DNA from: Gemmiger formicilis
GTDB lineage: Bacteria > Bacillota > Clostridia > Oscillospirales > Ruminococcaceae
Assembly: GCF_900167555.1 (NCBI RefSeq)
Contig: NZ_FUYF01000002.1
Span: 62,001-126,000 of the forward strand
Length of the DNA stretch: 64,000 bases
Direction: 5' to 3'
Notes under the pieces: generated by a model
What the model was told of the DNA's origin: nothing
Database searches by the model: none
The model's input: the letters and a program-made list of their open reading frames with translations, nothing else
Shown here: positions 1 through 64,000 of the stretch, one piece after another
Position numbering within the stretch: position 1 is the first letter of the stretch
How the letters are laid out: every line of letters starts with the position of its first letter
Program-made: the position numbers and the translations under genes

Positions 1-2
1 CG

Positions 3-935
3 ACCCGCAACTTCCCGAACCGCGAGGGCTCCAAGCCCGGCGAGGGCCAGATCAGCGCCGTCGCCCTGATGGACGCCCGCTCCATTGCGGCCACCGCGGC
101 CAACGGCGGCTACCTGACCGCCGCCAGCGAGCTGACCGACGTGGAGTACACCGTGCCCGACTACCACTTTGAGCAGGGAGTCTACGACAAGCGCGTCTAC
201 AACGGCTGGGGCCATCCGGAGCCGGACTACGCGCTGAAATTCGGCCCGAACATCAAGGACTGGCCCGAGCAGCCCGCTCTGACCGACGACCTGCTGGTCA
301 AAATTGTCAGCTACATCACCGACCCCGTCACGACGACGGACGAGCTGATCCCGTCGGGCGAGACATCGTCCTTCCGCTCCAACCCGCTGCGGCTGGCGGA
401 GTTCACCCTCTCCCGCAAGGACCCGGCCTACGTGCCGAACGCCAAGGCCGTGAAGGCGCTGGACGAACAGCGCAAGGCAGGCAAGCTGCCCGCCGAGGTT
501 GCGCGTGTCTACGACGATTTGAAGAAGCTGGGCTACGCGCCCGACGCGGCCAACACCAACATTGGCTCGGCCATTTTTGCCAACAAGCCCGGCGACGGCT
601 CCGCCCGTGAACAGGCCGCCAGCTGCCAGCGCGTGCTGGGCGGCGCGGCTAACTTTGCCTGCGAGTACGCCACAAAGCGCTACCGCTCCAACTGCATCAA
701 CTGGGGCATGCTGCCGTTCCTGGTGGAGAACCCCGGCGCGCTGGACAACGGCGATTACGTCTACCTGCCCGGCGTCCGCAAGGCTCTGCTGGAGGCCGCG
801 GACGAGCTGGACGCCGTGGCCGTCAAGCCGGACGGCGGTCTGGTGAAGTTCACCGTCAAGCTCGGCGCCATGACCGACGCCGAGAGACAGATTCTGGCGG
901 ACGGCTGCCTGATCAATTATTACAAGAATAACTAA
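3..935 (+). CDS. Aconitase-family hydratase, C-terminal part (5' end outside window)
   Basis: The reading frame is open from base 3, so the start lies upstream; about 310 residues are visible. The visible part begins TRNFPNREGSKPGEGQ, like the conserved NF.GREG segment of aconitase / homoaconitase family hydratases, and near the end has RSNCINWGMLPF, a hallmark of the swivelling C-terminal domain. These enzymes use a 4Fe-4S cluster to isomerise hydroxy-acids; the cluster cysteines would lie upstream. Clostridial members are often annotated simply as hydratase, so citrate/isocitrate specificity is not assured. A hairpin terminator follows seven bases after the stop. Confidence 0.85.
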   Translation, partial: TRNFPNREGSKPGEGQISAVALMDARSIAATAANGGYLTAASELTDVEYTVPDYHFEQGVYDKRVYNGWGHPEPDYALKFGPNIKDWPEQPALTDDLLVKIVSYITDPVTTTDELIPSGETSSFRSNPLRLAEFTLSRKDPAYVPNAKAVKALDEQRKAGKLPAEVARVYDDLKKLGYAPDAANTNIGSAIFANKPGDGSAREQAASCQRVLGGAANFACEYATKRYRSNCINWGMLPFLVENPGALDNGDYVYLPGVRKALLEAADELDAVAVKPDGGLVKFTVKLGAMTDAERQILADGCLINYYKNN

Positions 936-942
936 AGAAAAA

Positions 943-973
943 CGGCCCGCTGGGAAAAAATCCCGGCGGGCCG
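943..973 (+). terminator. Intrinsic terminator after the hydratase gene
   Basis: A 12-bp GC-rich stem (943-954 with 962-973, one G-T wobble) encloses a seven-base A-rich loop. The tail is only weakly T-rich. Confidence 0.7.
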
Positions 974-978
974 CTTCT

Positions 979-1170
979 GTAGGGGCTGATGCTTGCATCG
1001 GCCCGCGGAGGGGTCAAGACCTCTCCCTACAATGCAATTCAAAAGGGGTGCTGTAGGGGCGAACATTGTTCGCCCGCGGCACATGGCGGCGGTCACAACA
1101 CTTCCGGGGCGATGACGAGCATCGCCCCCTACACCGTAGGGGCGGATTCCATATCCGCCCGTAGTGTCCG
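979..1170. repeat. Cluster of short dispersed palindromic repeats (family A)
   Basis: At least four head-to-tail units of the form GTAGGGG - short inverted repeat - CCGC or CCCCTAC occur here, for example 1137-1166. The same units recur in most intergenic gaps of the window. No gene is seen in this stretch. Confidence 0.85.
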
Positions 1171-1190
1171 GCGGATCGCTGCAAAAATTC

Positions 1191-1219
1191 TTGCATACCG
1201 TCGAAATTTCTGCTATAAT
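1191..1219 (+). promoter_or_regulatory. Sigma-A promoter for the 29-aa ORF
   Basis: TTGCAT (1191-1196), a 17-bp spacer and TATAAT (1214-1219), with a TG extended -10 element. It would start an RNA near 1226 that leads into the small ORF at 1307. Confidence 0.85.
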
Positions 1220-1306
1220 ACAAAAGCCGCCTGTTTCACAACAGACGGCAAGGCGCTGCACACAACGGCAGGCGGTTGGCCACACTTCCGTAAAGGAGGT
1301 GAGACC

Positions 1307-1396
1307 ATGCGTTTTACATTTACGTTCTATATCGGTCGCAAGACCTTTACTTTGAGCTTAGTTGTAAAAAGCAATAACCGCCACCCTGGCCGGTGA
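1307..1396 (+). CDS. 29-aa basic peptide, type I toxin-like
   Basis: The start is fixed by TAAAGGAGGTGAG four bases upstream of ATG. The peptide has alternating hydrophobic residues around a GRK turn (RFTFTFYI-GRK-TFTLSLVV) and a basic tail NNRHPGR, suggesting a short membrane-active or beta-hairpin peptide. It has its own consensus promoter, its stop codon sits inside a bidirectional terminator stem, and a consensus antisense promoter fires toward it. This layout is like Fst/par-type type I toxin-antitoxin loci, but the peptide does not resemble Fst or the holin-like toxins known to me. Toxicity is inference. Confidence 0.7.
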   Translation: MRFTFTFYIGRKTFTLSLVVKSNNRHPGR

Positions 1397-1462
1397 CGGT
1401 TATTAGTTTGAGCTTTTAACTTTCACCTGAAAGGGCCAACCGCTTGTCGCAGCGCCTTTTCT
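1366..1462 (-). ncRNA. Predicted antisense RNA, antitoxin candidate
   Basis: A perfect sigma-A promoter at 1469-1497 would start a minus-strand RNA near 1462. It would end at the 1373-1404 hairpin, which on this strand is followed by GCTTTTT. The predicted length is about 95-100 nt. It overlaps the 3' end of the small ORF and its terminator, and its first 30 nt repeat the sequence of the mRNA leader. No ORF with a good start is seen in it. Confidence 0.65.
1373..1404. terminator. Bidirectional terminator shared by the convergent transcripts
   Basis: A 13-bp stem (1373-1385 with 1392-1404) and six-base loop. The single mismatch on the plus strand becomes a G-U pair on the minus strand. The minus strand has a five-T run after the stem; the plus strand has a weaker T-rich tail. 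Confidence 0.8.
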
Positions 1463-1468
1463 ATAGTC

Positions 1469-1497
1469 ATTATACCCCACTGCCGCGGCCATGTCAA
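1469..1497 (-). promoter_or_regulatory. Perfect consensus sigma-A promoter, antisense to the small ORF
   Basis: Read on the minus strand: TTGACA (1497-1492), a 17-bp spacer, TATAAT (1474-1469). No minus-strand protein gene follows, which supports a short RNA product. Confidence 0.85.
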
Positions 1498-1504
1498 GCG
1501 TGCC

Positions 1505-1533
1505 TTGCACCCCGCGGCATTTCGTGCTACAAT
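1505..1533 (+). promoter_or_regulatory. Promoter of the HslV-like / RpiB-like pair
   Basis: TTGCAC (1505-1510), 17-bp spacer, TACAAT (1528-1533) with a TG extended -10. It lies back to back with the antisense promoter at 1469-1497. Confidence 0.75.
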
Positions 1534-1567
1534 AGACGTACCATTAAAAAACAAAGGACGAAAAACA

Positions 1568-2149
1568 ATGAGTGCGATTTTAGCAGTATGCGGTGATACC
1601 TTCTGCGCCATGGTCAGCGATGGCCGCTATGTCGAGGAACCCATCACCGGCGAAAAGCCCCATATCCTCAAAAACGACCTGCCCAAGGTCCGCAAGATCA
1701 ACCGCAACGTCGTGGTCGGTTTTGCGGGCGACACGCTGGCCGCCGTGCAGATCATCAACGCGGTGGACGAGTACCAGACCCAGTACCTGACGCTGGAAAA
1801 GGTCGTCAAGATCCTGCGCGAAAAGGCCGCCACGGTCTCGGTGCAGCCGGTGGGCGTGCGGCTCATCGTGGGTGGGCGCAACCGCAAGGGCGTGTTCACC
1901 ATGACGATGATGGGCAGCGTTGACGGCTACGAGCCGCAGACCCAGGCCGCCCGCAAGGGTGCCTACCTCATCGAGGGTGCCTGCTCCCACACCGACGTGG
2001 CCCCCTGGCTCGAGGAGGAGGTCAAGCCGCAGGCCGCCAACTGGCACAGCCTGGACGATGTGGCCCATACGCTGGACGGCTGCATTGCCAAGATGGCCAA
2101 GCTCGACAAGAGCATCAACACCACGTATTTCCGTCAGCTTGTAATGTGA
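1568..2149 (+). CDS. Small HslV/proteasome-like Ntn-hydrolase fold protein
   Basis: 193 residues from ATG 1568, preceded by AAAGGACG. The N-terminal pattern (ILAVCGDTFCAMVSDGR, then GFAGDTLAAVQ, later a GxxLIEGACS strand) resembles the alternating strands and central helices of HslV / proteasome beta subunits. The catalytic N-terminal Thr of those proteases is not evident, and no hslU ATPase lies nearby, so proteolysis should not be assumed. It is followed 28 bases later by the RpiB/LacAB-like gene, probably in the same transcript. Family assignment is tentative. Confidence 0.45.
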   Translation: MSAILAVCGDTFCAMVSDGRYVEEPITGEKPHILKNDLPKVRKINRNVVVGFAGDTLAAVQIINAVDEYQTQYLTLEKVVKILREKAATVSVQPVGVRLIVGGRNRKGVFTMTMMGSVDGYEPQTQAARKGAYLIEGACSHTDVAPWLEEEVKPQAANWHSLDDVAHTLDGCIAKMAKLDKSINTTYFRQLVM

Positions 2150-2177
2150 ATTTGACGATAAAAGGAGAAAAACTATC

Positions 2178-2816
2178 ATGAAAATCGCTCTGATCAATGA
2201 GAACAGCCAGGCCGCCAAGAACGCCCTGATCGAGGCCACCCTGCGCAAGGTCGTCGAGCCGATGGGCCATGAGGTCGTCAACTACGGCATGTATGCCGCC
2301 GACGATGCCGCCCAGCTGACCTACGTTCAGAACGGCATCCTGGCCGCTGTGCTGCTGAACTCCGGCGCTGCGGACTACGTCATCACCGGCTGCGGCACCG
2401 GTGAGGGCGCTATGCTGGCCCTGAACAGCTTCCCCGGCGTCATCTGCGGCCACGTCGAGGACCCCGTTGACGCTTACACCTTTGCCCACGTCAACGACGG
2501 CAACGCTGTGGCTCTGCCCTTTGCCAAGGGCTTCGGCTGGGGCGGTGAGCTGAACCTCGAGTACATCTTCGAGAAGCTGTTCGGCTTCGGCCACGGCCAG
2601 GGCTACCCCAAGGAGCGCGTTGTCCCCGAGCAGCGCAACAAGAAGATCCTGGACGGCGTGCGCGCTATTGCTTTCCGCGACCTGTCCGACATCCTGAAGG
2701 ATCTGGACCGTGACCTCGTCAAGGGCGCCTTCGCCGGTGAGCACTTCGCCGAGAACTTCTTCCCCGCCTGCAAGGACGAGAAGCTGGCCGCCACTGTCAA
2801 GGAACTGATGGCGTAA
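2178..2816 (+). CDS. RpiB/LacA/LacB family sugar-phosphate isomerase
   Basis: 212 residues, with AAAGGAG upstream of ATG 2178. It opens MKIALINENSQAAKNALIEATLR and has the family signature DYVITGCGTGEGAMLALNSFPGV, the phosphate-binding GTG(E/V)G loop of ribose-5-phosphate isomerase B and galactose-6-phosphate isomerase. It is longer than canonical RpiB (about 150 aa) because of a C-terminal extension, and a canonical-length RpiB is present at 60099-60551, so this copy may act on another aldose/ketose phosphate. Downstream is a terminator with a repeat in its loop. Confidence 0.8.
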   Translation: MKIALINENSQAAKNALIEATLRKVVEPMGHEVVNYGMYAADDAAQLTYVQNGILAAVLLNSGAADYVITGCGTGEGAMLALNSFPGVICGHVEDPVDAYTFAHVNDGNAVALPFAKGFGWGGELNLEYIFEKLFGFGHGQGYPKERVVPEQRNKKILDGVRAIAFRDLSDILKDLDRDLVKGAFAGEHFAENFFPACKDEKLAATVKELMA

Positions 2817-2840
2817 GCCTTGCCGTAAAATAAAAGAACT

Positions 2841-2910
2841 GCCGACTCCCGGTACACTGTAGGGGGCGATGCTTGCATCGACCCGCCAGTTGCCGGGCGT
2901 CGGCTTTTTA
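2841..2910 (+). terminator. Terminator with a dispersed repeat inside its loop
   Basis: Stem 2841-2852 pairs with 2893-2904 (one mismatch), followed by TTTTTA. The 40-base loop contains a family-A repeat (2859-2886), so the repeat seems to have entered the loop of an ordinary terminator. Confidence 0.7.
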
Positions 2911-2960
2911 TTTGTACAGCCGCGTATTTGTAGGGGGCGGCGTCCTCGACGCCCCGCGTG
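2859..2960. repeat. Two family-A repeats (2859-2886 and 2930-2960)
   Basis: Both have the GTAGGGGG - inverted repeat - CCCGC form seen elsewhere. The first lies in the terminator loop; the second lies inside the 3' end of the minus-strand XRE gene. Confidence 0.8.
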
Positions 2961-3180
2961 GCCGCTTGGGAATGACCGGGTCGTCCGTCAGACCTAACAA
3001 ATAATCCGTGGTTGTATTGTACAACTTGGCAAGTTGAATCAAAATGTCGGTGGGAATGTCCCGCAGGCCCTGTTCGTAGCGGAAATACTGCGGTTGAGGC
3101 ATGCCAAGATATTCTGCAAGTTTCTGCTGGGTCAGGTCGTGGTCCTCGCGCATGTCCCGCAGACGGGGATAGTAAGCCAT
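2908..3180 (-). CDS. XRE-family HTH regulator with repeat-derived C-terminus
   Basis: 90 residues. The helix-turn-helix (about residues 5-60: MREDHDLTQQKLAEYLGMPQ, then YEQGLRDIPTDILIQLAKLY) is typical of XRE/Cro repressors. The core ends near LLGLTDDP, exactly where the 68-aa paralogue at 3306-3512 stops. The remaining roughly 20 residues (VIPKRPRGASRTPPPTNTRL...) are translated from a family-A repeat and terminator DNA, so the tail is probably a non-functional extension. It probably represses itself and/or the divergent operon at 3579. Confidence 0.85.
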   Translation of the reverse strand: MAYYPRLRDMREDHDLTQQKLAEYLGMPQPQYFRYEQGLRDIPTDILIQLAKLYNTTTDYLLGLTDDPVIPKRPRGASRTPPPTNTRLYK

Positions 3181-3202
3181 AGCATTGCTCCTTGATAACT
3201 GA

Positions 3203-3265
3203 TTGGTTATATTGACAATACTATGGATTTGTGCTATCTTGTCTATGTAATATCCGTTTGGTTAT
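3203..3265. promoter_or_regulatory. Direct TTGGTTAT boxes upstream of the XRE gene
   Basis: The octamer TTGGTTAT occurs at 3203-3210 and 3258-3265 in an AT-rich gap between the two XRE genes. A weak minus-strand promoter may lie between them. They are candidate operator half-sites. Confidence 0.35.
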
Positions 3266-3305
3266 AAAAGCATGAAAGAAAGCTGCGCCCTCATGGAGGA
3301 CGCAG

Positions 3306-3512
3306 TCACGGCGTGTCACGCAGACCTAAGAAATAATCGCTGGAAACGTGATACAGTTCGCATAGTTTAATAAGATGGTGGATCGGCAGCTCATTTGCAC
3401 CGCGCTCATAGCGGGCGTACATTGTTTGTGATGTACCAAGTTTTGCGGCGACTTGTGCCTGAGTCAGGTCGGCGTCCTCCCGCAAGTCGCGCATACGGCG
3501 GATGTAGTCCAT
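3306..3512 (-). CDS. Small XRE-family HTH repressor
   Basis: 68 residues, almost only the DNA-binding domain: DLREDADLTQAQVAAKLGTS then YERGANELPIHHLIKLCELY and SSDYFLGL. It is a paralogue of the protein at 2908-3180. Its start (ATG 3512-3510) is 66 bp from the -35 of the divergent promoter at 3579-3607, which carries a perfect inverted repeat between its boxes, so it is the obvious candidate repressor of that operon. Confidence 0.85.
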   Translation of the reverse strand: MDYIRRMRDLREDADLTQAQVAAKLGTSQTMYARYERGANELPIHHLIKLCELYHVSSDYFLGLRDTP

Positions 3513-3578
3513 AGAAATTTTCCCTTTGCAAATCGCAATTTTCTATTAGAATATGGTAACACAGAGGGATTATTCTAC

Positions 3579-3607
3579 TTGACTTTAGTAAAGATATTTA
3601 CTATAAT
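3579..3607 (+). promoter_or_regulatory. Promoter with embedded operator for the JAMM operon
   Basis: TTGACT (3579-3584), 17-bp spacer, TATAAT (3602-3607). A perfect 7-bp inverted repeat with a 4-bp centre (TAGTAAA GATA TTTACTA, 3586-3603) fills the spacer and the first bases of the -10, a classical repressor position. Confidence 0.85.
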
Positions 3608-3661
3608 AAAGATACAAAATCTGTTTTGGATTTGGTGAAAAAACTGTGGGAGGTGCTCGGT

Positions 3662-3835
3662 TTGGAGAGTATGACAAACAAAGACTATTATTCCTACAAA
3701 TCGGCCATAGAGGCAGCCAATGACACGCAGGATAAAGAAGCACTGCGGCAAATTCAAAAGCAATTAATTGCAAAATACACGCTGGATAATGAGGATGTTC
3801 GGGATTTGCTTCGCAAATTTCGATACTCTGTATAA
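3662..3835 (+). CDS. 57-aa protein of unknown function, first gene of JAMM operon
   Basis: GGGAGGTG at 3648-3655 is well placed for a TTG start at 3662; ATG 3671 in the same frame is the alternative. The protein is small, charged and probably helical (SYKSAIEAANDTQDKEALRQ). I recognise no family. It is the first cistron after the operator-controlled promoter and is followed 24 bases later by the next gene. Base composition is much more AT-rich than the surrounding chromosome. Confidence 0.6.
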   Translation: MESMTNKDYYSYKSAIEAANDTQDKEALRQIQKQLIAKYTLDNEDVRDLLRKFRYSV

Positions 3836-3859
3836 AAATTGCGGCTTAGGAGGTACAAG

Positions 3860-4354
3860 ATGATTTACGGCAATGTAAATGTTGACATGAACCCGGATGG
3901 CTTGGGTGCGTGGGAGGATATTCCGACCCATGTGCAGGTGGCGGGGCGTTACACGATTGATGACGTGCAGGCATTGCTTGCAAAGGCAGACACGGGCCTG
4001 GCTACCAGCGGACTGCCTGTCACCTATGAGCGTGATCAAATCCAAACAGGAAATCTTATCAAAAAAAATTACCAGGATTGCTTGATCGTGAAAAACAGTG
4101 AGCACCCGGACGATTATTTCAAATTTGTCTTTGCAACCCGTACAACCGGGAATATGACAACAATCAGCGTCTATCGCAGTGGCAAAAGCCCACTGATTGC
4201 CAAGAAAAATGCAGATGATGAACGCCGTCAGAGCAGCAATTTGTTATTGAATATTTTGAGCGCGGTATCCACACTGGACGAAAACGCCCTTGCCGCAGAG
4301 TATGATTACTACAGTATCCTTTCCCGTATTATTCGGGAAAATCTTGGTGTATAA
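3860..4354 (+). CDS. 164-aa protein of unknown function
   Basis: ATG 3860 has TTAGGAGGT five bases upstream; the frame is open a few codons further but that start lacks a ribosome site. The sequence (MIYGNVNVDMNPDGLGAWED...; later FKFVFATRTTGNMTTISVYR) looks globular, mixed alpha/beta and cytoplasmic, with no membrane segments or metal-binding motif. I do not recognise it. It lies in a low-GC operon with a JAMM peptidase and Cys-rich mini-proteins, so it may be a substrate, adaptor or effector of that peptidase; this is inference from position only. Confidence 0.6.
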   Translation: MIYGNVNVDMNPDGLGAWEDIPTHVQVAGRYTIDDVQALLAKADTGLATSGLPVTYERDQIQTGNLIKKNYQDCLIVKNSEHPDDYFKFVFATRTTGNMTTISVYRSGKSPLIAKKNADDERRQSSNLLLNILSAVSTLDENALAAEYDYYSILSRIIRENLGV

Positions 4355-4376
4355 CTAATTTGGGAGGTAAACGAAA

Positions 4377-4544
4377 ATGGAAAAGAAAAAGATTGTCATT
4401 CCTACGCTTACGTTTAACGGTGACTACTTTAAGTGCCCAAAGTGCGGTTGGATTTATCCCGGACCGCTGCGTGTACTGGGGAATGTGGCGCATGGCACAC
4501 CCTGCCAACAGTGCGGCAACTCGACGCTTGAGCGCATTCAGTGA
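4377..4544 (+). CDS. 55-aa zinc-ribbon mini-protein
   Basis: ATG 4377 follows GGGAGGT. The 55 residues contain CPKCG (C20, C23) and CQQCG (C43, C46), spaced 19 residues apart, the four-cysteine arrangement of a zinc ribbon. Its stop overlaps the GTG start of the JAMM gene (GTGA), implying translational coupling. Small zinc ribbons often recruit partners or nucleic acid; a partnership with the JAMM peptidase is inference. Confidence 0.75.
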   Translation: MEKKKIVIPTLTFNGDYFKCPKCGWIYPGPLRVLGNVAHGTPCQQCGNSTLERIQ

Positions 4545-5011
4545 GCACACAAGTTACGATTTCTAAAAAAACAATCCGAAAAATTGCGACGGCCATTGCG
4601 GCAGTAAACAATTCCCGAGAGGTTGGCGGATTGTTTATGGGATACCGACATTCTTCAAAATATCGAATTGTGGATGCAACCGTGCCGGACTGTGAAAAGT
4701 GCAGTGGTGTGGCGTCCTTTGTGCTGGATGGTGCAGAGGAAACAGCAAAGGCAGAGGCTTTGGCAGGGCGCTACACGAATACACCGGAAATTATCGGCGT
4801 ATGGCACAGTCATATTTGGGGAGATGCGGTGTTTTCGCTGCAAGACGAAGAGTCGAATCGAAGACTTGCACAAATCTTGGGAAACTGTCTTTCGGCTCTT
4901 GCACTGCCGGAAAAACAGAATAACCTACGGAAACTGATGATTTGGGAAATCGACCCGGCGGGTGAGGCAAAAATCTGCCGAGTCGCCTGTGAAACGGAGA
5001 ATATACCATGA
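4541..5011 (+). CDS. JAMM/MPN-domain metallopeptidase (JAB family)
   Basis: 156 residues from GTG 4541. A complete JAMM zinc site is visible: catalytic Glu27 in EVGGLFMGYR, then H89-S-H91, seven residues, S99 and D102 (VWHSHIWGDAVFSLQD), matching E...HxH-x7-S-x2-D. The domain makes up nearly the whole protein, as in bacterial stand-alone JAB peptidases that cleave isopeptide or C-terminal tails of ubiquitin-like or sulfur-carrier proteins. No E1/E2-like or ThiS/MoaD-like gene is recognisable nearby, so the substrate is unknown. Start and stop overlap both neighbours (GTGA and ATGA), indicating a coupled operon. Confidence 0.85.
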   Translation: MSTQVTISKKTIRKIATAIAAVNNSREVGGLFMGYRHSSKYRIVDATVPDCEKCSGVASFVLDGAEETAKAEALAGRYTNTPEIIGVWHSHIWGDAVFSLQDEESNRRLAQILGNCLSALALPEKQNNLRKLMIWEIDPAGEAKICRVACETENIP

Positions 5012-5133
5012 CAGAGGAGCGATGCAGCAACTGCGTATATTGGCAATTCAGAAAATGTGCTGTGACTCAGCAAATCCGAAATGACGGAATCTGTAATTGC
5101 GGAAGTTTTCTGCGTAAGGAACTGCGCGATTGA
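5008..5133 (+). CDS. 41-aa Cys-rich protein
   Basis: ATG 5008 overlaps the preceding stop (ATGA). The sequence MTEERCSNCVYW...CAVTQQ...CNCGSFL has five cysteines (positions 6, 9, 17, 29, 31) in an order suggesting a small metal-binding knuckle. It is the last cistron before a strong terminator. I recognise no family. Confidence 0.65.
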   Translation: MTEERCSNCVYWQFRKCAVTQQIRNDGICNCGSFLRKELRD

Positions 5134-5140
5134 AATAGAT

Positions 5141-5179
5141 TGCCGATATTGGCTTTCTTGCCAATGTCGGCATTTTTTT
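5141..5179 (+). terminator. Strong intrinsic terminator of the JAMM operon
   Basis: A 13-bp stem (5141-5153 with 5160-5172), a six-base loop and seven Ts. Confidence 0.9.
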
Positions 5180-5201
5180 CTCAAATTGCCGAAATTTACC
5201 G

Positions 5202-5230
5202 TTGACTAATCCGTTCCCAGATGGTAAAGT
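5202..5230 (+). promoter_or_regulatory. mgtE promoter
   Basis: TTGACT (5202-5207), 17-bp spacer, TAAAGT (5225-5230). It begins a leader of about 235 nt before mgtE. Confidence 0.7.
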
Positions 5231-5292
5231 AACTATAGGTGCGAATAGCGCCGTGTAGTAAAAATTCAAACAAAGGTGAGGTGGTTGTCACA

Positions 5293-5394
5293 ATGGATAC
5301 CCCCAGTCCCAGTCCTGTGTACCGATGTATCTTGAATAACGGCAGCCACCACTTTTTTGTCAGGCAAACCAAAGCAAACTGTACGCGAAAATAA
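5293..5394 (+). CDS. 33-aa Pro-rich leader peptide upstream of mgtE
   Basis: ATG 5293 follows GAGGTGG at 5278-5284 with an 8-base gap; an in-frame GTG at 5281 is an alternative. The peptide begins MDTPSPSPVYR, with an acidic residue and alternating prolines at the extreme N-terminus. This resembles the enterobacterial leader peptide MgtL (MEPDPTPLP), where low Mg2+ destabilises ribosomes on acidic/proline codons and switches on a Mg2+ transporter. Codons 17-19 (GGC AGC CAC) overlap the antiterminator arm, and the following codons form the left arm of a large stem-loop. That it is translated and senses Mg2+ is inference. Confidence 0.6.
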   Translation: MDTPSPSPVYRCILNNGSHHFFVRQTKANCTRK

Positions 5395-5472
5395 GCGCAC
5401 GGTGTTGCTCTGCTTTGCATTGCCTAAAATTAAATGTGCCTGGCTGCCGCCTGAAAAGGAGGCAGCTTTTTT
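5341..5472 (+). promoter_or_regulatory. Transcription attenuator with antiterminator in the mgtE leader
   Basis: Terminator: 5443-5448/5461-5466 plus 5450-5452/5457-5459, GAAA loop, six Ts (5467-5472), ending directly at the mgtE ATG and holding its AGGAGG ribosome site. Antiterminator: GGCAGCCA (5341-5348) is perfectly complementary to TGGCTGCC (5441-5448) and would destroy the terminator. Between them, 5362-5367/5420-5425 and 5371-5376/5411-5416 form a stem-loop. A ribosome translating the leader ORF would cover 5341-5348 and favour termination; early drop-off would free it. I could not match an M-box consensus. Confidence 0.7.
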
Positions 5473-6837
5473 ATGTCTGATACCGCGATCCTGACCCTCC
5501 GCACGATGCTGGCCAACCTGGACGACGCCAAAAAGTACCAGAGCCTGCGCGATGTTATGTCCACCCTGCCCGCGCCCGACCTGGCCGCCGTGTTCGAGGA
5601 CCTCCCGCCCGAGAAGCTCCCCGTGCTGTTCCGCCTGTGTCCCAAGGACCTGGCGGCGGAGATTTTCGCCGAGCTTACCCCCGAGACCCAGCAGGACCTT
5701 ATCGACGGCCTGACCGATAAGGAGCTGAAGGCTGTTGTGGACGACCTGTTCGTCGATGATGCGACGGATCTGGTCGAGGAAATGCCCGCCAACGTCGTCA
5801 AGCGTATTCTGGCGCAGGCAGACCCCGCGACCCGCCGCATGATCAACGAACTGCTCAAATACCCCGAGGACTCCGCCGGCGGCGTGATGACCACCGAGCT
5901 GATGGAGCTGCGCCCCGACTGGACGGTGTCGCAGGCCATGGCGGCCATCCGCAAGAACGGCTTTGACAAGGAGACCATCAACAACTGCTACGTCACGGAC
6001 CGTGACCGCACCCTCATCGGCGTCGTCTCGCTGCGCGCGCTGGTCCTGTCCAAGGACCCCGACAACGAGCTGATCCGCGACATGATGGACGACAATGTCG
6101 TCAGCGTCAGCACGACCACCGACCAGGAGGACGTCTCCCAGATGTTCGAGAAGTACGGCTACCTGGCCATTCCCGTTGTGGACAACGAGAAGCGCCTGGT
6201 CGGTATCGTCACGATTGACGACGCTATCTCGATCATGCAGGACGAGGCCAGCGAAGATATTGCCAAGATGAACGCTATGGGCCCGTCGGACAAGCCTTAT
6301 TTTAAACAGTCTATGTGGGAACTGTACAAAAACCGCGCACCGTGGCTGCTGTTCCTGATGATTTCCTCCACCTTCTCCAGCATGGTCATCCGCGGGTATG
6401 AGGATGCCCTCGCCGCCGTGACCGTGCTGACCGCCTACATCCCAATGCTGACCGACGCGGGCGGCAACGCGGGCAGTCAGAGTACCTCCACCATCATCCG
6501 CGGCATGGCCGTCGGTGATATTGAGCCGCACGACCTGCCGAAGATTCTGTGGCGTGAATTCCGCATTGCCATCCTCTGCGGCGGCACGCTGGCGCTGTGC
6601 AACTTTGCCAAGCTGATCTTCCTGGACGGCATCGCGCCCCCTGTAGCGGCAGTCGTTTGCCTGACGCTGATCTGCACGGTCATCCTGTCCCAGCTCATCG
6701 GCGGCCTGCTGCCCGTCGTTGCGGAAAAACTCAACTTTGACCCCGCCGTCATGGCGTCGCCGCTTATCACGACCATTGTCGATACCACGACACTGCTCGT
6801 CTACTTCAACATCGCGCGGGTGTTGCTGAGAATTTAA
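5473..6837 (+). CDS. mgtE: MgtE magnesium transporter
   Basis: 454 residues. The order is an MgtE N-domain of acidic helical repeats (about 15-125), a tandem CBS pair (about 135-255, with VVSLRALVLSKD and VGIVTIDDAI), a plug helix, and five membrane segments (about 290-454) with the pore signature ADAGGNAGSQS-like TDAGGNAGSQSTSTIIRGMA. MgtE is a Mg2+ channel gated by intracellular Mg2+. The ATG directly follows the T-run of the leader terminator, and the ribosome site lies inside the terminator stem. Length is normal. Confidence 0.95.
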   Translation: MSDTAILTLRTMLANLDDAKKYQSLRDVMSTLPAPDLAAVFEDLPPEKLPVLFRLCPKDLAAEIFAELTPETQQDLIDGLTDKELKAVVDDLFVDDATDLVEEMPANVVKRILAQADPATRRMINELLKYPEDSAGGVMTTELMELRPDWTVSQAMAAIRKNGFDKETINNCYVTDRDRTLIGVVSLRALVLSKDPDNELIRDMMDDNVVSVSTTTDQEDVSQMFEKYGYLAIPVVDNEKRLVGIVTIDDAISIMQDEASEDIAKMNAMGPSDKPYFKQSMWELYKNRAPWLLFLMISSTFSSMVIRGYEDALAAVTVLTAYIPMLTDAGGNAGSQSTSTIIRGMAVGDIEPHDLPKILWREFRIAILCGGTLALCNFAKLIFLDGIAPPVAAVVCLTLICTVILSQLIGGLLPVVAEKLNFDPAVMASPLITTIVDTTTLLVYFNIARVLLRI

Positions 6838-6863
6838 ATTTTAGACACCGTGTTCAATATTGT

Positions 6864-6902
6864 AAATTGTACCGCACCCGGTTGGTGTGGTACAATTTTT
6901 TT
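6864..6902 (+). terminator. Terminator after mgtE
   Basis: A long stem from AAATTGTACC to GGTACAATTT (6864-6896), followed by a T-run. Confidence 0.9.
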
Positions 6903-6909
6903 AGAGAAA

Positions 6910-7111
6910 AAGCCTTCCCCTGAGGGGGAAGGTGGCCCCGCAGGGCCGGATGAGGGGCAAAGTTACTGCAGCGACCCGCTGGCGGGTAATAGCGGAAGGT
7001 TCGCCCTCATCAGTCAGCGGTCGGGGCCGCTGACAGCTTCCCCCCCCAAGGGGGAAGCCGCGTACCCGCGTGCTCTGCGCCCCGCGGGTCGATGCGAGCA
7101 TCGACCCCTAC
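6910..7111. repeat. Family-B repeat (6910-7060) and a family-A unit (7081-7111)
   Basis: Family B begins AGCCTTCCCC...GGGGGAAGGTGGCC and ends CAGCTTCCCCC...GGGGGAAGC, about 150 bp, with a GGATGAGGGGC core. Family A here is CCCGCGGGTCGATG...CATCGACCCCTAC. Confidence 0.85.
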
Positions 7112-7154
7112 AGGAGAGCGGCATTTTACATCCTTACAATCGGGAGTTTTCATC

Positions 7155-8924
7155 ATGAACATGCAGGATTTTTATACCGGGCACGCTTTTGATGCGTATG
7201 AGTTTTTCGGTGCGCATACCTATTTCGGCGGCACGCATTTTGCGGTGTGGGCACCGTCCGCACAGCATATTGCCGTTGAGACCGAAATCGGTACCTTTGA
7301 TCTGCACCGCACCCAGTCCGCCGTGTGGGAGTGCGACGCCCCCGGCGTGCAAGCGGGGATGGTGTACCAGTATTGGGTGCGCGGCGCGAACGGCCAGAGC
7401 GTGGCCCACTGCGACCCCTACGGCACGGCCATGACGCTGCGCCCCGACGGACGCAGCATCGTCAGCGATGCCCCCAAGGGCTTTGCCGATGACAAATGGA
7501 TGCAGGAACGCACAAAATGCTTTGATAAGCCGTTGAATATCTACGAGGTCCACGCCGGCAGCTGGCGGCAGAAGGAGGACGGCAGCTGGTACACCTACGC
7601 CGAGCTGGCCGACCTGCTGCCCGCCTACTGCAAGAAGAACGGCTTCACCCATATCGAGCTTATGCCCCTGGCCGAGCACCCGTTTGACGGCAGCTGGGGC
7701 TACCAGGCCACCGGCTTTTTTGCGCCCACCAGCCGCTACGGCACGCCGGACGAGCTTGTGGAGTTTGTCAACGCCTGCCACAAGCAGGGGATCGGCGTTA
7801 TCCTGGACTTTGTGCCGGTCCACTTTGCCGTGGATGCCTACGGTTTAAAAGAATTTGACGGTACGCCGCTGTATGAGTACCCCGCCGCCGCGGTGGGCCA
7901 GAGCGAGTGGGGCAGCTGCAACTTTATGCACTCCCGCGGTGAGATACGCTGCTTTATCCAGTCCTGCGCGGACTACTGGCTGCGGGTGTTCCACGCCGAC
8001 GGCCTGCGCATGGATGCCGTGTCCCGCCTGATCTACTGGCAGGGCGACCCGAACCGCGGCGTCAACGGCTCGACGCTGGAATTCCTGAAGGGCATGAACG
8101 CCGGTTTGCAGCAGCGCCACCCCACGGCCATTCTGATCGCCGAGGACTCTACGAGCTTCCCGAAGGTCACGGCCCCCGTCGAGTACGGCGGCCTGGGCTT
8201 TGACTACAAGTGGGACCTGGGCTGGATGAACGACACCCTCGACTACTTTAAAAAGACGAGCGACGAGCGGCGCGAGAATCTGGGCAAACTGACCTTCTCG
8301 ATGATGTACGCCTGGAACGAGCACTACATCCTGCCGTTCAGCCACGACGAGAACGTCCACGGCAAGGCGACCATCGTGCAAAAAATGTACGGCGAGTACG
8401 AGGGCAAGTTCCCGCAGGCGCGGGCGCTCTACCTGTACATGGCCATCCATCCGGGCAAGATGCTTGATTTTATGGGCAACGAATTTGCGCAGCTGCGCGA
8501 ATTTGACGAGAGCCGCGAGCAGGACTGGATGGTGCTCAAGTACCCGAACCACGACGACTTCCACCGCTATCGCAGGGCGCTGAATGAGGCGTATCTTGCC
8601 AACGAGGCGTTCTGGAGCCGCGAGTACGACCCCGAGGCGTTCCGGTGGCTGGACTGCGCCCACCCCGAGCTGGACGCCTGTGCCATCTGGCGCGACGGCC
8701 ATGACGGCGCGGTGCTGGCGGCATTCAACTTTGGCGACACGGAGCTGGCCGACTACACGCTGACCCTGCCCCGCGCGGGCAAGCTGACGAAGCTGCTGGA
8801 CACCGACTGGCAGTGCTTCGGAGGCCGGACCGAGAAGCCGAAGCGGCTGGTCGGCAAGGCCTGTGGGGGTGAATTGAAGCTGACCCTGGCCCCGTTCAGC
8901 GGGCAGCTGTTTAAGCTGGTATAA
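7155..8924 (+). CDS. glgB: 1,4-alpha-glucan branching enzyme
   Basis: 589 residues from ATG 7155 (GGGAG eight bases upstream); longer in-frame starts run into repeat DNA. An N-terminal CBM48-like domain (AYEFFGAHTYFGGTHFAVWAPSA) precedes a GH13 barrel with the expected blocks: LDFVPVHFA, GLRMDAVSRLIYW (nucleophile Asp), IAEDSTSFP (acid Glu) and FSHDENVHGK. It makes alpha-1,6 branches in glycogen. No other glg gene is adjacent. A hairpin terminator follows. Confidence 0.95.
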   Translation: MNMQDFYTGHAFDAYEFFGAHTYFGGTHFAVWAPSAQHIAVETEIGTFDLHRTQSAVWECDAPGVQAGMVYQYWVRGANGQSVAHCDPYGTAMTLRPDGRSIVSDAPKGFADDKWMQERTKCFDKPLNIYEVHAGSWRQKEDGSWYTYAELADLLPAYCKKNGFTHIELMPLAEHPFDGSWGYQATGFFAPTSRYGTPDELVEFVNACHKQGIGVILDFVPVHFAVDAYGLKEFDGTPLYEYPAAAVGQSEWGSCNFMHSRGEIRCFIQSCADYWLRVFHADGLRMDAVSRLIYWQGDPNRGVNGSTLEFLKGMNAGLQQRHPTAILIAEDSTSFPKVTAPVEYGGLGFDYKWDLGWMNDTLDYFKKTSDERRENLGKLTFSMMYAWNEHYILPFSHDENVHGKATIVQKMYGEYEGKFPQARALYLYMAIHPGKMLDFMGNEFAQLREFDESREQDWMVLKYPNHDDFHRYRRALNEAYLANEAFWSREYDPEAFRWLDCAHPELDACAIWRDGHDGAVLAAFNFGDTELADYTLTLPRAGKLTKLLDTDWQCFGGRTEKPKRLVGKACGGELKLTLAPFSGQLFKLV

Positions 8925-8937
8925 CTGCATACAAACA

Positions 8938-8976
8938 GGCCGCGCCTTTCCCGATACAGGATGGGCGCGGCCTTTT
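8938..8976 (+). terminator. Terminator after glgB
   Basis: GGCCGCGCC (8938-8946) pairs with GGCGCGGCC (8964-8972), followed by TTTT. Confidence 0.85.
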
Positions 8977-8984
8977 GCTGTACT

Positions 8985-9170
8985 GTAGGGGCAGGGCATG
9001 CCCGGCCCGCAGCTTTGCCGCTGCAACCCCTTTCGTGGTAGATTTGTAGGGAGGGGTCTTGACCCCTCCGCGGCGGCCAGAGGGCTGGCCGCCCTACAAG
9101 CTCCCGCAAACGGGGAGTGCAGGGGAGGGATTCATCCCTCCCGCGGGGCGTCGGGGACGCCGCCCCCTAC
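8985..9170. repeat. Family-A repeat cluster
   Basis: Several units in series, including GTAGGGGCAGGGCATGCCC and GTAGGGAGGGGTCTTGACCC types. No gene is seen. Confidence 0.85.
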
Positions 9171-9236
9171 AGGCGGAACCCGCAGGCGCTTCTGATGCCG
9201 AAAGTGCGCATTGACGTCAAACCCTCTGGATAGAAT

Positions 9237-9386
9237 GGCTTCCCCCGAGGGGGAAGCTGTCAGCGGCCCCGCCCGCTGACTGATGAGGGGCGAGCCTGCC
9301 ATTATTGCGCGTTTACGGCTTGCGGCGGCAAGCTCTCCCTCCGTCCGGCCCTGCGGGGCCACCTTCTCCCCCAAGGGGAGAAGGCA
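9237..9386. repeat. Family-B repeat
   Basis: GGCTTCCCCCGAGGGGGAAGC...GATGAGGGGCG...CGGGGCCACCTTCTCCCC...GGGGAGAAGGC, about 150 bp, between glgB and murE. Confidence 0.85.
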
Positions 9387-9395
9387 AAGAGAAAT

Positions 9396-10853
9396 TCACC
9401 GCCCCCAATACTCCTCCACGATCTCCCGTTCCACAAACGGTTCCTTGATTCCGCCGCGCTCTATCGTTGTCTCGTGGCCCTTGCCTAAGATCGCGATAAT
9501 ATCCCCGGGCTGGGCGTGGTCGAGGGCGTAATAGATCGCCTGTCTGCGGTCCGGTATCTCGGCAAACGGCGTGGCCGGGTTGCCAAGGCGCAGCCCGGCG
9601 CGGATGTCCGCTAAAATGTGCTCCACGGGCTCGCCGCGGCTGTTATCCTCGGTGATGATGCAGAAATCCGCCAGCCGTGCGCAGACCGACCCCATGCCGA
9701 ACCGGCGCAGGCGGCTGCGCGCGCCGCCGCAGCCGAACACCGCGACAAGCCGCGTCGGGCGGTAGGCCCGCAGCGTGCGCAGCAGGCACTCGGCGGCGGC
9801 CTCGTTGTGGGCGTAGTCGATGACCACCGTGAACGGCGCGTCCAGCGGCACCGGCTCGACCCGCCCGCACACGACGGCCCCGGCCAGCCCGGCATGGATC
9901 GCGTCCTCACCCGCGCCCAGCACCCGCGCCGTCGTCAGCGCGGCCAGCGCGTTGTACACGCTGAACGCCCCGGGCATGCCCACGGCGTACCGTGCGCCGT
10001 CCACGGTAAACGCCGCGCCCAGCCGCCCGCCCGCGCGGGTCAGCGCAAAATCGGCGTCGGCGCGTACATCCGCCGGGCAGCCGATGCCGTAGGTCACGGC
10101 GCGGCAGGGGAGACCCTGCATAATTTTCCCCACATGCGGGTCATCATTGTTGAAAACTCCCACGCGGCAGCGGCGGAACAGCGCCCGCTTCCAGAACAGA
10201 TACTCCGCAAAATCCGCGTGTTCGTCGGGGCCGATGTGGTCGGGCGACAGGTTCGTGAACACCCCCACCGCAAATTCGATCTCCGCCGCGCGGTCAAATT
10301 TCAGCCCGAGGCTCGAAACCTCCATGACGCAGGTGTCGCAGCCGTCGTCGGCCATGCGGCGCAAAAGCAGCTGCAGATCGCAGCTTTCCGGCGTTGTATG
10401 GTTCAAATCATGCCGGTGCCCGGGCCAGCAGACGCCGTTGGTGCCCACCAGCCCGACCCGCCGCCCGTCGGCCTGCAAAACGGCTGCCAGCAGGTGGGCC
10501 GTCGTCGTCTTGCCCTTCGTGCCGGTCACGCCGATCATCGTCATGGCGCGTGCCGGTTCGCCGTAGAGCCGCGCGGCCAGCGCCGCCATGGCACGCCGCG
10601 GGTCGCCCGCCAGCAGCACGGCACACCCGGCGGGCAGGCCGGGCACATCATGGATGCAGAGCACCGCCGCGGCCCCGGCAGCGACGGCCTGCGCCGCAAA
10701 GTCGTGGCCGTCGGCGTGCCGCCCGGGCAGACAGACGAACAGCGCCCCCGGCCCGGCACAGCGGGAGTCACAGCAGACGGACGTGATTTCGGTCAGGGCA
10801 TCGCCGCGCAGAAGCCGACAGCCGGTGTTTTGGGTAAGCCGCCGCAGGTCCAT
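9396..10853 (-). CDS. MurE-like UDP-MurNAc-peptide ligase, divergent
   Basis: 485 residues. The Mur-ligase P-loop GTKGKTTT is at 111-118; EVSSLGLKFDR and TNLSPDHIGPDEHADFAEY occupy the expected central positions, and GKGHETT is near the end. MurE adds the third residue of the peptidoglycan stem peptide. Specificity motif: mDAP enzymes have DNPR; here it is DNSR (403-406), so the Arg is kept and the Pro lost. GGARSRLRRFGMG also differs from the usual GGDRD.GKR. It starts six bases after the asnB stop, so the two are co-transcribed. It may be a second, specialised MurE paralogue. Confidence 0.75.
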   Translation of the reverse strand: MDLRRLTQNTGCRLLRGDALTEITSVCCDSRCAGPGALFVCLPGRHADGHDFAAQAVAAGAAAVLCIHDVPGLPAGCAVLLAGDPRRAMAALAARLYGEPARAMTMIGVTGTKGKTTTAHLLAAVLQADGRRVGLVGTNGVCWPGHRHDLNHTTPESCDLQLLLRRMADDGCDTCVMEVSSLGLKFDRAAEIEFAVGVFTNLSPDHIGPDEHADFAEYLFWKRALFRRCRVGVFNNDDPHVGKIMQGLPCRAVTYGIGCPADVRADADFALTRAGGRLGAAFTVDGARYAVGMPGAFSVYNALAALTTARVLGAGEDAIHAGLAGAVVCGRVEPVPLDAPFTVVIDYAHNEAAAECLLRTLRAYRPTRLVAVFGCGGARSRLRRFGMGSVCARLADFCIITEDNSRGEPVEHILADIRAGLRLGNPATPFAEIPDRRQAIYYALDHAQPGDIIAILGKGHETTIERGGIKEPFVEREIVEEYWGR

Positions 10854-10859
10854 TCAGCA

Positions 10860-12677
10860 TCACGCTCCAAAAAATTGCTCATACCAGATCAAAAAGCTGT
10901 ATACGCACCAGATCTGCCGCCAGCAGTCGCCGCCGTGCAGGTGCTGGTTCAACATACTATGCAGCGCGCGCGGGTCAAAGAACTCCGCCGCTGCCGGGCG
11001 GCTGAACACGGCCCGCACCCGGCTGGTGTAGGGCTCCTGCCGCAGCCAGTCCCGCACCGGCACAGGAAAGCCGAGCTTTTTGCGCGCGGCGCTGGCGGCG
11101 GGCAGCGTGCGTGCCGCGGCCCGGCGCAGGGCAATTTTCGTCGTGCGCGCGTCGGCCTTGGCGGCAGCGGGCAGCGCGGCGGCCAGCGCCCAGACCTCCC
11201 GGTCCAGATACGGCACCCGCAGCTCCAAACTGTGCGCCATGCTCATCTTGTCGGCCTTGAGCAGGATGTCCCCGGCCAGCCACAAATTTAAATCCACCTG
11301 CTGCATCCGGGTCACGGGGTCCAGTCCCTCGGTGGCGTCCCAGATAGCCTCGGTCAAAAACATCGGGTCGCCGTCCCCGGCGTAATCCGCCAGCAGGCGG
11401 CGCTTTTCGCGCTCATTGAACAGGGCTGTGGGGCCGAAATACCGCTCCTCCAGGCTCATGCCGCGCCGCACGAGAAAGTTCACCCCGCGCGCGGGCGGCA
11501 GCAGCGACGCCGCCGCCCCCAGCCCGGCCCGCAGCCAGGGCGGCAGGCGGTCATACCATCGCGCCGTGAAGGGGTCGCGGTAGATGTTGTACCCGCCGAA
11601 CAGCTCGTCCGCGCCCTCGCCCGAGAGCACGACCTTGACGTCCTTCGCGGCCTCGCGGTTCAAAAAGTAGAGCGCCACGGCGGCAGCGTCGGCCAGCGGC
11701 TCGTCCATGTGGTACTGTACGGCGGGCACGGCGTCCCAGAACTCGCCGGGGCTGATGCGCCGCACGCGGTTGCGCACGCCGAGGCTGCGTGCCAGCGCCC
11801 GGGCGGGGAAGGACTCGTCGTACTTCGGCTCGGCGTAGCTGATCGTGTAGGTGCGCGCGGGGCGGGCCAGCGCGGTCAGGTAGGCCGAGTCCACGCCGCC
11901 CGACAGGAACCCCGCGACCTCGACGTCGGCGACCTTGTGCGCCGCCGCACTGCCGCGCAGGACTTCTTCGATCTCGGCAGGGGAGACCGGCGCGTCGCCG
12001 GGCAGGAAGGCAGGCTGCACCCACCGCGTCGTGCGGACGATGCCGTCGGAGAACTCGAGAAAATGCCCGGGCAGCAGCTTCTGCACGCCCGCAAAAAACG
12101 TATCCCGCCCCGGGGAATACTGGCAGGACAGGTAGAGCGGCAGCTGCGCGGTGTTGAGCCGCTTGGCAAACGACGGGTGGTCTAAAAACGCCTTGATCTC
12201 GCTGGCGAAAAGCAGCGTGCCGTCGGCGCAGCGGCAGTAGTACAGCGGCTTGATGCCGAACATATCCCGCGCGCAGAACAGCACCCCGGCGCGGCGGTCC
12301 CACAGCGCAAACGCGAACATCCCGCGCAGCCGGGGCAGCAGCTCGCGGCCCCACTGCTCCCACCCGTGCAGCAGGACCTCGGTGTCGGTGCGGGTGGCAA
12401 AGGTGTGGCCCAGCGCCGTCAGCTCGGCGGTCAGCGCACGGTAGTTGTAGATTTCGCCGTTGAAAACGACGACTAAGTTTTTATCCTCACTGTACAGCGG
12501 CTGTGCGCCGCCCTCTAAGTCGATGATGGCCAGACGGCAGTGGCCGAGCGCCGCGGACCCCTCCACAAAGGTGCCCTGCCCGTCGGGGCCGCGGTGGGCA
12601 ATGCGCGCCAGCATGGGGGCCAGCGCCGCTGCGTTCGCTGCGCCGTGCCCCGCGATAAAGCCTGCGATTCCGCACAT
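10860..12677 (-). CDS. asnB: AsnB-type glutamine-dependent amidotransferase
   Basis: 605 residues. Met-Cys2-Gly-Ile starts a class-II glutaminase domain; the synthetase PP-loop SGGVDSAYLTAL and the downstream VVLSGEGADELFGGYNIY are intact. These enzymes adenylate a carboxylate (normally aspartate) and amidate it with glutamine nitrogen. The direct link to a MurE-like ligase raises the alternative that it amidates the cell-wall stem peptide (as shown for some AsnB-like proteins acting on diaminopimelate); that is inference. A paralogue lies at 15737-17584. Confidence 0.9.
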   Translation of the reverse strand: MCGIAGFIAGHGAANAAALAPMLARIAHRGPDGQGTFVEGSAALGHCRLAIIDLEGGAQPLYSEDKNLVVVFNGEIYNYRALTAELTALGHTFATRTDTEVLLHGWEQWGRELLPRLRGMFAFALWDRRAGVLFCARDMFGIKPLYYCRCADGTLLFASEIKAFLDHPSFAKRLNTAQLPLYLSCQYSPGRDTFFAGVQKLLPGHFLEFSDGIVRTTRWVQPAFLPGDAPVSPAEIEEVLRGSAAAHKVADVEVAGFLSGGVDSAYLTALARPARTYTISYAEPKYDESFPARALARSLGVRNRVRRISPGEFWDAVPAVQYHMDEPLADAAAVALYFLNREAAKDVKVVLSGEGADELFGGYNIYRDPFTARWYDRLPPWLRAGLGAAASLLPPARGVNFLVRRGMSLEERYFGPTALFNEREKRRLLADYAGDGDPMFLTEAIWDATEGLDPVTRMQQVDLNLWLAGDILLKADKMSMAHSLELRVPYLDREVWALAAALPAAAKADARTTKIALRRAAARTLPAASAARKKLGFPVPVRDWLRQEPYTSRVRAVFSRPAAAEFFDPRALHSMLNQHLHGGDCWRQIWCVYSFLIWYEQFFGA

Positions 12678-12742
12678 GATTTTGCGTCCTTTCCCGGCAG
12701 TGCAACCTGCCGTTACCGCTTTGTCAGCTTAACTTGCTGGTA

Positions 12743-12766
12743 TTTTACCACGTTCTGTGGTAGAAT
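12743..12766 (+). promoter_or_regulatory. Operator-like inverted repeat over a -10 box
   Basis: TACCAC (12746-12751) and GTGGTA (12757-12762) form a perfect inverted repeat, extendable to 10 bp with one mismatch. It overlaps TAGAAT (12761-12766), a plausible -10 for the XRE gene at 12800. Autoregulation is plausible. Confidence 0.5.
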
Positions 12767-12799
12767 CATGTCAGAAAAAAGAGGAAAGAGGGCGAGCGT

Positions 12800-13984
12800 A
12801 TGACACTGGGGCAGAATATCCAGAATGCGCGCAGGGCGCAGGGGCTGAGCCAGGAGGCACTGGCTGAAAAAATCGGCGTCAGCCGCCAGGCGCTGGGCAA
12901 GTGGGAGAAGGATACCGCCCTGCCCGGGCTGGACAATCTGCAGGCGCTGGCTGCGGCGCTGGGCATCGGCGTGGACGCACTGCTGGGCACGGAGAACGCC
13001 GACCCCGCCGTGCCCGCCGTGACGCTGGACGCGCTGCGGGACCTGCTGGCCGCCCGCGATGCCGAGGAAAAGCGCCGCCGCCGCTTGTGGGGCTGTGCCG
13101 GGGGCGCGGCGTTCATCGTACTGGCCGGGCTGCTGGCGGGCGTGGCGCTGCAATATGAGCGGCAGATCAGCGCGCTGAACCAGAACTATGCGGCCATCCA
13201 GTCCAGCTACGCCGCCCAGCAGGCGGAGCTGTCGGCGCAGATTTCGGAATTGCAGGACGCCGTCCGGATGGGCGAGGCCACGGTTCTGGACTGGCGTTGG
13301 CTGCCCGTGGACAAGCTGCACCGGGACGCCGATAAAAGCTGGATGCCCGTGCAGGTGCAGGTCACGCCGCGCACGACCCGCGGCGGTGTGACGGCCCGGC
13401 TGGCTGTGCGCTGCGGGGACGATACGCAGCTGTACGAAATGACCGCCGCGCCCGACGGCAGCTTTGCGGCGGACGGTATCGTTTTTACGGTGGGCAGCAC
13501 CTATGAATTGAGCGTGCAGTGGACGGCTGACGGCGTGACCACCAACGAGACGCTGGGGACCGTGGATTTCAACGACGAGATGACCGAGCCGCAGATCATC
13601 TGGGGCGCGGCGGGCAGCAGCCTGGACTTTGGGTATTTCGTGCAGCGGGTCGGCAATAAGCAGTACCGCCTGACCCTGACCTGCTACCCTGTGGAGGTGC
13701 AGGTGGACGCCCCGCCGTGGATGCAGCCTGCGCAGGTGGAAATCGACCTGCGCCTGAACGGCGACGCCGGGGAGCCGACAGCCACCGCCGTACTGGATTG
13801 CGAGGGCGAGTCCAGCTATGGCAATTCCTCCCGCATCGAGAGCGTCTGGAACGGCACGTTCTACAGCGAGGACGCGGCAAACGGCTGGGAGTACGACGGC
13901 GAGACGATGCCGAAGTACGTTGTGCGTGTGACAGACACGAATGGAGATGTCTGGACGGAGGAAATGCCGCTGAGCAAACGGTGA
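12800..13984 (+). CDS. Membrane-anchored XRE-family regulator
   Basis: 394 residues. An HTH_3 domain (1-65: LSQEALAEKIGVSRQALGKWEKD) is followed by a basic stretch (EEKRRRR), one hydrophobic transmembrane segment (about 95-118), a short coiled coil (AAIQSSYAAQQAELSAQISELQDAV) and a probably extracytoplasmic beta-rich domain of about 240 residues. The architecture suggests a one-component sensor linking an outside signal to DNA binding. It is transcribed divergently from asnB-murE; the shared gap holds an operator-like inverted repeat, so it may control those genes and itself. The output domain is unknown to me. Confidence 0.8.
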   Translation: MTLGQNIQNARRAQGLSQEALAEKIGVSRQALGKWEKDTALPGLDNLQALAAALGIGVDALLGTENADPAVPAVTLDALRDLLAARDAEEKRRRRLWGCAGGAAFIVLAGLLAGVALQYERQISALNQNYAAIQSSYAAQQAELSAQISELQDAVRMGEATVLDWRWLPVDKLHRDADKSWMPVQVQVTPRTTRGGVTARLAVRCGDDTQLYEMTAAPDGSFAADGIVFTVGSTYELSVQWTADGVTTNETLGTVDFNDEMTEPQIIWGAAGSSLDFGYFVQRVGNKQYRLTLTCYPVEVQVDAPPWMQPAQVEIDLRLNGDAGEPTATAVLDCEGESSYGNSSRIESVWNGTFYSEDAANGWEYDGETMPKYVVRVTDTNGDVWTEEMPLSKR

Positions 13985-13986
13985 CC

Positions 13987-14332
13987 TGTAGGGGCCGGGC
14001 ATGCCCGGCCCGGAGGTTTGCCATTGCAACCCCTTTCATGGTTTGCTTTGTAGGGAGGGGTCTTGACCCCTCCGCGGGGCGTCGAGGACGCCGCCCCCTA
14101 CAAGCGTTTTTCGACAGCCTGAGCCTTCCCCCTTGGGGGAAGGTGCCCGAGGCCCCGCCCGAGGGCGGATGAGGGGCGGGCTTGCTGTTGCTGCCCGTTA
14201 GCGGGCAAATCTCCGCAAGCTCATCCCTCATCCGGCCCTGCGGGGCCACCTTCAGTCTCCGCGCTAAGAGCCGCCTAACGGCGGTTGCGCTCCGACACGC
14301 GCCTGCGGGCGCAGCCCCACTTGGGGGAAGGC
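13987..14332. repeat. Family-A units (13987-14101) and long family-B element (14122-14332)
   Basis: The B element carries an extra segment (about 14252-14320, with CAGTCTCCGCGCTAAGAGCC and GGCGGTTGCGCTCCGACACG) also found, inverted, at 61288-61370. No gene is seen. Confidence 0.85.
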
Positions 14333-14348
14333 AAAGAGCACATAATTT

Positions 14349-14380
14349 CCCCCCTGCCGCATACACTTACGGCAGGGGGG
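14349..14380 (+). promoter_or_regulatory. Perfect hairpin occluding the ribosome site of the ATP-grasp gene
   Basis: CCCCCCTGCCG (14349-14359) pairs perfectly with CGGCAGGGGGG (14370-14380), six bases before ATG 14387. The G-run that would serve as Shine-Dalgarno is in the stem. There is no T-run, so it is not an obvious terminator. Confidence 0.5.
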
Positions 14381-14386
14381 ATTTGT

Positions 14387-15568
14387 ATGCCGCGGATGCT
14401 GCCGGTGCTGCTGGGCGGGGATGCCAATGTCTACGGCATGGCCCGCAGCTTTTATGAATGTTATGGCGTGCGCAGCCTGGCCGTCTGCCGCCGCGCCCTG
14501 CCCGCGCTGGCCCACAGCCGTCTGGTGCGGGTCGCCGTGCAGGACCCGGCGTTCGGGCAGGACCACGTCTTTACGGCCACGCTGCTGGGGCTGGCGGCGC
14601 AGTACCCCGGCGTGCCCAAAATTCTCATCTCCTGCGCCGACGACTACACGGCCCTGCTGGCCCGCCATGCCGACGCGCTGCGCGGGGCGTACCGCTTTGC
14701 CTGCCCGCCGCCCGCAGCGCTGCCTCTGGCCGATAAACGGCAGTTTGCTGCGGCCTGCCGCGCCGCGGGGCTGCGCACACCGCAGACCGTGACGCTGTGC
14801 CCGGCGGACGCCCTGCCGCCGCTGCCGTTTGGCTGGCCGGTCATCGCCAAGCCCGCGGACCAAGCGGCCTACGCCCGCTGCGATTTCCCGGGGCGGCGCA
14901 AGGTGTATCTCGTTCAGGACGCCGCCCGGCTGCGGGAGCTCCTTGCCGCCGCGGCGCGGGGCGGCTATTTTGGCAGCTGGCTCGTGCAGGAGTACATCCC
15001 CGGCCCGGACACGCGGCTCGGGGTCGTCAACGCCTACTGCGCGGCGGACGGCAGTGTGCCGTGGCTTGTGCAGGGCCAGCCCCTTTTGCAGGAGCGCACG
15101 CCCGAGGGCACCGGCAACTACGCCGCCGTGCTGGTGGAGCCGTCCCGGCAGGACGCGGCGCTGGTGGATGCCCTGCGCGGCCTTTTGCAGGCGGCGGGCT
15201 GGCACGGCTTTGCCAATTTTGATTTGAAGTATGACCGCCGCGGTGAGCCGGTTTTATTTGAGCTGAACCCCCGGCAGGGCCGCGCGTCCTATTTTTGCGA
15301 CGCCGCGGACGCACCGCTGGCCGTGCCGCCGGTGCAGGACCTGCTGTACGGCGGGCCGGTCACGCCGCCGACGCTGCGCCCCGCCGTCTGGTACACCGCG
15401 CCGTGGTACGCCGTGCACCGCGCCTGCCCGAACAGGCTTGCCCTGCGCCGTGCCGGGATTTTGAGACGCCGCGGGCGGGCGACGACACACCTGCTGGCGG
15501 CGGGGGAGGGGGCATCCCGGCGGATATGGTTTATGGCTCGGCAATTAAGTTATTACCGCAAGCTGTAG
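14387..15568 (+). CDS. ATP-grasp ligase, unknown substrate
   Basis: 393 residues from ATG 14387; upstream in-frame sequence is repeat DNA. It opens MLPVLLGGDANVYGMARSFYECYG, like carboxylate-amine ligases of the carbamoyl-phosphate synthase large-chain type. FGWPVIAKPADQAAY carries the ATP-binding Lys, SWLVQEYIPGPDT follows, and FANFDLKYDRRGEPVLFELNPRQGR carries the Glu and Asn that bind Mg. The stop TAG lies in a family-A repeat. It precedes a second AsnB by about 170 bases, so the pair may ligate and amidate the same carboxylate. Confidence 0.8.
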   Translation: MPRMLPVLLGGDANVYGMARSFYECYGVRSLAVCRRALPALAHSRLVRVAVQDPAFGQDHVFTATLLGLAAQYPGVPKILISCADDYTALLARHADALRGAYRFACPPPAALPLADKRQFAAACRAAGLRTPQTVTLCPADALPPLPFGWPVIAKPADQAAYARCDFPGRRKVYLVQDAARLRELLAAAARGGYFGSWLVQEYIPGPDTRLGVVNAYCAADGSVPWLVQGQPLLQERTPEGTGNYAAVLVEPSRQDAALVDALRGLLQAAGWHGFANFDLKYDRRGEPVLFELNPRQGRASYFCDAADAPLAVPPVQDLLYGGPVTPPTLRPAVWYTAPWYAVHRACPNRLALRRAGILRRRGRATTHLLAAGEGASRRIWFMARQLSYYRKL

Positions 15569-15690
15569 GGGGCGGCGTCCTCGACGCCCCGCAGCTGCCG
15601 CAAACATCCCGGGAGGGATGAATCCCTCCCCTACAAATAACGCGAGCGGGAGATTGTAGGGCGGCCAGCCCTCTGGCCGCCGCGGGTGGG
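15565..15690. repeat. Family-A repeat cluster overlapping the preceding stop codon
   Basis: GTAGGGGGCGGCGTCC...GGACGCCGCC-type units. The first unit supplies the TAG stop of the ATP-grasp gene. Confidence 0.85.
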
Positions 15691-15736
15691 CGTAAAAACG
15701 TCTCCGTAAATCCACTTAAAAAGGGGTGACAAACAC

Positions 15737-17584
15737 ATGTGCGGCATCGTCGGCTTTACCACGCCCGGGCAGGACCCGGCGGCGGCCAAACAAATCGTGC
15801 AGGGCATGGCGGACCTCATCCGTCACCGCGGCCCCGACGGCGAGGGCTGCTACGCCGACGGCACCGCGGCGCTCGGGCATCGGCGGCTGTCGGTCATTGA
15901 TCTGGCGGGCGGCGGCCAGCCGATGCTCAATGAGGACGGCACGCTGGTGGTCGTGTTCAACGGCGAAATTTACAACTACAAGACCCTGCGTGCCCGATTG
16001 CAGCAGCGCGGCCACACGTTTGCCACGGATTCCGACACCGAGGTCCTGCTCCACGGGTATGAGGAATGGGGCCGCGACCTGCCCTGCCGCCTGCGCGGGA
16101 TGTTCGCGTTTGCGGTGTGGGACCGCACCCGCGGCACACTGTTCTGTGCGCGGGACCTGTTCGGCATCAAGCCGCTCTGCTATTATAAAAAGGGCGAGAC
16201 GCTGCTCTTTGCCAGCGAGATCAAGGCATTTCTGGCTCACCCTGCCTTTGAAAAGCGCCTGAACGAGGCCCGTCTGCCCGACTGGCTGAGCATGGAGTAC
16301 CTGCCCGACGCCGAGACGCTGTTCACCGGCGTGTATGAGCTGCCGCCCGCCCATACGCTGACCTGGCAGGCGGGCCGGGTCACGCTGGCCCGCTATGCCG
16401 CGCCGCGGTTCCGGGCAAAGCGGGGGCGCAGTCTGCGGGCTTGGGCGCGTGAGATCGGGGACGCTGTCGCCGAGAGCGCCGATGCCCACCGCATTGCCGA
16501 TGTAGAGGTCGGCTGCTTTTTGTCGGGCGGGGTGGACTCGTCGCTCATCACCTGCGAGATGGCCCGCCGCCAGCCCGCCGTGCAGTGCTTCTCGGTGGGC
16601 TACGCCGAGGAAGCGTATTCCGAGCTGCCTGTCGCCCGTGCCGCGGCGCAGGCGCTGGGCGTGCCGCTGACCGAAACCACCGTGACCGCAGAGGATTTTT
16701 TTGCGGCGAACCGCGCCATTCAGTGGTATCTGGACGAGCCGATGCCCAACCCGGCGGAGGTGCCGCTGTATTTCCTGTGCAGGACGGCGCGGCAGCGGGT
16801 CAAGGTCGTGCTCTCGGGCGAGGGCGCGGATGAGCTGTTCGGCGGCTATCCGCTGTACCGGCAGGCCGTCTGGGCCGAACGCTGGCAGAAAATGCCCCGG
16901 GCCGTGCGGCGGGCGCTGGCGGCCCTGCTGCCCGGCTGCGGCCTGCTGCACCGGGGCGCACTGCCGCGCTGGCAGCGGTCCGCCCGGGCTAACTATGTCT
17001 TTGAAACAACGCAGGAGCGCGATAAATATTTGAAGCGCGACTACCGCGCCCCGACCCCCGCGCAGCGCTGCAAGCCCTATTTTGACGCGGTGCGCGGGCT
17101 GGATGAGCCGACGGCGGTGCAGTGGGTCGATTGGCAGACCTGGCTGCCGCGGGACATCCTGCGCAAGGCGGACCGCATGAGCATGGCCCACAGCCTGGAG
17201 CTGCGGGTGCCGTTCCTGGACCGGCAGGTGCTGGCCGCGGCGCAGGCCCTGCCCCGGCGGTACCGCTGCACCGGGCGGCGCGGAAAAATCGCTCTGCGCG
17301 CCGCCGCGGCCCGCCGCCTGCCGCCCCAACTGGCCGACGCGCCGAAGCGCGGCTTCCCCGTGCCGCTGGCGGACTGGCTGCGGCAGGAGAAATATTACGC
17401 GCTGGTCAAGGCCAAACTCACCGGCCCGGTGGCCGAGCGCTTTTTTGACACGGGTGCGCTCTGCGCCCTGCTGGACGCCCACCGTGCGGGAAAAACCAAC
17501 GCTATGACGAAGCTCTGGGCGTTTTACTGCTTTATTGAGTGGTATGAGGTGTATTTCACGGGAAAAATCCCGCCGGATTTGTAA
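15737..17584 (+). CDS. asnB: Second AsnB-type glutamine-dependent amidotransferase
   Basis: 615 residues, MCGIVGFTTPGQ start with Cys2 nucleophile and RBS AAGGGGTGAC. The glutaminase domain (1-210) has RHRGPDGEG and VVFNGEIYNYKTL; the synthetase domain has FLSGGVDSSLIT and VVLSGEGADELFGGYPLY. It is clearly paralogous to 10860-12677 but not identical. Position behind an ATP-grasp gene suggests a specialised substrate; free-asparagine synthesis is the default alternative. Confidence 0.9.
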   Translation: MCGIVGFTTPGQDPAAAKQIVQGMADLIRHRGPDGEGCYADGTAALGHRRLSVIDLAGGGQPMLNEDGTLVVVFNGEIYNYKTLRARLQQRGHTFATDSDTEVLLHGYEEWGRDLPCRLRGMFAFAVWDRTRGTLFCARDLFGIKPLCYYKKGETLLFASEIKAFLAHPAFEKRLNEARLPDWLSMEYLPDAETLFTGVYELPPAHTLTWQAGRVTLARYAAPRFRAKRGRSLRAWAREIGDAVAESADAHRIADVEVGCFLSGGVDSSLITCEMARRQPAVQCFSVGYAEEAYSELPVARAAAQALGVPLTETTVTAEDFFAANRAIQWYLDEPMPNPAEVPLYFLCRTARQRVKVVLSGEGADELFGGYPLYRQAVWAERWQKMPRAVRRALAALLPGCGLLHRGALPRWQRSARANYVFETTQERDKYLKRDYRAPTPAQRCKPYFDAVRGLDEPTAVQWVDWQTWLPRDILRKADRMSMAHSLELRVPFLDRQVLAAAQALPRRYRCTGRRGKIALRAAAARRLPPQLADAPKRGFPVPLADWLRQEKYYALVKAKLTGPVAERFFDTGALCALLDAHRAGKTNAMTKLWAFYCFIEWYEVYFTGKIPPDL

Positions 17585-17603
17585 AAAAGTTTTTGCAAAA
17601 TGC

Positions 17604-17632
17604 TTGACAACCCGGCTCTCCGTTGCTATAAT
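17604..17632 (+). promoter_or_regulatory. tRNA operon promoter
   Basis: Perfect TTGACA (17604-17609) and TATAAT (17627-17632) with a 17-bp spacer and TG extended -10. Confidence 0.9.
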
Positions 17633-17674
17633 ATCTTACGCAGTATGTCCCTCGCGGACATGAACCCGCAATAA

Positions 17675-17748
<74 letters not shown>

Positions 17749-17754
17749 TTATGT

Positions 17755-17832
17755 GGTGCCTATGGCGCAGTTGGTTAGCGCGCCAGATTGTGGCTCTGGA
17801 GGCCGAGAGTTCGAATCTCTCTAGGCACCCCA
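17755..17832 (+). tRNA. tRNA-His (anticodon GTG)
   Basis: Acceptor GTGCCTA/TAGGCAC with the diagnostic extra G-1 (17755) opposite C73, anticodon loop TTGTGGC, encoded CCA. Confidence 0.95.
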
Positions 17833-17837
17833 CCAAA

Positions 17838-17869
17838 GACCGTACAGGCGCGTTCCTGCACGGCCTTTT
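17838..17869 (+). terminator. Hairpin between tRNA-His and tRNA-Gln
   Basis: CCGTACAGG and CCTGCACGG pair with one mismatch, followed by CCTTTTCTTTT. It probably gives partial termination, because no well-spaced promoter precedes tRNA-Gln. Confidence 0.6.
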
Positions 17870-17878
17870 CTTTTATAA

Positions 17879-17953
17879 TGGGTCGTCGCCAAGTGGTAAG
17901 GCACGGGACTTTGACTCCCGCATTCGTGAGTTCGAACCTCGCCGACCCAACCA
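17879..17953 (+). tRNA. tRNA-Gln (anticodon TTG)
   Basis: Acceptor TGGGTCG/CGACCCA, anticodon stem CGGGA/TCCCG with loop CTTTGAC, T-arm GTTCGAA, encoded CCA. Confidence 0.95.
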
Positions 17954-17954
17954 C

Positions 17955-17990
17955 AGCTCATCCTGCATGAATGTGCAGGGTGAGCTTTTT
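17955..17990 (+). terminator. Terminator after the tRNA cluster
   Basis: AGCTCATCCTGCA pairs with TGCAGGGTGAGCT (17955-17985, one wobble), then TTTTTG. Confidence 0.9.
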
Positions 17991-17995
17991 GTTTT

Positions 17996-18466
17996 GTAGG
18001 GGCGACCAATGGTCGCCCGCGGACGCCTGCGGCAATGGCAAGCCTTCCGGGCGGATATGGAATCCGCCCCTACGCCGTAGGGGGCGATGCTCGTCGTCGA
18101 CCCGGGAGGGCAGCGGCTGCCGCAAGGCCGGCGGGCGGCCAATGGCCGCCCCTACAGTCTCCCCTTGGCCCCCTCTGCGAGGGGGCTCCGCCCGCAGGCG
18201 GTGGGGGAGAGAACTGTACGGCTGCCCGAAATATTTCGGGCTATGGCAAAGTTCTCTCCCTCCGCCCCTTCGGGGCACCTCCCTCGCAGAGGGAGGTTTT
18301 ATTTCTTCCAAAGTAATGTAGGGATGGGTCTTGACCCATCCGCACCGCTGGCTGCTGTCGGCTAAGCTGCACGGAACGGTCAAGACCGTTCCCTACAAAC
18401 CCGCCGAAGGCTCGCGATCATCCCGTTAGGTTTTTTCGACACCCCCGCCCCCTCTGCGAGGGGGCT
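17996..18466. repeat. Repeat-filled gap: family A, family C, family A, partial C
   Basis: Family A at 17996-18156 and 18318-18396. Family C at 18164-18299 begins TTGGCCCCCTCTGCGAGGGG, holds CCGCAGGCGGTGGGGGAGAG, a central AATATTTCGGG block, and ends CCTCGCAGAGGGAGG. A short C end is at 18445-18466. No gene is seen in this 500-bp gap. Confidence 0.85.
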
Positions 18467-18547
18467 TTAAAGCAAAAAACACCTTTTTTTCTTTAGACAT
18501 TTATGCTATGATAAATTAAAACTTAGCTGCCAAAGGTGGTGCGTGCG

Positions 18548-20701
18548 ATGATGACCTACGAAGAATTTGATAAGCGCTGCGACGAACTGGAAAACGCCCC
18601 ACTGCAGGAGCGCAAGACCTTCTTTGCCGATGTACTGGCCGGGGAGACCGAAAAGACCGATGTGCGGATGATGGCGTTCTTCCGCTATGCGCTGCTCTTT
18701 TACCGCGCGGGCAACTTCCTCGCCGCGCGGGAAATCCTGGAGCCGTTCATTATTGATTACAAAAGCTACCGGTACCGCCCGGAGATCATCGCCTGCTTCA
18801 ACCTCGTCGGTGTGGTGGCCTACTATGTGCAGGAGTACGCACTGTCCCGCTTCTACATTCGTGAGGGCCTTAAAATTGCGCGGGAACACAGCGAGGTCAG
18901 CCGTTACGCATACGAGTACAACAACCTTGCCGTGACCTATCTGGCCCAGCAGGACTACGAGAAGGCGCTTGAGGTCATCCGCGAGGCAGAGAAAAACATG
19001 CCCGTCTCCGATGAGGTGATGCACGCCTACATCTACCGCAATCTGGCGGAGATCTGCTGCCATCTGGACCGGCTGGACGAGGCAAAGGATGCCCTTGCCA
19101 AATGCGTGGCCTACCGGGGCCGGGAGATCCTGCCCGAGGAAGTGCGGATCGTGAACACGCTGCTGACCTATAAGTCGGGCGACACCGCCGGGTACAAACG
19201 CTGCTGCGCCGAGCTTCGGGAGCACCTGCCCCAGCTGCACGCGGAGGAGTTCCTGGCCTCCTGCAAGGTGCTGTTCGACTGTGGCATGGATGCCGGGGAC
19301 AATGCGCAGGTCGAGTGGGTGCTGGACGCCATGGACGCCTACCTGCGCCGCGACCCCAAGGAGGCCCAGGTCGGTCTGCGGGCCGAGACCTGCCGCTATG
19401 AATACGCCAAAGCCAACGGCAACACCGCCCTGATGCTGGCCGCGCTGGAAAAGAAGGAGACCTACTACGCGCTGGTGCTGGCCCGCAAGGAGGAGGTCCA
19501 TGTCCGGGATGTGGGCCGCTACCTGCGCATCGGCCAGCGGCTGCACAATGCGCTGGAGAGCGAGGCCGGCGCCAACCGCACCAAGACGCGCTTTTTGGCC
19601 AACATGTCCCACGACATCCGCACGCCCATCAACGGCATTCTGGGCATGCTGGAGGTCATCCGCGACTGCCGCAGCGACGAGGCGCGGGTCGATGACTGCC
19701 TGGGCAAGATCGATATTTCGGCTAAGCACCTGCTCTCCCTTGTCAACGACGTGCTGGACATGAGCAAGATCGAGAGCAACAGCTTTGTGGTGGACGCAAA
19801 GCCCTTCAACCTCGCCCGGACCCTTGCTGAGGTCGATGACATCGTCCGCATTCAGGCGGAGCAGAGCGGGCTGCGGCTGTACACGGACCACGACGATGTG
19901 CACGACGCCGACCTGCTGGGCAGTGCGCTCTACCTGAAAAAGATCCTTGTGAACCTGTACAGCAACGCCATCAAGTACAACAAGCCCGGCGGGAGCATCA
20001 CCACCCGCCTGTGTGAGGTGAGCCGCACCGCCGACACCGCGGTCTATGCGTTCACGATCCGGGATACCGGCATCGGCATGACGCAGGACTTTATTGACAA
20101 CCACCTGTTTGAGGCGTTCAGCCAGGAGGACAACGCCGCGCGCTCCCAGTACGGCGGCACCGGGCTGGGTATGTCCATCGTGAGCCAGCTGGTGCAGAAG
20201 ATGAACGGTACGATCACCGTCGAGAGCACGGTGGGGGAGGGCAGCAGCTTTACCGTCACGCTGCCGTTTGCCATAGACCACGACCCGCCCGCCGCCGGGC
20301 CGGAGAAGGAAGCCTCCACCGACCTGCACGGCAAGCGCCTGCTGGTTGTCGAGGATAACGAGCTGAACATGGAGATCGCCGAGTTCATGCTGAAAAGCGC
20401 CGGGGCCGAGGTCGTCAAGGCGTTTGACGGCGAGAGCGCCGTGCGCGCCTTTGCCGCCGACCCGGCGGGCTGCGATGCGATTTTGATGGACCTGATGATG
20501 CCGGTCATGGACGGCTACGCCGCGGCCAGGGCCATCCGCGCCAGCGGGCAGCCCCGTGCCGGGACTGTGCCCATCATCGCCATGAGCGCCAACGCCTACG
20601 CCGAGGACGTGAAGAAATGCCTGGATTCCGGCATGAACGCCCACATCAGCAAGCCGCTGTTCAAGGATGTCATGCTGCGCACGATTGCGCGGTTTGTATA
20701 A
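18548..20701 (+). CDS. Soluble hybrid histidine kinase with TPR-like N-terminus
   Basis: 717 residues from ATG 18548, with AAAGGTGG eight bases upstream. Residues 1-330 are helical TPR-like repeats (YAYEYNNLAVTYLAQQDYEKALEVIREAE) without any membrane segment. The kinase core has H355 in FLANMSHDIRTPINGILG, an N-box NLYSNAIKYNK, DTGIGM and GGTGLGMS. A C-terminal receiver has D648 (ILMDLMMPVMDG) and Lys in HISKPL. It should autophosphorylate and pass phosphate to its own receiver in the cytoplasm. No partner regulator or Hpt is adjacent, so its output is unknown. Confidence 0.92.
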   Translation: MMTYEEFDKRCDELENAPLQERKTFFADVLAGETEKTDVRMMAFFRYALLFYRAGNFLAAREILEPFIIDYKSYRYRPEIIACFNLVGVVAYYVQEYALSRFYIREGLKIAREHSEVSRYAYEYNNLAVTYLAQQDYEKALEVIREAEKNMPVSDEVMHAYIYRNLAEICCHLDRLDEAKDALAKCVAYRGREILPEEVRIVNTLLTYKSGDTAGYKRCCAELREHLPQLHAEEFLASCKVLFDCGMDAGDNAQVEWVLDAMDAYLRRDPKEAQVGLRAETCRYEYAKANGNTALMLAALEKKETYYALVLARKEEVHVRDVGRYLRIGQRLHNALESEAGANRTKTRFLANMSHDIRTPINGILGMLEVIRDCRSDEARVDDCLGKIDISAKHLLSLVNDVLDMSKIESNSFVVDAKPFNLARTLAEVDDIVRIQAEQSGLRLYTDHDDVHDADLLGSALYLKKILVNLYSNAIKYNKPGGSITTRLCEVSRTADTAVYAFTIRDTGIGMTQDFIDNHLFEAFSQEDNAARSQYGGTGLGMSIVSQLVQKMNGTITVESTVGEGSSFTVTLPFAIDHDPPAAGPEKEASTDLHGKRLLVVEDNELNMEIAEFMLKSAGAEVVKAFDGESAVRAFAADPAGCDAILMDLMMPVMDGYAAARAIRASGQPRAGTVPIIAMSANAYAEDVKKCLDSGMNAHISKPLFKDVMLRTIARFV

Positions 20702-20753
20702 ATCTGCCGGGGACCATGCCATGAGGTCAAGGCACAATAAGGAGACTGCTAAC

Positions 20754-21401
20754 ATGAAAAAAGCTGTGATTTTTGATTTGGATGGTCTGCTGATCGACAG
20801 TGAGGTCATCTCCCATCGACTGTATGACGAACTGCTGCACCGGTACGGTAAGAGCGTGACCGTGGCCGAGTACGCCCGGGATTACAGCGGCAAAACGGGC
20901 GTGGCCAACATGACGAACGTCATTGCCCGGTACAATCTGCCCATCACGGTGGAGGAGGGCCTGACCTGGGAGGCTGCCCGGGAAAAGGAGCTGCTGCAGG
21001 ATGTGCAGCTCAAGCCCGGCGCGGCGGCCCTGCTGTCCTGGCTGAAAACCGAGGGCGTGGCCGTGGTGCTGGCAACCTCCAGCGTGCGGGAGCGCGCCGT
21101 CGAGGTGCTGACCCGGCTGGGCGTCGTGCAGTATTTTGACGACATGGTCTTTGGCACCGAGATCGAGCGCGGCAAGCCCTGGCCGGATATTTTCCTGAAG
21201 GCTGCCGAAAAAGCCCACGCCGCCCCGACGGACTGTCTGGTTCTGGAGGACAGCGAGGCCGGCATCCAGGCCGCCCACGCCGCGGGCATCGACGTCCTCT
21301 GCGTGCCCGATATGAAAATGCCCGCGGAAAGTTATCAACAAATGACGGCGGCCATGTTGAAAAGCCTCGACGAGGTCAAGGGGTGGCTGACTGCGGAATA
21401 A
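20754..21401 (+). CDS. HAD hydrolase, beta-phosphoglucomutase-like
   Basis: 215 residues. Motif I is AVIFDLDGLLIDSE (nucleophile Asp), motif II LATSS, motif III Lys in ERGKPWPDIFLKAA, motif IV VLEDSEAGIQAA. A C1-type helical cap lies between I and II. This subfamily includes beta-phosphoglucomutases and sugar-phosphate phosphatases; the substrate cannot be read from sequence. It follows the histidine kinase by 52 bases with its own AAGGAG site. Confidence 0.9.
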   Translation: MKKAVIFDLDGLLIDSEVISHRLYDELLHRYGKSVTVAEYARDYSGKTGVANMTNVIARYNLPITVEEGLTWEAAREKELLQDVQLKPGAAALLSWLKTEGVAVVLATSSVRERAVEVLTRLGVVQYFDDMVFGTEIERGKPWPDIFLKAAEKAHAAPTDCLVLEDSEAGIQAAHAAGIDVLCVPDMKMPAESYQQMTAAMLKSLDEVKGWLTAE

Positions 21402-21424
21402 GCGCGGCAGGGGCAGAGGGTCCG

Positions 21425-21480
21425 GGTCGATGGCGAGCATCGACCCCTACGCCGTAGGGGCGGATTCCATATCCGCCCGT
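21425..21480. repeat. Two family-A repeats
   Basis: GGTCGATGGCGAGCATCGACCCCTAC and GTAGGGGCGGATTCCATATC units in tandem. Confidence 0.85.
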
Positions 21481-21561
21481 GCCCGCTTGCCATACCCGCA
21501 AACACGACCCGCGTATAACCCCCTCCGCGCCTGCACATACTGTGCGCACGGAGGTGTTTTT

Positions 21562-21870
21562 ATGAGCTATCTTGATTGTGCCCAGTATGACTGCTGCCAT
21601 AACAAGGCGGGCTGTTGCTGCCTGGACGGCATCAACGTCCGCCATACCGGCCCCGGGGACGCTGTCTGCGGCAGCTACCGCAACAGCGGGGGCTGCGGCA
21701 ACGTCGCTACCGACAACCAGCCGGCCTCGCCCGAGACCGAGATCCACTGTGACGACAGGGGCTGCCGCCATCTTGAGGGGCGCTGCTGCTGCGCCGACCA
21801 CGTCAGCATTGACGAGTGCAGCTGCGGCCCCGAATGCGCCACCCGCGCCCCGCGGGAGACCGCCGAATAA
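21562..21870 (+). CDS. DUF1540 Cys-rich protein
   Basis: 102 residues from ATG 21562 after GGAGGTG. Two DUF1540-like knuckles are visible: CAQYDCCHNKAGCCCLDGIN near the N-terminus and HCDDRGCRHLEGRCCCADHV in the second half, with more than a dozen cysteines. Such small proteins are common in clostridia, sometimes in sporulating lineages, and probably bind metal; the function is not established. A strong terminator follows. Confidence 0.85.
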   Translation: MSYLDCAQYDCCHNKAGCCCLDGINVRHTGPGDAVCGSYRNSGGCGNVATDNQPASPETEIHCDDRGCRHLEGRCCCADHVSIDECSCGPECATRAPRETAE

Positions 21871-21884
21871 TTTTATCCCGGAAC

Positions 21885-21917
21885 GGATGCCGTTTTCACA
21901 AAGCGGCATCCCTTTTT
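21885..21917 (+). terminator. Terminator after DUF1540 gene
   Basis: GGATGCCG (21885-21892) pairs with CGGCATCC (21904-21911), followed by CTTTTTT. Confidence 0.9.
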
Positions 21918-21919
21918 TA

Positions 21920-21948
21920 TTGCTAAATCATCCGCTTTGTTGTATAAT
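21920..21948 (+). promoter_or_regulatory. Promoter of the surface polysaccharide operon
   Basis: TTGCTA (21920-21925), 17-bp spacer, TATAAT (21943-21948) with TG before the -10. The 175-nt leader holds a family-A repeat (22002-22029) and an AT-only run (about 22075-22110) but no gene. Confidence 0.8.
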
Positions 21949-22001
21949 AAGACGATATAGTAGGTCTTGTCCGCCCTTTTGCGGGAAAACGTGGTGCACA
22001 T

Positions 22002-22029
22002 GCGGGTCGTCGGGGACGCCGACCCCTAC
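22002..22029. repeat. Family-A repeat in the polysaccharide operon leader
   Basis: GCGGGTCGTCGGGGACGCCG followed by ACCCCTAC. It would be part of the transcript. Confidence 0.8.
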
Positions 22030-22123
22030 AACGCCGCAAATTTTTGAGCGGTGCGCAGCGCCGCGGTCCACCGCATTTATTATTTATTATTTTTTATTTA
22101 TTATTTAAACGAGGTGTCACTCC

Positions 22124-23239
22124 ATGTCCGAAACTCCTGTTACCGTGCCGTTTGTCTCCTTCCGCCCGATGGAGCGGGAGCTGGATGCCGACCTGCGCGG
22201 CGCGTTTGCCCGCGTGCTGGACAACAGCTGGTACATCGGCGGCAGAGAGGACGCCGCCTTTGAAAAGGCTTTTGCCGATTACTGCGGCGTCAGGCACTGC
22301 GTCGGCTGCGGCAACGGGCTGGACGCACTGGTGCTCATTTTAAAGGCCATGGGCATCGGCCCCGGGGACGAGGTCATTGCCCCGTCCAACACCTTTATCG
22401 CCACGGTGCTGGCCATCAGCTACGTGGGCGCAGCACCCGTGCTGGTCGAGCCGACGCTCGAAAGCTACAACATCGACCCCGCCCGCATCGAGGCCGCCGT
22501 GACCCCGCGCACGAAGGCCATCATGGCCGTGCACCTCTACGGCCAGTGCGCCCCGATGGACGAGATCAACGCCATTGCCCACGCCCACGGCCTTAAGGTC
22601 ATCGAAGACGCCGCCCAGGCCCACGGCGCGACCTACAAGGGCCGCCGCGCGGGCAGTCTGGGGGATGCCGCCGGGTTCAGCTTCTACCCGGGCAAGAACC
22701 TGGGAGCGCTGGGCGACGCGGGCTGCGTGACGACGAACGACGACGCGCTGGCCGAGCGCATCCGCGCGCTGGGCAACTACGGCAGCGACTACAAATACCA
22801 CCATGTCTACAAGGGTCAGAACTCCCGCCTGGACGAGCTGCAGGCCGCGTTCCTGGCCGCCAAGCTGCCGCACCTCGACGCTATGAACGCCGAGCGCCGC
22901 CGCATTGCCGCGCGGTATCTGGCCGAAATGCACAACCCGGCGGTCACGCTGCCCGCCGAGCTGCCCGACTGCACCCACGTCTGGCATATCTTCGCCGTGC
23001 GCTGCGCCGACCGCGACGCGCTGGAAAAGCATTTGAACACCCGCGGCATCGGCACGAACAAGCACTACCCGACGCCCATCCACCTGCAGGGCGCTTACGC
23101 CGAGCTTGGCCTTGGCAGGGGGGCACTGCCGCTGGCGGAGGAAATTTCCGCCACCGAGCTGAGCCTGCCGATGTTCTACGGCATGACCGACGCGCAGGTG
23201 CAGGCCGTCATCGACGCCGTGAACGAGTTTGAGGGGTGA
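22124..23239 (+). CDS. Sugar aminotransferase, DegT/DnrJ/EryC1 family (FdtB/QdtB-like)
   Basis: 371 residues. PLP-dependent fold: [57 protein letters not shown] and [16 protein letters not shown] with the Schiff-base Lys. Together with the FdtA-like ketoisomerase at 26664 it should make a dTDP-3-amino-3,6-dideoxyhexose (Fuc3N or Qui3N). It is the first gene of the operon. No acetyltransferase (FdtC) is in the window, so the sugar may stay a free amine or be modified elsewhere. Confidence 0.88.
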
Positions 23240-23242
23240 ACC

Positions 23243-24136
23243 ATGCCGAAGGTCGGTATCGTAATTTCCAATTATAACGGCTGGCAGGACACGCTCATCT
23301 GTCTGGACAGCCTGCAAAAGCAGACGTTCACGGACTTTGAAGTGATTTTAATCGACGATGCGTCGCCGAATGATTCCGTTGCACAGCTGCAAAATAAGCT
23401 GCCGCCGAACACGGTGTTCCTGCCGCAAGAGCGCAACGTCGGCTTTGCCGCGGCCAACAACATCGGTATGCGCCGTGCGCTGGACGACGGATGCGACTTT
23501 GCGCTGCTGCTGAACAACGACACGTCGGTCCGTCCGGATTTCCTTGAAAAGCTGCTGGCCGAGACCCCCGCGGGGGCGGCCAGCTGCCCGAAAATGCTGT
23601 TTATGGACCCGCCCGACGAGATCTGGTTTGCGGGCGGTGAGCTGGACCCCAAGACCGGCAAGGTAAAGCACCTGGGCGGCCACAAAAAGGACGGCCCCGA
23701 ATTTGCCGAAAAAAAGCAGGTCAGCTTTATCACGTTCTGCTGTGTGCTGCTGCCGCGGGCCGTGATTGAGAAGGTCGGTTATCTCGATGAGACGCTGTTT
23801 ATGTACTGCGAGGACGTTGACTACTGCATTCGTCTGGCGCAGGCCGGCGTGCCGATGTGGTTTTTGCCCGATGCTGTCATCCACCACAAGGCGGGCGGCA
23901 GCGCGGGCGGGATGTTGTCGGTCTACTACATCACCCGCAACACGCTGTACCTGACCTGCAAGGGCAAAAGCGCGGCCTATGCGAAGCTGAAAACGATTCT
24001 CCCCCTCCTCACCGGCGCGGCACGCTACGCCCTGACAAAGCTGCTGGGCCGCAAAAAAGGCCGCAGCTACGGCGCGTTCCGAGGCGCCGTGGATTTCTGG
24101 AACGGGAAAATGGGGCGGATGAAAGGAGCAAACTGA
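23243..24136 (+). CDS. GT2 glycosyltransferase (rhamnosyltransferase-like)
   Basis: 297 residues, starting 3 bases after the aminotransferase stop. GT-A fold: VGIVISNYNGWQDTLICLDS, VILIDDASPNDS, LLLNNDTSVRPDF (DxD-like NND), ending with MYCEDVDYCIRLAQAG (ED acid). It resembles GT2 enzymes that add deoxyhexoses to polysaccharide. A basic C-terminal region may associate with the membrane. Confidence 0.85.
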   Translation: MPKVGIVISNYNGWQDTLICLDSLQKQTFTDFEVILIDDASPNDSVAQLQNKLPPNTVFLPQERNVGFAAANNIGMRRALDDGCDFALLLNNDTSVRPDFLEKLLAETPAGAASCPKMLFMDPPDEIWFAGGELDPKTGKVKHLGGHKKDGPEFAEKKQVSFITFCCVLLPRAVIEKVGYLDETLFMYCEDVDYCIRLAQAGVPMWFLPDAVIHHKAGGSAGGMLSVYYITRNTLYLTCKGKSAAYAKLKTILPLLTGAARYALTKLLGRKKGRSYGAFRGAVDFWNGKMGRMKGAN

Positions 24137-24138
24137 AC

Positions 24139-25095
24139 GTGCCGCAAATCACCATTGTCATCCTGCAATACCGGCCTGACGCTGCGGCGCTGCGGCGCAC
24201 GCTGGCTTCGCTGGCGATGCAGGACACGCGCGATTTCGCCGTGGTGCTGGGCGACGACGGCTCGGCGCAGGACTATTTTGCCGAGAGCCGTGCGTATTTA
24301 GCGGCGCACGGCATCACCGACGTGCAGACCACGAAGCTGCAGCCGAACGGCGGCACCGTGAAAAACGCCCGGAATGCTGTGCGCGCCGCCGCGACCCGAT
24401 GGGTGCTCATGCTCTCACCGGGGGATTTCCTCTACGACAGCGAAACGCTGCGCTGGTGGCTGGGGCGCTTGCAGGCCGACGAGCCGCACGTGGCCTTCGG
24501 CAGGCAGGCCTACTTCACCCCCGATCCGCCGCAGCCCACGGCAGGCGAGACACCCTTTGACCGCACACCCTATGACCCCGCCCACTACGACGCCAAGGCC
24601 ATCCGCCGAAACCTGCTATTGTACGACGACGGGATCAGCGGCGCGGGGCTTGTGTACGAGCGGGCGCTTTTCCTCTCGGCGCTGGACAAGATGGCCGACC
24701 ATGTGCGGCTGGCCGAGGATTTCTCCCTGCGACTTTTCGCTGTGCAGGGGGTGCGCATCACCCGATATGACCGGCTGACCGTCTGGTACGAGTACGGCGG
24801 CGGCGTCTCGACCGATGCAGCTGCCCGTGCCCGGATGCTGGGCGACTGGCGCGCCATGCTGGAGGTGCTGCGGGCGGAATACCCCCGCGACCGCACGGTG
24901 CGCCTGGCCTATGAATATTACTTCAACGACCGCCGCAAGTCCCGCCTTGTGCGCGGGCTGGTGGGGCGGCTCATCGTGCCGCAGAACGCCCCCTTCAAAA
25001 AAGCCCAGCGCGCCTGGAAGCCGCCCACCAACGGCGACGCGGCAAAACTGCGCACTGTGTACGAATTTGCGGAAAAGGAGAACGCCGCCGAATGA
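24139..25095 (+). CDS. GT2 family glycosyltransferase
   Basis: 318 residues from GTG 24139, which has AAAGGAG ten bases upstream; the frame runs on upstream inside the previous gene. The N-terminal GT-A pattern is ITIVILQYRPDAAALRRTLA, VVLGDDGSAQDYF, NGGTVKNARNAV and MLSPGDFLYD. The donor sugar cannot be read. The stop overlaps the ATG of the next gene. Confidence 0.75.
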   Translation: MPQITIVILQYRPDAAALRRTLASLAMQDTRDFAVVLGDDGSAQDYFAESRAYLAAHGITDVQTTKLQPNGGTVKNARNAVRAAATRWVLMLSPGDFLYDSETLRWWLGRLQADEPHVAFGRQAYFTPDPPQPTAGETPFDRTPYDPAHYDAKAIRRNLLLYDDGISGAGLVYERALFLSALDKMADHVRLAEDFSLRLFAVQGVRITRYDRLTVWYEYGGGVSTDAAARARMLGDWRAMLEVLRAEYPRDRTVRLAYEYYFNDRRKSRLVRGLVGRLIVPQNAPFKKAQRAWKPPTNGDAAKLRTVYEFAEKENAAE

Positions 25096-26648
25096 TGCCG
25101 CTTTTACAAAAATCAAAGACTGCCGCACGCGACTGGCTGCAGGGTATCGATACCGCGCTGCTGCGCACGGTAGCGGCGGCTGCAGCGCTGTGCATGCTGC
25201 TGGCGCACGGGTTCGCCTTCACGAATCTGTTCCCCAACCATGACAGCACTGTGCTGGTGTTCGATGCCCAGTGGACGATGTATGTGCTGGGGCGCTGGGC
25301 GCAGAACCTGTATTTCCCGCTCGTGCGCGGAAAAATCGCTGCGCCGTGGCTGATCGGCGCGTTTAGCATCGTGTATCTGGCGCTGACGAGCTACTGTATC
25401 ACATCGCTGCTGCACCTGAAAAAGTGGTCGGCGGCACTGCTTACCGGCCTGCTGGGAACTTGCGCCTCGGTCACGGCACAGCTGGCGACCTACACCTACG
25501 AGACGGACGCCTACCTGCTGGCAATGCTGCTGGCCTGCGCCGCCGTCTGGTGTACCGAGCGGCTGCCCCGGCTGTGGGGCTATCTGGGTGCGGCGGTCTG
25601 CCTGTGCGGCTGCTTGGCGCTGTATCAATCCTACATCCAGTTCGCGGTGGGGCTGTACCTGCTGCTGCTTTTGCAACGTGCACTGCAAGGCGCAGAGTGG
25701 CGGCACTGGCTGCGTCAGGGGGTGTGCGCTTTAGCGGCATTGGCGTTGGGCACGGCACTGTATCTCGTGTCGCTCAAAGTTTCGCTGGCGGTCACGGGCT
25801 ACCGATTGGCCGACACTGGCAACGGCCTGACGCAACTGCTTCGTCTGGGGCCTGCGTCGGTGCTGGCGGGCATCCCGGCGACCTATGGCAACTTTTTCAA
25901 GACGCTGTTCGGCTATTCCGGCTGGAATGACCGGGGCATGCGGGCGGCCACCGCACTGCTTTTTGTGTTGACGGCGGCGGGGCTTGCGCTGCGGCTGCGT
26001 GGGCGCGGCGGGCGCATGGCTGCCCAAGTGCTGTGGGCGGTGGCGCTGCTGCCGCTGGGGCTGAATGTCAGTCATCTGCTGGCATCCGGCAATGTGTATA
26101 TCCTGATGCAGCACGCGCTGTTCCTTGTTTATCTTGTACCGATGCTGCTTTTTGACGGGGCAGCGCTTACCCCCGCTGATTGGAAAGTGGGTGGGGTACT
26201 CGTCAAACTACTCTGCGGTTTTCTGATCCTGCGCAATATTCTCTGCGCCAACGGCGCGTATGTCTACACGAAGCTTGTCTATGACAACACCGCCCGCCAG
26301 ATGACGCAGATCATGGCCGACGTGGGCAAGCTGGACGGCTACGAGCCGGGCACAACGCCGGTGGCCTTCGTGGGCAGCTTTACCGATTCTCAGCTAGCCT
26401 ACCATGACCCGGCGTTCAGCCGCTATGAGGAGGGCGACCTGCATCAGGTGAACTCCGCCGTGACCTATGACGGCACGATCAAGTGGTGGTTCCAGCATGT
26501 CATGGGCAGCAGCGCCGCCGTGATTGCGGACAGCGGCACATTGATCGCGCTGGGCGAGACCCCGGCTGTGCAGGCTATGCCGCTTTACCCGGCAAACGGG
26601 TACTGCGCCATGGTGGACGGCACCGCCGTTATCAAACTGTCTGACTGA
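25092..26648 (+). CDS. Polytopic membrane protein, GtrII/glucosyltransferase-domain-like
   Basis: 518 residues with about ten hydrophobic segments between 25 and 390, an early FPNHDSTVLVFDAQW loop and a soluble C-terminal tail. The pattern resembles the GtrII-type glucosyl transferases (GT-C fold) that use polyprenyl-phosphate sugars to decorate O-antigen outside the membrane. The start overlaps the previous stop (ATGATG/TGA). The assignment is by general pattern; a flippase or polymerase is possible. Confidence 0.65.
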   Translation: MMPLLQKSKTAARDWLQGIDTALLRTVAAAAALCMLLAHGFAFTNLFPNHDSTVLVFDAQWTMYVLGRWAQNLYFPLVRGKIAAPWLIGAFSIVYLALTSYCITSLLHLKKWSAALLTGLLGTCASVTAQLATYTYETDAYLLAMLLACAAVWCTERLPRLWGYLGAAVCLCGCLALYQSYIQFAVGLYLLLLLQRALQGAEWRHWLRQGVCALAALALGTALYLVSLKVSLAVTGYRLADTGNGLTQLLRLGPASVLAGIPATYGNFFKTLFGYSGWNDRGMRAATALLFVLTAAGLALRLRGRGGRMAAQVLWAVALLPLGLNVSHLLASGNVYILMQHALFLVYLVPMLLFDGAALTPADWKVGGVLVKLLCGFLILRNILCANGAYVYTKLVYDNTARQMTQIMADVGKLDGYEPGTTPVAFVGSFTDSQLAYHDPAFSRYEEGDLHQVNSAVTYDGTIKWWFQHVMGSSAAVIADSGTLIALGETPAVQAMPLYPANGYCAMVDGTAVIKLSD

Positions 26649-26663
26649 AAGAAAGGCAAAACT

Positions 26664-27071
26664 ATGATCATCCAGACCATCAGCATGAAGAGCATTACGG
26701 CCGAGGGGCTGGGTACGCTCTCGGTCTTTGAGGGCGGCCACGACGTCCCCTTTGACATCAAGCGCATCTACTATATTTATGGCGCGCCGCAGGGTACCCA
26801 GCGCGGCGGCCACGCCCACAAGGCGCTGCGGCAGGTGCTGTGGTGCCCCTACGGCAGCATCCTCATCCGGCTGGACGACGGCCACGAAAAGAGCGAGGTG
26901 CTGCTGGACGACCCCGCCAAGGGACTGATTGTGGAGCACAACATCTGGCGCGAGATGATCTGGCAGCAGGAGAACTCCGTGCTTTGCGTTGCGGCGGATT
27001 CCTACTACGAGGCGGCAGATTATATCCGTGACTACGACGAATTTCTGAAGACCGTACAGGCGAAGGGGTAA
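26664..27071 (+). CDS. FdtA/QdtA-family dTDP-sugar 3,4-ketoisomerase (cupin)
   Basis: 135 residues. A single cupin barrel with FDIKRIYYIYGAPQ, RGGHAHKALRQVLWC and DSYYEAADYIRDYDEFL, matching the FdtA/QdtA family whose HAHK motif holds the catalytic His. It converts dTDP-4-keto-6-deoxyglucose to the 3-keto isomer used by the aminotransferase at 22124. The dTDP-sugar supply genes rmlA and rmlB are not in the window. Confidence 0.9.
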   Translation: MIIQTISMKSITAEGLGTLSVFEGGHDVPFDIKRIYYIYGAPQGTQRGGHAHKALRQVLWCPYGSILIRLDDGHEKSEVLLDDPAKGLIVEHNIWREMIWQQENSVLCVAADSYYEAADYIRDYDEFLKTVQAKG

Positions 27072-27074
27072 ACC

Positions 27075-28013
27075 GTGCTGAATGTTATGCTTCTGTCCGC
27101 CGGGGTCACGACCGGCTGGCATCTGGCGCAGGTGGCGCAGCGGGCGTTCGGCGACGAGATCTGCCTGCACCTCTGCGATACGAACCCGCGCGAGCTTGTC
27201 CCTGCGGCGGCGCTGGGCGGGGCGTTCCACCGGGTACTGCCGCTGGCCGACCCGGCGTATGAACAACAAATTCTCGATCTGTTGCAGGAAAATCATATTG
27301 ATGTGCTGATTCCGCTCATCGATCAGGATCTATTCACTTGGGCGGCGGACGCCCCGGCGCTGCAGGCACTGGGGGTGCGCTCCACCGCGCCGCTGCGCCA
27401 CACGGCGGAACTGCTCAGCGACAAAAAGGCCATGGCAGAATTTTTGCAGGCGCACGGTCTGCCCACCCCGCCGCTGGTTGCGCCGGAGGCAATGGAACAG
27501 GGGCGCGCCTACGTGGAAAAACGGGAGGTCGGCTGCGGCTCCATCGGGCTGCGTACCGTGGTCGGGGGCGAGGGCTACACGCCGCACCCCGGCAGCATTC
27601 TGCAGGAAAAGTGCGACGGCGGCGACACCGAGATCACCGCCGAAATCTTCAACGCGCAGGGAAAGCTGCGGGTCTTCTGCCGGGAGCGCGTCGCGACGAA
27701 GTCCGGCGTCTGCACGAAGATGCGCCCGCTGGACGTGCCGGAAATCGAGGACTACATCCGAACCCTGACCGGTCTGCTGCCTTGCCCGGCGGCGTTCTGC
27801 GCGCAGTTCATGCAGCACCGCGGGCGGTGGAACCTCATCGACTGCAACCTGCGCATCGGTGCGGGCACGGCGATGGCTTCCGCCGCCGGCTTCCAGCTGG
27901 TGCGGGCATTCTGGGCGAACCTCTGCGACCAGCCCGTGCCCGACGCATGGCTGCAGCCCGACCCCACGGTCAAAGCCGTGCTGCGGGTCTATCAGGAAGT
28001 GGTGATCCGGTGA
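27075..28013 (+). CDS. ATP-grasp enzyme
   Basis: 312 residues from GTG 27075. The N-terminal Rossmann part MLLSAGVTTGWHLAQVA resembles carbamoyl-phosphate-synthase-like carboxylate ligases; LSDKKAMAEFLQAHGLPTP, then VEKREVGCGSIGLR and NLIDCNLRIGAGTAMA supply the ATP-grasp elements. It is probably a ligase that joins a carboxylate to an amine in the glycan or its precursor. It is coupled (GTGA) to the HAD phosphatase downstream. Confidence 0.75.
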   Translation: MLNVMLLSAGVTTGWHLAQVAQRAFGDEICLHLCDTNPRELVPAAALGGAFHRVLPLADPAYEQQILDLLQENHIDVLIPLIDQDLFTWAADAPALQALGVRSTAPLRHTAELLSDKKAMAEFLQAHGLPTPPLVAPEAMEQGRAYVEKREVGCGSIGLRTVVGGEGYTPHPGSILQEKCDGGDTEITAEIFNAQGKLRVFCRERVATKSGVCTKMRPLDVPEIEDYIRTLTGLLPCPAAFCAQFMQHRGRWNLIDCNLRIGAGTAMASAAGFQLVRAFWANLCDQPVPDAWLQPDPTVKAVLRVYQEVVIR

Positions 28014-28645
28014 CGCTGTACTGCGATGTGGATGGCACGCTGCTGGACAGCAGTGCCCGCCACGAAAAACTGCTGCGCGACCTGCTGGCGGCGCGGGGAC
28101 TGCTCTGGCCTGCCGCCGCGCCGGATTACCTGCGCTACAAAGCCGACGGCCACAGCACAAAGGCGTGGCTGATGCTGGCCGGGTTTGCGCCGGAAACCTG
28201 CGCCGAGCTGGCCGATGCTTGGCGCACTGGCATCGAGCAGCCCGAATATCTGGCGCTGGACACGGTCTACCCCGACACGCTGCCGTTTTTGCAGGCCATG
28301 CGGGCAGCAGGGCGGGACGTCGTGCTGATCTCGGCACGGCAGAACGCCGACGCGCTGCGGCAGACGCTGGCGCGCTGCGGCATTCTGCCGTTAGCGGTGG
28401 AGCTTTTGGTCGTGCCGCCGGTGCACGCTGACCGCCGCAAGGCGGAGCTGCTGCGCCCCCGCATCGCCCCCGGCGACGTTATGCTGGGCGATACCGAGGT
28501 GGACAAGAGCTGCGCCGAGCTGCTGGGGCTGCCGTGGATCGTGCTGGATCGAGGCTTCCGCAGTGCCGTCTACTGGCAGGCGCACGGCGTGCAGCCGGCG
28601 CACGATCTACACGAAGCCGCCCGGCGGTTACAAAATTTGCCATAA
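28010..28645 (+). CDS. HAD-family phosphatase
   Basis: 211 residues from GTG 28010, overlapping the previous stop. Motif I LYCDVDGTLLDSSARH, motif II VVLISARQN, and MLGDTEVDKSCAELLGLPW as motif IV. Within this operon it may dephosphorylate a sugar-phosphate or the product of the ATP-grasp enzyme; the substrate is unknown. Confidence 0.8.
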   Translation: MTLYCDVDGTLLDSSARHEKLLRDLLAARGLLWPAAAPDYLRYKADGHSTKAWLMLAGFAPETCAELADAWRTGIEQPEYLALDTVYPDTLPFLQAMRAAGRDVVLISARQNADALRQTLARCGILPLAVELLVVPPVHADRRKAELLRPRIAPGDVMLGDTEVDKSCAELLGLPWIVLDRGFRSAVYWQAHGVQPAHDLHEAARRLQNLP

Positions 28646-28669
28646 CACGATAAAAAAGAGGTACCCACC

Positions 28670-29731
28670 ATGAACCAGCCCAAGGTCAGCGTGCTGATCT
28701 CGTTTTACAATCTGGCACCCTATGTCGACAAGACGATGGAGACTGTACTTGCACAGAAGACGAATTTCCCGGTCGAAGTCCTCTGCGCGGACGACGGCTC
28801 CGACGATGGGACGATCGAAAAGCTGCGCGTCTGGGAAGAAAAATATCCCGATACCGTGCGTGTTTTTGTGATGGATCGCATCCCCGGCGCAAAATATGAG
28901 GCCAACGAGCGCATCAAGCGGATGAACGCCATCCGTGGGCGGCTGTTCTACGAGGCCAAGGGCGAGTACGTCAGTTATCTGGACGGCGACGACTTCTACA
29001 CCGACGACCACAAGCTGCAAAAGCAGGTCGACGTGCTGGACGCCGACGTCGAGCACAAATACATTGGCTGTGGTCACAACGGCTGCTATTATTGGGAGAG
29101 CACCGGCAAGACCGTCCCCATCGAGCGGCCAATCCGGGAGTGCAGCCTGACCGCCGAGGAATATTGGAGCTTTTTGTACATCCACACGAACGCGCTGCTG
29201 CTGCGCAACATCGGCCTGCAGGGCATCGACCCGTACAAGAGCGGCATCCCCATCATCGATAACCCGCTGACCTTCCAGTTTTTGCCCTACGGCGACATCT
29301 ACTATCTGCCAGACTGCATGTTCAACTACCGCCAGATCGAGGGCAGCACCTACCACCGCCGCAGCCCTTACCAGAACGACATCCTCACGGCGCTGATTTT
29401 GTACGAGCAGCGCTGCATCACCCGCAAATTCGACGCGGCGGGGCTGGTGCGCTTTCTGCGCGAGTACGAAGACCTGTATAAAGCGCGCAAGGACCCGCGT
29501 CTGACGCAGGACGCCCAGACCTACATGGAAAACCTGCACACCTACCACGCCGACCGTCTGCGCCGCATCGTCAACTACAATAACGAAAGTGCGCTGTCCC
29601 GCCTGTGGTGCGAGGTGGAAAACCCCGTATGGTTCTTTATCACGAAGGTCTGCCGCCATTTTATCTGGAAGCCCAAGGTGCGGGCCCTGCTGGAAGAGGC
29701 ACGTATCAAAACCGAAAAAGGGGAGTGCTGA
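28670..29731 (+). CDS. GT2 family glycosyltransferase
   Basis: 353 residues. GT-A start KVSVLISFYNLAPYVDKTM, VLCADDGSDDGTIEKL, and the DxD SYLDGDDFY near residue 105. It has about 200 C-terminal residues of acceptor domain. RBS AAAAGAGG lies upstream. Confidence 0.88.
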   Translation: MNQPKVSVLISFYNLAPYVDKTMETVLAQKTNFPVEVLCADDGSDDGTIEKLRVWEEKYPDTVRVFVMDRIPGAKYEANERIKRMNAIRGRLFYEAKGEYVSYLDGDDFYTDDHKLQKQVDVLDADVEHKYIGCGHNGCYYWESTGKTVPIERPIRECSLTAEEYWSFLYIHTNALLLRNIGLQGIDPYKSGIPIIDNPLTFQFLPYGDIYYLPDCMFNYRQIEGSTYHRRSPYQNDILTALILYEQRCITRKFDAAGLVRFLREYEDLYKARKDPRLTQDAQTYMENLHTYHADRLRRIVNYNNESALSRLWCEVENPVWFFITKVCRHFIWKPKVRALLEEARIKTEKGEC

Positions 29732-29734
29732 ATC

Positions 29735-30850
29735 ATGGAAGAAATGAACGAACTGACCGCCGAAGAACGGGCCCGCATTTTACAGCATGAGCTGGAGGCC
29801 GTCTACGGTTCGTCGTCGTACAAGATTGGCCGCGCCGTGACCTGGCTGCCCCGCCATGCGAAAAAGGCGCTGGCGTACCTTGCCCACAACGGCCCGACCA
29901 TCAGCGCCAAATATCTGTATACCTACGCGAAATATCACAAGGTCGCCAACAAGGAATACGCCTACTGGGCTTGCCTGCAAAAAAAGGACTACCCCGAGGC
30001 GCTGAAAAAATGGTTTCAGGAGACAAACTACACTCACACACCGCTCGACCTCGAACACCCCAAGACCTTCAGCGAGAAGACCCAGTGGCTCAAGCTGTAC
30101 GGCGGGTTCGAGGATGTCTATCCCCTCGTTGACAAGTATGCCGTGCGCGAGTGGGTCAAGGAGAAGATCGGCGAGGAATACCTTATCCCGCTGCTGGGCG
30201 TCTGGGATCGCTTTGACGACATCGACTTCGACAAGCTGCCGGACAAGTTCATGCTGAAGGTCAACCACGGCGCGGGCTGGAACATCGCCGTGCAGGATAA
30301 ATCCAAGTTCGATAAGGCGGATGCCAAGCGGAAGATCGAGGGCTGGCTTAAGCTGAACTACTGCTACCTGATGGGCGGGTTGGATGTGCAGTACATCCAC
30401 ATAAAGCCGCGCATCATCGCTGAAAAGTTCATCGAAAACGACGGCGGCGACCTCTACGATTACAAAATTTTCTGCTTCAACGGCGAGCCGAAAATTATTT
30501 TGCATATTGAGGAGCGCTATACCGACAAGGAGGAACGGATGTTCTTTCTGGATACCGACTGGAACCAGCTGCCCTTCAACATCAATGTGCCGCTGGAACT
30601 GGACGCCGATCTGCCCCGCCCGGCGAACCTTGAAAAAATGCTGGACATTGCCCGCACGCTGAGCCAAGGCTACACTGCCGTGCGCGTCGACCTGTACTCG
30701 CTCAATGACGGCAGCATCAAGTTCGGCGAGATGACCTTCACCACCGAGAGTGGCATCTCCCGCTGGCACCCCGAGAGCGCGAACGACTTCATGGGCAGCC
30801 TGATCCACCTGCCCGGTGTCGACGACGCCCCGGCGGAGGGCAACGCGTGA
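29735..30850 (+). CDS. TupA-like ATP-grasp protein
   Basis: 371 residues. After a basic helical start, HPKTFSEKTQWLKLYGG, VDKYAVREWVKEKIGEEYLI, LPDKFMLKVNHGAGWNI and KPRIIAEKFIENDGGDLYDYKIFCFNG match the TupA-like ATP-grasp family, named for teichuronopeptide synthesis in Bacillus. These are found in capsule operons and probably attach amino acids or join acidic groups. The stop overlaps the next start (GTGA). Confidence 0.85.
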   Translation: MEEMNELTAEERARILQHELEAVYGSSSYKIGRAVTWLPRHAKKALAYLAHNGPTISAKYLYTYAKYHKVANKEYAYWACLQKKDYPEALKKWFQETNYTHTPLDLEHPKTFSEKTQWLKLYGGFEDVYPLVDKYAVREWVKEKIGEEYLIPLLGVWDRFDDIDFDKLPDKFMLKVNHGAGWNIAVQDKSKFDKADAKRKIEGWLKLNYCYLMGGLDVQYIHIKPRIIAEKFIENDGGDLYDYKIFCFNGEPKIILHIEERYTDKEERMFFLDTDWNQLPFNINVPLELDADLPRPANLEKMLDIARTLSQGYTAVRVDLYSLNDGSIKFGEMTFTTESGISRWHPESANDFMGSLIHLPGVDDAPAEGNA

Positions 30851-31824
30851 CGCCCGCCGTCAGCGTCATCGTCCCGGTCTACAAGGCCGAGGCGACCCTC
30901 GACGCCTGCGTCGAGAGTATCCTTGCGCAGACGTTCCCGGACTTTGAGCTGCTGCTCATCGACGATGAAAGCCCGGACCGCTGCCCGGAAATGTGCGATG
31001 CCTGGGCAAAAAAAGACCTGCGCATCCGCGTTTTGCACCCGGCTAAGGCCGGGCCCGGCCCGTCCGGCGCGCGCAACGCCGGGGTGCAGGCCGCCGCGGC
31101 CCCCTGGCTGACGATGGTGGACAGCGACGACACGATAGCGCCCGACCTTGTGGAAAAGCTGTTGGCGGGCGCGGAGACCACCGGCGCAGAGCTGGTGATC
31201 TGCAACGGCTGCCCCGTGACCGAGGATGGCGCACAGCACCCGCTGCCCGCCGACGAGCAGTTCACGAAGGACACGCTGCTGGACGTAGATGCGTTCTGGG
31301 ACGCCTTCCATACGCCGTGGATCAACCAGTTCACCGGCACGGCCCACCGCCTCTACGCCGCAAGGCTTTTTGACGGCGTGCGCTACCCCGTGGGCCTGCT
31401 CCACGAGGATTACTACGTGCTGCCGGATTTAATTGCACATTGCAGCGCTGTTTACTGCATGGCCTTTACGGGTTATTATGTGCTGCGCCACGCGGGCAGC
31501 ATCACCGACGGTGCGCGCCATGAGGTGCGCCTGGCCATGACGAAAGGCGACATCCACCGCGCCGAATACTTTTTGCACAACGGCTGGTATGACCGCGCCG
31601 AGGGTGCGCTGACCGATGCTGCGCTGTTTTTACACGACAACAAGCGCGCCTACGATTTGACCAAGCCAGGTCACCGCGCGGAATTTGCCGAGACAAAACG
31701 TGAGCTTTGCCGCGTGTACAATGCGCTGGCCGCCCAAAAAGGGAGCGCGTCGATGAAACTGCGGGCCGCCGCACTGAGGGCGGGGCTGGGCGTGTTTGCC
31801 ATGTATGTGAGAGCGCGGGGGTGA
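30847..31824 (+). CDS. GT2 family glycosyltransferase
   Basis: 325 residues from GTG 30847. SVIVPVYKAEATLDACVESILAQ, LLLIDDESPDRCPEMCDAW, SGARNAGVQAA and MVDSDDTIAPD are standard GT2 elements. It is a close paralogue of the next gene; both share DRCP.(L/M)CDAWA and similar C-terminal ends, suggesting tandem duplication with separate specificity. Confidence 0.88.
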   Translation: MTPAVSVIVPVYKAEATLDACVESILAQTFPDFELLLIDDESPDRCPEMCDAWAKKDLRIRVLHPAKAGPGPSGARNAGVQAAAAPWLTMVDSDDTIAPDLVEKLLAGAETTGAELVICNGCPVTEDGAQHPLPADEQFTKDTLLDVDAFWDAFHTPWINQFTGTAHRLYAARLFDGVRYPVGLLHEDYYVLPDLIAHCSAVYCMAFTGYYVLRHAGSITDGARHEVRLAMTKGDIHRAEYFLHNGWYDRAEGALTDAALFLHDNKRAYDLTKPGHRAEFAETKRELCRVYNALAAQKGSASMKLRAAALRAGLGVFAMYVRARG

Positions 31825-31898
31825 CGGGCAGAGCCCCTCCGGCCATCGCTGCGCGCGGCCGCCCCCCCAACAAAACCGCCAACAAAAGGAGCCCCCTC

Positions 31899-32867
31899 AT
31901 GCCCACCGTCACCGTTATTATCCCGGTCTATAAGGTCGAGCGCTATCTCGACGCCTGTGTGGAGAGCGTTGTGCGGCAGAGCTATGCGGACTTGGAGATA
32001 CTCCTCGTCGACGACGGCAGCCCGGACCGCTGCCCGGCGCTCTGCGATGCCTGGGCAGAAAAGGACCCGCGCATCAAGGTCATCCACCGGGAGAACGGCG
32101 GTCTGTCCGCCGCGCGCAACTCCGGCATCGACGCCGCCATGGGCGAGTTTTTGCTGTTCGTTGACAGCGACGACTTATTAGAACCCGACGCCGTCCGCCG
32201 CGCGGTGGACGCCCAACGGCAGCAGGACGCTGATCTGGTCATCTTCAACCTGACCTACGTCGATGAAGAGAACCGCCCGCTGCCGCAGCCGGATTTCAGC
32301 GGCTTTACGGATGAGATCCTCGACGAGGACGGCGTCTGGCAGCGCTGCTTTGCACTGGCGGAAACAAGGATTTACTACGTTGTGGCGTGGAATAAGCTCT
32401 ACCGCCGCAGCCTGTTCCAACACCTGCGCTATGCCCCGGGCAAACGGTATGAGGATCAGTTCCTGCTGCCCCACCTGCTGGCACAGTGCAAAACCATTGC
32501 CTGCCTGGCCGCGCCCGGTTACCGCTACGTGCAGCGCAGCGGCAGCATCATGGCGCAGGGGTCGAGCCGCACCTATCTGGACCGGCCCGAGTACCTGCTG
32601 GACTGGTGCGCCTACTTTACCAAAAAGGGCGATGCCCTGCGGGCCGAGGGGCTGCTGAACGACGCCATACAGAACCTTGCCGAAAAGCAGTGCTTTGACC
32701 TGTCCACACCCGCCCAACGGGCCCGCTACCGCGCCGCCTGCCGCGCCTGTGCCGACAGCTACACCGCGCTGGCCGCGGCTACGGGGCAGCGCTCGATGCG
32801 TCTGCGCGCCGCGCTGCTGCGCATCGGTCTGCCCGCCTACCAAGCCTTTTTGAAACACAAAACCTAA
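31899..32867 (+). CDS. GT2 family glycosyltransferase (paralogue of preceding gene)
   Basis: 322 residues from ATG 31899, with AAAAGGAG upstream; the frame is open further but lacks a ribosome site. VTVIIPVYKVERYLDACVES, ILLVDDGSPDRCPALCDAWA, LSAARNSGIDAA and LFVDSDDLLEPD are intact. Confidence 0.88.
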   Translation: MPTVTVIIPVYKVERYLDACVESVVRQSYADLEILLVDDGSPDRCPALCDAWAEKDPRIKVIHRENGGLSAARNSGIDAAMGEFLLFVDSDDLLEPDAVRRAVDAQRQQDADLVIFNLTYVDEENRPLPQPDFSGFTDEILDEDGVWQRCFALAETRIYYVVAWNKLYRRSLFQHLRYAPGKRYEDQFLLPHLLAQCKTIACLAAPGYRYVQRSGSIMAQGSSRTYLDRPEYLLDWCAYFTKKGDALRAEGLLNDAIQNLAEKQCFDLSTPAQRARYRAACRACADSYTALAAATGQRSMRLRAALLRIGLPAYQAFLKHKT

Positions 32868-32879
32868 GGAGTTCCACGC

Positions 32880-33737
32880 ATGGAAAAAACGCAACTGCAA
32901 AACTACCATGTCCACTACGGCCCGGCCCAGGGCTGGAGCCGTGTCGACCTGCGCGAGCTGTGGCGCTACAAGGACCTGATCTGGCTCTTTGTCAAGCGCG
33001 ATTTCAACGTCATGTACAAGCAGACGGTGCTGGGCCCGGCGTGGATCTTAATTAACCCGCTCATGTCCACGGCCATGTACTGCGTCATGTTCGGCACGAT
33101 TGCCCAGCTGTCCACCGACGGCGTGCCGCAGATTCTGTTCTATCTGGCCGGCACGGCGCTGTGGGGCTTCTTCTCGTCCTGCATCAACAAGGTGTCGGGC
33201 ACGTTCACGACGAACTCCAACATCTTCAGCAAGGTGTATTTCCCGCGGCTGGCCATGCCGATTTCGACGGTGATCTCCGGCCTTATCAACTTTCTTGTGC
33301 AGTTTGCACTGTTTTTCATCCTGCTGCTTGTCTACCTTGCCAAAGGCGAGGTCAGCCCGCACTGGGGTATGCTGCTGCTGTGCGTGCCGCTGGTGCTGCA
33401 GGTCGGCCTGCTGGGCCTTGGCTGCGGCATCATCGTGTCCAGCCTGACGACCCGCTACCGCGATCTGATGGTCGTTGTTACCTTCGGCGTCCAGCTGTGG
33501 ATGTACGGCTCGCCCGTCGTCTACCCGCTGTCGATGATCACCCACCCCGTCCTGCGCGCGGTCATGGTCATCAACCCCATGACCGCACCGATGGAGAGCT
33601 TCCGTTATATCTTCTTCGGCACCGGGCAGGTCACGGGCGTCATGTGGGCGTCGTCGCTGATCTGGACCGTTGCGCTGCTGGCGCTGGGACTGTCGCTTTT
33701 CAGCAAGGTCGAAAAGACCTTCGTCGATACGGTGTAA
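32880..33737 (+). CDS. Polysaccharide ABC exporter permease (Wzm/TagG-like)
   Basis: 285 residues with six predicted membrane segments. It begins with a cytoplasmic stretch ending LWRYKDLIWLFVKRDFNVMYKQTVLGPAW, the characteristic entry to the ABC-2 transporter permeases of O-antigen/teichoic-acid export. It works with the ATPase 12 bases downstream to move the lipid-linked glycan across the membrane. Confidence 0.92.
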   Translation: MEKTQLQNYHVHYGPAQGWSRVDLRELWRYKDLIWLFVKRDFNVMYKQTVLGPAWILINPLMSTAMYCVMFGTIAQLSTDGVPQILFYLAGTALWGFFSSCINKVSGTFTTNSNIFSKVYFPRLAMPISTVISGLINFLVQFALFFILLLVYLAKGEVSPHWGMLLLCVPLVLQVGLLGLGCGIIVSSLTTRYRDLMVVVTFGVQLWMYGSPVVYPLSMITHPVLRAVMVINPMTAPMESFRYIFFGTGQVTGVMWASSLIWTVALLALGLSLFSKVEKTFVDTV

Positions 33738-33749
33738 GGGGGCGCGAGT

Positions 33750-35030
33750 ATGCGTGAAAATTCGTTGATGATTCGCGTCGAGAACGTGAAAAAGCAGTAC
33801 CGCTTGGGGCAGATCGGCGGCGGCACGCTGCGCGGCGACCTGCAAAGCTGGTGGGCCCGCAAGCGCGGCAAGGAGGACCCGAACACCCTCATTGGCACCG
33901 ACCAGCGCCTGATCGGTACGACGTTTATGGCGCTGAACGGCGTCAGCTTCACGGTCAACAAGGGCGAGGCCGTCGGCATCATCGGCTCGAACGGCGCGGG
34001 CAAGTCCACGCTGTTAAAGCTGCTGACCCACGTCACAGCCCCCACCTCCGGCGATATTGACCTGTATGGCCGCGTCGCCTCGATGCTCGAGGTCGGCACC
34101 GGCTTCCACCCCGAGATGACGGGCCGAGAAAACGTCTACCTGAACGGCGCGATTTTAGGTATGACCCGCGCCGAAATTGACGCCAAGATGGCGGAAATTA
34201 TTGAGTTCTCCGAGGTCGGCGACTTTATCGACACGCCGGTCAAACGCTATTCCAGCGGCATGTTCGTGAAATTGGCATTCTCCGTTGCCGCCCATCTGGA
34301 CAGCGAAATTATGATCATGGACGAGGTCCTCGCCGTCGGTGACATGAAGTTCCAGAAAAAGTGCCTGACCAAGATGCGCCAGGCCGCCCGGCGCGACGGC
34401 AAGACCGTCCTCTACGTCAGCCACAACATGGCGACGATCCGCGACCTGTGTGACCGCTGCATCGTGCTGGACAAGGGCAAGGTCATCTTCGACGGCGACG
34501 TGGACGAGGGCATCGCGCTGTACCTCTCCACCAAGTCGCAGGAGGCATCCTTCATCGACTACTCGGGCGTCAAGCGCGACAACTGGTTCAAGCGCGACAA
34601 CATCCGTCTGCAGTCCGTTGAGCTGCTCGACGCCGACAATGAGGTGCTCGAGCGCCGCAAGCCGGTCACGGTGCGCTACCGCGTCCATGTCAACGAGGCT
34701 GTCGCGGACGTGGGTCTGCGGCTGGAAATGCGCGACGAGGTCGGCAACCCGCTGGGCGCGACCTGCGTCTATGGGCTGGATCTGCAGCCCGGGTATACGA
34801 CGTTCACGGCGCGGTATGATTTGAGCGTGCTGGCCCCCGGCAAGTACGGCAGCTATTTCACCGTCATCACCCAGGGCGAGGGCGGCGCGCATACGGTGGA
34901 GGACTGGGTCCCCGGCATGATGTTCCGCATGGTGGACACCCTGACCGAGGGCGAGACCGAGTGGAACACCACCGCATGGGGCCCCATCGAGCTGCCCACC
35001 GCCGCCGTGGTGGAGGTGCAGCATGACTAA
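33750..35030 (+). CDS. Polysaccharide ABC exporter ATPase with C-terminal glycan-binding domain (Wzt-like)
   Basis: 426 residues. Walker A GSNGAGKST, signature YSSGM, Walker B EIMIMDEVLAVGD and switch His in YVSHNMA lie in the first 245 residues. A beta-sandwich of about 170 residues follows (YRVHVNEAVADVGLRLEM...), like the Wzt C-terminal domain that reads the cap of the polysaccharide before export. Its presence suggests that chain termination is coupled to export. It overlaps the GT6 start by 8 bases. Confidence 0.92.
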   Translation: MRENSLMIRVENVKKQYRLGQIGGGTLRGDLQSWWARKRGKEDPNTLIGTDQRLIGTTFMALNGVSFTVNKGEAVGIIGSNGAGKSTLLKLLTHVTAPTSGDIDLYGRVASMLEVGTGFHPEMTGRENVYLNGAILGMTRAEIDAKMAEIIEFSEVGDFIDTPVKRYSSGMFVKLAFSVAAHLDSEIMIMDEVLAVGDMKFQKKCLTKMRQAARRDGKTVLYVSHNMATIRDLCDRCIVLDKGKVIFDGDVDEGIALYLSTKSQEASFIDYSGVKRDNWFKRDNIRLQSVELLDADNEVLERRKPVTVRYRVHVNEAVADVGLRLEMRDEVGNPLGATCVYGLDLQPGYTTFTARYDLSVLAPGKYGSYFTVITQGEGGAHTVEDWVPGMMFRMVDTLTEGETEWNTTAWGPIELPTAAVVEVQHD

Positions 35031-35853
35031 GGTCGCGGCGCTCTACATCGCCACCGGCAGGTACACGGTGTTCTGGCCGGAATTTTACGAGAGCGCCGAG
35101 AAATACCTGCTCAAGGACTGCGAGGTCCACTACTTTGTCTTTACCGACACCGCGACCCTGCCCGGGGACGACAACCCCCGCGTGCATATCTGTGCGCAGG
35201 AAGCCTACTCCTGGCCGTTTGCCACGCTGCGCCGGTTTGAGATTTTTTTGAAGCAGGAGCAGGCGCTGAAAGCGTTTGACTACATCTTCTTCTTCAATGC
35301 CAACGCCGAGTTCATGCAGCCCGTCACGCGGGAGATGCTTTTGCCCCGCGCTGAAAAGGGCGAGCACCTGCTGGTCGTGCAGCACCCGTCGTTCTACGCC
35401 AAACCGAACTATGAGTTCACCTATGACCGCAACCCCCGCAGCACGGCCTGTATCCCCTACGGGCTGGGCAAATACTACGTCTGCGGCGGCGTCAACGGCG
35501 GCGAGGCGGCGGCATTTTTGCAGCTTTGCCACACGCTGGATGCACGCATCCGCCGCGACCTGCAGCGCAACGTCATTGCGCTCTGGCACGATGAATCCCA
35601 AATCAACCGGTATATCCTGTTCCGCAAAGACTTCCGCGTGCTGACCCCGGCGTTCTGCTACCCCGAGGGCTGGGACCATCTGCCGTTCCCCTGCATCATC
35701 CGCATCCGCAGTAAGGCGCGGTATATCGACATTCCGGCGCTGCGCAAGGACGCGCCGGAGACGAAGCTCTCCCCGGCGGTGGCGCGGTGGAACCACTTTG
35801 CCATGCGCGCCGCGCGGTGGACGCAGAACCATATTTTCAAAAAAGGAAGCTGA
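35023..35853 (+). CDS. GT6 family glycosyltransferase (ABO blood-group transferase family)
   Basis: 276 residues. YIATGRYTVFWPEFYESAEK, VHYFVFTDT, SWPFATLRRFEIF, FFFNANAEF (92-94 NAN), HPSFY, YDRNPRSTACIPYGLGKYYV, GGVNGG and LWHDESQINRY match GT6 throughout. GT6 includes the mammalian A/B transferases and alpha-1,3-galactosyltransferase; bacterial members replace the metal-binding DxD with NxN, as here. It should add Gal or GalNAc in alpha-1,3 linkage, retaining. It is about the normal length for bacterial GT6 proteins. Confidence 0.9.
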   Translation: MTKVAALYIATGRYTVFWPEFYESAEKYLLKDCEVHYFVFTDTATLPGDDNPRVHICAQEAYSWPFATLRRFEIFLKQEQALKAFDYIFFFNANAEFMQPVTREMLLPRAEKGEHLLVVQHPSFYAKPNYEFTYDRNPRSTACIPYGLGKYYVCGGVNGGEAAAFLQLCHTLDARIRRDLQRNVIALWHDESQINRYILFRKDFRVLTPAFCYPEGWDHLPFPCIIRIRSKARYIDIPALRKDAPETKLSPAVARWNHFAMRAARWTQNHIFKKGS

Positions 35854-35856
35854 CCG

Positions 35857-36825
35857 ATGACCGATACAAGCTGGCAAAACCGTGTGACCCTGCTGGTCAA
35901 CAGCTGCGACGCCTACGCCGATTTGTGGCAGCCGTTCTTTACGCTGCTCAAGCGCTATTTTGTGCCGCTGCCTGCGGAAATCCTGCTGAACACCGAGACA
36001 AAGGACTTCGCCTTTGACGGGCTGAATCTACGCTGTGTGCACAGCACCGCGCCGACCTACGGCGAGCGGATGACAGACGCCCTGCGCGAGGTGAAAACCG
36101 AGTACACGCTGCTGCTGCTGGATGACTTTTTCCTGCGGCGGCCCGTGGATATTGCGCGGCTGGCGGACATCGTCCGCTGGATGGACGCGGATCGGGACAT
36201 CGTTTATTTCAACAGCGACGTGACCGCCGCGGTGTGTGATTTGGAGGTGGACCGCTACCCCGGCTACCGCCGCCTGCCCGCCGGCAACCGCTATACGCTG
36301 AATTTGCAGGCTGCCGTCTGGCGCACGGCCAAATTTGCTGCCTACTGGCAGCACAAGGTCAGCCCATGGGACTGGGAGGAGCGCTGCAACGTGCTGACCG
36401 CCGCCCACCCGCGGGATAAGTTCTACTGTGTTACGCGAGAGGATGCGCGGTTCCTCGACTACGGCTACCACGGCGGCCAGTGGATGGGCATCTGCCACGG
36501 CCAGTGGGTGGAATCTGACGTTGTGCCGCTGTTTGAGAAGGAGGGCATCGAGGTCGATTTCTCAAAGCGCGGCTTCATAGACCTCGAGAACCGCCCCGCC
36601 AGCCTGAACAAAAGCGCGGACCGCGCCGAGCGCTATGCCCGCGTGCGCGCCTGTCTGGGGACGGCGTACCTGCTGCCGTATTTTGTATTCTGCCGCCGGT
36701 GCAATCTGTATTCCAAGCGGAACCACTGCGCCGTCGATGAGGATTATTTCCACTATTTGCAGCGCAAGGCCGATTTGCAGAATAAGACCGGCAAAAAAAT
36801 CTGGTTCGGGCCGATGCAGCGATAA
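35857..36825 (+). CDS. Putative glycosyltransferase, last gene of polysaccharide operon
   Basis: 322 residues, 3 bases after the GT6 stop. VTLLVNSCDAYADLWQPFF, EILLNTETKDFAFDG and YTLLLLDDFFLRRPVD look like a GT-A fold with an acidic LLDDFF motif; WRTAKFAAYWQHKVSPWDWE may be the acceptor site. I recognise the type from capsule loci but cannot name its family or sugar. Confidence 0.6.
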   Translation: MTDTSWQNRVTLLVNSCDAYADLWQPFFTLLKRYFVPLPAEILLNTETKDFAFDGLNLRCVHSTAPTYGERMTDALREVKTEYTLLLLDDFFLRRPVDIARLADIVRWMDADRDIVYFNSDVTAAVCDLEVDRYPGYRRLPAGNRYTLNLQAAVWRTAKFAAYWQHKVSPWDWEERCNVLTAAHPRDKFYCVTREDARFLDYGYHGGQWMGICHGQWVESDVVPLFEKEGIEVDFSKRGFIDLENRPASLNKSADRAERYARVRACLGTAYLLPYFVFCRRCNLYSKRNHCAVDEDYFHYLQRKADLQNKTGKKIWFGPMQR

Positions 36826-36838
36826 AAAGCCGATGAAA

Positions 36839-36975
36839 AGCCTCCCCCTTGGGGGAGAGTGGCCGCAGGCCGGGTGAGGGGCAGCTTTGCCGAGATGACC
36901 CGATTATGGGTTGTAATGGCGGGGTCTGTCCTCATCAGTCACCTGCGGTGACAGCTTCCCCGAGGGGGAAGCCTT
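36839..36975. repeat. Family-B repeat
   Basis: About 137 bp, AGCCTCCCCCTTGGGGGAG... to ...CTTCCCCGAGGGGGAAGCC, between the polysaccharide operon and the shared terminator. Confidence 0.85.
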
Positions 36976-36989
36976 TGCATGCTAACGAA

Positions 36990-37036
36990 AAAAGGATATG
37001 CAACAGAAAAGCTCTGCTGCATATCCTTTTATTTTT
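36990..37036. terminator. Bidirectional terminator between polysaccharide operon and tsaD
   Basis: AAAAGGATATGCA (36990-37002) pairs perfectly with TGCATATCCTTTT (37018-37030), with T-rich tails on both strands. Confidence 0.9.
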
Positions 37037-38043
37037 TACCGGTAATCAATCGGCAGCGTCGGCAGGCCGTTCAGGCTCCAATCGGCTAAATTGCCGTCCT
37101 GAAACTCGTAATACCCCTGCGCGGCGATCATCGCGCCGTTGTCGCCGCAGTATTTCAGCTCGGGCAAAAAGACCTTTGCGCCGAGCTTCTGCGCGCCGTC
37201 GTTGACCAGCTGGCGCAGACGGCCATTGGCGGCGACGCCGCCGGCCAGTACGACCTGCCTGGCGTTTGTGTCCGCCGCCGCGGCCAGCAGCTTTTTGGCC
37301 AGGATCTGGTCGATGCGCTCCTGGAAGCTCGCGGCCATGTCGGCCACGTTCACGGTCTGGCCCTTCTGCTCGGCGTTGTGGACCTCGTTGATGACGGCGG
37401 TTTTCAGGCCGCTGAAGCTCACGTTGTACTTGCCGTCCACATGGGGCACGGGCAGCTTGTACGCCTTGGGGTTGCCGTCCCGCGCCGCCGCGGCCACGCT
37501 GGGGCCGCCGGGGTAGGGCAGACCCAGCGTGCGGGCGACCTTGTCGTAGGCCTCGCCCGCGGCGTCGTCCACGGTGCGGCCTAAGATTTTATAGCGGCAC
37601 CAGTCCTCGACCAGTACAATGTGGCTGTGCCCGCCGCTGGCGACGAGGCACAGAAACGGCGGCTTCAGATCCTGATGCGTTAAATAGTTGGCCGCAATGT
37701 GCCCGCGCAGGTGGTGCACCGGCACAAGCGGTTTGCCCGCCGCGTAGGCCAGCCCCTTGGCAAAGTTGACGCCCACCAGCACCGCGCCGATGAGCCCCGG
37801 CGCAAACGTCACGGCTACGGCGTCCACGTCGGCCATCGTCATGCCGGCGTCGGCCAGCGCCTTGTCAACGGTGGCGCTGATATACTCCGCATGGCGGCGG
37901 CTGGCGATCTCCGGCACAACGCCGCCGTAGAGCGCCTGCTCTTTGACGCTGGTGGAGATGACGTTGGAGATGACCTTCCGTCCATCCTCCACAATCGCCG
38001 CCGCGGTTTCGTCGCAGGTGGACTCGATACCTAAAACATACAT
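37036..38043 (-). CDS. tsaD: tRNA t6A threonylcarbamoyltransferase TsaD
   Basis: 335 residues; start ATG 38043 follows AAAGGGTGA, and upstream in-frame sequence is repeat DNA. YVLGIESTCDETAAAIVEDG, SRRHAEY, HHLRGHIAAN (metal-binding His), ASGGHSHIVLV and LAGGVAANGRLR are all family hallmarks. TsaD catalyses the last step of t6A37 formation, with TsaB and TsaE encoded at 60.5-62.0 kb. Confidence 0.96.
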   Translation of the reverse strand: MYVLGIESTCDETAAAIVEDGRKVISNVISTSVKEQALYGGVVPEIASRRHAEYISATVDKALADAGMTMADVDAVAVTFAPGLIGAVLVGVNFAKGLAYAAGKPLVPVHHLRGHIAANYLTHQDLKPPFLCLVASGGHSHIVLVEDWCRYKILGRTVDDAAGEAYDKVARTLGLPYPGGPSVAAAARDGNPKAYKLPVPHVDGKYNVSFSGLKTAVINEVHNAEQKGQTVNVADMAASFQERIDQILAKKLLAAAADTNARQVVLAGGVAANGRLRQLVNDGAQKLGAKVFLPELKYCGDNGAMIAAQGYYEFQDGNLADWSLNGLPTLPIDYR

Positions 38044-38079
38044 ATTATCACCCTTTTTAAAGGAGTAGAGTAAAATCTC

Positions 38080-38214
38080 TTGGCCCCCTCTGGGAGGGGG
38101 CTCCGCCCGCAGGCGGTGGAGGAGAGAACTTTGCGGTAATACGAAAAATTTCGGGTAATGGCACAGTTCGCTCCCTCCGCCCCTACGGGGCACCTCCCTC
38201 GCCGAGGGAGGCAA
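38080..38214. repeat. Family-C repeat
   Basis: TTGGCCCCCTCTGGGAGGGG...CCGCAGGCGGTGGAGGAGAG...AAAAATTTCGGG...CCTCGCCGAGGGAGG, homologous to 18164-18299. Confidence 0.85.
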
Positions 38215-38238
38215 GTAGCGCGCGTTCGCGCGAAATAT

Positions 38239-40752
38239 TTAATGTGCCTCCAGCCATGTCTTTCCCACGCCGACCTCCGTCGTCAGGGGAACGCTGTAAT
38301 GCACGACGTTTTCCATTTCTTCCTTCAAAATGCGCTTGACTTCGTCGATTTCTTCCTCGGGCGCTTCGACGATCAGCTCATCGTGTACCTGCAAAAGCAG
38401 ACGCGCCTGCAATTTCTCGTCCCGCAGGCGCTGCCAGACGTGGACCATGGCCAGTTTAATGATGTCCGCCGCAGTGCCCTGGATCGGCGTGTTGCGGGCC
38501 ATCCGCTCGCCGCTGGCGCGCACCTGAAAGTTCGAGCTGGCCAGCTCCGGCAGGGCACGGCGGCGGCCAAACAGCGTCTCGACGTAGCCCTTGTCCTTCG
38601 CGTGGGCGATGCAGTCCTTCATATAACCGTCCACCTTCGGGAAGGTGTCGAGGTAGGTCTTTAAGAAAGTGTCCGCCTCCTTGACCGGGATGCCCAGATC
38701 CTTGCTCAGGGAGTACGCGCCCTTGCCGTACATGATGCCGAAGTTGATGGCCTTGCTGGCTGAACGCAGCTGCGGCGTGACCTCGCTCTCGGGAATGTGG
38801 TAGATTTTGGCAGCGGTGGAGCGGTGGATGTCCGCGCCGTTCAAAAACGCCTGCTGCATGTGCTCGTCGCCTGTGATGTGCGCCAGAATGCGCAGCTCGA
38901 TCTGCGAGTAGTCGGCGTCCACGAGCGTCTCGCCCGCGCCCGCCACAAAGTAGCTGCGCAGGCGGCTGCCCAGCTCGGTGCGGATGGGAATGTTCTGCAG
39001 GTTCGGCTCGGTGGAGGAGATGCGCCCGGTGCGCGCCTCGGTCTGGATGAAGGTCGAGTGGACCCGCCCGTCCGCAGCCTCGGCGTTCAGCAGGCCGTCC
39101 ACGTAGGTGGACAGCAGCTTGGCGTAGGTGCGGTATTTCAGGATCTCGTCAATGACCGGGCTGTAGGGGCGCAGGCTTTCCAGTGTCTCGGCGTCGGTGG
39201 AGTAGCCGCGGGCGTTTTTCTTGCGCGGCGGCAGGCCCAGCTTGTCAAACAGCGCCTCGCCCAGCTGCTTCGGACTGTTTACGTTGAACGAATAACCGAC
39301 AGTTGTATAAATATTGTTTAAGATCCCGTCCAGCTCGCTGCGCAGGCTGTCGCCGAACGCGCGGATGCCGTCGGCGTCAATCGCAAAGCCGATGCGCTCC
39401 ATGTCGGCCAGCACCCGGGCCAGCGGCAGCTCCATCACGTCCAGCAGCTTGCGCTGGCCGCTCTCGTCCAGCGCGGCGGCCAGCGTGTCGCACAGGCCCG
39501 CCAGCACGCCCGCATCGGGCGCGGCCTCACAGGCAAAGGCGGCGTGTACGCCGTACTCGGCGGCCAGGGAGTGTACCTCATAGCCGCTGGCCGACGGGTT
39601 TAAAAGATACGCGGCCAGCTTGCCGTCAAAGCGCAGCGCACTGCCGATGCCGCCGTGCTCCAGCGCCAGGCGGTAAAGCGGCTTTGCGTCGAACGCCCAA
39701 AGCTCGGCGCCGCTGTCCAGAATCGCGGCCAGCCGGTCCGTGTCGGGCAGGTAGACGTCCTGCCCCTGCACAAGGTACCAATCGCCGTCGGCGTTCCGGG
39801 CGGCGTAGAAGCGGCCCTCCAGCAGCAGCGGCAGGGGGGACGGCTCGACTGTCTCGAGCGGTGCGGCATTCTCGGATGGGGCGGGCGCGGTGCCGCCGTT
39901 CAGGCCCCAGCGGTCCACCAGCTTGTGCATTTCCAGCGCGGCCAGCAGCTGCGCGGCGGCAGCGGGGTCACCGGGCTGGCGCAGGTAGGCGGCAGGGTCG
40001 GTCTCGATGGGCGCGTCCTTGCGGATCGTGCCCAGCATATAGGACAGGTCGGCCTTGTCGCGGTTGGCGGTCAGCTTGGCGCGCTGCCCCGGCTTGACGG
40101 CCTTGTCGTCGATGTTGTCATAGACGCCTTGCAGGCTGCCGAACTTCGAAATCAGCGCCAGCGCGGTTTTTTCACCGATGCCGGGCACGCCGGGGATGTT
40201 GTCCGACGCATCGCCCATCAGGCTTTTGACGTCGATGAGCTGCGGCGGCTCGATGCCGTACTTCTCGCGGATGGCGGCGGGGTCCATGGGGATGGTCTCT
40301 TTGTTGGTTGCCAGCAACACGGTGGTTGCATCGTCCACAAGCTGCAAGCTGTCGCGGTCACCGGTAGCCAGCAGCGTCGTGCCGCCCGCGGCCTCGCACG
40401 CTGCGGCCAGCGTGCCGAGAATATCGTCGGCCTCCCAGCCGGCCTTGCTGACCTGCACAAAGCCAAGGTCGGTCAGCAGCTCCTTCAAAACCGGCATCTG
40501 CTGGGCCAGCTCCTCGGGCATGCCGTGGCGGGTGGCCTTGTAGCCGTCGTAGGCGGTGTGGCGGAACGTCGGCGCACGCTCATCCCACGCGATGGCGACG
40601 GCGTCGGGCTTGTGCGCCGTCAGCAGGTTGAGCAGTATATTTTGGAAGCCGTAGATGGCGTTGGTGTAGCGGCCATCCTTCGTCGTCAGCAGCTTGATGC
40701 CGAAAAACGCGCGGTTGACCAGGCTGTTGCCGTCCAGGACCATGAGTTTCAT
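38239..40752 (-). CDS. polA: DNA polymerase I
   Basis: 837 residues; ATG 40752 is preceded by GGAG. 5' nuclease domain (1-290: MVLDGNSLVNRAFFG, DAVAIAWDERAPTFRH, MGDASDNIPGVPGIG). The middle domain lacks the Exo I DxE and Exo III YxxxD residues, so proofreading is probably absent, as in many Firmicutes. The polymerase domain is complete: STEPNLQNIPIRTELG, DADYSQIELRILAH, KAINFGIMYGKGAYSL and LLLQVHDELIVEAP. Confidence 0.96.
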   Translation of the reverse strand: MKLMVLDGNSLVNRAFFGIKLLTTKDGRYTNAIYGFQNILLNLLTAHKPDAVAIAWDERAPTFRHTAYDGYKATRHGMPEELAQQMPVLKELLTDLGFVQVSKAGWEADDILGTLAAACEAAGGTTLLATGDRDSLQLVDDATTVLLATNKETIPMDPAAIREKYGIEPPQLIDVKSLMGDASDNIPGVPGIGEKTALALISKFGSLQGVYDNIDDKAVKPGQRAKLTANRDKADLSYMLGTIRKDAPIETDPAAYLRQPGDPAAAAQLLAALEMHKLVDRWGLNGGTAPAPSENAAPLETVEPSPLPLLLEGRFYAARNADGDWYLVQGQDVYLPDTDRLAAILDSGAELWAFDAKPLYRLALEHGGIGSALRFDGKLAAYLLNPSASGYEVHSLAAEYGVHAAFACEAAPDAGVLAGLCDTLAAALDESGQRKLLDVMELPLARVLADMERIGFAIDADGIRAFGDSLRSELDGILNNIYTTVGYSFNVNSPKQLGEALFDKLGLPPRKKNARGYSTDAETLESLRPYSPVIDEILKYRTYAKLLSTYVDGLLNAEAADGRVHSTFIQTEARTGRISSTEPNLQNIPIRTELGSRLRSYFVAGAGETLVDADYSQIELRILAHITGDEHMQQAFLNGADIHRSTAAKIYHIPESEVTPQLRSASKAINFGIMYGKGAYSLSKDLGIPVKEADTFLKTYLDTFPKVDGYMKDCIAHAKDKGYVETLFGRRRALPELASSNFQVRASGERMARNTPIQGTAADIIKLAMVHVWQRLRDEKLQARLLLQVHDELIVEAPEEEIDEVKRILKEEMENVVHYSVPLTTEVGVGKTWLEAH

Positions 40753-40841
40753 GCGCAATACTCCTTATAAACAATCTACATTTCAGTATACCACATTTGC
40801 GGAAAATATGGTAGAATAGAATGTAAAAATCGAAAAGTCTA

Positions 40842-40987
40842 AAGCCTTCCCCCGCGGGCGGGGGAAGGTGGCGCGCAGCACCGGATGAGGGGGCGGGCTT
40901 ACGGCCGGGACCCGGTCACGGGCGGCTGCGCGGACTTTGCCCCTCATCAGCCGCCTGCGGGCGGCAGCTTCCCCCGAGGGGGAAGCC
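40842..40987. repeat. Family-B repeat
   Basis: AGCCTTCCCCCGCGGGCGGGGGAAGG... to ...GGCAGCTTCCCCCGAGGGGG, between polA and dus. Confidence 0.85.
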
Positions 40988-41004
40988 TTTTGGAAAGGAA
41001 ACTT

Positions 41005-41979
41005 ATGCAGCTACGCAACCTATCCATCCCCACCGGCGCGGTGTTTGCGCCGATGGCCGGCCTGACCGACGCGGCGTGCCGCCATCTGATGGCCGACCAC
41101 GGCGCGGCCTGGACCGTCAGCGAGATGGCCAGCGCCAAGGCGCTGAACTTCCACGATGAAAAATCCCTGGCTCTGCTGCGGGACAAGCACCCCCACGGCC
41201 TGTACGCCATCCAGCTGTTCGGCGCGGAGCCGGAGTCGATGGCCAAGGCAATTCTGTTTGTAAGGGAGCAGGGCATCCAATTTGACATTCTCGACATCAA
41301 CATGGGCTGCCCCGCGCCCAAGATCACCGGCAGCGGCGCGGGCAGCAGGCTGCTGCTGGACCCGCCGCTCTGCGGGCAGATGGTCGCCGCCGCGCGCAAA
41401 GCGCTGGGCGATGATACGCCGCTGACCGTCAAGATGCGCATCGGCTGGGACGCCGACCACCTGACCGGCGTCGAGGTCGCCAAACAGCTTGAGGCCAACG
41501 GCGCAGACTTGATCGCCGTCCATGGCCGCACGCGGGAGCAGATGTACATCCCGCCCATCGACACGGCGGCCATCGCGGCCATCAAGCAGGCCGTGTCCGT
41601 CCCGGTGCTGGCCAACGGCGACGTGACCACCGCCGACGAAGCCCTTACCTTATTAGAAGCAACCGGCTGCGACGGCGTTATGATCGGGCGCGGTGCGCTG
41701 GGCGACCCGTGGCTGTTTGCGCAGGTGCGCGCAGCGCTGTTGGGCGAGGAACGCCCGCCCGAGCCGACGCTGAACCAGCGGATGACCGCTTTGCGCGACC
41801 AAATCTACGAAATGTGCGAGGAAAAGGGCGAGTGGGCCGCCATGCCCCAGGCACGCAGCCAGGCCATGCACTATATGAAGGGCCTGCACGGCGCTGCCGC
41901 CCTGCGCCGCTACTGCTCGATGCTCGAGCACTTCAGCGATGTGGATACGCTGATCGAGGCGGTGTATAGGTTGCAATAA
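41005..41979 (+). CDS. dusB: tRNA-dihydrouridine synthase (DusB-like)
   Basis: 324 residues from ATG 41005 after GGAAAGGAA. FMN-binding TIM barrel: VFAPMAGLTDAACRHLM, FDILDINMGCPAPKITG (catalytic-site loop), GSRLLLDPPLC, VKMRIGWD, VHGRTREQMYIP and GVMIGRGALGDPWLF. It reduces uridines in tRNA D-loops. In the CPAPKITGSGAGS loop the usual catalytic Cys appears as Gly/Ala, which departs from the typical CP..KV...CG pattern. Confidence 0.92.
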   Translation: MQLRNLSIPTGAVFAPMAGLTDAACRHLMADHGAAWTVSEMASAKALNFHDEKSLALLRDKHPHGLYAIQLFGAEPESMAKAILFVREQGIQFDILDINMGCPAPKITGSGAGSRLLLDPPLCGQMVAAARKALGDDTPLTVKMRIGWDADHLTGVEVAKQLEANGADLIAVHGRTREQMYIPPIDTAAIAAIKQAVSVPVLANGDVTTADEALTLLEATGCDGVMIGRGALGDPWLFAQVRAALLGEERPPEPTLNQRMTALRDQIYEMCEEKGEWAAMPQARSQAMHYMKGLHGAAALRRYCSMLEHFSDVDTLIEAVYRLQ

Positions 41980-41980
41980 C

Positions 41981-42065
41981 GTAGGGGCCGGGCATGCCCG
42001 GCCCGCAACCTTCCCGTAAAAGCGCAATAACCGGTATGCCGCGGGCCGGACATGTCCGGCCCCTA
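41981..42065. repeat. Two family-A repeats
   Basis: GTAGGGGCCGGGCATGCCCG and GGGCCGGACATGTCCGGCCC units, 2 bases after the dus stop. Confidence 0.85.
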
Positions 42066-42075
42066 CCGTGGCGCT

Positions 42076-42678
42076 TCAAAACCGTCCCCTCGTCAATTCG
42101 TCCAGATTCTGCTCGTAGCAGGGCAGCATGTGCTCGATGAAATACTCCGCCTCGGGGCTGTGCATGGCGTGCAGGGCGGCCATCTGCTGGGCGTAGGCGG
42201 CCTCAAACTCGCGGTTGCCGCCGCGGTCCTCCTCAATGCACTTGATAACGGCGGAAAGCCGGTCCGCGGCCTTTAAAATTTTGCGCTCGGCGTCGTTCAG
42301 TACGCTGCCGGTCAGCCAGACCTGGGTCTCGGCCTGTAATTCTTCGGGCTGCAGGCTCGCCATCACGCGGGCGCTCTCGTGCTCCACGGCCTTGTACGCT
42401 GTGCGCAGGGCGTCGTTCTTGTACTTGACGGGCGTCGGCATATCACCGGTCAGAATCTCCGGTGCATCGTGGTAAATAGCCGCTGTGGCTACGACCTCGG
42501 GCCGCAGGGCCGCGCCGGTGCCCGTGCAGTGCCTGCCGATCAGGCAGAGCGTGTGCGCCAGCATGGCTGTGTCGGCGGTGTGCTCGCTCAGGGACTCGGG
42601 GCGGGTGCTGCGCATCAGGCACCAGCGGGTGATGTACTTCATGCGGCTGAACAGCGCGCTGAACGGATAGGTTTTCAT
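42076..42678 (-). CDS. HD-domain nucleotidase, YfbR-like
   Basis: 200 residues from ATG 42678. SLSEHTADTAMLAHTL (first His), AIYHDAPEILTGDMPTPVKY (HD and following catalytic residues) and LKAADRLSAVIKCIEE (distal Asp) match YfbR-type 5'-deoxynucleotidases, which remove phosphate from dNMPs. The annotation at family level is firm; the precise nucleotide is not. Confidence 0.88.
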   Translation of the reverse strand: MKTYPFSALFSRMKYITRWCLMRSTRPESLSEHTADTAMLAHTLCLIGRHCTGTGAALRPEVVATAAIYHDAPEILTGDMPTPVKYKNDALRTAYKAVEHESARVMASLQPEELQAETQVWLTGSVLNDAERKILKAADRLSAVIKCIEEDRGGNREFEAAYAQQMAALHAMHSPEAEYFIEHMLPCYEQNLDELTRGRF

Positions 42679-42702
42679 CTTCACGCGACCTCCGGTTTGT
42701 GG

Positions 42703-42708
42703 TATAAT
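42703..42708 (+). promoter_or_regulatory. Extended -10 promoter for the YfhO-like gene
   Basis: TGGTATAAT (42700-42708), with only a weak -35. A family-A repeat (42717-42772) lies in the transcribed leader. Confidence 0.5.
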
Positions 42709-42716
42709 GGGGCGTA

Positions 42717-42772
42717 TGCAGGGGCCGATGCTCGCCATCGGCCCGGGGGGCGTCAGGCACGCCGCCCCCTAC
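42717..42772. repeat. Two family-A repeats
   Basis: GGCCGATGCTCGCCATCGGCC and GGGGGGCGTCAGGCACGCCG units in the leader of the YfhO-like gene. Confidence 0.8.
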
Positions 42773-42835
42773 AGCTCTACGGTAAGTATACCACAACTTT
42801 CCTCAAAGTGAGGCCCCATAAAGGGGACTATCAAT

Positions 42836-45196
42836 ATGCAAACCACAATTTTTAAACAAAAATCGAACTATTGGCGCGTCTTTGCACTCTGCTTTTTCAC
42901 GGCAGTGCTGCTGTTTGCGCCTCACTGCATCGTGGATGCCGTCGCGGGCGGCGGGTACTTCCACTACGCGGGGGACTTCAACGACCAGCAGATCAACTTT
43001 TACCAGTACGCCAACGCCTTTGTCAAAAACGGCGGGTCGTTCAGCTGGGCCACCGACCTGGGCAGCGGGTTTGTCAATTCCTACTCGTTCTACCTGCTGG
43101 GCAGTCCGTTCTTCTGGCTGTCCATGGTCGTGCCCGCGCGGCTCATGCCGTGGGCCATGGTGCCGCTGCTCTGCCTGAAAATGGCCGTTGCGGGCGGCGG
43201 CGGGTATCTCTGGGCGCGCCGCTGGGTGCGGGACGAGACCTGGAGCATGCTGGCGGGCTGCCTGTATGCGTTTTCCGGGTTCAGCATCTACAACATCTTT
43301 TTCAACCACTTTCTGGACGTTGTGGCGCTGTTTCCGTACATGCTGGCCGCGCTGGACGACGCGGTCATCGACGATAAAAAGGGCGCGTTCCCGTTCTGGG
43401 TCGCGCTGAACCTTGTCGATAACTACTTCTTCTTCGCCGGGCAGGCGGTCTTTCTCATCATCTATTTCTTCTGCATGGCCGCCGGGCGGCGGTATGAGCT
43501 GGGTCTGCGCAAGTTCGTGCGCCTGGCGTGGGAGACAGCTCTGGGCTGTGCCTGCGGGTGCGTGCTGCTGCTCCCGGCGGGGCTGTCGCTGCTGCAAAAT
43601 CCGCGTACCATCGACCCGTTCAGCGGGTACGGGTATCTGTTCTACGGTAAATCCCAGCAGTACGGCGCGATTTTTTACAGCACCCTGCTCATGCCCGACG
43701 CGCCCTATTTCAAGGACCTGTTTCAGGAGGGCATCCTCAAGCACACGAGCCTGACGGCCTATCTGCCGCTGGTCGGTGTCGCGGGCGGGCTGGCGTTCTG
43801 CCGCGCAAGGGAGCGCCACCCGTTCACCTACGTTTTAAAGGTCTGCGTCGCCTGTGCGTTTGTGCCGGTGCTGAACAGCGCGTTCTATGCGCTCAACTCG
43901 AGCTACTACGCGCGGTGGTACTATATGCCGATTCTGGTTTTGTGCGGTGCAACGTGCTATCTGCTCTCCCGCCCGGCGCTGGCCGAGCAGCGTCTGCCGC
44001 GGGCGCTGCGGCTGACGACCTTCCTGACGCTGACGGCGGTGGTGTTTGCCGTTGTGCCGGGCAAGGACGACGACGGCAACACGGTCTTTGGCGTGCTGGA
44101 CGAGCCCGCGCGGTTCTGGGCTATCTTCGGCATGACGATGCTGGGTATCGTGATTTTTGCGCTGCTGTGGCATTTTTGCCGCCATAAGCGGCGGTGGGGC
44201 GCGATTCTGACCGCCGCCGTGCTGGGATTCAGCCTGCTGTACGGCAGTTTGCATCTGTCTCTGACGAAGTACGCCCAGTGGGATGTGGACAGCAATCTGA
44301 TTGCCGAAACCTATGATTCCGTCGAGGACGTCGCCGCCGCGCTGCCGGACGATGCGTTTTACCGCATTGACGCCTACGGTGCGCACAACAATCTGGGGCT
44401 GTGGTTCAACAGGAGCTGCCTGCAATTCTTCAACTCGACGGTTGCGCCGAGTATTATGGCGTTTTACCCCGAGGTCGGCGTCAAGCGGGACGTGAACTCC
44501 AAGCCCGACGCCGAGAACTACGCCCTGCGCGGCCTGTTGAGCGTGCGGTACACGCTGGTCGCCAAGGACAAGGAGACCGAGTGGACCGACAAGGATCTGC
44601 CCGGCTGGCAGCGCACCGGCGAGACCGACGCCTACGCCCTCTACGAGAACGAAAACTGGGTGCCGATGGGCTTTACCTACGACTGCTACGTGACAGCGGA
44701 CCAGCTGGAGCGGGTAAGCGAGGAAGAACGCGCCCAGATTTTGTGCCGCGCGATTTTGCTGGACGACGACCAGATCTCCGCCTTTGGCAGCCTGCTGGAA
44801 CCCTTGCCCGACGAGGAGCTGACCGACCGCGGCGAGGACGCCTACGCCGCCGACTGTGCCGCCCGCCGTGCCGCCGGTGTGGCAGCGTTTACCGCGACGG
44901 ACACCGGCTTTACCGCAAAGACCGCCTATGACGCGGACGAGCTGGTGTTTTTCAGCGTGCCTTATGACGACGGGTTCAGTGCCACGGTCAACGGTGAGCC
45001 CGCCGCAATCGAGAAGGTGGACGACGGCCTGATGGCCGTGTACGTGCCCGCGGGGGAGAACGAGATAGAATTTACCTACCATACGCCCGGATTGAAGGTG
45101 TCCGCCTGCGTGAGCGCAGCGGCGATTGCAGTGTATGGGGTGTATTTGCTGGTGATTATAAGGAAACGAAAAAGCCAGCCGGGAAGTAAGCGGTAA
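42836..45196 (+). CDS. YfhO-family membrane protein
   Basis: 786 residues, with AAAGGGGA upstream. About 12 hydrophobic segments occupy residues 15-480, a first outer loop carries GDFNDQQINFYQYANAFVKNGGSFSW, and a large extracytoplasmic C-terminal region (500-750) precedes a last membrane helix and basic tail. YfhO in Bacillus is linked to lipoteichoic acid glycosylation, and the family has a GT-C-like fold, so it may glycosylate an envelope polymer outside the membrane. Confidence 0.85.
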   Translation: MQTTIFKQKSNYWRVFALCFFTAVLLFAPHCIVDAVAGGGYFHYAGDFNDQQINFYQYANAFVKNGGSFSWATDLGSGFVNSYSFYLLGSPFFWLSMVVPARLMPWAMVPLLCLKMAVAGGGGYLWARRWVRDETWSMLAGCLYAFSGFSIYNIFFNHFLDVVALFPYMLAALDDAVIDDKKGAFPFWVALNLVDNYFFFAGQAVFLIIYFFCMAAGRRYELGLRKFVRLAWETALGCACGCVLLLPAGLSLLQNPRTIDPFSGYGYLFYGKSQQYGAIFYSTLLMPDAPYFKDLFQEGILKHTSLTAYLPLVGVAGGLAFCRARERHPFTYVLKVCVACAFVPVLNSAFYALNSSYYARWYYMPILVLCGATCYLLSRPALAEQRLPRALRLTTFLTLTAVVFAVVPGKDDDGNTVFGVLDEPARFWAIFGMTMLGIVIFALLWHFCRHKRRWGAILTAAVLGFSLLYGSLHLSLTKYAQWDVDSNLIAETYDSVEDVAAALPDDAFYRIDAYGAHNNLGLWFNRSCLQFFNSTVAPSIMAFYPEVGVKRDVNSKPDAENYALRGLLSVRYTLVAKDKETEWTDKDLPGWQRTGETDAYALYENENWVPMGFTYDCYVTADQLERVSEEERAQILCRAILLDDDQISAFGSLLEPLPDEELTDRGEDAYAADCAARRAAGVAAFTATDTGFTAKTAYDADELVFFSVPYDDGFSATVNGEPAAIEKVDDGLMAVYVPAGENEIEFTYHTPGLKVSACVSAAAIAVYGVYLLVIIRKRKSQPGSKR

Positions 45197-45201
45197 CATT
45201 T

Positions 45202-45615
45202 GTAGGGAGGGGTCAAGACCCCTCCCTGCGAACCTGTTGGAAAAGGACGCCATTTGCGCGGGCGAAGCCCGCGGGGAGAGCCTCCCCATCAGGGGAGGTG
45301 GCCGCGAAGCAGGGCGGAGGGGTTCAGCCCGTTGACGGGCAGCATAGCAAAGCCGCGGGCCGGACATGCCCGGCCCCTACGGACTGCCGTGAATCGTTGT
45401 GCACGAGAGGGGCAAGGGAGGGCGGCAGCCCATCCCCTTCCAAGTTGGCGGGTGGTTGACCGGGAATGGGCAGCCACGCAAGGCCCGTCGGAATCCCCCA
45501 GTCACCTAACGGTGACAGCCCTTCGGGCCCGGGCCCCTCTGTCGCTCCGCGACATCTCCCCGCGCAGCGGGGAGTCACCCTTTGACAAGGGGGCCTCTAC
45601 CTCACCCCTGCGGGG
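45202..45615. repeat. Mixed repeat region: family A plus mosaic B/C fragments
   Basis: A family-A unit at 45202-45228, another at 45352-45380 (GCCGGACATGCCCGGCCCC), and in between and after, fragments such as GCCTCCCCATCAGGGGAGG, CCCTTCGGGCCCGGGCCC and CCCCGCGCAGCGGGGAGTCACCC shared with 63357-63475. No gene is seen. Confidence 0.75.
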
Positions 45616-45651
45616 GTTCGGGGGAACACCCGAGTTTAAGGTGGAGGAAGG

Positions 45652-45815
45652 CTCGGCGGCGTTAAGAACGGACAGTAATACTGCGTCCGTTTAGCCGCCG
45701 AGACTTCCGACCTCCGCTTTGGGGGTCTTGGGGGCGTGCAGCCCCCAAGTCGCGGGTCCGCTGCGTCGAAACAGCGGCAGTTTTCTTTGCAAGCTTTCTT
45801 TTGCTGCCAAAAGAA
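45652..45815 (+). other. Run of four strong hairpins upstream of tex
   Basis: CTCGGCGGC/GCCGCCGAG (45652-45660 with 45694-45702), with an inner AACGGAC/GTCCGTT stem. Then CTTGGGGGC/GCCCCCAAG near 45729-45751, CCGCTG/CAGCGG near 45758-45777, and the perfect palindrome CTTTCTTTTG CTGC CAAAAGAAAG near 45796-45819. It does not match families A-C. The role is unknown: structured leader or another repeat type. Confidence 0.6.
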
Positions 45816-45872
45816 AGCGAGTTTCCGGGAGGATGCCGTTCATACTTTAGCCGAACCGAGAAAGGAAAAACC

Positions 45873-48044
45873 ATGCCAAACCATGCTGAACAGCTCGCAC
45901 AGGAGCTGAACTTAAACGTAAAAAACGTGCAGGGCGCGATTGAACTGATCGACCAGGGCAATACGATCCCGTTTATCGCCCGCTACCGTAAGGAAGCCAC
46001 GGGCTCGATGGATGACCAGGTCCTGCGTGACCTTGGAGATCGTCTGGAATACCTCCGCGGCCTCGATAAGCGCAAGGATGAGGTCACGTCCTCCATCACC
46101 GAGCAGGGCGCGATGACGCCCGAGCTGACCGCCGCACTGTCCAAGGCGAAAACCCTCGCCGAGGTCGAGGACATCTACCGCCCGTATAAGCCCAAGCGCA
46201 AGACCCGCGCCAGCATCGCCAAGGCGCGCGGTTTGCAGCCGCTGGCCACGGCTATCTTCCGCCAGGACGCCGCATTTGACCCCGAGCGGGCCGCCGCGGA
46301 CTACCTCAACGACGAGGTCCCCGATGCCGCCGCGGCGCTGGCCGGGGCACAGGATATTATTGCCGAGGCGGTCTCCGATGATGCCGCCTGCCGCGCCGAG
46401 CTGCGCCGCTACTACCGCGCGTTTGGCCGTGTCGCCAGCGCCAAGGCCAAGGACGAGGACAGCGTCTACGCCCAGTACTACGACTACGCCGAGCCGCTGA
46501 ACAAGATCCCCGGCCACCGCGTGCTGGCACTGGACCGCGGCGAGCGCGAGGGCTTTTTGAAGGTCACGATTCAGGTCGACGCCGAGCGTGCCGCGGGCAT
46601 CGTCAGCTGGATGTTCGCCCGCAAAAAGACCGGCGGCAAAAGCGCCGAGCTTGTGGATGCCGCCGCCCGCGATGCCTACAGCCGCCTCATTCATCCCAGC
46701 CTTGAAAACGAGCTGCGCGGCGAGCTGTCCGATGCCGCCGCCGAGGGCGCAATTAAGGTCTTTGGCGATAATCTGCGCCAGCTGCTTTTGCAGCCGCCCA
46801 TCCGCGGCAAAACGGTCATGGGTCTGGACCCCGGCTACCGCATGGGCTGCAAGGTCGCTGTCGTTGACCCCACCGGCAAGGTGCTGGACACGAACGTCGT
46901 CTATCCCGTGCCGGAGTTCAAGCGCGTGGACCAGGCAAAAAAGACCATCAAGGCGATGGTTTTGAAGAACGGCGTCGAGGTCATGGCCATCGGCAACGGC
47001 ACGGCGGGCCACGAGACGGAGGAATTTGCCGCCGAGGTCATCCGCGAGCTGGCCGACGAAAAGAACCTGCATTTGCAGTATATGGTCGTCAGCGAGGCCG
47101 GCGCGTCGGTCTACTCCGCCAGCAAGCTGGCCGCCGAGGAGTTCCCCCAGTTTGACGTCAACCTGCGCAGCGCCGTGTCCATCGCACGCCGCTTGCAGGA
47201 CCCGCTGGCCGAGCTGGTCAAGATCGACCCCAAGGCCGTCGGCGTCGGCCAGTACCAGCACGACATGCCCCAGAAGCGCCTGAATGAGACGCTGGACGGC
47301 GTGGTCGAGGACTGCGTGAACAGCGTCGGCGTCGATCTGAACACTGCCTCCGCGCCGCTGCTGCGCCGTGTGGCGGGCGTCAGCGCAGCCACTGCCAAAA
47401 ATATCGTCGCCTGGCGTGAGGAGGAGGGCGCGTTCACCTCCCGTGCGCAGCTGAAAAAGGTCAAGGGCCTCGGCCCCAAGGCGTATGAGCAGTGCGCGGG
47501 CTTCCTGCGGCTGCCCGAGGCGAAGAACCGCCTGGACGCCACCGCCGTCCATCCCGAAAGCTACGCCGCCGCCAAGGCCCTGCTGGACGCCTGCGGCTAC
47601 ACGGCTGCCGAGATCGGTACAGACAAGCTGGCAGATCTGCCCGGCGTCGTCAGGGCCAAGGGGGCCGGGACCCTCTGTGAGGCGCTGGGCGTGGGCGAGC
47701 CGACGCTGAACGATATTGTGGCCGAGCTGTGCAAGCCGGGACGCGACGTCCGCGACAGCCTGCCCAAGCCGCTGCTGCGCAGTGACGTCATGGGTCTGGA
47801 CGATCTGAAGCCCGGCATGGAGCTGACCGGCACTGTGCGCAACGTCATCGACTTCGGCGCGTTCGTCGATCTGGGTGTGCATCAGGACGGCCTGGTCCAC
47901 GTTTCACAGATCAGCGATAAATTTATCAAGCACCCGCGCGAGGTACTCAAGGTCGGCGACATTGTGCGGGTCAAGGTGCTGAATGTGGACACCGCCAAGA
48001 AACGCATCGCCCTGACGATGAAGGGCGTGCCCCAACAAAACTAA
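45873..48044 (+). CDS. tex: Tex-family RNA-binding transcription accessory protein
   Basis: 723 residues from ATG 45873 after GAAAGGAAA. Tex_N helical region (NVKNVQGAIELIDQGNTIPFIARYRKE), YqgF-like RNase H fold (GLDPGYRMGCKVAVVD, GNGTAGHETEEFA), helix-hairpin-helix (DLNTASAPLLRRVAGVSAAT, VKGLGPKAYEQCAGFL) and a C-terminal S1 domain (GAFVDLGVHQDGLVHVSQIS). It probably binds nucleic acid during transcription. Length is normal. Confidence 0.96.
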   Translation: MPNHAEQLAQELNLNVKNVQGAIELIDQGNTIPFIARYRKEATGSMDDQVLRDLGDRLEYLRGLDKRKDEVTSSITEQGAMTPELTAALSKAKTLAEVEDIYRPYKPKRKTRASIAKARGLQPLATAIFRQDAAFDPERAAADYLNDEVPDAAAALAGAQDIIAEAVSDDAACRAELRRYYRAFGRVASAKAKDEDSVYAQYYDYAEPLNKIPGHRVLALDRGEREGFLKVTIQVDAERAAGIVSWMFARKKTGGKSAELVDAAARDAYSRLIHPSLENELRGELSDAAAEGAIKVFGDNLRQLLLQPPIRGKTVMGLDPGYRMGCKVAVVDPTGKVLDTNVVYPVPEFKRVDQAKKTIKAMVLKNGVEVMAIGNGTAGHETEEFAAEVIRELADEKNLHLQYMVVSEAGASVYSASKLAAEEFPQFDVNLRSAVSIARRLQDPLAELVKIDPKAVGVGQYQHDMPQKRLNETLDGVVEDCVNSVGVDLNTASAPLLRRVAGVSAATAKNIVAWREEEGAFTSRAQLKKVKGLGPKAYEQCAGFLRLPEAKNRLDATAVHPESYAAAKALLDACGYTAAEIGTDKLADLPGVVRAKGAGTLCEALGVGEPTLNDIVAELCKPGRDVRDSLPKPLLRSDVMGLDDLKPGMELTGTVRNVIDFGAFVDLGVHQDGLVHVSQISDKFIKHPREVLKVGDIVRVKVLNVDTAKKRIALTMKGVPQQN

Positions 48045-48327
48045 TACAAAACCGGCACGAACATATATAAATGTTGCATATAAAAGAAGACGGTGTTAAG
48101 ACTTTAACGAGATAAGTCGTGCATTTACACCAAAACACGACAAAAACATTCAGGAAACGAAAATATTTGTTGGCAAATACATAATATATGTGAAAACAAA
48201 AGGCCGCGGCGGGCAAAACTCGGGCATTCTGACCAAAAGCCAAAAATGAAGGATTTTCTCTTTTGTGCAGGAAATGGAAAAAATCGGATTTGTGCATTAT
48301 GAACAAAGAAACGGCACATAATTATGC
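48045..48327. other. AT-rich gap after tex, no gene seen
   Basis: About 280 bp with far lower GC than both neighbours, no supported ORF, no repeat and no convincing terminator. Confidence 0.6.
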
Positions 48328-48378
48328 TATAATGCCCAATGTAAGGAGCAGATAGAGCATGGTGGCTCACCTCCTTAC
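48328..48378 (+). promoter_or_regulatory. -10 box and 5'-end hairpin of the HPr-like gene leader
   Basis: TGCTATAAT (TATAAT 48328-48333) should start RNA near 48340. The RNA then begins with GTAAGGAG (48341-48348), which pairs perfectly with CTCCTTAC (48371-48378). ACCTCC (48369-48374) is also complementary to GGAGGT of the downstream ribosome site (about 48450-48455). Confidence 0.55.
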
Positions 48379-48463
48379 CGCAAGCCGTGCGCCCGGTTCC
48401 ACCCTGGACACCGGTGCTGAAGATGCGGCAGATTGCGTGAGACTATTTTGGAGGTCATTTATT

Positions 48464-48685
48464 ATGGTGAAACAAGTCAAGGTTTCCAATTTTACCGAGG
48501 TCAAGGGAATCGTGTCTGCTGCCGCCAAGTGTTATAACGATGTCGGCGTGCATGACATGAAGGGCAGCATTGCCGATGCCAAGAGCATCCTGGGCATGAT
48601 GAGCCTGGATTACAGCCATCCCGTCAAGATCGTCTGTGAGGATGAGCGCGACCTGAACAGCGTTGTCAACGCGATCAAGCAGTAA
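48464..48685 (+). CDS. HPr-like protein lacking the active-site histidine
   Basis: 73 residues from ATG 48464, with TTTGGAGGT upstream. The C-terminal part DAKSILGMMSLDYSHPVKIV matches HPr around the regulatory serine (Ser41 here, Ser46 in HPr), but the N-terminal HARPA loop with phosphorylated His15 is missing, so it cannot relay PTS phosphate. It may be a Crh-like regulatory form. An in-frame ATG at 48359 with TAAGGAG would give a 108-residue extended version; the 73-residue start is preferred because it matches the HPr fold. Confidence 0.75.
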   Translation: MVKQVKVSNFTEVKGIVSAAAKCYNDVGVHDMKGSIADAKSILGMMSLDYSHPVKIVCEDERDLNSVVNAIKQ

Positions 48686-48696
48686 AATTAGGAAGG

Positions 48697-48733
48697 ACCG
48701 CCCCACGGTGTAAAAGCCGCGGGGCGGTTTTTG
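48697..48733 (+). terminator. Terminator after the HPr-like gene
   Basis: ACCGCCCC (48697-48704) pairs with GGGGCGGT (48721-48728), followed by a five-T run. Confidence 0.88.
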
Positions 48734-48744
48734 CTGCCGCAAAA

Positions 48745-48883
48745 AGGCTTCCCCATCGGGGGAAGCTGTCCGCGAAGCGGACTGATGAGGGCAAGGCTTT
48801 CGTGATTTCCCGCTTGTGGGCAACACCCGGCCACCCACCCCTCATCCGGCCCTGCGGGGCCACCTCCCCCCCGCGGGGGAAGG
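48745..48883. repeat. Family-B repeat
   Basis: AGGCTTCCCCATCGGGGGAAGC... to ...CACCTCCCCCCCGCGGGGGA, about 139 bp. The remaining 120 bp before the rplM promoter hold nothing recognisable. Confidence 0.85.
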
Positions 48884-49011
48884 CAAGGAGCGCATCACGC
48901 CGCTGCGTAAAATTTTCTGAAAATAGAAAGTTTGAAAACACGAGAAAACAAGAGCATTTGAGAGAATTCGAGAGCAAGCACAGTATAAATTAAAATTCTT
49001 GCCAAAACCCG

Positions 49012-49127
49012 TTGACTCTGCTGCCCTTTTCTGCTATAATCACACTTGCGCGAAAAAGCGTCCTGCGGGGCGCTGTTAAATACCGTTATTAGACGGACGT
49101 GTTAATTTCTCAATGGAGGTTCCTACT
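49012..49127 (+). promoter_or_regulatory. rplM-rpsI promoter and structured leader
   Basis: TTGACT (49012-49017), 17-bp spacer, TATAAT (49035-49040) with TG extended -10. The leader holds two small hairpins (AGCG..CGCT near 49057-49074 and CCGT..ACGG near 49083-49096). L13 leader autoregulation is known in Firmicutes, but I cannot confirm the consensus here. Confidence 0.7.
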
Positions 49128-49559
49128 ATGAGCACGACTCTCGCTAAGCCCGCTGAAATGGCTGACCGCAAGTGGTATGTGATCGACGCCGCCGGCAAGC
49201 CCCTCGGCCGCGTTGCTGCCAAGGCTGCTGTCATCCTGCGCGGCAAGAACAAGACCACTTTCACCCCCAACGTTGACTGCGGTGACCACGTCATCATCAT
49301 CAACTGCGATGAGGCTGTCCTGACCGGCAAGAAGCTGGAGAAGAAGTTCCATCGCACTCATTCCGGCTGGATCGGCGGCCTGAAGGAGACCCAGTACAAG
49401 ACCCTGATGGCTGAGAACAGCGACAAGGCCATGACCTACGCTGTCAAGGGCATGATCCCCTCTAACACCATCGGCGCCAAGGCTATGACCCGCCTGCACT
49501 GCTACAAGGCTGCTGACCATGCTCATGCTGCTCAGAAGCCCGAAGCTGTTGAGATTTGA
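49128..49559 (+). CDS. rplM: 50S ribosomal protein L13
   Basis: 143 residues from ATG 49128, five bases after TGGAGGT; an earlier in-frame ATG overlaps that site. KWYVIDAAGKPLGRVAAKAAVILRGK, VIIINCDEAVLTGKKLEKK, HSGWIGGLKE and KGMIPSNTIGAKAMTRLHCY are L13 hallmarks. It is an early-assembly 23S rRNA binder and is co-transcribed with rpsI. Confidence 0.98.
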   Translation: MSTTLAKPAEMADRKWYVIDAAGKPLGRVAAKAAVILRGKNKTTFTPNVDCGDHVIIINCDEAVLTGKKLEKKFHRTHSGWIGGLKETQYKTLMAENSDKAMTYAVKGMIPSNTIGAKAMTRLHCYKAADHAHAAQKPEAVEI

Positions 49560-49577
49560 GTGAGGAGGCAATAGAAG

Positions 49578-49976
49578 ATGTACGAAACCAAACCTTATTT
49601 CTACGGCACTGGCCGTCGTAAGCATTCCGTTGCCCGCGTTCGCGTTTACAACGGCACCGGCAAGATGACCATCAATGGCCGCGACATCAACGATTACTTT
49701 GGTCTGGAGACCCTGAAGCTGCTCGCCAACAGCCCGCTCGTTCTGACTGAGAACGAGGGCAAGTTCGACGTTGTCGTCAACGTCGTCGGCGGTGGCTGTG
49801 CCGGCCAGGCTGGCGCTATCCGCCACGGCCTGTCCCGCGCCTTGCTGCAGTTCAACCCCGAGCTGCGCTCCACCCTGAAGAAGGCTGGCTTCCTGACCCG
49901 CGATCCTCGTATGAAGGAACGTAAGAAGTACGGCTTGAAGGCTGCCCGCCGCGCACCTCAGTTCAGCAAGCGCTGA
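49578..49976 (+). CDS. rpsI: 30S ribosomal protein S9
   Basis: 132 residues. [20 protein letters not shown] at the start and [20 protein letters not shown] then FSKR at the end are canonical; the basic tail reaches the ribosomal P-site tRNA. It has its own GAGGAGG site after rplM. Confidence 0.98.
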
Positions 49977-50155
49977 TTATCAGCAGTATTTGCGAACCTT
50001 TCAGAACGCTTCACAGCTTTTTTGCACGACTGTGTGCAGAAAATCGGAAGTGTCTGAAGCCGTGGAATGCAGCAAATCGCTTGGGAGCTTGCTGAAAAAG
50101 CAGCATACAATAAGCGAATATGTACTAACCTTCCACAGCGACATAAGCCTTATCG

Positions 50156-50197
50156 CAGGAGATGTTTTCCGCAAGGAGAGCATCTCCTGTTTTTTTG
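50156..50197 (+). terminator. Terminator downstream of rpsI
   Basis: CAGGAGATG (50156-50164) pairs perfectly with CATCTCCTG (50181-50189), followed by eight Ts. It lies 180 bp after rpsI; the AT-rich gap between has no supported gene. Confidence 0.88.
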
Positions 50198-50237
50198 TTT
50201 GAGAAAAAATCCTCATCAGAATATTGCGCAAAGACTA

Positions 50238-50266
50238 TTGCAAAAAAGAAGTAAGCGCGGTATAAT
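50238..50266 (+). promoter_or_regulatory. Promoter of the methyltransferase block / upstream RNA
   Basis: TTGCAA (50238-50243), 17-bp spacer, TATAAT (50261-50266). Confidence 0.8.
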
Positions 50267-50272
50267 GTGGAA

Positions 50273-50434
50273 ATAAAGATAAATGCCGCTGCAACGGTGC
50301 AAAAAAGACCTTGGACGTTTCCCGAAAGGGGAAAATCGAGTGGAACTTATCCTCGGTGAATAAAAGACGCTGATAGGCACTGCCTGCAGTAAGTTATTTG
50401 AATAAGCAAAAAGGCCGCAGAAATGCGGCTTTTC
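50273..50434 (+). ncRNA. Predicted structured RNA (leader or small RNA) ending in a terminator
   Basis: A consensus promoter is followed by about 160 nt without an ORF, ending in GCCGCA-GAAA-TGCGGC (50414-50429) plus TTTT. Inner hairpins include TTTCCC/GGGAAA and CGAG/CTCG, and AAATAA near the 5' end can pair with TTATTT near 50393. It could be an independent small RNA, or an attenuator leader for the genes from 50519. I could not match it to a known riboswitch, 6S, SRP or T-box consensus. Confidence 0.45.
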
Positions 50435-50518
50435 TTAAATGGATGCGTTAGTCAATTCTAACCCAAAAGCGTATGCGTATCGGTTTGCTGAATCTTACAT
50501 CGAGGAGGAAGGATTACA

Positions 50519-51133
50519 ATGCGAGAACATAAGAACTTTTGGGACAGAAATGCAGGTTGGTATGACCGCTTTATGCGAAAAGACAGGGCGGCATACGAAA
50601 CAATGTATGGACTGATCCGTCCGGTCGTGAAAGGCAAAACAGTGCTGGAGCTTGCCACCGGCACGGGTCTGATTGCTAAAAACATCGTAAACGCGGCGGC
50701 GCATATCGAGGCAAGCGATACCTCTGCCGAAATGATCCGGGAGGCAAAACGCAGGAATCACTCTGCCAAGCTGTACTTTTCGGTGCAGGATATGTTCTGT
50801 CTGCCCTATGCGGACGAGTCCTTCGAGGTGGTGATCGTGTCCAACGCCCTGCACATCGTACCGCAGCCGGAGAAAGCCCTTGCCGAGATTCATCGGGTAC
50901 TGAGGGATGACGGCGTGTTGATCGCGCCTACCTTCACCCACGCAGAAAACTCCTTTTTCGGAAACAGGAAGGCTTTTTTTCTGAAGCTGGCGGGCTTTCC
51001 CCTACACAGCAGGTGGACGAGTGAGGAATACCTGTGTTTCCTGCAGCAAAATGGTTGGACTGTGCGGAAAAGCGATGTACTAAAGGCGTCTTTTCCGCTG
51101 ACTTATGTTGAATGCGTGAAAGCGGAGGTGTGA
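50519..51133 (+). CDS. Class I SAM-dependent methyltransferase
   Basis: 204 residues, with GAGGAGGAAGG upstream. FWDRNAGWYDRFM start, motif I VLELATGTGLIAKNI, motif II DTSAEMIREAKRRN, and FEVVIVSNALHIVPQPEKAL as motif IV, like the UbiE/MenG-type methyltransferase_11 group. First gene of a lower-GC operon with two further methyltransferases directly downstream. The substrate is unknown. Confidence 0.88.
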   Translation: MREHKNFWDRNAGWYDRFMRKDRAAYETMYGLIRPVVKGKTVLELATGTGLIAKNIVNAAAHIEASDTSAEMIREAKRRNHSAKLYFSVQDMFCLPYADESFEVVIVSNALHIVPQPEKALAEIHRVLRDDGVLIAPTFTHAENSFFGNRKAFFLKLAGFPLHSRWTSEEYLCFLQQNGWTVRKSDVLKASFPLTYVECVKAEV

Positions 51134-51134
51134 T

Positions 51135-51740
51135 ATGTCGTTCTTTGAAAACACCCGCAAGCCTGTGGGCTTTGGCGGGAAAATTATGGTTGCTATGATG
51201 AATCTGGGACACAGTCCCGTGGCGCGGTGGGGGCTTCGCTTTTTAGAGCTTGCGCCGGATGCCAGAGTGCTGGATTGCGGCTGCGGAGGAGGCGCCAATA
51301 TCAAAAGGCTGCTGAAAAAATGCCCGCAAGGCATCGTCAGAGGTGTGGATTATTCTGCTGTCAGCGTAGAGAAAGCCCGGAATTTAAACCGGACTGCCAT
51401 TCAGAAAGGGCGCTGCGCGGTGTGGCAGGGCAGCGTGGAACGTATCATCTTTGCCAAGGATTGGTTTGATGCGGTCACCGCGTTTGAAACGGTCTACTTC
51501 TGGTCGGATTTGCCGCAGTGCCTTCGGGAAGTCCGGCGGGTGTTGAAGCCCGGTGGGACCTTTCTCATCTGCAACGAAAGCAACGGTGACACGGACAAGG
51601 ACGAAAAGTGGACGGAGATCATCGGCGGCATGACCATCTACAAAGATATTGAATTAAAGGCGTATCTGGAGCAGGCGGGTTTTCAAAATATTCAGATACA
51701 CAAAAGAAAAAACTGGCTTTGCGTCACGGCACAGAAATAG
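51135..51740 (+). CDS. Class I SAM-dependent methyltransferase
   Basis: 201 residues, one base after the preceding stop. Motif I VLDCGCGGGANIKRLL, DYSAVSVEKARNLN, then FDAVTAFETVYFWSDLPQCLREVRRVLKPGG. Distinct from its neighbours at sequence level, so the three are not simple tandem duplicates. Confidence 0.9.
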   Translation: MSFFENTRKPVGFGGKIMVAMMNLGHSPVARWGLRFLELAPDARVLDCGCGGGANIKRLLKKCPQGIVRGVDYSAVSVEKARNLNRTAIQKGRCAVWQGSVERIIFAKDWFDAVTAFETVYFWSDLPQCLREVRRVLKPGGTFLICNESNGDTDKDEKWTEIIGGMTIYKDIELKAYLEQAGFQNIQIHKRKNWLCVTAQK

Positions 51741-51807
51741 GATGCAGCGGTGAACCACCCGGCATCAGAAGGGCGATTGTAATGCGGAAAAATGAGGAGA
51801 AACCCCT

Positions 51808-52491
51808 ATGGAGCGAAAAGAAGCGATCCGCGGCGCCTATCGGCTGACAGGCGGCAGCAATTTTTACGACGGTATGATCACCTGCTCAACCTTGAGCGGG
51901 AAAGCGGTATGCCGCTTGGTGTGGGATATGAACAAGGCGGAAAACGACGCCTATCTGGAAAAGGCAATGGCAGGTCTTCCTGAAAACTTCTCGGGTAAGC
52001 TGCTGGAGGTACCGGTGGGAACCGGCATTCTGACCATGCCGCTTTACCAAACGCTGCCCCAAGCGGATATTACCTGCCTTGATTACTCGCCGGACATGAT
52101 GGGGCAGGCGCAGGAAAAGGCGGACCGTCTGCACCTGAAAAATGTGACCTTCCGGCGGGGGGATGTGGGCGCATTGCCCTTTGCGGACGGTGCGTTTGAT
52201 ATTGTGTTGTCGCTGAATGGCTTTCATGCGTTCCCGGATAAAGAGGCCTCTTATCGGGAGGTCTTTCGGGTGCTGAAGCCCGGCGGTACCTTCTGCGGCT
52301 GCTTTTATGTGGCGGGAGAGTGCAAGCGGACGGACTGGTTCGTCCGGCGCGTCTATGAAAGGACAGGGTTCTTCACGCCGCCCTACGAGACGGTTTCCGG
52401 TCTGAAAGCACGGCTGGATGGAATGTATACGGATGTGGATAGGGGAAACCTGAAAAGCATGGCGTGGTTTGTCTGCCGAAAGGCAAAATAG
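51808..52491 (+). CDS. Class I SAM-dependent methyltransferase
   Basis: 227 residues from ATG 51808 after ATGAGGAG. Motif I is LLEVPVGTGILTMPLY (Pro-Val in place of the usual Gly-Cys), followed by LDYSPDMMGQAQEKA and FDIVLSLNGFHAFPDKEASYREVFRVLKPGG. It resembles methyltransferase_11 proteins. Confidence 0.88.
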   Translation: MERKEAIRGAYRLTGGSNFYDGMITCSTLSGKAVCRLVWDMNKAENDAYLEKAMAGLPENFSGKLLEVPVGTGILTMPLYQTLPQADITCLDYSPDMMGQAQEKADRLHLKNVTFRRGDVGALPFADGAFDIVLSLNGFHAFPDKEASYREVFRVLKPGGTFCGCFYVAGECKRTDWFVRRVYERTGFFTPPYETVSGLKARLDGMYTDVDRGNLKSMAWFVCRKAK

Positions 52492-52502
52492 GAGGCGATG
52501 AT

Positions 52503-53366
52503 ATGTCAAAGAAAGCAACCGAGTTTCAGAAAAAAGAAATGAGCAAGATGTACCGAGGCAAGGAGATCTTCAAGCCGCTGAATACCGGCTGGATCGACGG
52601 GAGTGTCGCCTGTGTGCGTGAATGGGTGGCGAACATCTTCTTCTACCGCAAGGGCGATACGGCCATTATGATCGATGCGGGCTATAACTACGACCGCCTT
52701 GCTGAAAAAATGAGCTGGCTCAGCATCGATCCGGCATCCGTCCGGCACATCCTCATCACGCATCAGGACACTGACCATGTGGGTGCAGTGGAGGCCGACA
52801 GTCCGGGACTATTCCGGGACGCAAAGCTCTACATCGGCGAGGTTGAGAACCGCTATCTGACCGGCGAAGTGCGCCGCAAGGTGATCTATCGCCTGTACAA
52901 GCTGCCGCAGGTCACGATCCACAACGAAAAGGTACTGTTGCATGACGGCGAGGTTTTCGATATTGGCGGCATCAAAATCGAATGCTTCCTTGTCCCCGGT
53001 CATACCTGGGGGCACATGGTATATCTCATTGACGATAAGTATCTGTTCACCGGCGACACGCTGTGGTTCGGTGCGGACGGCGGATACAGCTTTATTTCCT
53101 CTCTGGCAGAGGATAATAAGCTGGCTGTGCAGTCACTGGCGGAGCTGGAACGGAAACTGCGCGCCCGTGGTCTGCATCCGTATTTCATCACCGGTCACAC
53201 GGGATGGACGGACAATTTGGAATTTGCTTTTGCCCATAAGGACAAGCTCTGTTCGCCATTCAAGAAACGGGTACACGACCCGTCGGCACCCTATGATGCC
53301 TACGACGAATCGGACGACACCGAAGAAAATGCAAAGAGCGGTTTTCTGAAAGGCGTGGGAAGATGA
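52503..53366 (+). CDS. Metallo-beta-lactamase-fold hydrolase
   Basis: 287 residues from ATG 52503 with AGGAGG upstream. The metal motif is THQDTDHVG: the canonical HxHxDH has Asp for the second His. PGHTWGHMVYLID, FTGDTLWFG and ITGHTGW supply the other ligands. MBL-fold enzymes hydrolyse esters, thioesters, lactones or lactams; the operon suggests a small-molecule substrate. The stop overlaps the next ATG. Confidence 0.88.
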   Translation: MSKKATEFQKKEMSKMYRGKEIFKPLNTGWIDGSVACVREWVANIFFYRKGDTAIMIDAGYNYDRLAEKMSWLSIDPASVRHILITHQDTDHVGAVEADSPGLFRDAKLYIGEVENRYLTGEVRRKVIYRLYKLPQVTIHNEKVLLHDGEVFDIGGIKIECFLVPGHTWGHMVYLIDDKYLFTGDTLWFGADGGYSFISSLAEDNKLAVQSLAELERKLRARGLHPYFITGHTGWTDNLEFAFAHKDKLCSPFKKRVHDPSAPYDAYDESDDTEENAKSGFLKGVGR

Positions 53367-54064
53367 AGGACAGCGAATTACAAATTGACCGCAGCTGCCA
53401 TGTGCTGTATTCCAAGCCCTGCAAAAAGGAAATACTGGCGAAAATCGCCCTGCACTATCCGGAAGCAGAGCGGGAGACAGTATGGGAAAAGGTGCAGCGG
53501 CAGTACGCGGTCTTTCTCTCCGACTGGCGCACCGACTTGGGCGGCAAAAAGAACTTCCACAACGGCGTAGGCGGCACCTACGACTGCATCGCCTTCATGA
53601 GCTATTATGTGGTCTGCAAAGCAGTTACTTCGTTCCGTGAAATCGAAGAGATGGAGGAAAATCTGATTCTTCCGACTTTCCGCAAGCTGAAAATTGTGGA
53701 CTGCAACAAGCCGTTCTGGAGGAAGCTGATGTATAAGGCGTTTGTTCGTGCGAAAAGCGGCTGCGACAAATGGCACGATTACGAGATGTCGGTTGCGCCT
53801 TATGAAATCGACAAGCCTATTTATTATGAATTTACGGCGTGCCCTGCAGCGGAGTTTGCTATCCGGCACGGTCTTACGGACATCATGCCCGCCCTGTGCA
53901 ATGTGGACTATGCGTCCATGGAACTGCTCCATGCCAAGCTGGTGCGGACGACCACCTGCGTGGACGGCTGCCGATGCGACTACACCATCTGCGGCGATAA
54001 AGACCCGTATTTGAAGGGACATCCCGAATACCGGGATGAGGCGGGCTTCAGGAGGAATCGGTAA
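53363..54064 (+). CDS. L-2-amino-thiazoline-4-carboxylate hydrolase-like protein
   Basis: 233 residues, ATGA overlap with the MBL gene. FECPAAEFAIRHG-like FTACPAAEFAIRHGLTDIMPALCNVDY and the late TTTCVDGCRCDYTICGDKDP match the ATC-hydrolase family, which opens a thiazoline ring to give cysteine derivatives in Pseudomonas. Clostridial members are common and mostly uncharacterised. The conserved cysteines at the C-terminus may be catalytic or metal-binding. A second homologue ends this operon (57117). Confidence 0.8.
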   Translation: MKDSELQIDRSCHVLYSKPCKKEILAKIALHYPEAERETVWEKVQRQYAVFLSDWRTDLGGKKNFHNGVGGTYDCIAFMSYYVVCKAVTSFREIEEMEENLILPTFRKLKIVDCNKPFWRKLMYKAFVRAKSGCDKWHDYEMSVAPYEIDKPIYYEFTACPAAEFAIRHGLTDIMPALCNVDYASMELLHAKLVRTTTCVDGCRCDYTICGDKDPYLKGHPEYRDEAGFRRNR

Positions 54065-54555
54065 TGCTTTTACAGGTGATTTTGGAAGGCATCGGGCTGG
54101 GCGTTCTGCTCATTTTGGTTTGCGCCATCGGTATCCGCAAGGGCGCGGTGGGTATGGTGCATCTTTACAGCCCGGCGGTGCAGCAGCGGTGCGTGAAGCT
54201 GGGACTTACAACACACGAGAAAATCAAGCGCAATTCTCTACTTTTCAAAGCCGTCTGCGTTCCCGGCTATATTGGCTATGTGCTGGTTTGCGTCTATGGG
54301 ATAAACGGTGCGCGCAGCTTTGCGGCGGGCTTCTGGCAGCTGCTTGTCATCTTGTCCGTTATGAATCTCATTGACCGCTTTTTGATCGATGGCTACTGGG
54401 TGGGGCACACGAACGCATGGACGATTCCCGGAACAGAAGATCTAAAGCCGTACATCACCGCAAAAGACAAGCAGAAAAAATGGCTTTTCGGTACGGTAGG
54501 TATGGCAGTCATAGCGGCGGTGCTGGCGGTCCTTATGACGGCTTTTATTCACTGA
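54064..54555 (+). CDS. Small membrane protein, unknown
   Basis: 163 residues, start overlapping the previous stop by one base. Four likely membrane helices: about 3-25, 62-82, 85-105 and 138-160. The connecting loop DRFLIDGYWVGHTNAWTIPGTEDLKPYI is polar and conserved-looking. I cannot name its family. Confidence 0.7.
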   Translation: MLLQVILEGIGLGVLLILVCAIGIRKGAVGMVHLYSPAVQQRCVKLGLTTHEKIKRNSLLFKAVCVPGYIGYVLVCVYGINGARSFAAGFWQLLVILSVMNLIDRFLIDGYWVGHTNAWTIPGTEDLKPYITAKDKQKKWLFGTVGMAVIAAVLAVLMTAFIH

Positions 54556-54569
54556 GGAAAGGAGAGACA

Positions 54570-55358
54570 ATGAAGTTTAAGACATTGGGGAATCGAAATG
54601 CTCCCGCTGTTTTGTTTTTTCACGCAATGGGCGTGACGGGGGAGAGCAGCGAACCGGTTGCAAACTATTTACAGAATCGGTATTTCTGTATTCTGCCTAC
54701 TTCCACGGTGTACTGCAAAGGGCAGAAATATGTCAGCAAGGCAGACGAGGTTTGTCAGGTGGAAGCATATCTGAAATCACAGGGAGTGGAACGCCTTGAA
54801 CTGGTTGTGGCTTCCTCAATCGGTGCCGACCTTGCCATGGCGTTTTTGACAAGTACAGAATTGCCCATCGGACACGTTTTCTTTGACGGCGGGCAGTTTG
54901 CGCAAATCGCAAAAGGTACGCGCCGCGTTATGACGCCGTTTTTGTATTTCGCTATCAAGAGCCTGTATTGGTCAAAGGGCGGCACACTGAAAAAGATTTT
55001 GTGGTGTGACGATGATTCCATAAAGCCGTATTTTATAGCCGCAGGCGAAAATCTGACCTATACAAATCTGCGGCGGCAGATTTTGGACAGCTTGGAGGAT
55101 AAACCCTTTCAGTCACTTTCCAAAGAACTGCAAAGGCATATTTATTTCGAGTTTGGCAGCATAGAAGAGCATTTCAAATACCGTCAGGCAGTGATGGAAG
55201 CCTACCCCTGCGGCAATTACCCCGTGTTTGAGGGATACGATCACATGCAATATCAGATTCGTGACCCGCAAGGCTTTGCTGAAATGCTGACATATATCGC
55301 TGCGCATGACGGTATGCCGAAGCTGCCGTTTATCAGAAAGTGTGAGGACCCGATATGA
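54570..55358 (+). CDS. Alpha/beta hydrolase
   Basis: 262 residues from ATG 54570 after GGAAAGGAG. AVLFFHAMGVTGESSEP forms the oxyanion strand, VVASSIGADLAMAF is the nucleophile elbow (Ser in A-S-S-I-G), and GYDHMQYQIRDPQGFAEML supplies the terminal His. Probably an esterase or thioesterase acting with the methyltransferases. Stop overlaps the next start (ATGA). Confidence 0.78.
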   Translation: MKFKTLGNRNAPAVLFFHAMGVTGESSEPVANYLQNRYFCILPTSTVYCKGQKYVSKADEVCQVEAYLKSQGVERLELVVASSIGADLAMAFLTSTELPIGHVFFDGGQFAQIAKGTRRVMTPFLYFAIKSLYWSKGGTLKKILWCDDDSIKPYFIAAGENLTYTNLRRQILDSLEDKPFQSLSKELQRHIYFEFGSIEEHFKYRQAVMEAYPCGNYPVFEGYDHMQYQIRDPQGFAEMLTYIAAHDGMPKLPFIRKCEDPI

Positions 55359-56197
55359 AATACAGGATTGAGAAAAACACCGTGCAGGAAACGTTAATTC
55401 TTCCGCTGTATTCCCGGAAGCTGTGCACAGAGCTGTATCCGAACCTTTACCGGGACGAAACGGCGGTGCGTCTGATCGACCAGATCGACTACGACTTTTC
55501 AGAGGCAGAGAAAAACGCCCGCAGCCTGATGCAGCGTTTCGGTGCGCTGGAGGTCGCCATGCGGCAGAATGACCTTGCCTTTGAAGTGCAGGCATACCTG
55601 AAAACCCATCCTAGCGCAGCGGTGGTCAACCTCGGCTGCGGGCTGGATAACACCGGCAAAGCCTGCGACAATGGCAGATGCAAGATCTACAATCTGGACT
55701 TCCCCGATGTTATCGCCTTGCGGCAGCAGCTTCTGCCCGCCGGGGAACGGGAGCAAAACATCCCCTGCGACCTGAAAGATCCCGCATGGTTTGACAAGAT
55801 CGATGCCTCCGGCGGGGCGGTGTTCTTTGCCTCCGGGGTATTCTATTACTTCCTGACGGAGCAGGTCAGGGCGCTGGTGCAGGGGATGGCGAATGCTTTC
55901 CCCGGCGGGGTGCTGGTCTTTGATGCCGCCAACCGCACGGCGGTGAAGATGATTGCAAAAACGTGGCTCAGGACGGCGAAAATCAAGGATGTGGGCGCGT
56001 ATTTCGCGGTTTCCGATGCGGAAGGGGAGCTTTCTCCATGGGACAGCCGTTTGCAAGTATCCAGCAGGGGCTATATGCTGGGGTACAACGATTTGAAAGA
56101 CCCTTCCGTCAGCGGCTTTTTCCGATTCCTCGCTAAGGTCGGGGACAACGGGATGAAAATGCAGATCGTGAAGATCGGATTTGGAGACAAGCTATGA
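55355..56197 (+). CDS. LCM-family methyltransferase
   Basis: 280 residues. VVNLGCGLDNTGKAC, IYNLDFPDVIALRQQLLP and FFASGVFYYFLTEQVRALVQGMA match the leucine-carboxyl-methyltransferase-like family (Tcmp/PPM type), which methylates carboxylates or hydroxyls. It is the fourth methyltransferase of the block. ATGA overlap with the next gene. Confidence 0.85.
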   Translation: MKYRIEKNTVQETLILPLYSRKLCTELYPNLYRDETAVRLIDQIDYDFSEAEKNARSLMQRFGALEVAMRQNDLAFEVQAYLKTHPSAAVVNLGCGLDNTGKACDNGRCKIYNLDFPDVIALRQQLLPAGEREQNIPCDLKDPAWFDKIDASGGAVFFASGVFYYFLTEQVRALVQGMANAFPGGVLVFDAANRTAVKMIAKTWLRTAKIKDVGAYFAVSDAEGELSPWDSRLQVSSRGYMLGYNDLKDPSVSGFFRFLAKVGDNGMKMQIVKIGFGDKL

Positions 56198-57120
56198 AAA
56201 TTCTGGTATATGGTGCAGGCGTTCTGGGGTGCAATCTGGCAAGAAATCTGCTGCGCGCCGGAAAGGATGTCACTCTGCTTGCGCGGGGTAACTGGGCTGC
56301 GGAGATCAAGCAGAACGGCCTGCGGATCAAGGATAAGTTTTCGCTCCGCACCTCGGTCAGCCGCATTCCGGTGGTGACGGAACTTGCACCGGATGCAATG
56401 TACGATGTGATCTTTGTGGTCCTGCGCTATACACAGCTGGATTCCGTTCTGGACACGCTGCGGGCGAACCGGACGAAGAACATCGTTTTTGTGGGGAACA
56501 ATGTGCAGGCGAGGGCGCTGGCGGCGGCGCTGCCGGGGAAGAACATCCTGTTTGCCTTTGCGCTTTCTGCCGGGCATCGGGAGGCTGACCGGGTGGTCTC
56601 CATCGACCTGAAAAAGATCACCATCGGACAGCTGCCGGATGCAACCTCCAATAAACAGCTGATCGGGCGCATCTTCCACGGCACAAAATATAAGGTTGTT
56701 TACGAGCCGAACATGGAGGACTATCTGCTCTGCCATGCCGCGTTTGTGATGCCTGCGGCCTTCGCCTGCTATAAGACAGACGGCGACTTGAAAAAGCTCA
56801 GGGGAGATACCGCGTACCTGAACCGTGTGCTGGATGCCAACATCGAGGGATACCGCGCCATCCGAGATGCCGGGCACACCATTCTGCCCAAGGAGGATGC
56901 AGACTTTGAAGGAGAGAAATACCGCAAGACCTGCCTGCGCTTTTTCAAGCTGATGTGTGCCACCTCGCTGGGCAAGCTCTGCGCCTCCGACCACGCCATG
57001 AACGCCATCGATGAAATGAGTGCGCTGAACCGGGATCTCAAGAAATTTTTCGATGCGAACGGCGCAGCCTACCCGGTGTGGCAGGCACTGGAAGCGGAAG
57101 CCGGGAGGTATCTGCAATGA
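56194..57120 (+). CDS. Ketopantoate-reductase-like (PanE/ApbA family) protein
   Basis: 308 residues. The N-terminal Rossmann motif MKILVYGAGVLGCNLARNLL binds NAD(P)H, followed by LLARGNWAAEIKQNGLRIKD as in PanE; the C-terminal helical domain has the family's Lys/Glu region less clearly. No pantothenate genes are adjacent, so it probably reduces another keto-acid in this cluster. The next start overlaps its stop. Confidence 0.8.
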   Translation: MKILVYGAGVLGCNLARNLLRAGKDVTLLARGNWAAEIKQNGLRIKDKFSLRTSVSRIPVVTELAPDAMYDVIFVVLRYTQLDSVLDTLRANRTKNIVFVGNNVQARALAAALPGKNILFAFALSAGHREADRVVSIDLKKITIGQLPDATSNKQLIGRIFHGTKYKVVYEPNMEDYLLCHAAFVMPAAFACYKTDGDLKKLRGDTAYLNRVLDANIEGYRAIRDAGHTILPKEDADFEGEKYRKTCLRFFKLMCATSLGKLCASDHAMNAIDEMSALNRDLKKFFDANGAAYPVWQALEAEAGRYLQ

Positions 57121-57755
57121 AATACGCCGGAATGCCCTTTGGGATGTGGGCGCTGTTTGCCGGTTCCTTTCAAAAGCAGCTGACCGCGGTGCTGGGCTAT
57201 GATGCAGACACTGCAAAAGCCATCACGAAAAAGGCAAAGCCACAATACCGGCAGATCATTGCTGGTTTGCCGGAGTTTGAAAAGGCCGACCGCTTCAAGA
57301 TGAATCTTGTCAACTGCGCAATGCTCGGCGCGTTCATCCTCTCCATGCCGCAGCGCCCGGAGGTGGACAGGCTGACGGATTACTACGCAAAAGCCATGAT
57401 GACAGCGCCCGTGCAGTGGTTCTGCCGCAAAAGCGGAAAAAGCAAATTTACCCCAAAGGATATTGCCGCTATGAAAGCCACTGCCGCCCTGAAAGCCGCC
57501 GACCGCAACCCCTATTCGTGGAACATGGAGTTTTACGAATACCCGGATGGCAGCGGCTACGAGGGACGCTTTACCAAATGCGGCATCTGTGTGCTGATGA
57601 AGGAGCTGGGACTGTACGACCTGACCCCTGCTTTGTGCCATCTGGACTACACCATGAGCGAAGCGGGCGGCGTGACAAATTTTGTGCGGCAGTATACCCT
57701 TGCCTCCGGCGGAGCCTACTGCGATTGCGGGTACAAAAAGAAGAAAAATAAATAG
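57117..57755 (+). CDS. Second ATC-hydrolase-like protein
   Basis: 212 residues from ATG 57117. YEGRFTKCGICVLMKELGLYDLTPALCHLDYTM and the terminal GGAYCDCGYKKKK parallel the protein at 53363-54064 (FTACPAAEFA..., CNVDY, CRCDY), though the pair is divergent. Two members of this family in one operon suggest a heteromeric enzyme or successive steps on a sulfur/nitrogen heterocycle; that is inference. Confidence 0.72.
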   Translation: MKYAGMPFGMWALFAGSFQKQLTAVLGYDADTAKAITKKAKPQYRQIIAGLPEFEKADRFKMNLVNCAMLGAFILSMPQRPEVDRLTDYYAKAMMTAPVQWFCRKSGKSKFTPKDIAAMKATAALKAADRNPYSWNMEFYEYPDGSGYEGRFTKCGICVLMKELGLYDLTPALCHLDYTMSEAGGVTNFVRQYTLASGGAYCDCGYKKKKNK

Positions 57756-57767
57756 GAGAAGCGCACG

Positions 57768-57902
57768 ATGCCTGTCAAGTCGATAACAGAGGAAGAAATT
57801 TACGGTATCGGTCATACTTTCGGCTATTATGACTACGGAGAGGAAACGGGAATGTCCGCTGCCTTTTCCGGGAAAGAAGCACAAAAGAAGCAAGGCATAT
57901 AG
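57768..57902 (+). pseudogene. 44-aa ORF, probably the truncated 5' end of a last operon gene
   Basis: GGAGAAG precedes ATG 57768. The frame MPVKSITEEEIYGIGHTFGY... reads like the N-terminus of a larger enzyme (GNAT-like by impression), then runs into AT-rich unrelated sequence and stops at TAG. It may mark the right edge of the acquired block. Confidence 0.45.
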
Positions 57903-57941
57903 TCGATTTTTGTTACAAATGCGGCTATTTTGTCAAAAGAC

Positions 57942-57970
57942 TTGCGAAACCTACGATTTTGTGTTATTAT
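57942..57970 (+). promoter_or_regulatory. Promoter of the G5-3D gene
   Basis: TTGCGA (57942-57947), 17-bp spacer, TATTAT (57965-57970). Confidence 0.7.
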
Positions 57971-58084
57971 TTCAATTCGAAACCGCAAAGACTGAAATAT
58001 CAATAACACATCCTCTGCGCCGCATAAGTTCGGCAAGCGCTGATTTCTGCTGCGCAGCAAAAGCTTTATCCCACAGCATTTATG

Positions 58085-58115
58085 GCGTCGGTCCTTGTGG
58101 GCCGGCGCCTTTTCT
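58085..58115 (+). terminator. Terminator-like hairpin in the leader of the G5-3D gene
   Basis: GGCGTCGG pairs with CCGGCGCC (one wobble), followed by TTTTC, about 25 bases before the AAAAAAGGAGG ribosome site. Because it lies between promoter and gene, it may act as an attenuator. The 160-nt leader does not match the ydaO (c-di-AMP) consensus as I know it. Confidence 0.5.
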
Positions 58116-58138
58116 ATGGCAAAAAAGGAGGCTTTCTC

Positions 58139-59272
58139 ATGGCCTTATCCGTAAAAACAAGGGAGCATATCCGCCGCTGGGCGGCGCTGGCGGGCCCCAA
58201 GTGGGGGGCACTGCTGGGCGGGGCGGCAGCGCTGGCAGCGGCCATCGCGTTTACCGGGGCGGCGCTGCACTTTACCACCGTCGCCGATACCCACGGCGAT
58301 ACCGTGCGCATTTTGACGGCAGCCACCGATCTGGCTGCCGTTCTGCAGCAGTCCGACACGCCGCCGCTGGGCGAGCACGACGAAGCCGTCTGGTCCCAGA
58401 CCGAGGACGGGGAGCGGCTGGACGTCCTGCGCGCCTACACGGTGCCGGTCACGGCGGACGGCGCAATGCAGGAGCTGACCGTCACCGGCACGCACACAAC
58501 GGCGGAGCTGCTTGAGCGCGCCGGGCTGACCTACACGGCGGACGACCTGCTGACCCCCGCAGCGGATGAAATCGTCCCCGAGGGCAGCGGCATCACGGTG
58601 CAGCGCGTTACCTACAACGAGTACACTGTCGATGAGGTCGTCCCCACCGAGATCGAGGAGATCCCGACGAGCCTGTTCTACCGCAAGCAGAGCAAGGTCA
58701 TGACCCTGGAGGAGGGACACGATGGGCAGGACACCGTTGTCTACCGCGAGAAGTGGATCGACGGCGAGTGGGCCGAGACGAATGAGATCGAGCGTGTGAA
58801 TGAGGCCGAGATGGTGCCCACCGTGCAGAAAATTTACGGCGAGCAGGCTCCCGTTTCCGGCTTTGTCGGGCCGGATGTGGTCGACGGCGTACCCGTCGAG
58901 GGCGTCGCCGCAACCTATACGGGGCAGCGTGCCACGGGTTATTCCGCCTCCGCCACGGCCAAGGGTGCCAGCGGACGCCGACTGACCTACGGCACAGTGG
59001 CCATCAATCCGGGCGTCATACCTTACGGCTCTCTGCTGTACATTACCAGCGACGATGGAAAGTTCGTCTATGGCTACGCCTACGCCGCCGACACCGGCAC
59101 GGCTCTGGTGCAGGGAAAGGCTTTCATTGATCTGTACTATGAGACGTACGAGGAGTCGGTGGAGAACGCGGTTATCCCTGTCACGGTCTACGTGCTGGAT
59201 GACGAGACTGCCGCCCGGTATAAAGAGCAGAACGACGCAATTTTAGAGGCGGATACGGTTGTAGGAAGATAA
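58139..59272 (+). CDS. Secreted G5-domain / 3D-domain cell-wall protein (YabE/RpfB-like)
   Basis: 377 residues from ATG 58139. A basic start and one membrane segment (about 22-45) act as signal anchor. A DUF348-like region (HGDTVRILTAATDLAAVLQQ, TTAELLERAGL) leads to a G5 domain (about 160-240, VTYNEYTVDEVVPTEIEEIP...). The C-terminal 3D domain (TYGTVAINPGVIPYGSLLYI...; the Asp triad includes YAADTG) resembles MltA-type lytic activity. It probably remodels peptidoglycan during growth or germination. Confidence 0.9.
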   Translation: MALSVKTREHIRRWAALAGPKWGALLGGAAALAAAIAFTGAALHFTTVADTHGDTVRILTAATDLAAVLQQSDTPPLGEHDEAVWSQTEDGERLDVLRAYTVPVTADGAMQELTVTGTHTTAELLERAGLTYTADDLLTPAADEIVPEGSGITVQRVTYNEYTVDEVVPTEIEEIPTSLFYRKQSKVMTLEEGHDGQDTVVYREKWIDGEWAETNEIERVNEAEMVPTVQKIYGEQAPVSGFVGPDVVDGVPVEGVAATYTGQRATGYSASATAKGASGRRLTYGTVAINPGVIPYGSLLYITSDDGKFVYGYAYAADTGTALVQGKAFIDLYYETYEESVENAVIPVTVYVLDDETAARYKEQNDAILEADTVVGR

Positions 59273-59321
59273 AAGCGCTGCCGCCCTCAATTTTCCCGCA
59301 AATGACTGTTTGCCTTATACG

Positions 59322-59348
59322 CGCGGGCCGGGCATGCCCGGCCCCTAC
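59322..59348. repeat. Family-A repeat
   Basis: GCGGGCCGGGCATGCCCGGC followed by CCCTAC. Confidence 0.85.
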
Positions 59349-59360
59349 AAAACTGAAAAA

Positions 59361-59400
59361 ACAGGGGCGTGAATCCATAACGGTTCACGCCCCTGCTTTT
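59361..59400. terminator. Bidirectional terminator between G5-3D gene and upp
   Basis: AGGGGCGTGAA pairs with TTCACGCCCCT (59363-59394), with T-rich DNA on the plus side and A-rich (T-run on minus) on the other. Confidence 0.88.
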
Positions 59401-59411
59401 ATTTTAAAGTC

Positions 59412-60041
59412 TTACTTCGTGCCGAAGATACGGTCACCGGCATCGCCCAGACCGGGGACGATGTAGCCGTTATCGTTCAGCTTCTCGTCCAGTGCGCCGA
59501 CATAGATGTCCACATCGGGGTGGGCCTCATGCAGAGCCTTCAGACCCTGAGGGGCAGCAACCAGACCGATGAACTTGATGTGCTTGGCACCGCGCTTCTT
59601 GATCTGGCCGATGGCGTCGCAGGCGCTGCCGCCGGTAGCCAGCATCGGGTCGAGGACAAAAACCTCGCGCTCGTTGATGTCGTTGGGCAGCTTGCAGTAG
59701 TACTCGACCGGCACCAGCGTCTCCTCGTTGCGGTACATGCCGATGTGGCCGACCTTGGCGGCGGGGATCAGGTTCAGCATGCCGTCCACCATGCCGAGGC
59801 CGGCGCGCAGGATGGGGACCAGAGCCAGCTTACGGCCGGCCAGGACCTTGGTGCGGGCCAGAGCCACGGGGGTCTCGACCTCGACTTCCTCGGTGGGCAG
59901 GTCGCGGGTAGCCTCATAGCAGAGCAGCATCGCGATCTCGCTCACGAGGTCACGGAACTCCTTGGTGCCGGTGTTGCGGTCACGCAGCAGGCTGATTTTG
60001 TGCTGGATCAGGGGATGGTCAACAATTTCAACAACGCTCAT
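59412..60041 (-). CDS. upp: Uracil phosphoribosyltransferase
   Basis: 209 residues from ATG 60041, with GGAG upstream. [55 protein letters not shown] (PRPP-binding loop) and the C-terminal [16 protein letters not shown] are invariant. It salvages uracil to UMP. It is the last gene of a minus-strand tsaE-tsaB-rpiB-upp run. Confidence 0.98.
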
Positions 60042-60098
60042 GGTACGATCTCCTTGCATTTTAAAGATATTCAGCCTGCCGTGCAGGCAATGTGAAAC

Positions 60099-60551
60099 TT
60101 AGTGGTTTTCCAGCGCCATCATCTTGTCGATGCGCATCTGGTGGCGTCCGCCCTCGAACTCGGCGTTCAGGAAGGCGTCCACGATCTGGCAGCCCAGACC
60201 CGCGCCCACGACGCGCCCGCCCAGGCAGAGGGCGTTGGCGTTGTTGTGGCGGCGGGTAAACTCGGCGCTGAAGGTATCGCTGCAGCAGCAGGCGCGGATG
60301 CCCTTCATCTTGTTGGCGCACATCGACATGCCTACGCCGGTGCCGCAGCACAGGATGACCAGTGCGCAGCTGCCGTCCTGCACGGCCTTGCAGCCCTTGG
60401 CGGCAAAGTCCGGGTAGTCCACGCTGGCGGTGGAATCGGTGCCAAAGTCGGTGTAGGCTACGCCCAGCTCGTCCAGATGGGCCTTGATGGCCTCCTTCAG
60501 CTCATAGCCGCCGTGGTCGGCAGCAAGTGCAATCGGTTTGTCAAACTTCAT
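60099..60551 (-). CDS. rpiB: Ribose-5-phosphate isomerase B
   Basis: 150 residues from ATG 60551. [19 protein letters not shown] (catalytic region), [24 protein letters not shown] (phosphate loop with catalytic Cys), and [17 protein letters not shown] are canonical. Normal length, in contrast to the 212-aa relative at 2178. Its start overlaps the end of tsaB by 11 bases. Confidence 0.96.
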
Positions 60552-61251
60552 TTTGTTTCCCCTCTGTTTTTTCACGTTCCGCGCGCTCCCGCTCGGCCTG
60601 ACTCAAACGGTGGTAGTCAGGCAGCAGGGCGGCAGGCGGCACACACTCGCCGCGCTCCCACATGGCCCTGGCGGCCAGTGCCACGCCCGCACCGCGCAAA
60701 ACCTGCATCGGCTGCGGCACGCAGACCACGCCCGGAACATTCTTATATGTATTGTAGCACAAAGTTGCGCCGTCGCCAACAAAAAACAGAGGTTTTTTGC
60801 AGGTTTGGACAAAATTTTCCAGCGTCGTGACCGGTGCGGCGGTGTCCGGGGTCAGGCGGTCATGGGCCGCCAGGTCAAATGCGCCCCAGTAGACCTGCCC
60901 GCGGCGGGCGTCCTGCGCACCGATGACGGTGCCCTCGCCCGCCAGGCCGTAGGCCAGCGCGGCCATCGTGGAGACGCCCGCGCAGGGGATCTGGCAGGGC
61001 AGGGCCAGCCCCTTGACGACGGCCAGCCCGATGCGCAGCCCGGTAAAGCTGCCGGGGCCGTTCGTCACGCCCAGCACGTCGAGGTCGTCAACGGTCAGCC
61101 CGGCGGCCTTCAGTGCGGTGTCGATCATCGGCAGCAGCGTTTCGCTGTGGGTCAGGCCGTTGTTGCACTGGGCCTCGTACAGCAGGACATCGTCCCGCAG
61201 CACCGCCACCGCCGCCGTCTTGCCCGCGGTATCTACAGCTAGGATATTCAT
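60541..61251 (-). CDS. tsaB: t6A synthesis protein TsaB
   Basis: 236 residues. [57 protein letters not shown] and [12 protein letters not shown] are TsaB hallmarks. It is the inactive paralogue that scaffolds TsaD. The C-terminus ([16 protein letters not shown]) is charged and overlaps rpiB. Confidence 0.94.
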
Positions 61252-61287
61252 TGGATCACCTGTTTAAAAATGTAATAGAGTATAGAG

Positions 61288-61576
61288 TCTTCCCCCTTGG
61301 GGCTGCGCCCGCAGGCGCGTGTCGGAGCGCAACCGCCGGAGAGGCGGCTTTTAGCGCGGAGACTGAAGGTGCCCGAGGCCCCGCCCGAGGGCGGATGAGG
61401 GGCGAGTGTACTGCGATTGCCCGTAAATGGGTTGCGATGGTACGGTCCCGGCGGGGTGAGGGCACCCCGCCCTACATCCTGTTGAAAAGTAGTGCGTAGG
61501 GCGGCATGCCCTCATGCCGCCGCAACCGTGCGGCAGCCGCACAGCTCCCGGGTCGTCGAGGACGCCGACCCCTACA
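61288..61576. repeat. Long family-B element (61288-61445) and family-A cluster (61451-61576)
   Basis: The B element is an inverted relative of 14122-14332, sharing the extra CAGTCTCCGCGCTAAAAGCC-type segment. The A units are GGGTGAGGGCACCC, GGCATGCCCTCATGCCGCC and CGTCGAGGACG types. They separate tsaE from tsaB. Confidence 0.85.
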
Positions 61577-61588
61577 GCCGCAGAGGCT

Positions 61589-62002
61589 TTACCCAATCGT
61601 GATCTTCCGCGTCGTCTCGTCCACCCGTTCAATGTGGATGCGAAGGGGATTTTCCAAATCCAGCAGTTCCGCGCAGTTCTCGCTCCACTCGCAGGCGACA
61701 ACGGCCCCCATGTCGAGGTAGTCGTAGAATCCGGCGGCGGCCAGGTCGCCCTCGGTGTGGATGCGGTATAAATCAAAATGCGCAAAGGGCCGCGGGCCGC
61801 GGTAATAGTTCACGATGGCAAACGTCGGGCTGGACACTGGGTCGGTGCAGCCCAGCCCCTCGGCCAGCCCCTGACAGAACGCGGTCTTGCCCGCGCCCAG
61901 ACCGCCCGTAAACGCGATCAGCGCCCCGGCGGGCAGCGTTTTGGCAAGCTCACGGCCAACGGCGACGGTTTCCTCCCGCGAATGGGTCACAAATTCCTGC
62001 AT
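61589..62002 (-). CDS. tsaE: t6A synthesis ATPase TsaE
   Basis: 137 residues from ATG 62002. ALIAFTGGLGAGKTAFCQGLAEGLG (P-loop), VSSPTFAIVNYY (switch region), FAHFDLYRI and ACEWSEN are characteristic. The ATPase completes the TsaB-TsaD-TsaE complex. It has its own promoter at 62053-62081. Confidence 0.96.
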   Translation of the reverse strand: MQEFVTHSREETVAVGRELAKTLPAGALIAFTGGLGAGKTAFCQGLAEGLGCTDPVSSPTFAIVNYYRGPRPFAHFDLYRIHTEGDLAAAGFYDYLDMGAVVACEWSENCAELLDLENPLRIHIERVDETTRKITIG

Positions 62003-62052
62003 AAGCAAGCTCCTTGTTTTGGGCCGCATAAGGCGCGGCCACACACATATAT

Positions 62053-62081
62053 ATTATAGTACAGAAATCCGCATTTGTAAA
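62053..62081 (-). promoter_or_regulatory. tsaE promoter
   Basis: On the minus strand: TTTACA (62081-62076), 17-bp spacer, TATAAT (62058-62053). Confidence 0.82.
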
Positions 62082-62095
62082 ATTTAATCTGTAAC

Positions 62096-62125
62096 TTGGC
62101 AAAATTCGTCGAAATGCGCTATAAT
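62096..62125 (+). promoter_or_regulatory. RodA/FtsW gene promoter
   Basis: TTGGCA (62096-62101), 18-bp spacer, TATAAT (62120-62125), divergent from the tsaE promoter. Confidence 0.75.
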
Positions 62126-62155
62126 AAAGGCATCTATCAGGAAAGGAGCCTGCCC

Positions 62156-63319
62156 ATGTATCCGCTCATCCGCCGGTATCTGCGCCGGGTCGATGTGGTC
62201 TATCTGCTGCTCTGTGCGGCGTGCTCGGCAATCAGCGTCGTGGTGCTGCTGTCCATCGGGCAGACGCAGCTTGGCAGCAACAACAAGGCATCGGTACAGC
62301 TCATCGCCAGTCTGCTGGGGCTGATGCTGGCCGTCGTCTTTTCCACGGCGGATTACCATGCGCTGGCCCGGGCGTGGCCGCTGCACGGTGTTGTGGCGTG
62401 GGGGCTGGTGCTGCCGACGCTGTTTCTGCACAACGTCAACACCGGCCTGGTCACGATTGGCTATGACGCGGGCGGCACGTCCAACTACAGCTGGTACCGG
62501 GTGGGCGGCATGACCTTCCAGCCCGCCGAGCTGGCAAAAATCAGCTTTATTTTGACGCTGGCGCTGCATTTGAGCCAGGTGCGCGGGCAGGTGAACCGCC
62601 CCAAAAATCTGCTGCTGCTTTTTGTGCACATTGTGCTGCCTGCGGCGGCCATTCATGTGCAGGGTGACGACGGCACGGCGCTGGTGTTTCTGGGCATCGG
62701 GCTGGTCATGCTCTACGCGGGCGGGCTGTCCCACTGGCTGGTGGCGGGCGGCCTGACGGCAGGTGTGGTCGGCGGCGCGGCGCTGCTGGCACTGCGGCCC
62801 GGCATTTTGAAGGGCTACCAGTTCAAGCGCATCCTGGCCGTGCTCACCCCCGATGACCCCGCGCTGGCGGACATTACCTACCAGCAGAACAAGGGGGCCA
62901 TGGCCATTGGCACCGGCGGGCTGACGGGGCAGGGGCTGCTCTCCGGGGAGCACATCTTTGTGCCCAACGCCTGGAACGATTTTATTTTTGCGTATCTGGC
63001 AAACGTTTTGGGCTTTCTGGGCGCGGCGGCGGTGCTGTTGCTGTTGTTTGCGCTCTGCCTGCGCACACTGCGCACCGGTCTGCAATGCCCCGACGCTCTG
63101 GGCTGCAATATCTGCGTCGGCATCTTTGCGGCGCTGTTTTTGCAGTGTGTGATAAACATAGGCATGAATTTGCAGGTGCTGCCGGTCATCGGCGTGACGC
63201 TGCCGTTCTTCTCGGCAGGCGGGTCAAGCGTCGTCATGATGTATCTCTGCGTCGGCATTGTGCTCAGCGTCGGCATGAACACCCGCCGCAGCAAGCTGGA
63301 AATGCAGCAGATTTTATGA
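62156..63319 (+). CDS. RodA/FtsW/SpoVE-family peptidoglycan glycosyltransferase
   Basis: 387 residues from ATG 62156 after GAAAGGAG. Ten membrane helices. YSWYRVGGMTFQPAELAKISFIL, QGDDGTALVFLGIGLVMLYAGG (catalytic Asp region), GTGGLTGQGLL and the C-terminal LPVIGVTLPFFSAGGSSVVMMY are the SEDS signature. It polymerises lipid II with a class B PBP; no PBP is adjacent, so RodA versus FtsW cannot be decided from context. A terminator follows 2 bases later. Confidence 0.92.
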   Translation: MYPLIRRYLRRVDVVYLLLCAACSAISVVVLLSIGQTQLGSNNKASVQLIASLLGLMLAVVFSTADYHALARAWPLHGVVAWGLVLPTLFLHNVNTGLVTIGYDAGGTSNYSWYRVGGMTFQPAELAKISFILTLALHLSQVRGQVNRPKNLLLLFVHIVLPAAAIHVQGDDGTALVFLGIGLVMLYAGGLSHWLVAGGLTAGVVGGAALLALRPGILKGYQFKRILAVLTPDDPALADITYQQNKGAMAIGTGGLTGQGLLSGEHIFVPNAWNDFIFAYLANVLGFLGAAAVLLLLFALCLRTLRTGLQCPDALGCNICVGIFAALFLQCVINIGMNLQVLPVIGVTLPFFSAGGSSVVMMYLCVGIVLSVGMNTRRSKLEMQQIL

Positions 63320-63320
63320 A

Positions 63321-63356
63321 AAACAGCGGGTGTCCGTGCGGCACCCGCTGTTTCTT
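63321..63356 (+). terminator. Terminator after the RodA/FtsW gene
   Basis: AAACAGCGGGTG pairs perfectly with CACCCGCTGTTT (63321-63353), followed by CTT. Confidence 0.85.
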
Positions 63357-63475
63357 GGCCCCCTCTGCGAGGGTGACTCCCCACAGTGTGGGGAGATGTC
63401 GCGCCAGCGACAGAGGGGTCCGGGCCCGAAGGGCTCCGCCCGCAGGCGGTGGGGGAGAGAACTTCATCTCTACCC
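63357..63475. repeat. Family-C/mosaic repeat
   Basis: GGCCCCCTCTGCGAGGGTGACTCCCC start, CGAAGGGCTCCGCCCGCAGG and GCGGTGGGGGAGAGAACTTC parts. It shares the GTCGCG...GACAGAGGGG block with 45480-45600. Confidence 0.8.
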
Positions 63476-63487
63476 GAAGCTTAACCT

Positions 63488-63697
63488 TTACTCCGCAGTT
63501 TTCGTCTCGGCCATAAACAGCCCGGGGATCAGGCAGAGCGACGACAGCCCCACGATGATGAACACGGTGCGGGACAGCCAGCTCATGCTGCCGCCCAGCA
63601 GCCACCCCACAGCGTTGAACCCCCAGATGCCGTAAATGCCCCAGTTGATGCCGCCGACAATGGAAAGTAGAAGCAAAACCTTTTTGAAACAAGACAT
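63488..63697 (-). CDS. DUF378 membrane protein
   Basis: 69 residues from ATG 63697 with AAGGAGGG upstream; longer starts run through a family-A repeat. Two membrane helices with KVLLLLSIVGGINWGIYGIWGFNAV in the first and VFIIVGLSSLCLIPGLF in the second, the DUF378 pattern. Function unknown; the family is short and widespread. Confidence 0.9.
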   Translation of the reverse strand: MSCFKKVLLLLSIVGGINWGIYGIWGFNAVGWLLGGSMSWLSRTVFIIVGLSSLCLIPGLFMAETKTAE

Positions 63698-63760
63698 GGA
63701 TGGACCCTCCTTTGTAGGAGAGTATGTGCGGAGTGGATGGCGTTTATGCGCAGCCGCATC

Positions 63761-63786
63761 GTAGGGGCCGGGCATGCCCGGCCCGC
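63761..63786. repeat. Family-A repeat
   Basis: GTAGGGGCCGGGCATGCCCG followed by GCCCGC. Confidence 0.85.
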
Positions 63787-63863
63787 AGCTTTCCAATAAG
63801 TACACGCTTATCCTTACAAACTGGAAGTTGTCACTGCGATTTCTCATTAAATAATGCGGTTAC

Positions 63864-63998
63864 TTACTTCGATACTATTTCAACAGTCGGCAGCTTGCTC
63901 GCCAATCCGATTTCATTCTCTTCCGCAACTCTATAATTAGTAACCTCTATTGAGTACATATAATCCGAAATATCTGGATTTTCCTCATCAGCCGGAAG
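63864..63998 (-). CDS. C-terminal fragment of an unknown protein (5' end outside window)
   Basis: 44 codons open from the window edge to TAA (63866-63864): ...LPADEENPDISDYMYSIEVTNYR... and ending LPTVEIVSK. The DNA is AT-rich. Too little is visible to assign a family. Confidence 0.5.
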   Translation of the reverse strand, partial: LPADEENPDISDYMYSIEVTNYRVAEENEIGLASKLPTVEIVSK

Positions 63999-64000
63999 TT

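Follow-up and report, generated by a model that had tools for sequence, protein, structure and literature searches.

A candidate MgtL-like, ribosome-read leader switch before magnesium transporter genes of Gemmiger formicilis and other Clostridia

Is mgtE of Gemmiger formicilis switched by a riboswitch or by the ribosome that translates a short open reading frame ahead of it? The question is raised by the leader at positions 5202–5472 of the window, the whole 64,000-nucleotide stretch of G. formicilis DNA analyzed here. An earlier note on this DNA had likened the leader to that of the MgtL peptide; MgtL-type control has been described for enterobacteria. The gene that follows (5473–6837, on the forward strand like all leader features below) encodes a magnesium transporter of 454 amino acids that matched NCBIfam TIGR00400 with 441 bits (cut-off 232.75). 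The protein is 96% identical to the MgtE of locus L136, Gemmiger formicilis.

The promoter, the 33-codon ORF with its own ribosome binding site and the terminator described in the earlier note were all present. The sigma-70-type promoter (5202–5230) consists of TTGACT (5202–5207), a spacer of 17 nt and TAAAGT (5225–5230) with an extended −10 TG, giving 9/12 matches. By itself it is weak, with one seen against 0.7 expected in shuffles; the layout TTGAC...TGGTAnnnT is also visible by eye in other Gemmiger leaders. Just ahead of the promoter, the upstream gene has a strong intrinsic terminator of its own, at 5141–5179, with a 13-bp stem and T7. The upstream ORF (uORF; 5293–5394) encodes MDTPSPSPVYRCILNNGSHHFFVRQTKANCTRK, is led by the Shine-Dalgarno (SD) sequence GAGGTGG, runs from the ATG at 5293 to the TAA at 5392–5394 and is conserved in Gemmiger. 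Three of its codons fall under the codon bias described below, namely the AGT serine codons 5 (5305–5307) and 7 (5311–5313) and the CGA arginine codon 11 (5323–5325), which is the proposed slow-decoding site.

The SD region of the uORF forms arm A (5280–5289, GGTGGTTGTC), which pairs over 10 bp with 5341–5350. This pairing overlaps arm B (5340–5350, uORF codons 16–20), the 5′ arm of the antiterminator. The antiterminator itself exists as the earlier note had claimed, with a length of 9 bp (5340–5348 with 5441–5449) in place of the 8 bp given there. Arm C (5441–5449) has a second partner in arm D, with which it forms an intrinsic terminator (5443–5472) made of the arms 5443–5452 and 5457–5466, a GAAA loop and a T6 run (5467–5472) that adjoins the mgtE ATG at 5473. 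The mgtE SD sequence AGGAGG (5457–5462) lies within arm D. Because the four arms are shared between the pairings, three mutually exclusive helices, A:B, B:C and C:D, are predicted. For A:B in the window leader (L001) the predicted energy was −19.0 kcal/mol, and 1/200 shuffles was equally good. Folding of this leader gave a z value of −3.0, equalled or bettered by 1/200 shuffles.

The earlier note had suggested a comparison of the leader with Rfam; neither the M-box (RF00380) nor any other family was found in it, and no M-box turned up elsewhere in the window. Four matches with E ≤ 10 were rejected as unrelated eukaryotic or viral families scoring far under the cut-off. With strict filters, RF00380 was found in 0/47 related genomes, and the Bacillus subtilis and Lactococcus lactis controls were positive. 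Among named mgtE loci, the M-box was present in none of the 7 uORF-bearing loci tested and was also absent from 31/33 loci without a uORF beginning M[DE]; some of these 31 carry the Lachnospiraceae-type uORF described below. It was detected before mgtE in two uORF-less loci labelled Oscillibacter (L161, L189). The M-box (ykoK) riboswitch, in these two loci, sits in the same place before mgtE as the uORF does elsewhere, and its purpose is presumably the same, but it is an RNA aptamer without a uORF.

Within Gemmiger the uORF was detected in 35/36 mgtE leaders, three of the 36 being named copies of already counted genomes, against 0.4 in shuffles. A sequence model of the Gemmiger uORF, trained on 25 rows that are part of the genomes searched, gave a single match in 33/35 genomes, each at mgtE; the two genomes that it missed were also without an mgtE match. 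Arms B and C were found in 25/26 distinct leaders, with median predicted energies of −17.5 (A:B), −18.3 (B:C) and −16.5 kcal/mol (C:D), and in 18 of these 25 the T-run adjoins mgtE. The pairing A:B was evaluated against shuffles in two windows. In the wide window it beat 95% of shuffles in only 1/25 leaders. In a narrow window, picked after the wide-window outcome was seen, it was among the best 5% of shuffles in 14/25 leaders, all within the 18 with the T-run, and no better than chance in 7/25, those without a T-run at mgtE. The spacing from CGA to arm B was 13–21 nt in 23 of the 24 CGA-bearing leaders and 27 nt in L021; L030 lacks CGA. The ORF start and the antiterminator complementarity, to whose conservation the earlier note had tied its reading, are conserved.

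Several Gemmiger leaders depart from the layout of the window. L014, L016, L017, L018, L019, L021 and L024 form a second leader type with the same uORF and an mgtE without the T-run, and several of them carry a hairpin and then a T-rich stretch mid-leader. In L029, the one leader in which arms B and C were not found and which was excluded from the model alignments, the uORF start is kept, CGA is gone as well, and mgtE begins 55 nt on; this locus is a putative natural loss of the switch. The genome G018 has two mgtE genes, one (L004) with a Gemmiger-type leader and one (L046) with a MDAGGSGNIPGRSR leader.

Leaders of mgtE from other genera were collected regardless of uORF presence. Throughout, the starts of genes and uORFs were set by rule, and a uORF was counted if it was SD-led and either combined D or E at residue 2 with CGA or AGT, or carried both of these codons. 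L120 was dropped for lack of a usable match and L179 for too little upstream DNA. A uORF was detected in 163/212 mgtE leaders, against 6.5 in shuffles (Gemmiger 35/36, order-level 12/16, family-level 58/84, named 58/76). Some genomes were present twice; with duplicates removed, the count was 157/206 distinct leaders (shuffles 6.7), with no uORF detected in 49/206. We regard a translated uORF with a regulatory role as very probable.

In genera other than Gemmiger the peptide usually reads MDAGSSSGTxxGRS, and the Ruminococcus bromii uORF (L143) encodes MDADGNKGAVPGRSCNRM. The acidic residue 2 is part of the main detection rule; when residue 2 was left free, D or E stood there in 80/99 distinct non-Gemmiger uORFs having CGA and AGT. 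Among the remainder are records that carry the labels Lachnospiraceae, Butyrivibrio, Roseburia and [Clostridium] symbiosum; MKSALSGSDGSVPGRSCTAIK is an example of their peptides. Seven of the ten Lachnospiraceae-type leaders listed measure only 77–94 nt, and a few other entries look like chance. These minimal leaders (L157, L160, L164, L165, L174, L200 and L202) have the uORF core PGRS or PRS, and their uORF frame heads toward the mgtE start, which suggests translational rather than terminator control. Gemmiger peptides contain one acidic residue and 2–4 prolines, and those of other genera one acidic residue and a variable number of prolines. The prolines, which the earlier note had taken as a key feature, are not what is conserved across genera. 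Outside Gemmiger, where the typical peptide is MDAGSSG...GRS, the near-constant elements are the acidic residue, the CGA arginine and the AGT serine, and proline is not the common denominator of this predicted family.

The structures that follow the uORF vary. Terminator-like hairpins occurred in 20/25 Gemmiger leaders (shuffles 5.3) and in only 32/100 other leaders (shuffles 8.6), which indicates that the output differs. In 69/100 non-Gemmiger leaders, pairing of the SD region with downstream sequence was among the best 5% of shuffles. By eye, the output structures comprise a terminator adjoining mgtE (the window type), a mid-leader terminator (the second Gemmiger type) and, in the short Lachnospiraceae leaders, pairing of the SD with the end of the uORF. 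One candidate sensor core with differing predicted outputs is present before mgtE in many Oscillospirales and in records labelled Lachnospiraceae. The exact MDAGSS-class pattern gave 0 matches in 391 class-level genomes, a result that says little because the pattern is too strict and few Oscillospirales are among those genomes.

The early codons of the uORFs favored CGA and AGT. Among arginine codons at positions 2–15, CGA accounted for 24/30 in Gemmiger and 95/146 in the others, compared with 3/61 and 19/146 from codon 16 onward in the same uORFs and 2/543 and 37/1129 in mgtE itself. Among serine codons, the AGT share was 48/59 and 154/238 at positions 2–15, 2/26 and 7/135 from codon 16 onward, and 31/557 and 68/1228 in mgtE. 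For the comparison with mgtE codons, L152, L175, L183, L188 and L196 were removed by hand as probable false uORFs, and the second uORF candidate was taken for L190. Fisher values for the bias were between 1e-10 and 4e-33, with the kinship of the sequences ignored. AGC still made up 58/238 of the early serine codons in non-Gemmiger uORFs. The first CGA was located within codons 4–17 in 115/128 distinct uORFs. General drift toward AT-rich codons is an unlikely cause, since codons 16 and beyond of the same uORFs differ. Further A/T-ending codons (ATA, ACA, TTA, CAA) are also raised early in the uORF, so that rare or slow codons may be selected generally.

The tRNA complement bears on how these codons are read. 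Among the 55 tRNA genes of the G. formicilis genome, those for arginine have the anticodons ACG, CCG, CCT and TCT; TCG is absent, and CGA should therefore be decoded by I34:A3. The missing tRNA-Ser(GCU) is probably an assembly gap. A cluster of tRNA-Arg(TCT), tRNA-His and tRNA-Gln lies in the window at 17675–17953. A single tRNA-Arg(ICG) normally decodes CGC, CGT and CGA, all for the same amino acid, and AGT and AGC normally share one tRNA, with AGU wobble-read by G34. CGC and CGT together made up 0/30 (Gemmiger) and 10/146 (others) of the early arginine codons. Because CGA is preferred although CGC and CGT share its tRNA, decoding and not charging is indicated, and on these codon counts the sensed step looks like decoding more than amino-acid supply.

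A model of the MDAGSS-class uORF matched 27/297 family genomes, 23 times at mgtE and 4 times before a P-type ATPase gene (mgtA), and all 4 mgtA matches were outside its training set. A 445-residue P-type ATPase fragment was best matched by magnesium-translocating ATPase families; its score is under the full-length cut-off because the sequence is a fragment. In the best 30 mgtA loci, an SD-led uORF with an acidic residue 2 was found in 26/30 under a loose rule (shuffles 1.4) and 23/30 under a strict rule (shuffles 0.4), and the CGA/AGT rule used for mgtE gave 24/30 (shuffles 0.9). Examples of the peptides are MDSDGSPRRQRAAY and MDTGSSGAGSIGRSG. The CGA/AGT bias of the mgtA uORFs is weak (CGA 12/45 Arg, AGT 13/41 Ser). 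Leaders of corA were used as a control, with 26 of 30 loci retained and partial matches omitted. They were at chance, with 0/26 under the strict rule (shuffles 0.1) and 1/26 under the loose rule (shuffles 0.8), and the idea of the uORF as a generic mark of Mg2+ genes was rejected on this result. Putative uORFs of this family sit before mgtA in Oscillospirales relatives, and since mgtA is the gene under MgtL control in enterobacteria, the MgtL likeness drawn in the earlier note gains by this. The mgtA leaders L293, L294, L295 and L299 contain an extra uORF (e.g. MEQGQCHSRNNMRWSQGRCGRARP) about 220–415 nt before mgtA; in L293, L295 and L299 it is upstream of the MDxGSS-type uORF, an arrangement resembling tandem attenuators.

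We propose that the leader would act as a ribosome-read switch for the Mg2+ transporter, MgtL-like in logic, in which translation of the uORF would govern the mutually exclusive structures. At ample Mg2+, the ribosome would pass codon 11 (CGA) into arm B and mask it; C:D would then form, mgtE would be terminated and its SD hidden. At low Mg2+, the ribosome would slow, stall or drop off in the first 5–14 codons, with the wobble-read AGT and CGA codons behind the acidic N-terminus as the trouble site. With CGA occupying the A site, the ribosome's footprint would end about at the start of arm B, which begins 18 nt past CGA, just outside the expected front edge, and arm B would be left free. With initiating ribosomes occupying arm A, B:C would form, the terminator would fail and the mgtE SD would be exposed (ON). 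An untranslated uORF would allow A:B to close and C:D to form (OFF). This OFF prediction comes from helix A:B, a pairing that the switch model of the earlier note had omitted. Ribosome drop-off alone, the ON mechanism of that model, would be insufficient, since A:B could close without stalling or repeated initiation on the uORF SD. Mg2+, or a ribosome state set by Mg2+, is quite likely to be the signal, with low Mg2+ as ON, and we consider the explanation as a whole, in which Clostridia would respond to Mg2+ through MgtL-like translational attenuation, reasonably probable. Our assignment of decoding at CGA and AGT as the key sensed step is tentative.

Of the other explanations, the one that survives best is destabilisation of the classical MgtL type, in which the acidic and proline-bearing N-terminus alone would eject ribosomes at low Mg2+ and the codons would be incidental. 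The frequent acidic residue 2 in uORFs found without requiring it and the proline-rich Gemmiger peptides are in line with it, as are MEPGSTCSPEPDGRRR (L038), EPDPLPSPDPKK (L031) and MDSDGSPRRQR (L310), which are like MgtL (MEPDPTPLPRRR). However, many members have a single acidic residue and at most one early proline (e.g. MDAGSSSGTSVGRSRG), and a CGA/AGT bias restricted to codons 2–15 is not predicted. Such destabilisation may contribute, and as the full explanation it is unlikely. Nascent-chain arrest, in which the core (P/V)-(G/P)-R-S would touch the exit tunnel and cause a Mg2+-dependent stall, appears improbable. When non-Gemmiger uORFs were aligned on Arg, with CGA chosen as the anchor and CGA then AGT preferred, G was at −1 in 49/91 and S at +1 in 58/91, and S was at +1 in 10/10 Lachnospiraceae-type uORFs. 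The residues upstream of the Arg and the distances are highly variable, though, and arrest leaves the choice of CGA over CGC and AGT over AGC unexplained.

A so far unrecognised RNA aptamer that binds Mg2+ or another ligand directly, with the ORF incidental, would account for nucleotides that are better conserved than the peptide at CGA and AGT, and riboswitches commonly target mgtE. Against it, indels within the Gemmiger uORF alignment come in multiples of three, which keeps the frame, and third positions are free at Gly, Ala and Pro codons. In Gemmiger, CGA and AGT are mostly in frame 0 (31/2/4 and 64/5/3 over the three frames). With leaders <95 nt removed, the CGA and AGT stretches were paired no more than shuffles (16/84 versus 13.2 and 13/91 versus 12.1), and RNA pairing as the cause of the codon preference was rejected on this ground. 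Together with the lack of an Rfam match in the leader, these observations make an aptamer very improbable. Amino-acid attenuation, in which the uORF would sense how well the tRNAs of Pro, Arg or Ser are charged, shares its usual anatomy of a leader with terminator and antiterminator, and proline affects the Salmonella mgtCBR and mgtA leaders according to the available text of PMC3641672, but with mixed residues and no shared run of one amino acid, few early CGC/CGT codons for the same tRNA-Arg(ICG), and Mg2+ transporters in place of biosynthesis as targets, it is the least credible of all.

The proposed ribosome-read switch can be compared with known systems. Like MgtL of enterobacterial mgtA, it would use a short SD-led uORF, acidic at residue 2, ahead of a Mg2+ transporter gene, and ribosome progress would pick between exclusive RNA structures, which are predicted here; mgtA is a target of both. 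E. coli mgtL has CGA at codon 10, although this is one sequence and may be chance. The ribosomal protein bL31 and EttA-like factors are reported to affect MgtL. The peptides here, MDAGSSG..GRS or MDTPSSPSPVYRC, are short and bear a resemblance only. The family differs from MgtL in occurring in Clostridia, in preceding mgtE besides mgtA and in its CGA/AGT codon constraint. The terminator of the window leader is intrinsic with the SD inside, whereas Rho-dependent termination is described for enterobacterial mgtA in the available parts of PMC11282234 and PMC11552253. In the tandem attenuators mgtM/mgtP of Salmonella mgtCBR, translation of leader ORFs likewise decides which stem-loop forms, according to PMC3641672, but their signals are ATP and proline and their sequences are unrelated. 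The mgtE motif SRC-65-1 is also a candidate regulator before mgtE; it is a riboswitch candidate that the accessible portion of PMC11109978 reports only from Thioalkalivibrio. In Mycobacterium tuberculosis, uORFs are likewise found in a Mg2+-related leader, and there an Mbox aptamer controls the uORF, according to the accessible part of PMC12810186, whereas no Mbox was found here. The earlier note had known of no MgtL-like peptide for clostridial mgtE, and literature searches, in which subscription journals and preprints were thinly covered, agreed in returning no MgtL-like uORF described for mgtE or for Clostridia.

If the proposal is true, Mg2+ sensing by ribosomes would extend to a second large group of bacteria, where it would act on genes at which riboswitches had been anticipated. 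The family occurs in common gut Clostridia such as Gemmiger formicilis and Ruminococcus bromii. The contrast between codons for the same residue and, normally, the same tRNA would cleanly separate decoding from the peptide as what Mg2+ alters. It is possible, though rather doubtful, that Mg2+-sensing leader peptides defined by codons and not by residues are widespread in Clostridia, where they would have several outputs, serve two unrelated transporters and replace the M-box. The sensed step in that codon-defined reading, which we hold with equal reserve, would be the decoding of CGA by I34 and AGU by G34 just past the acidic N-terminus. The occurrence of related peptides with the same unusual codons before two unrelated transporters suggests a widespread ribosomal report of low Mg2+.
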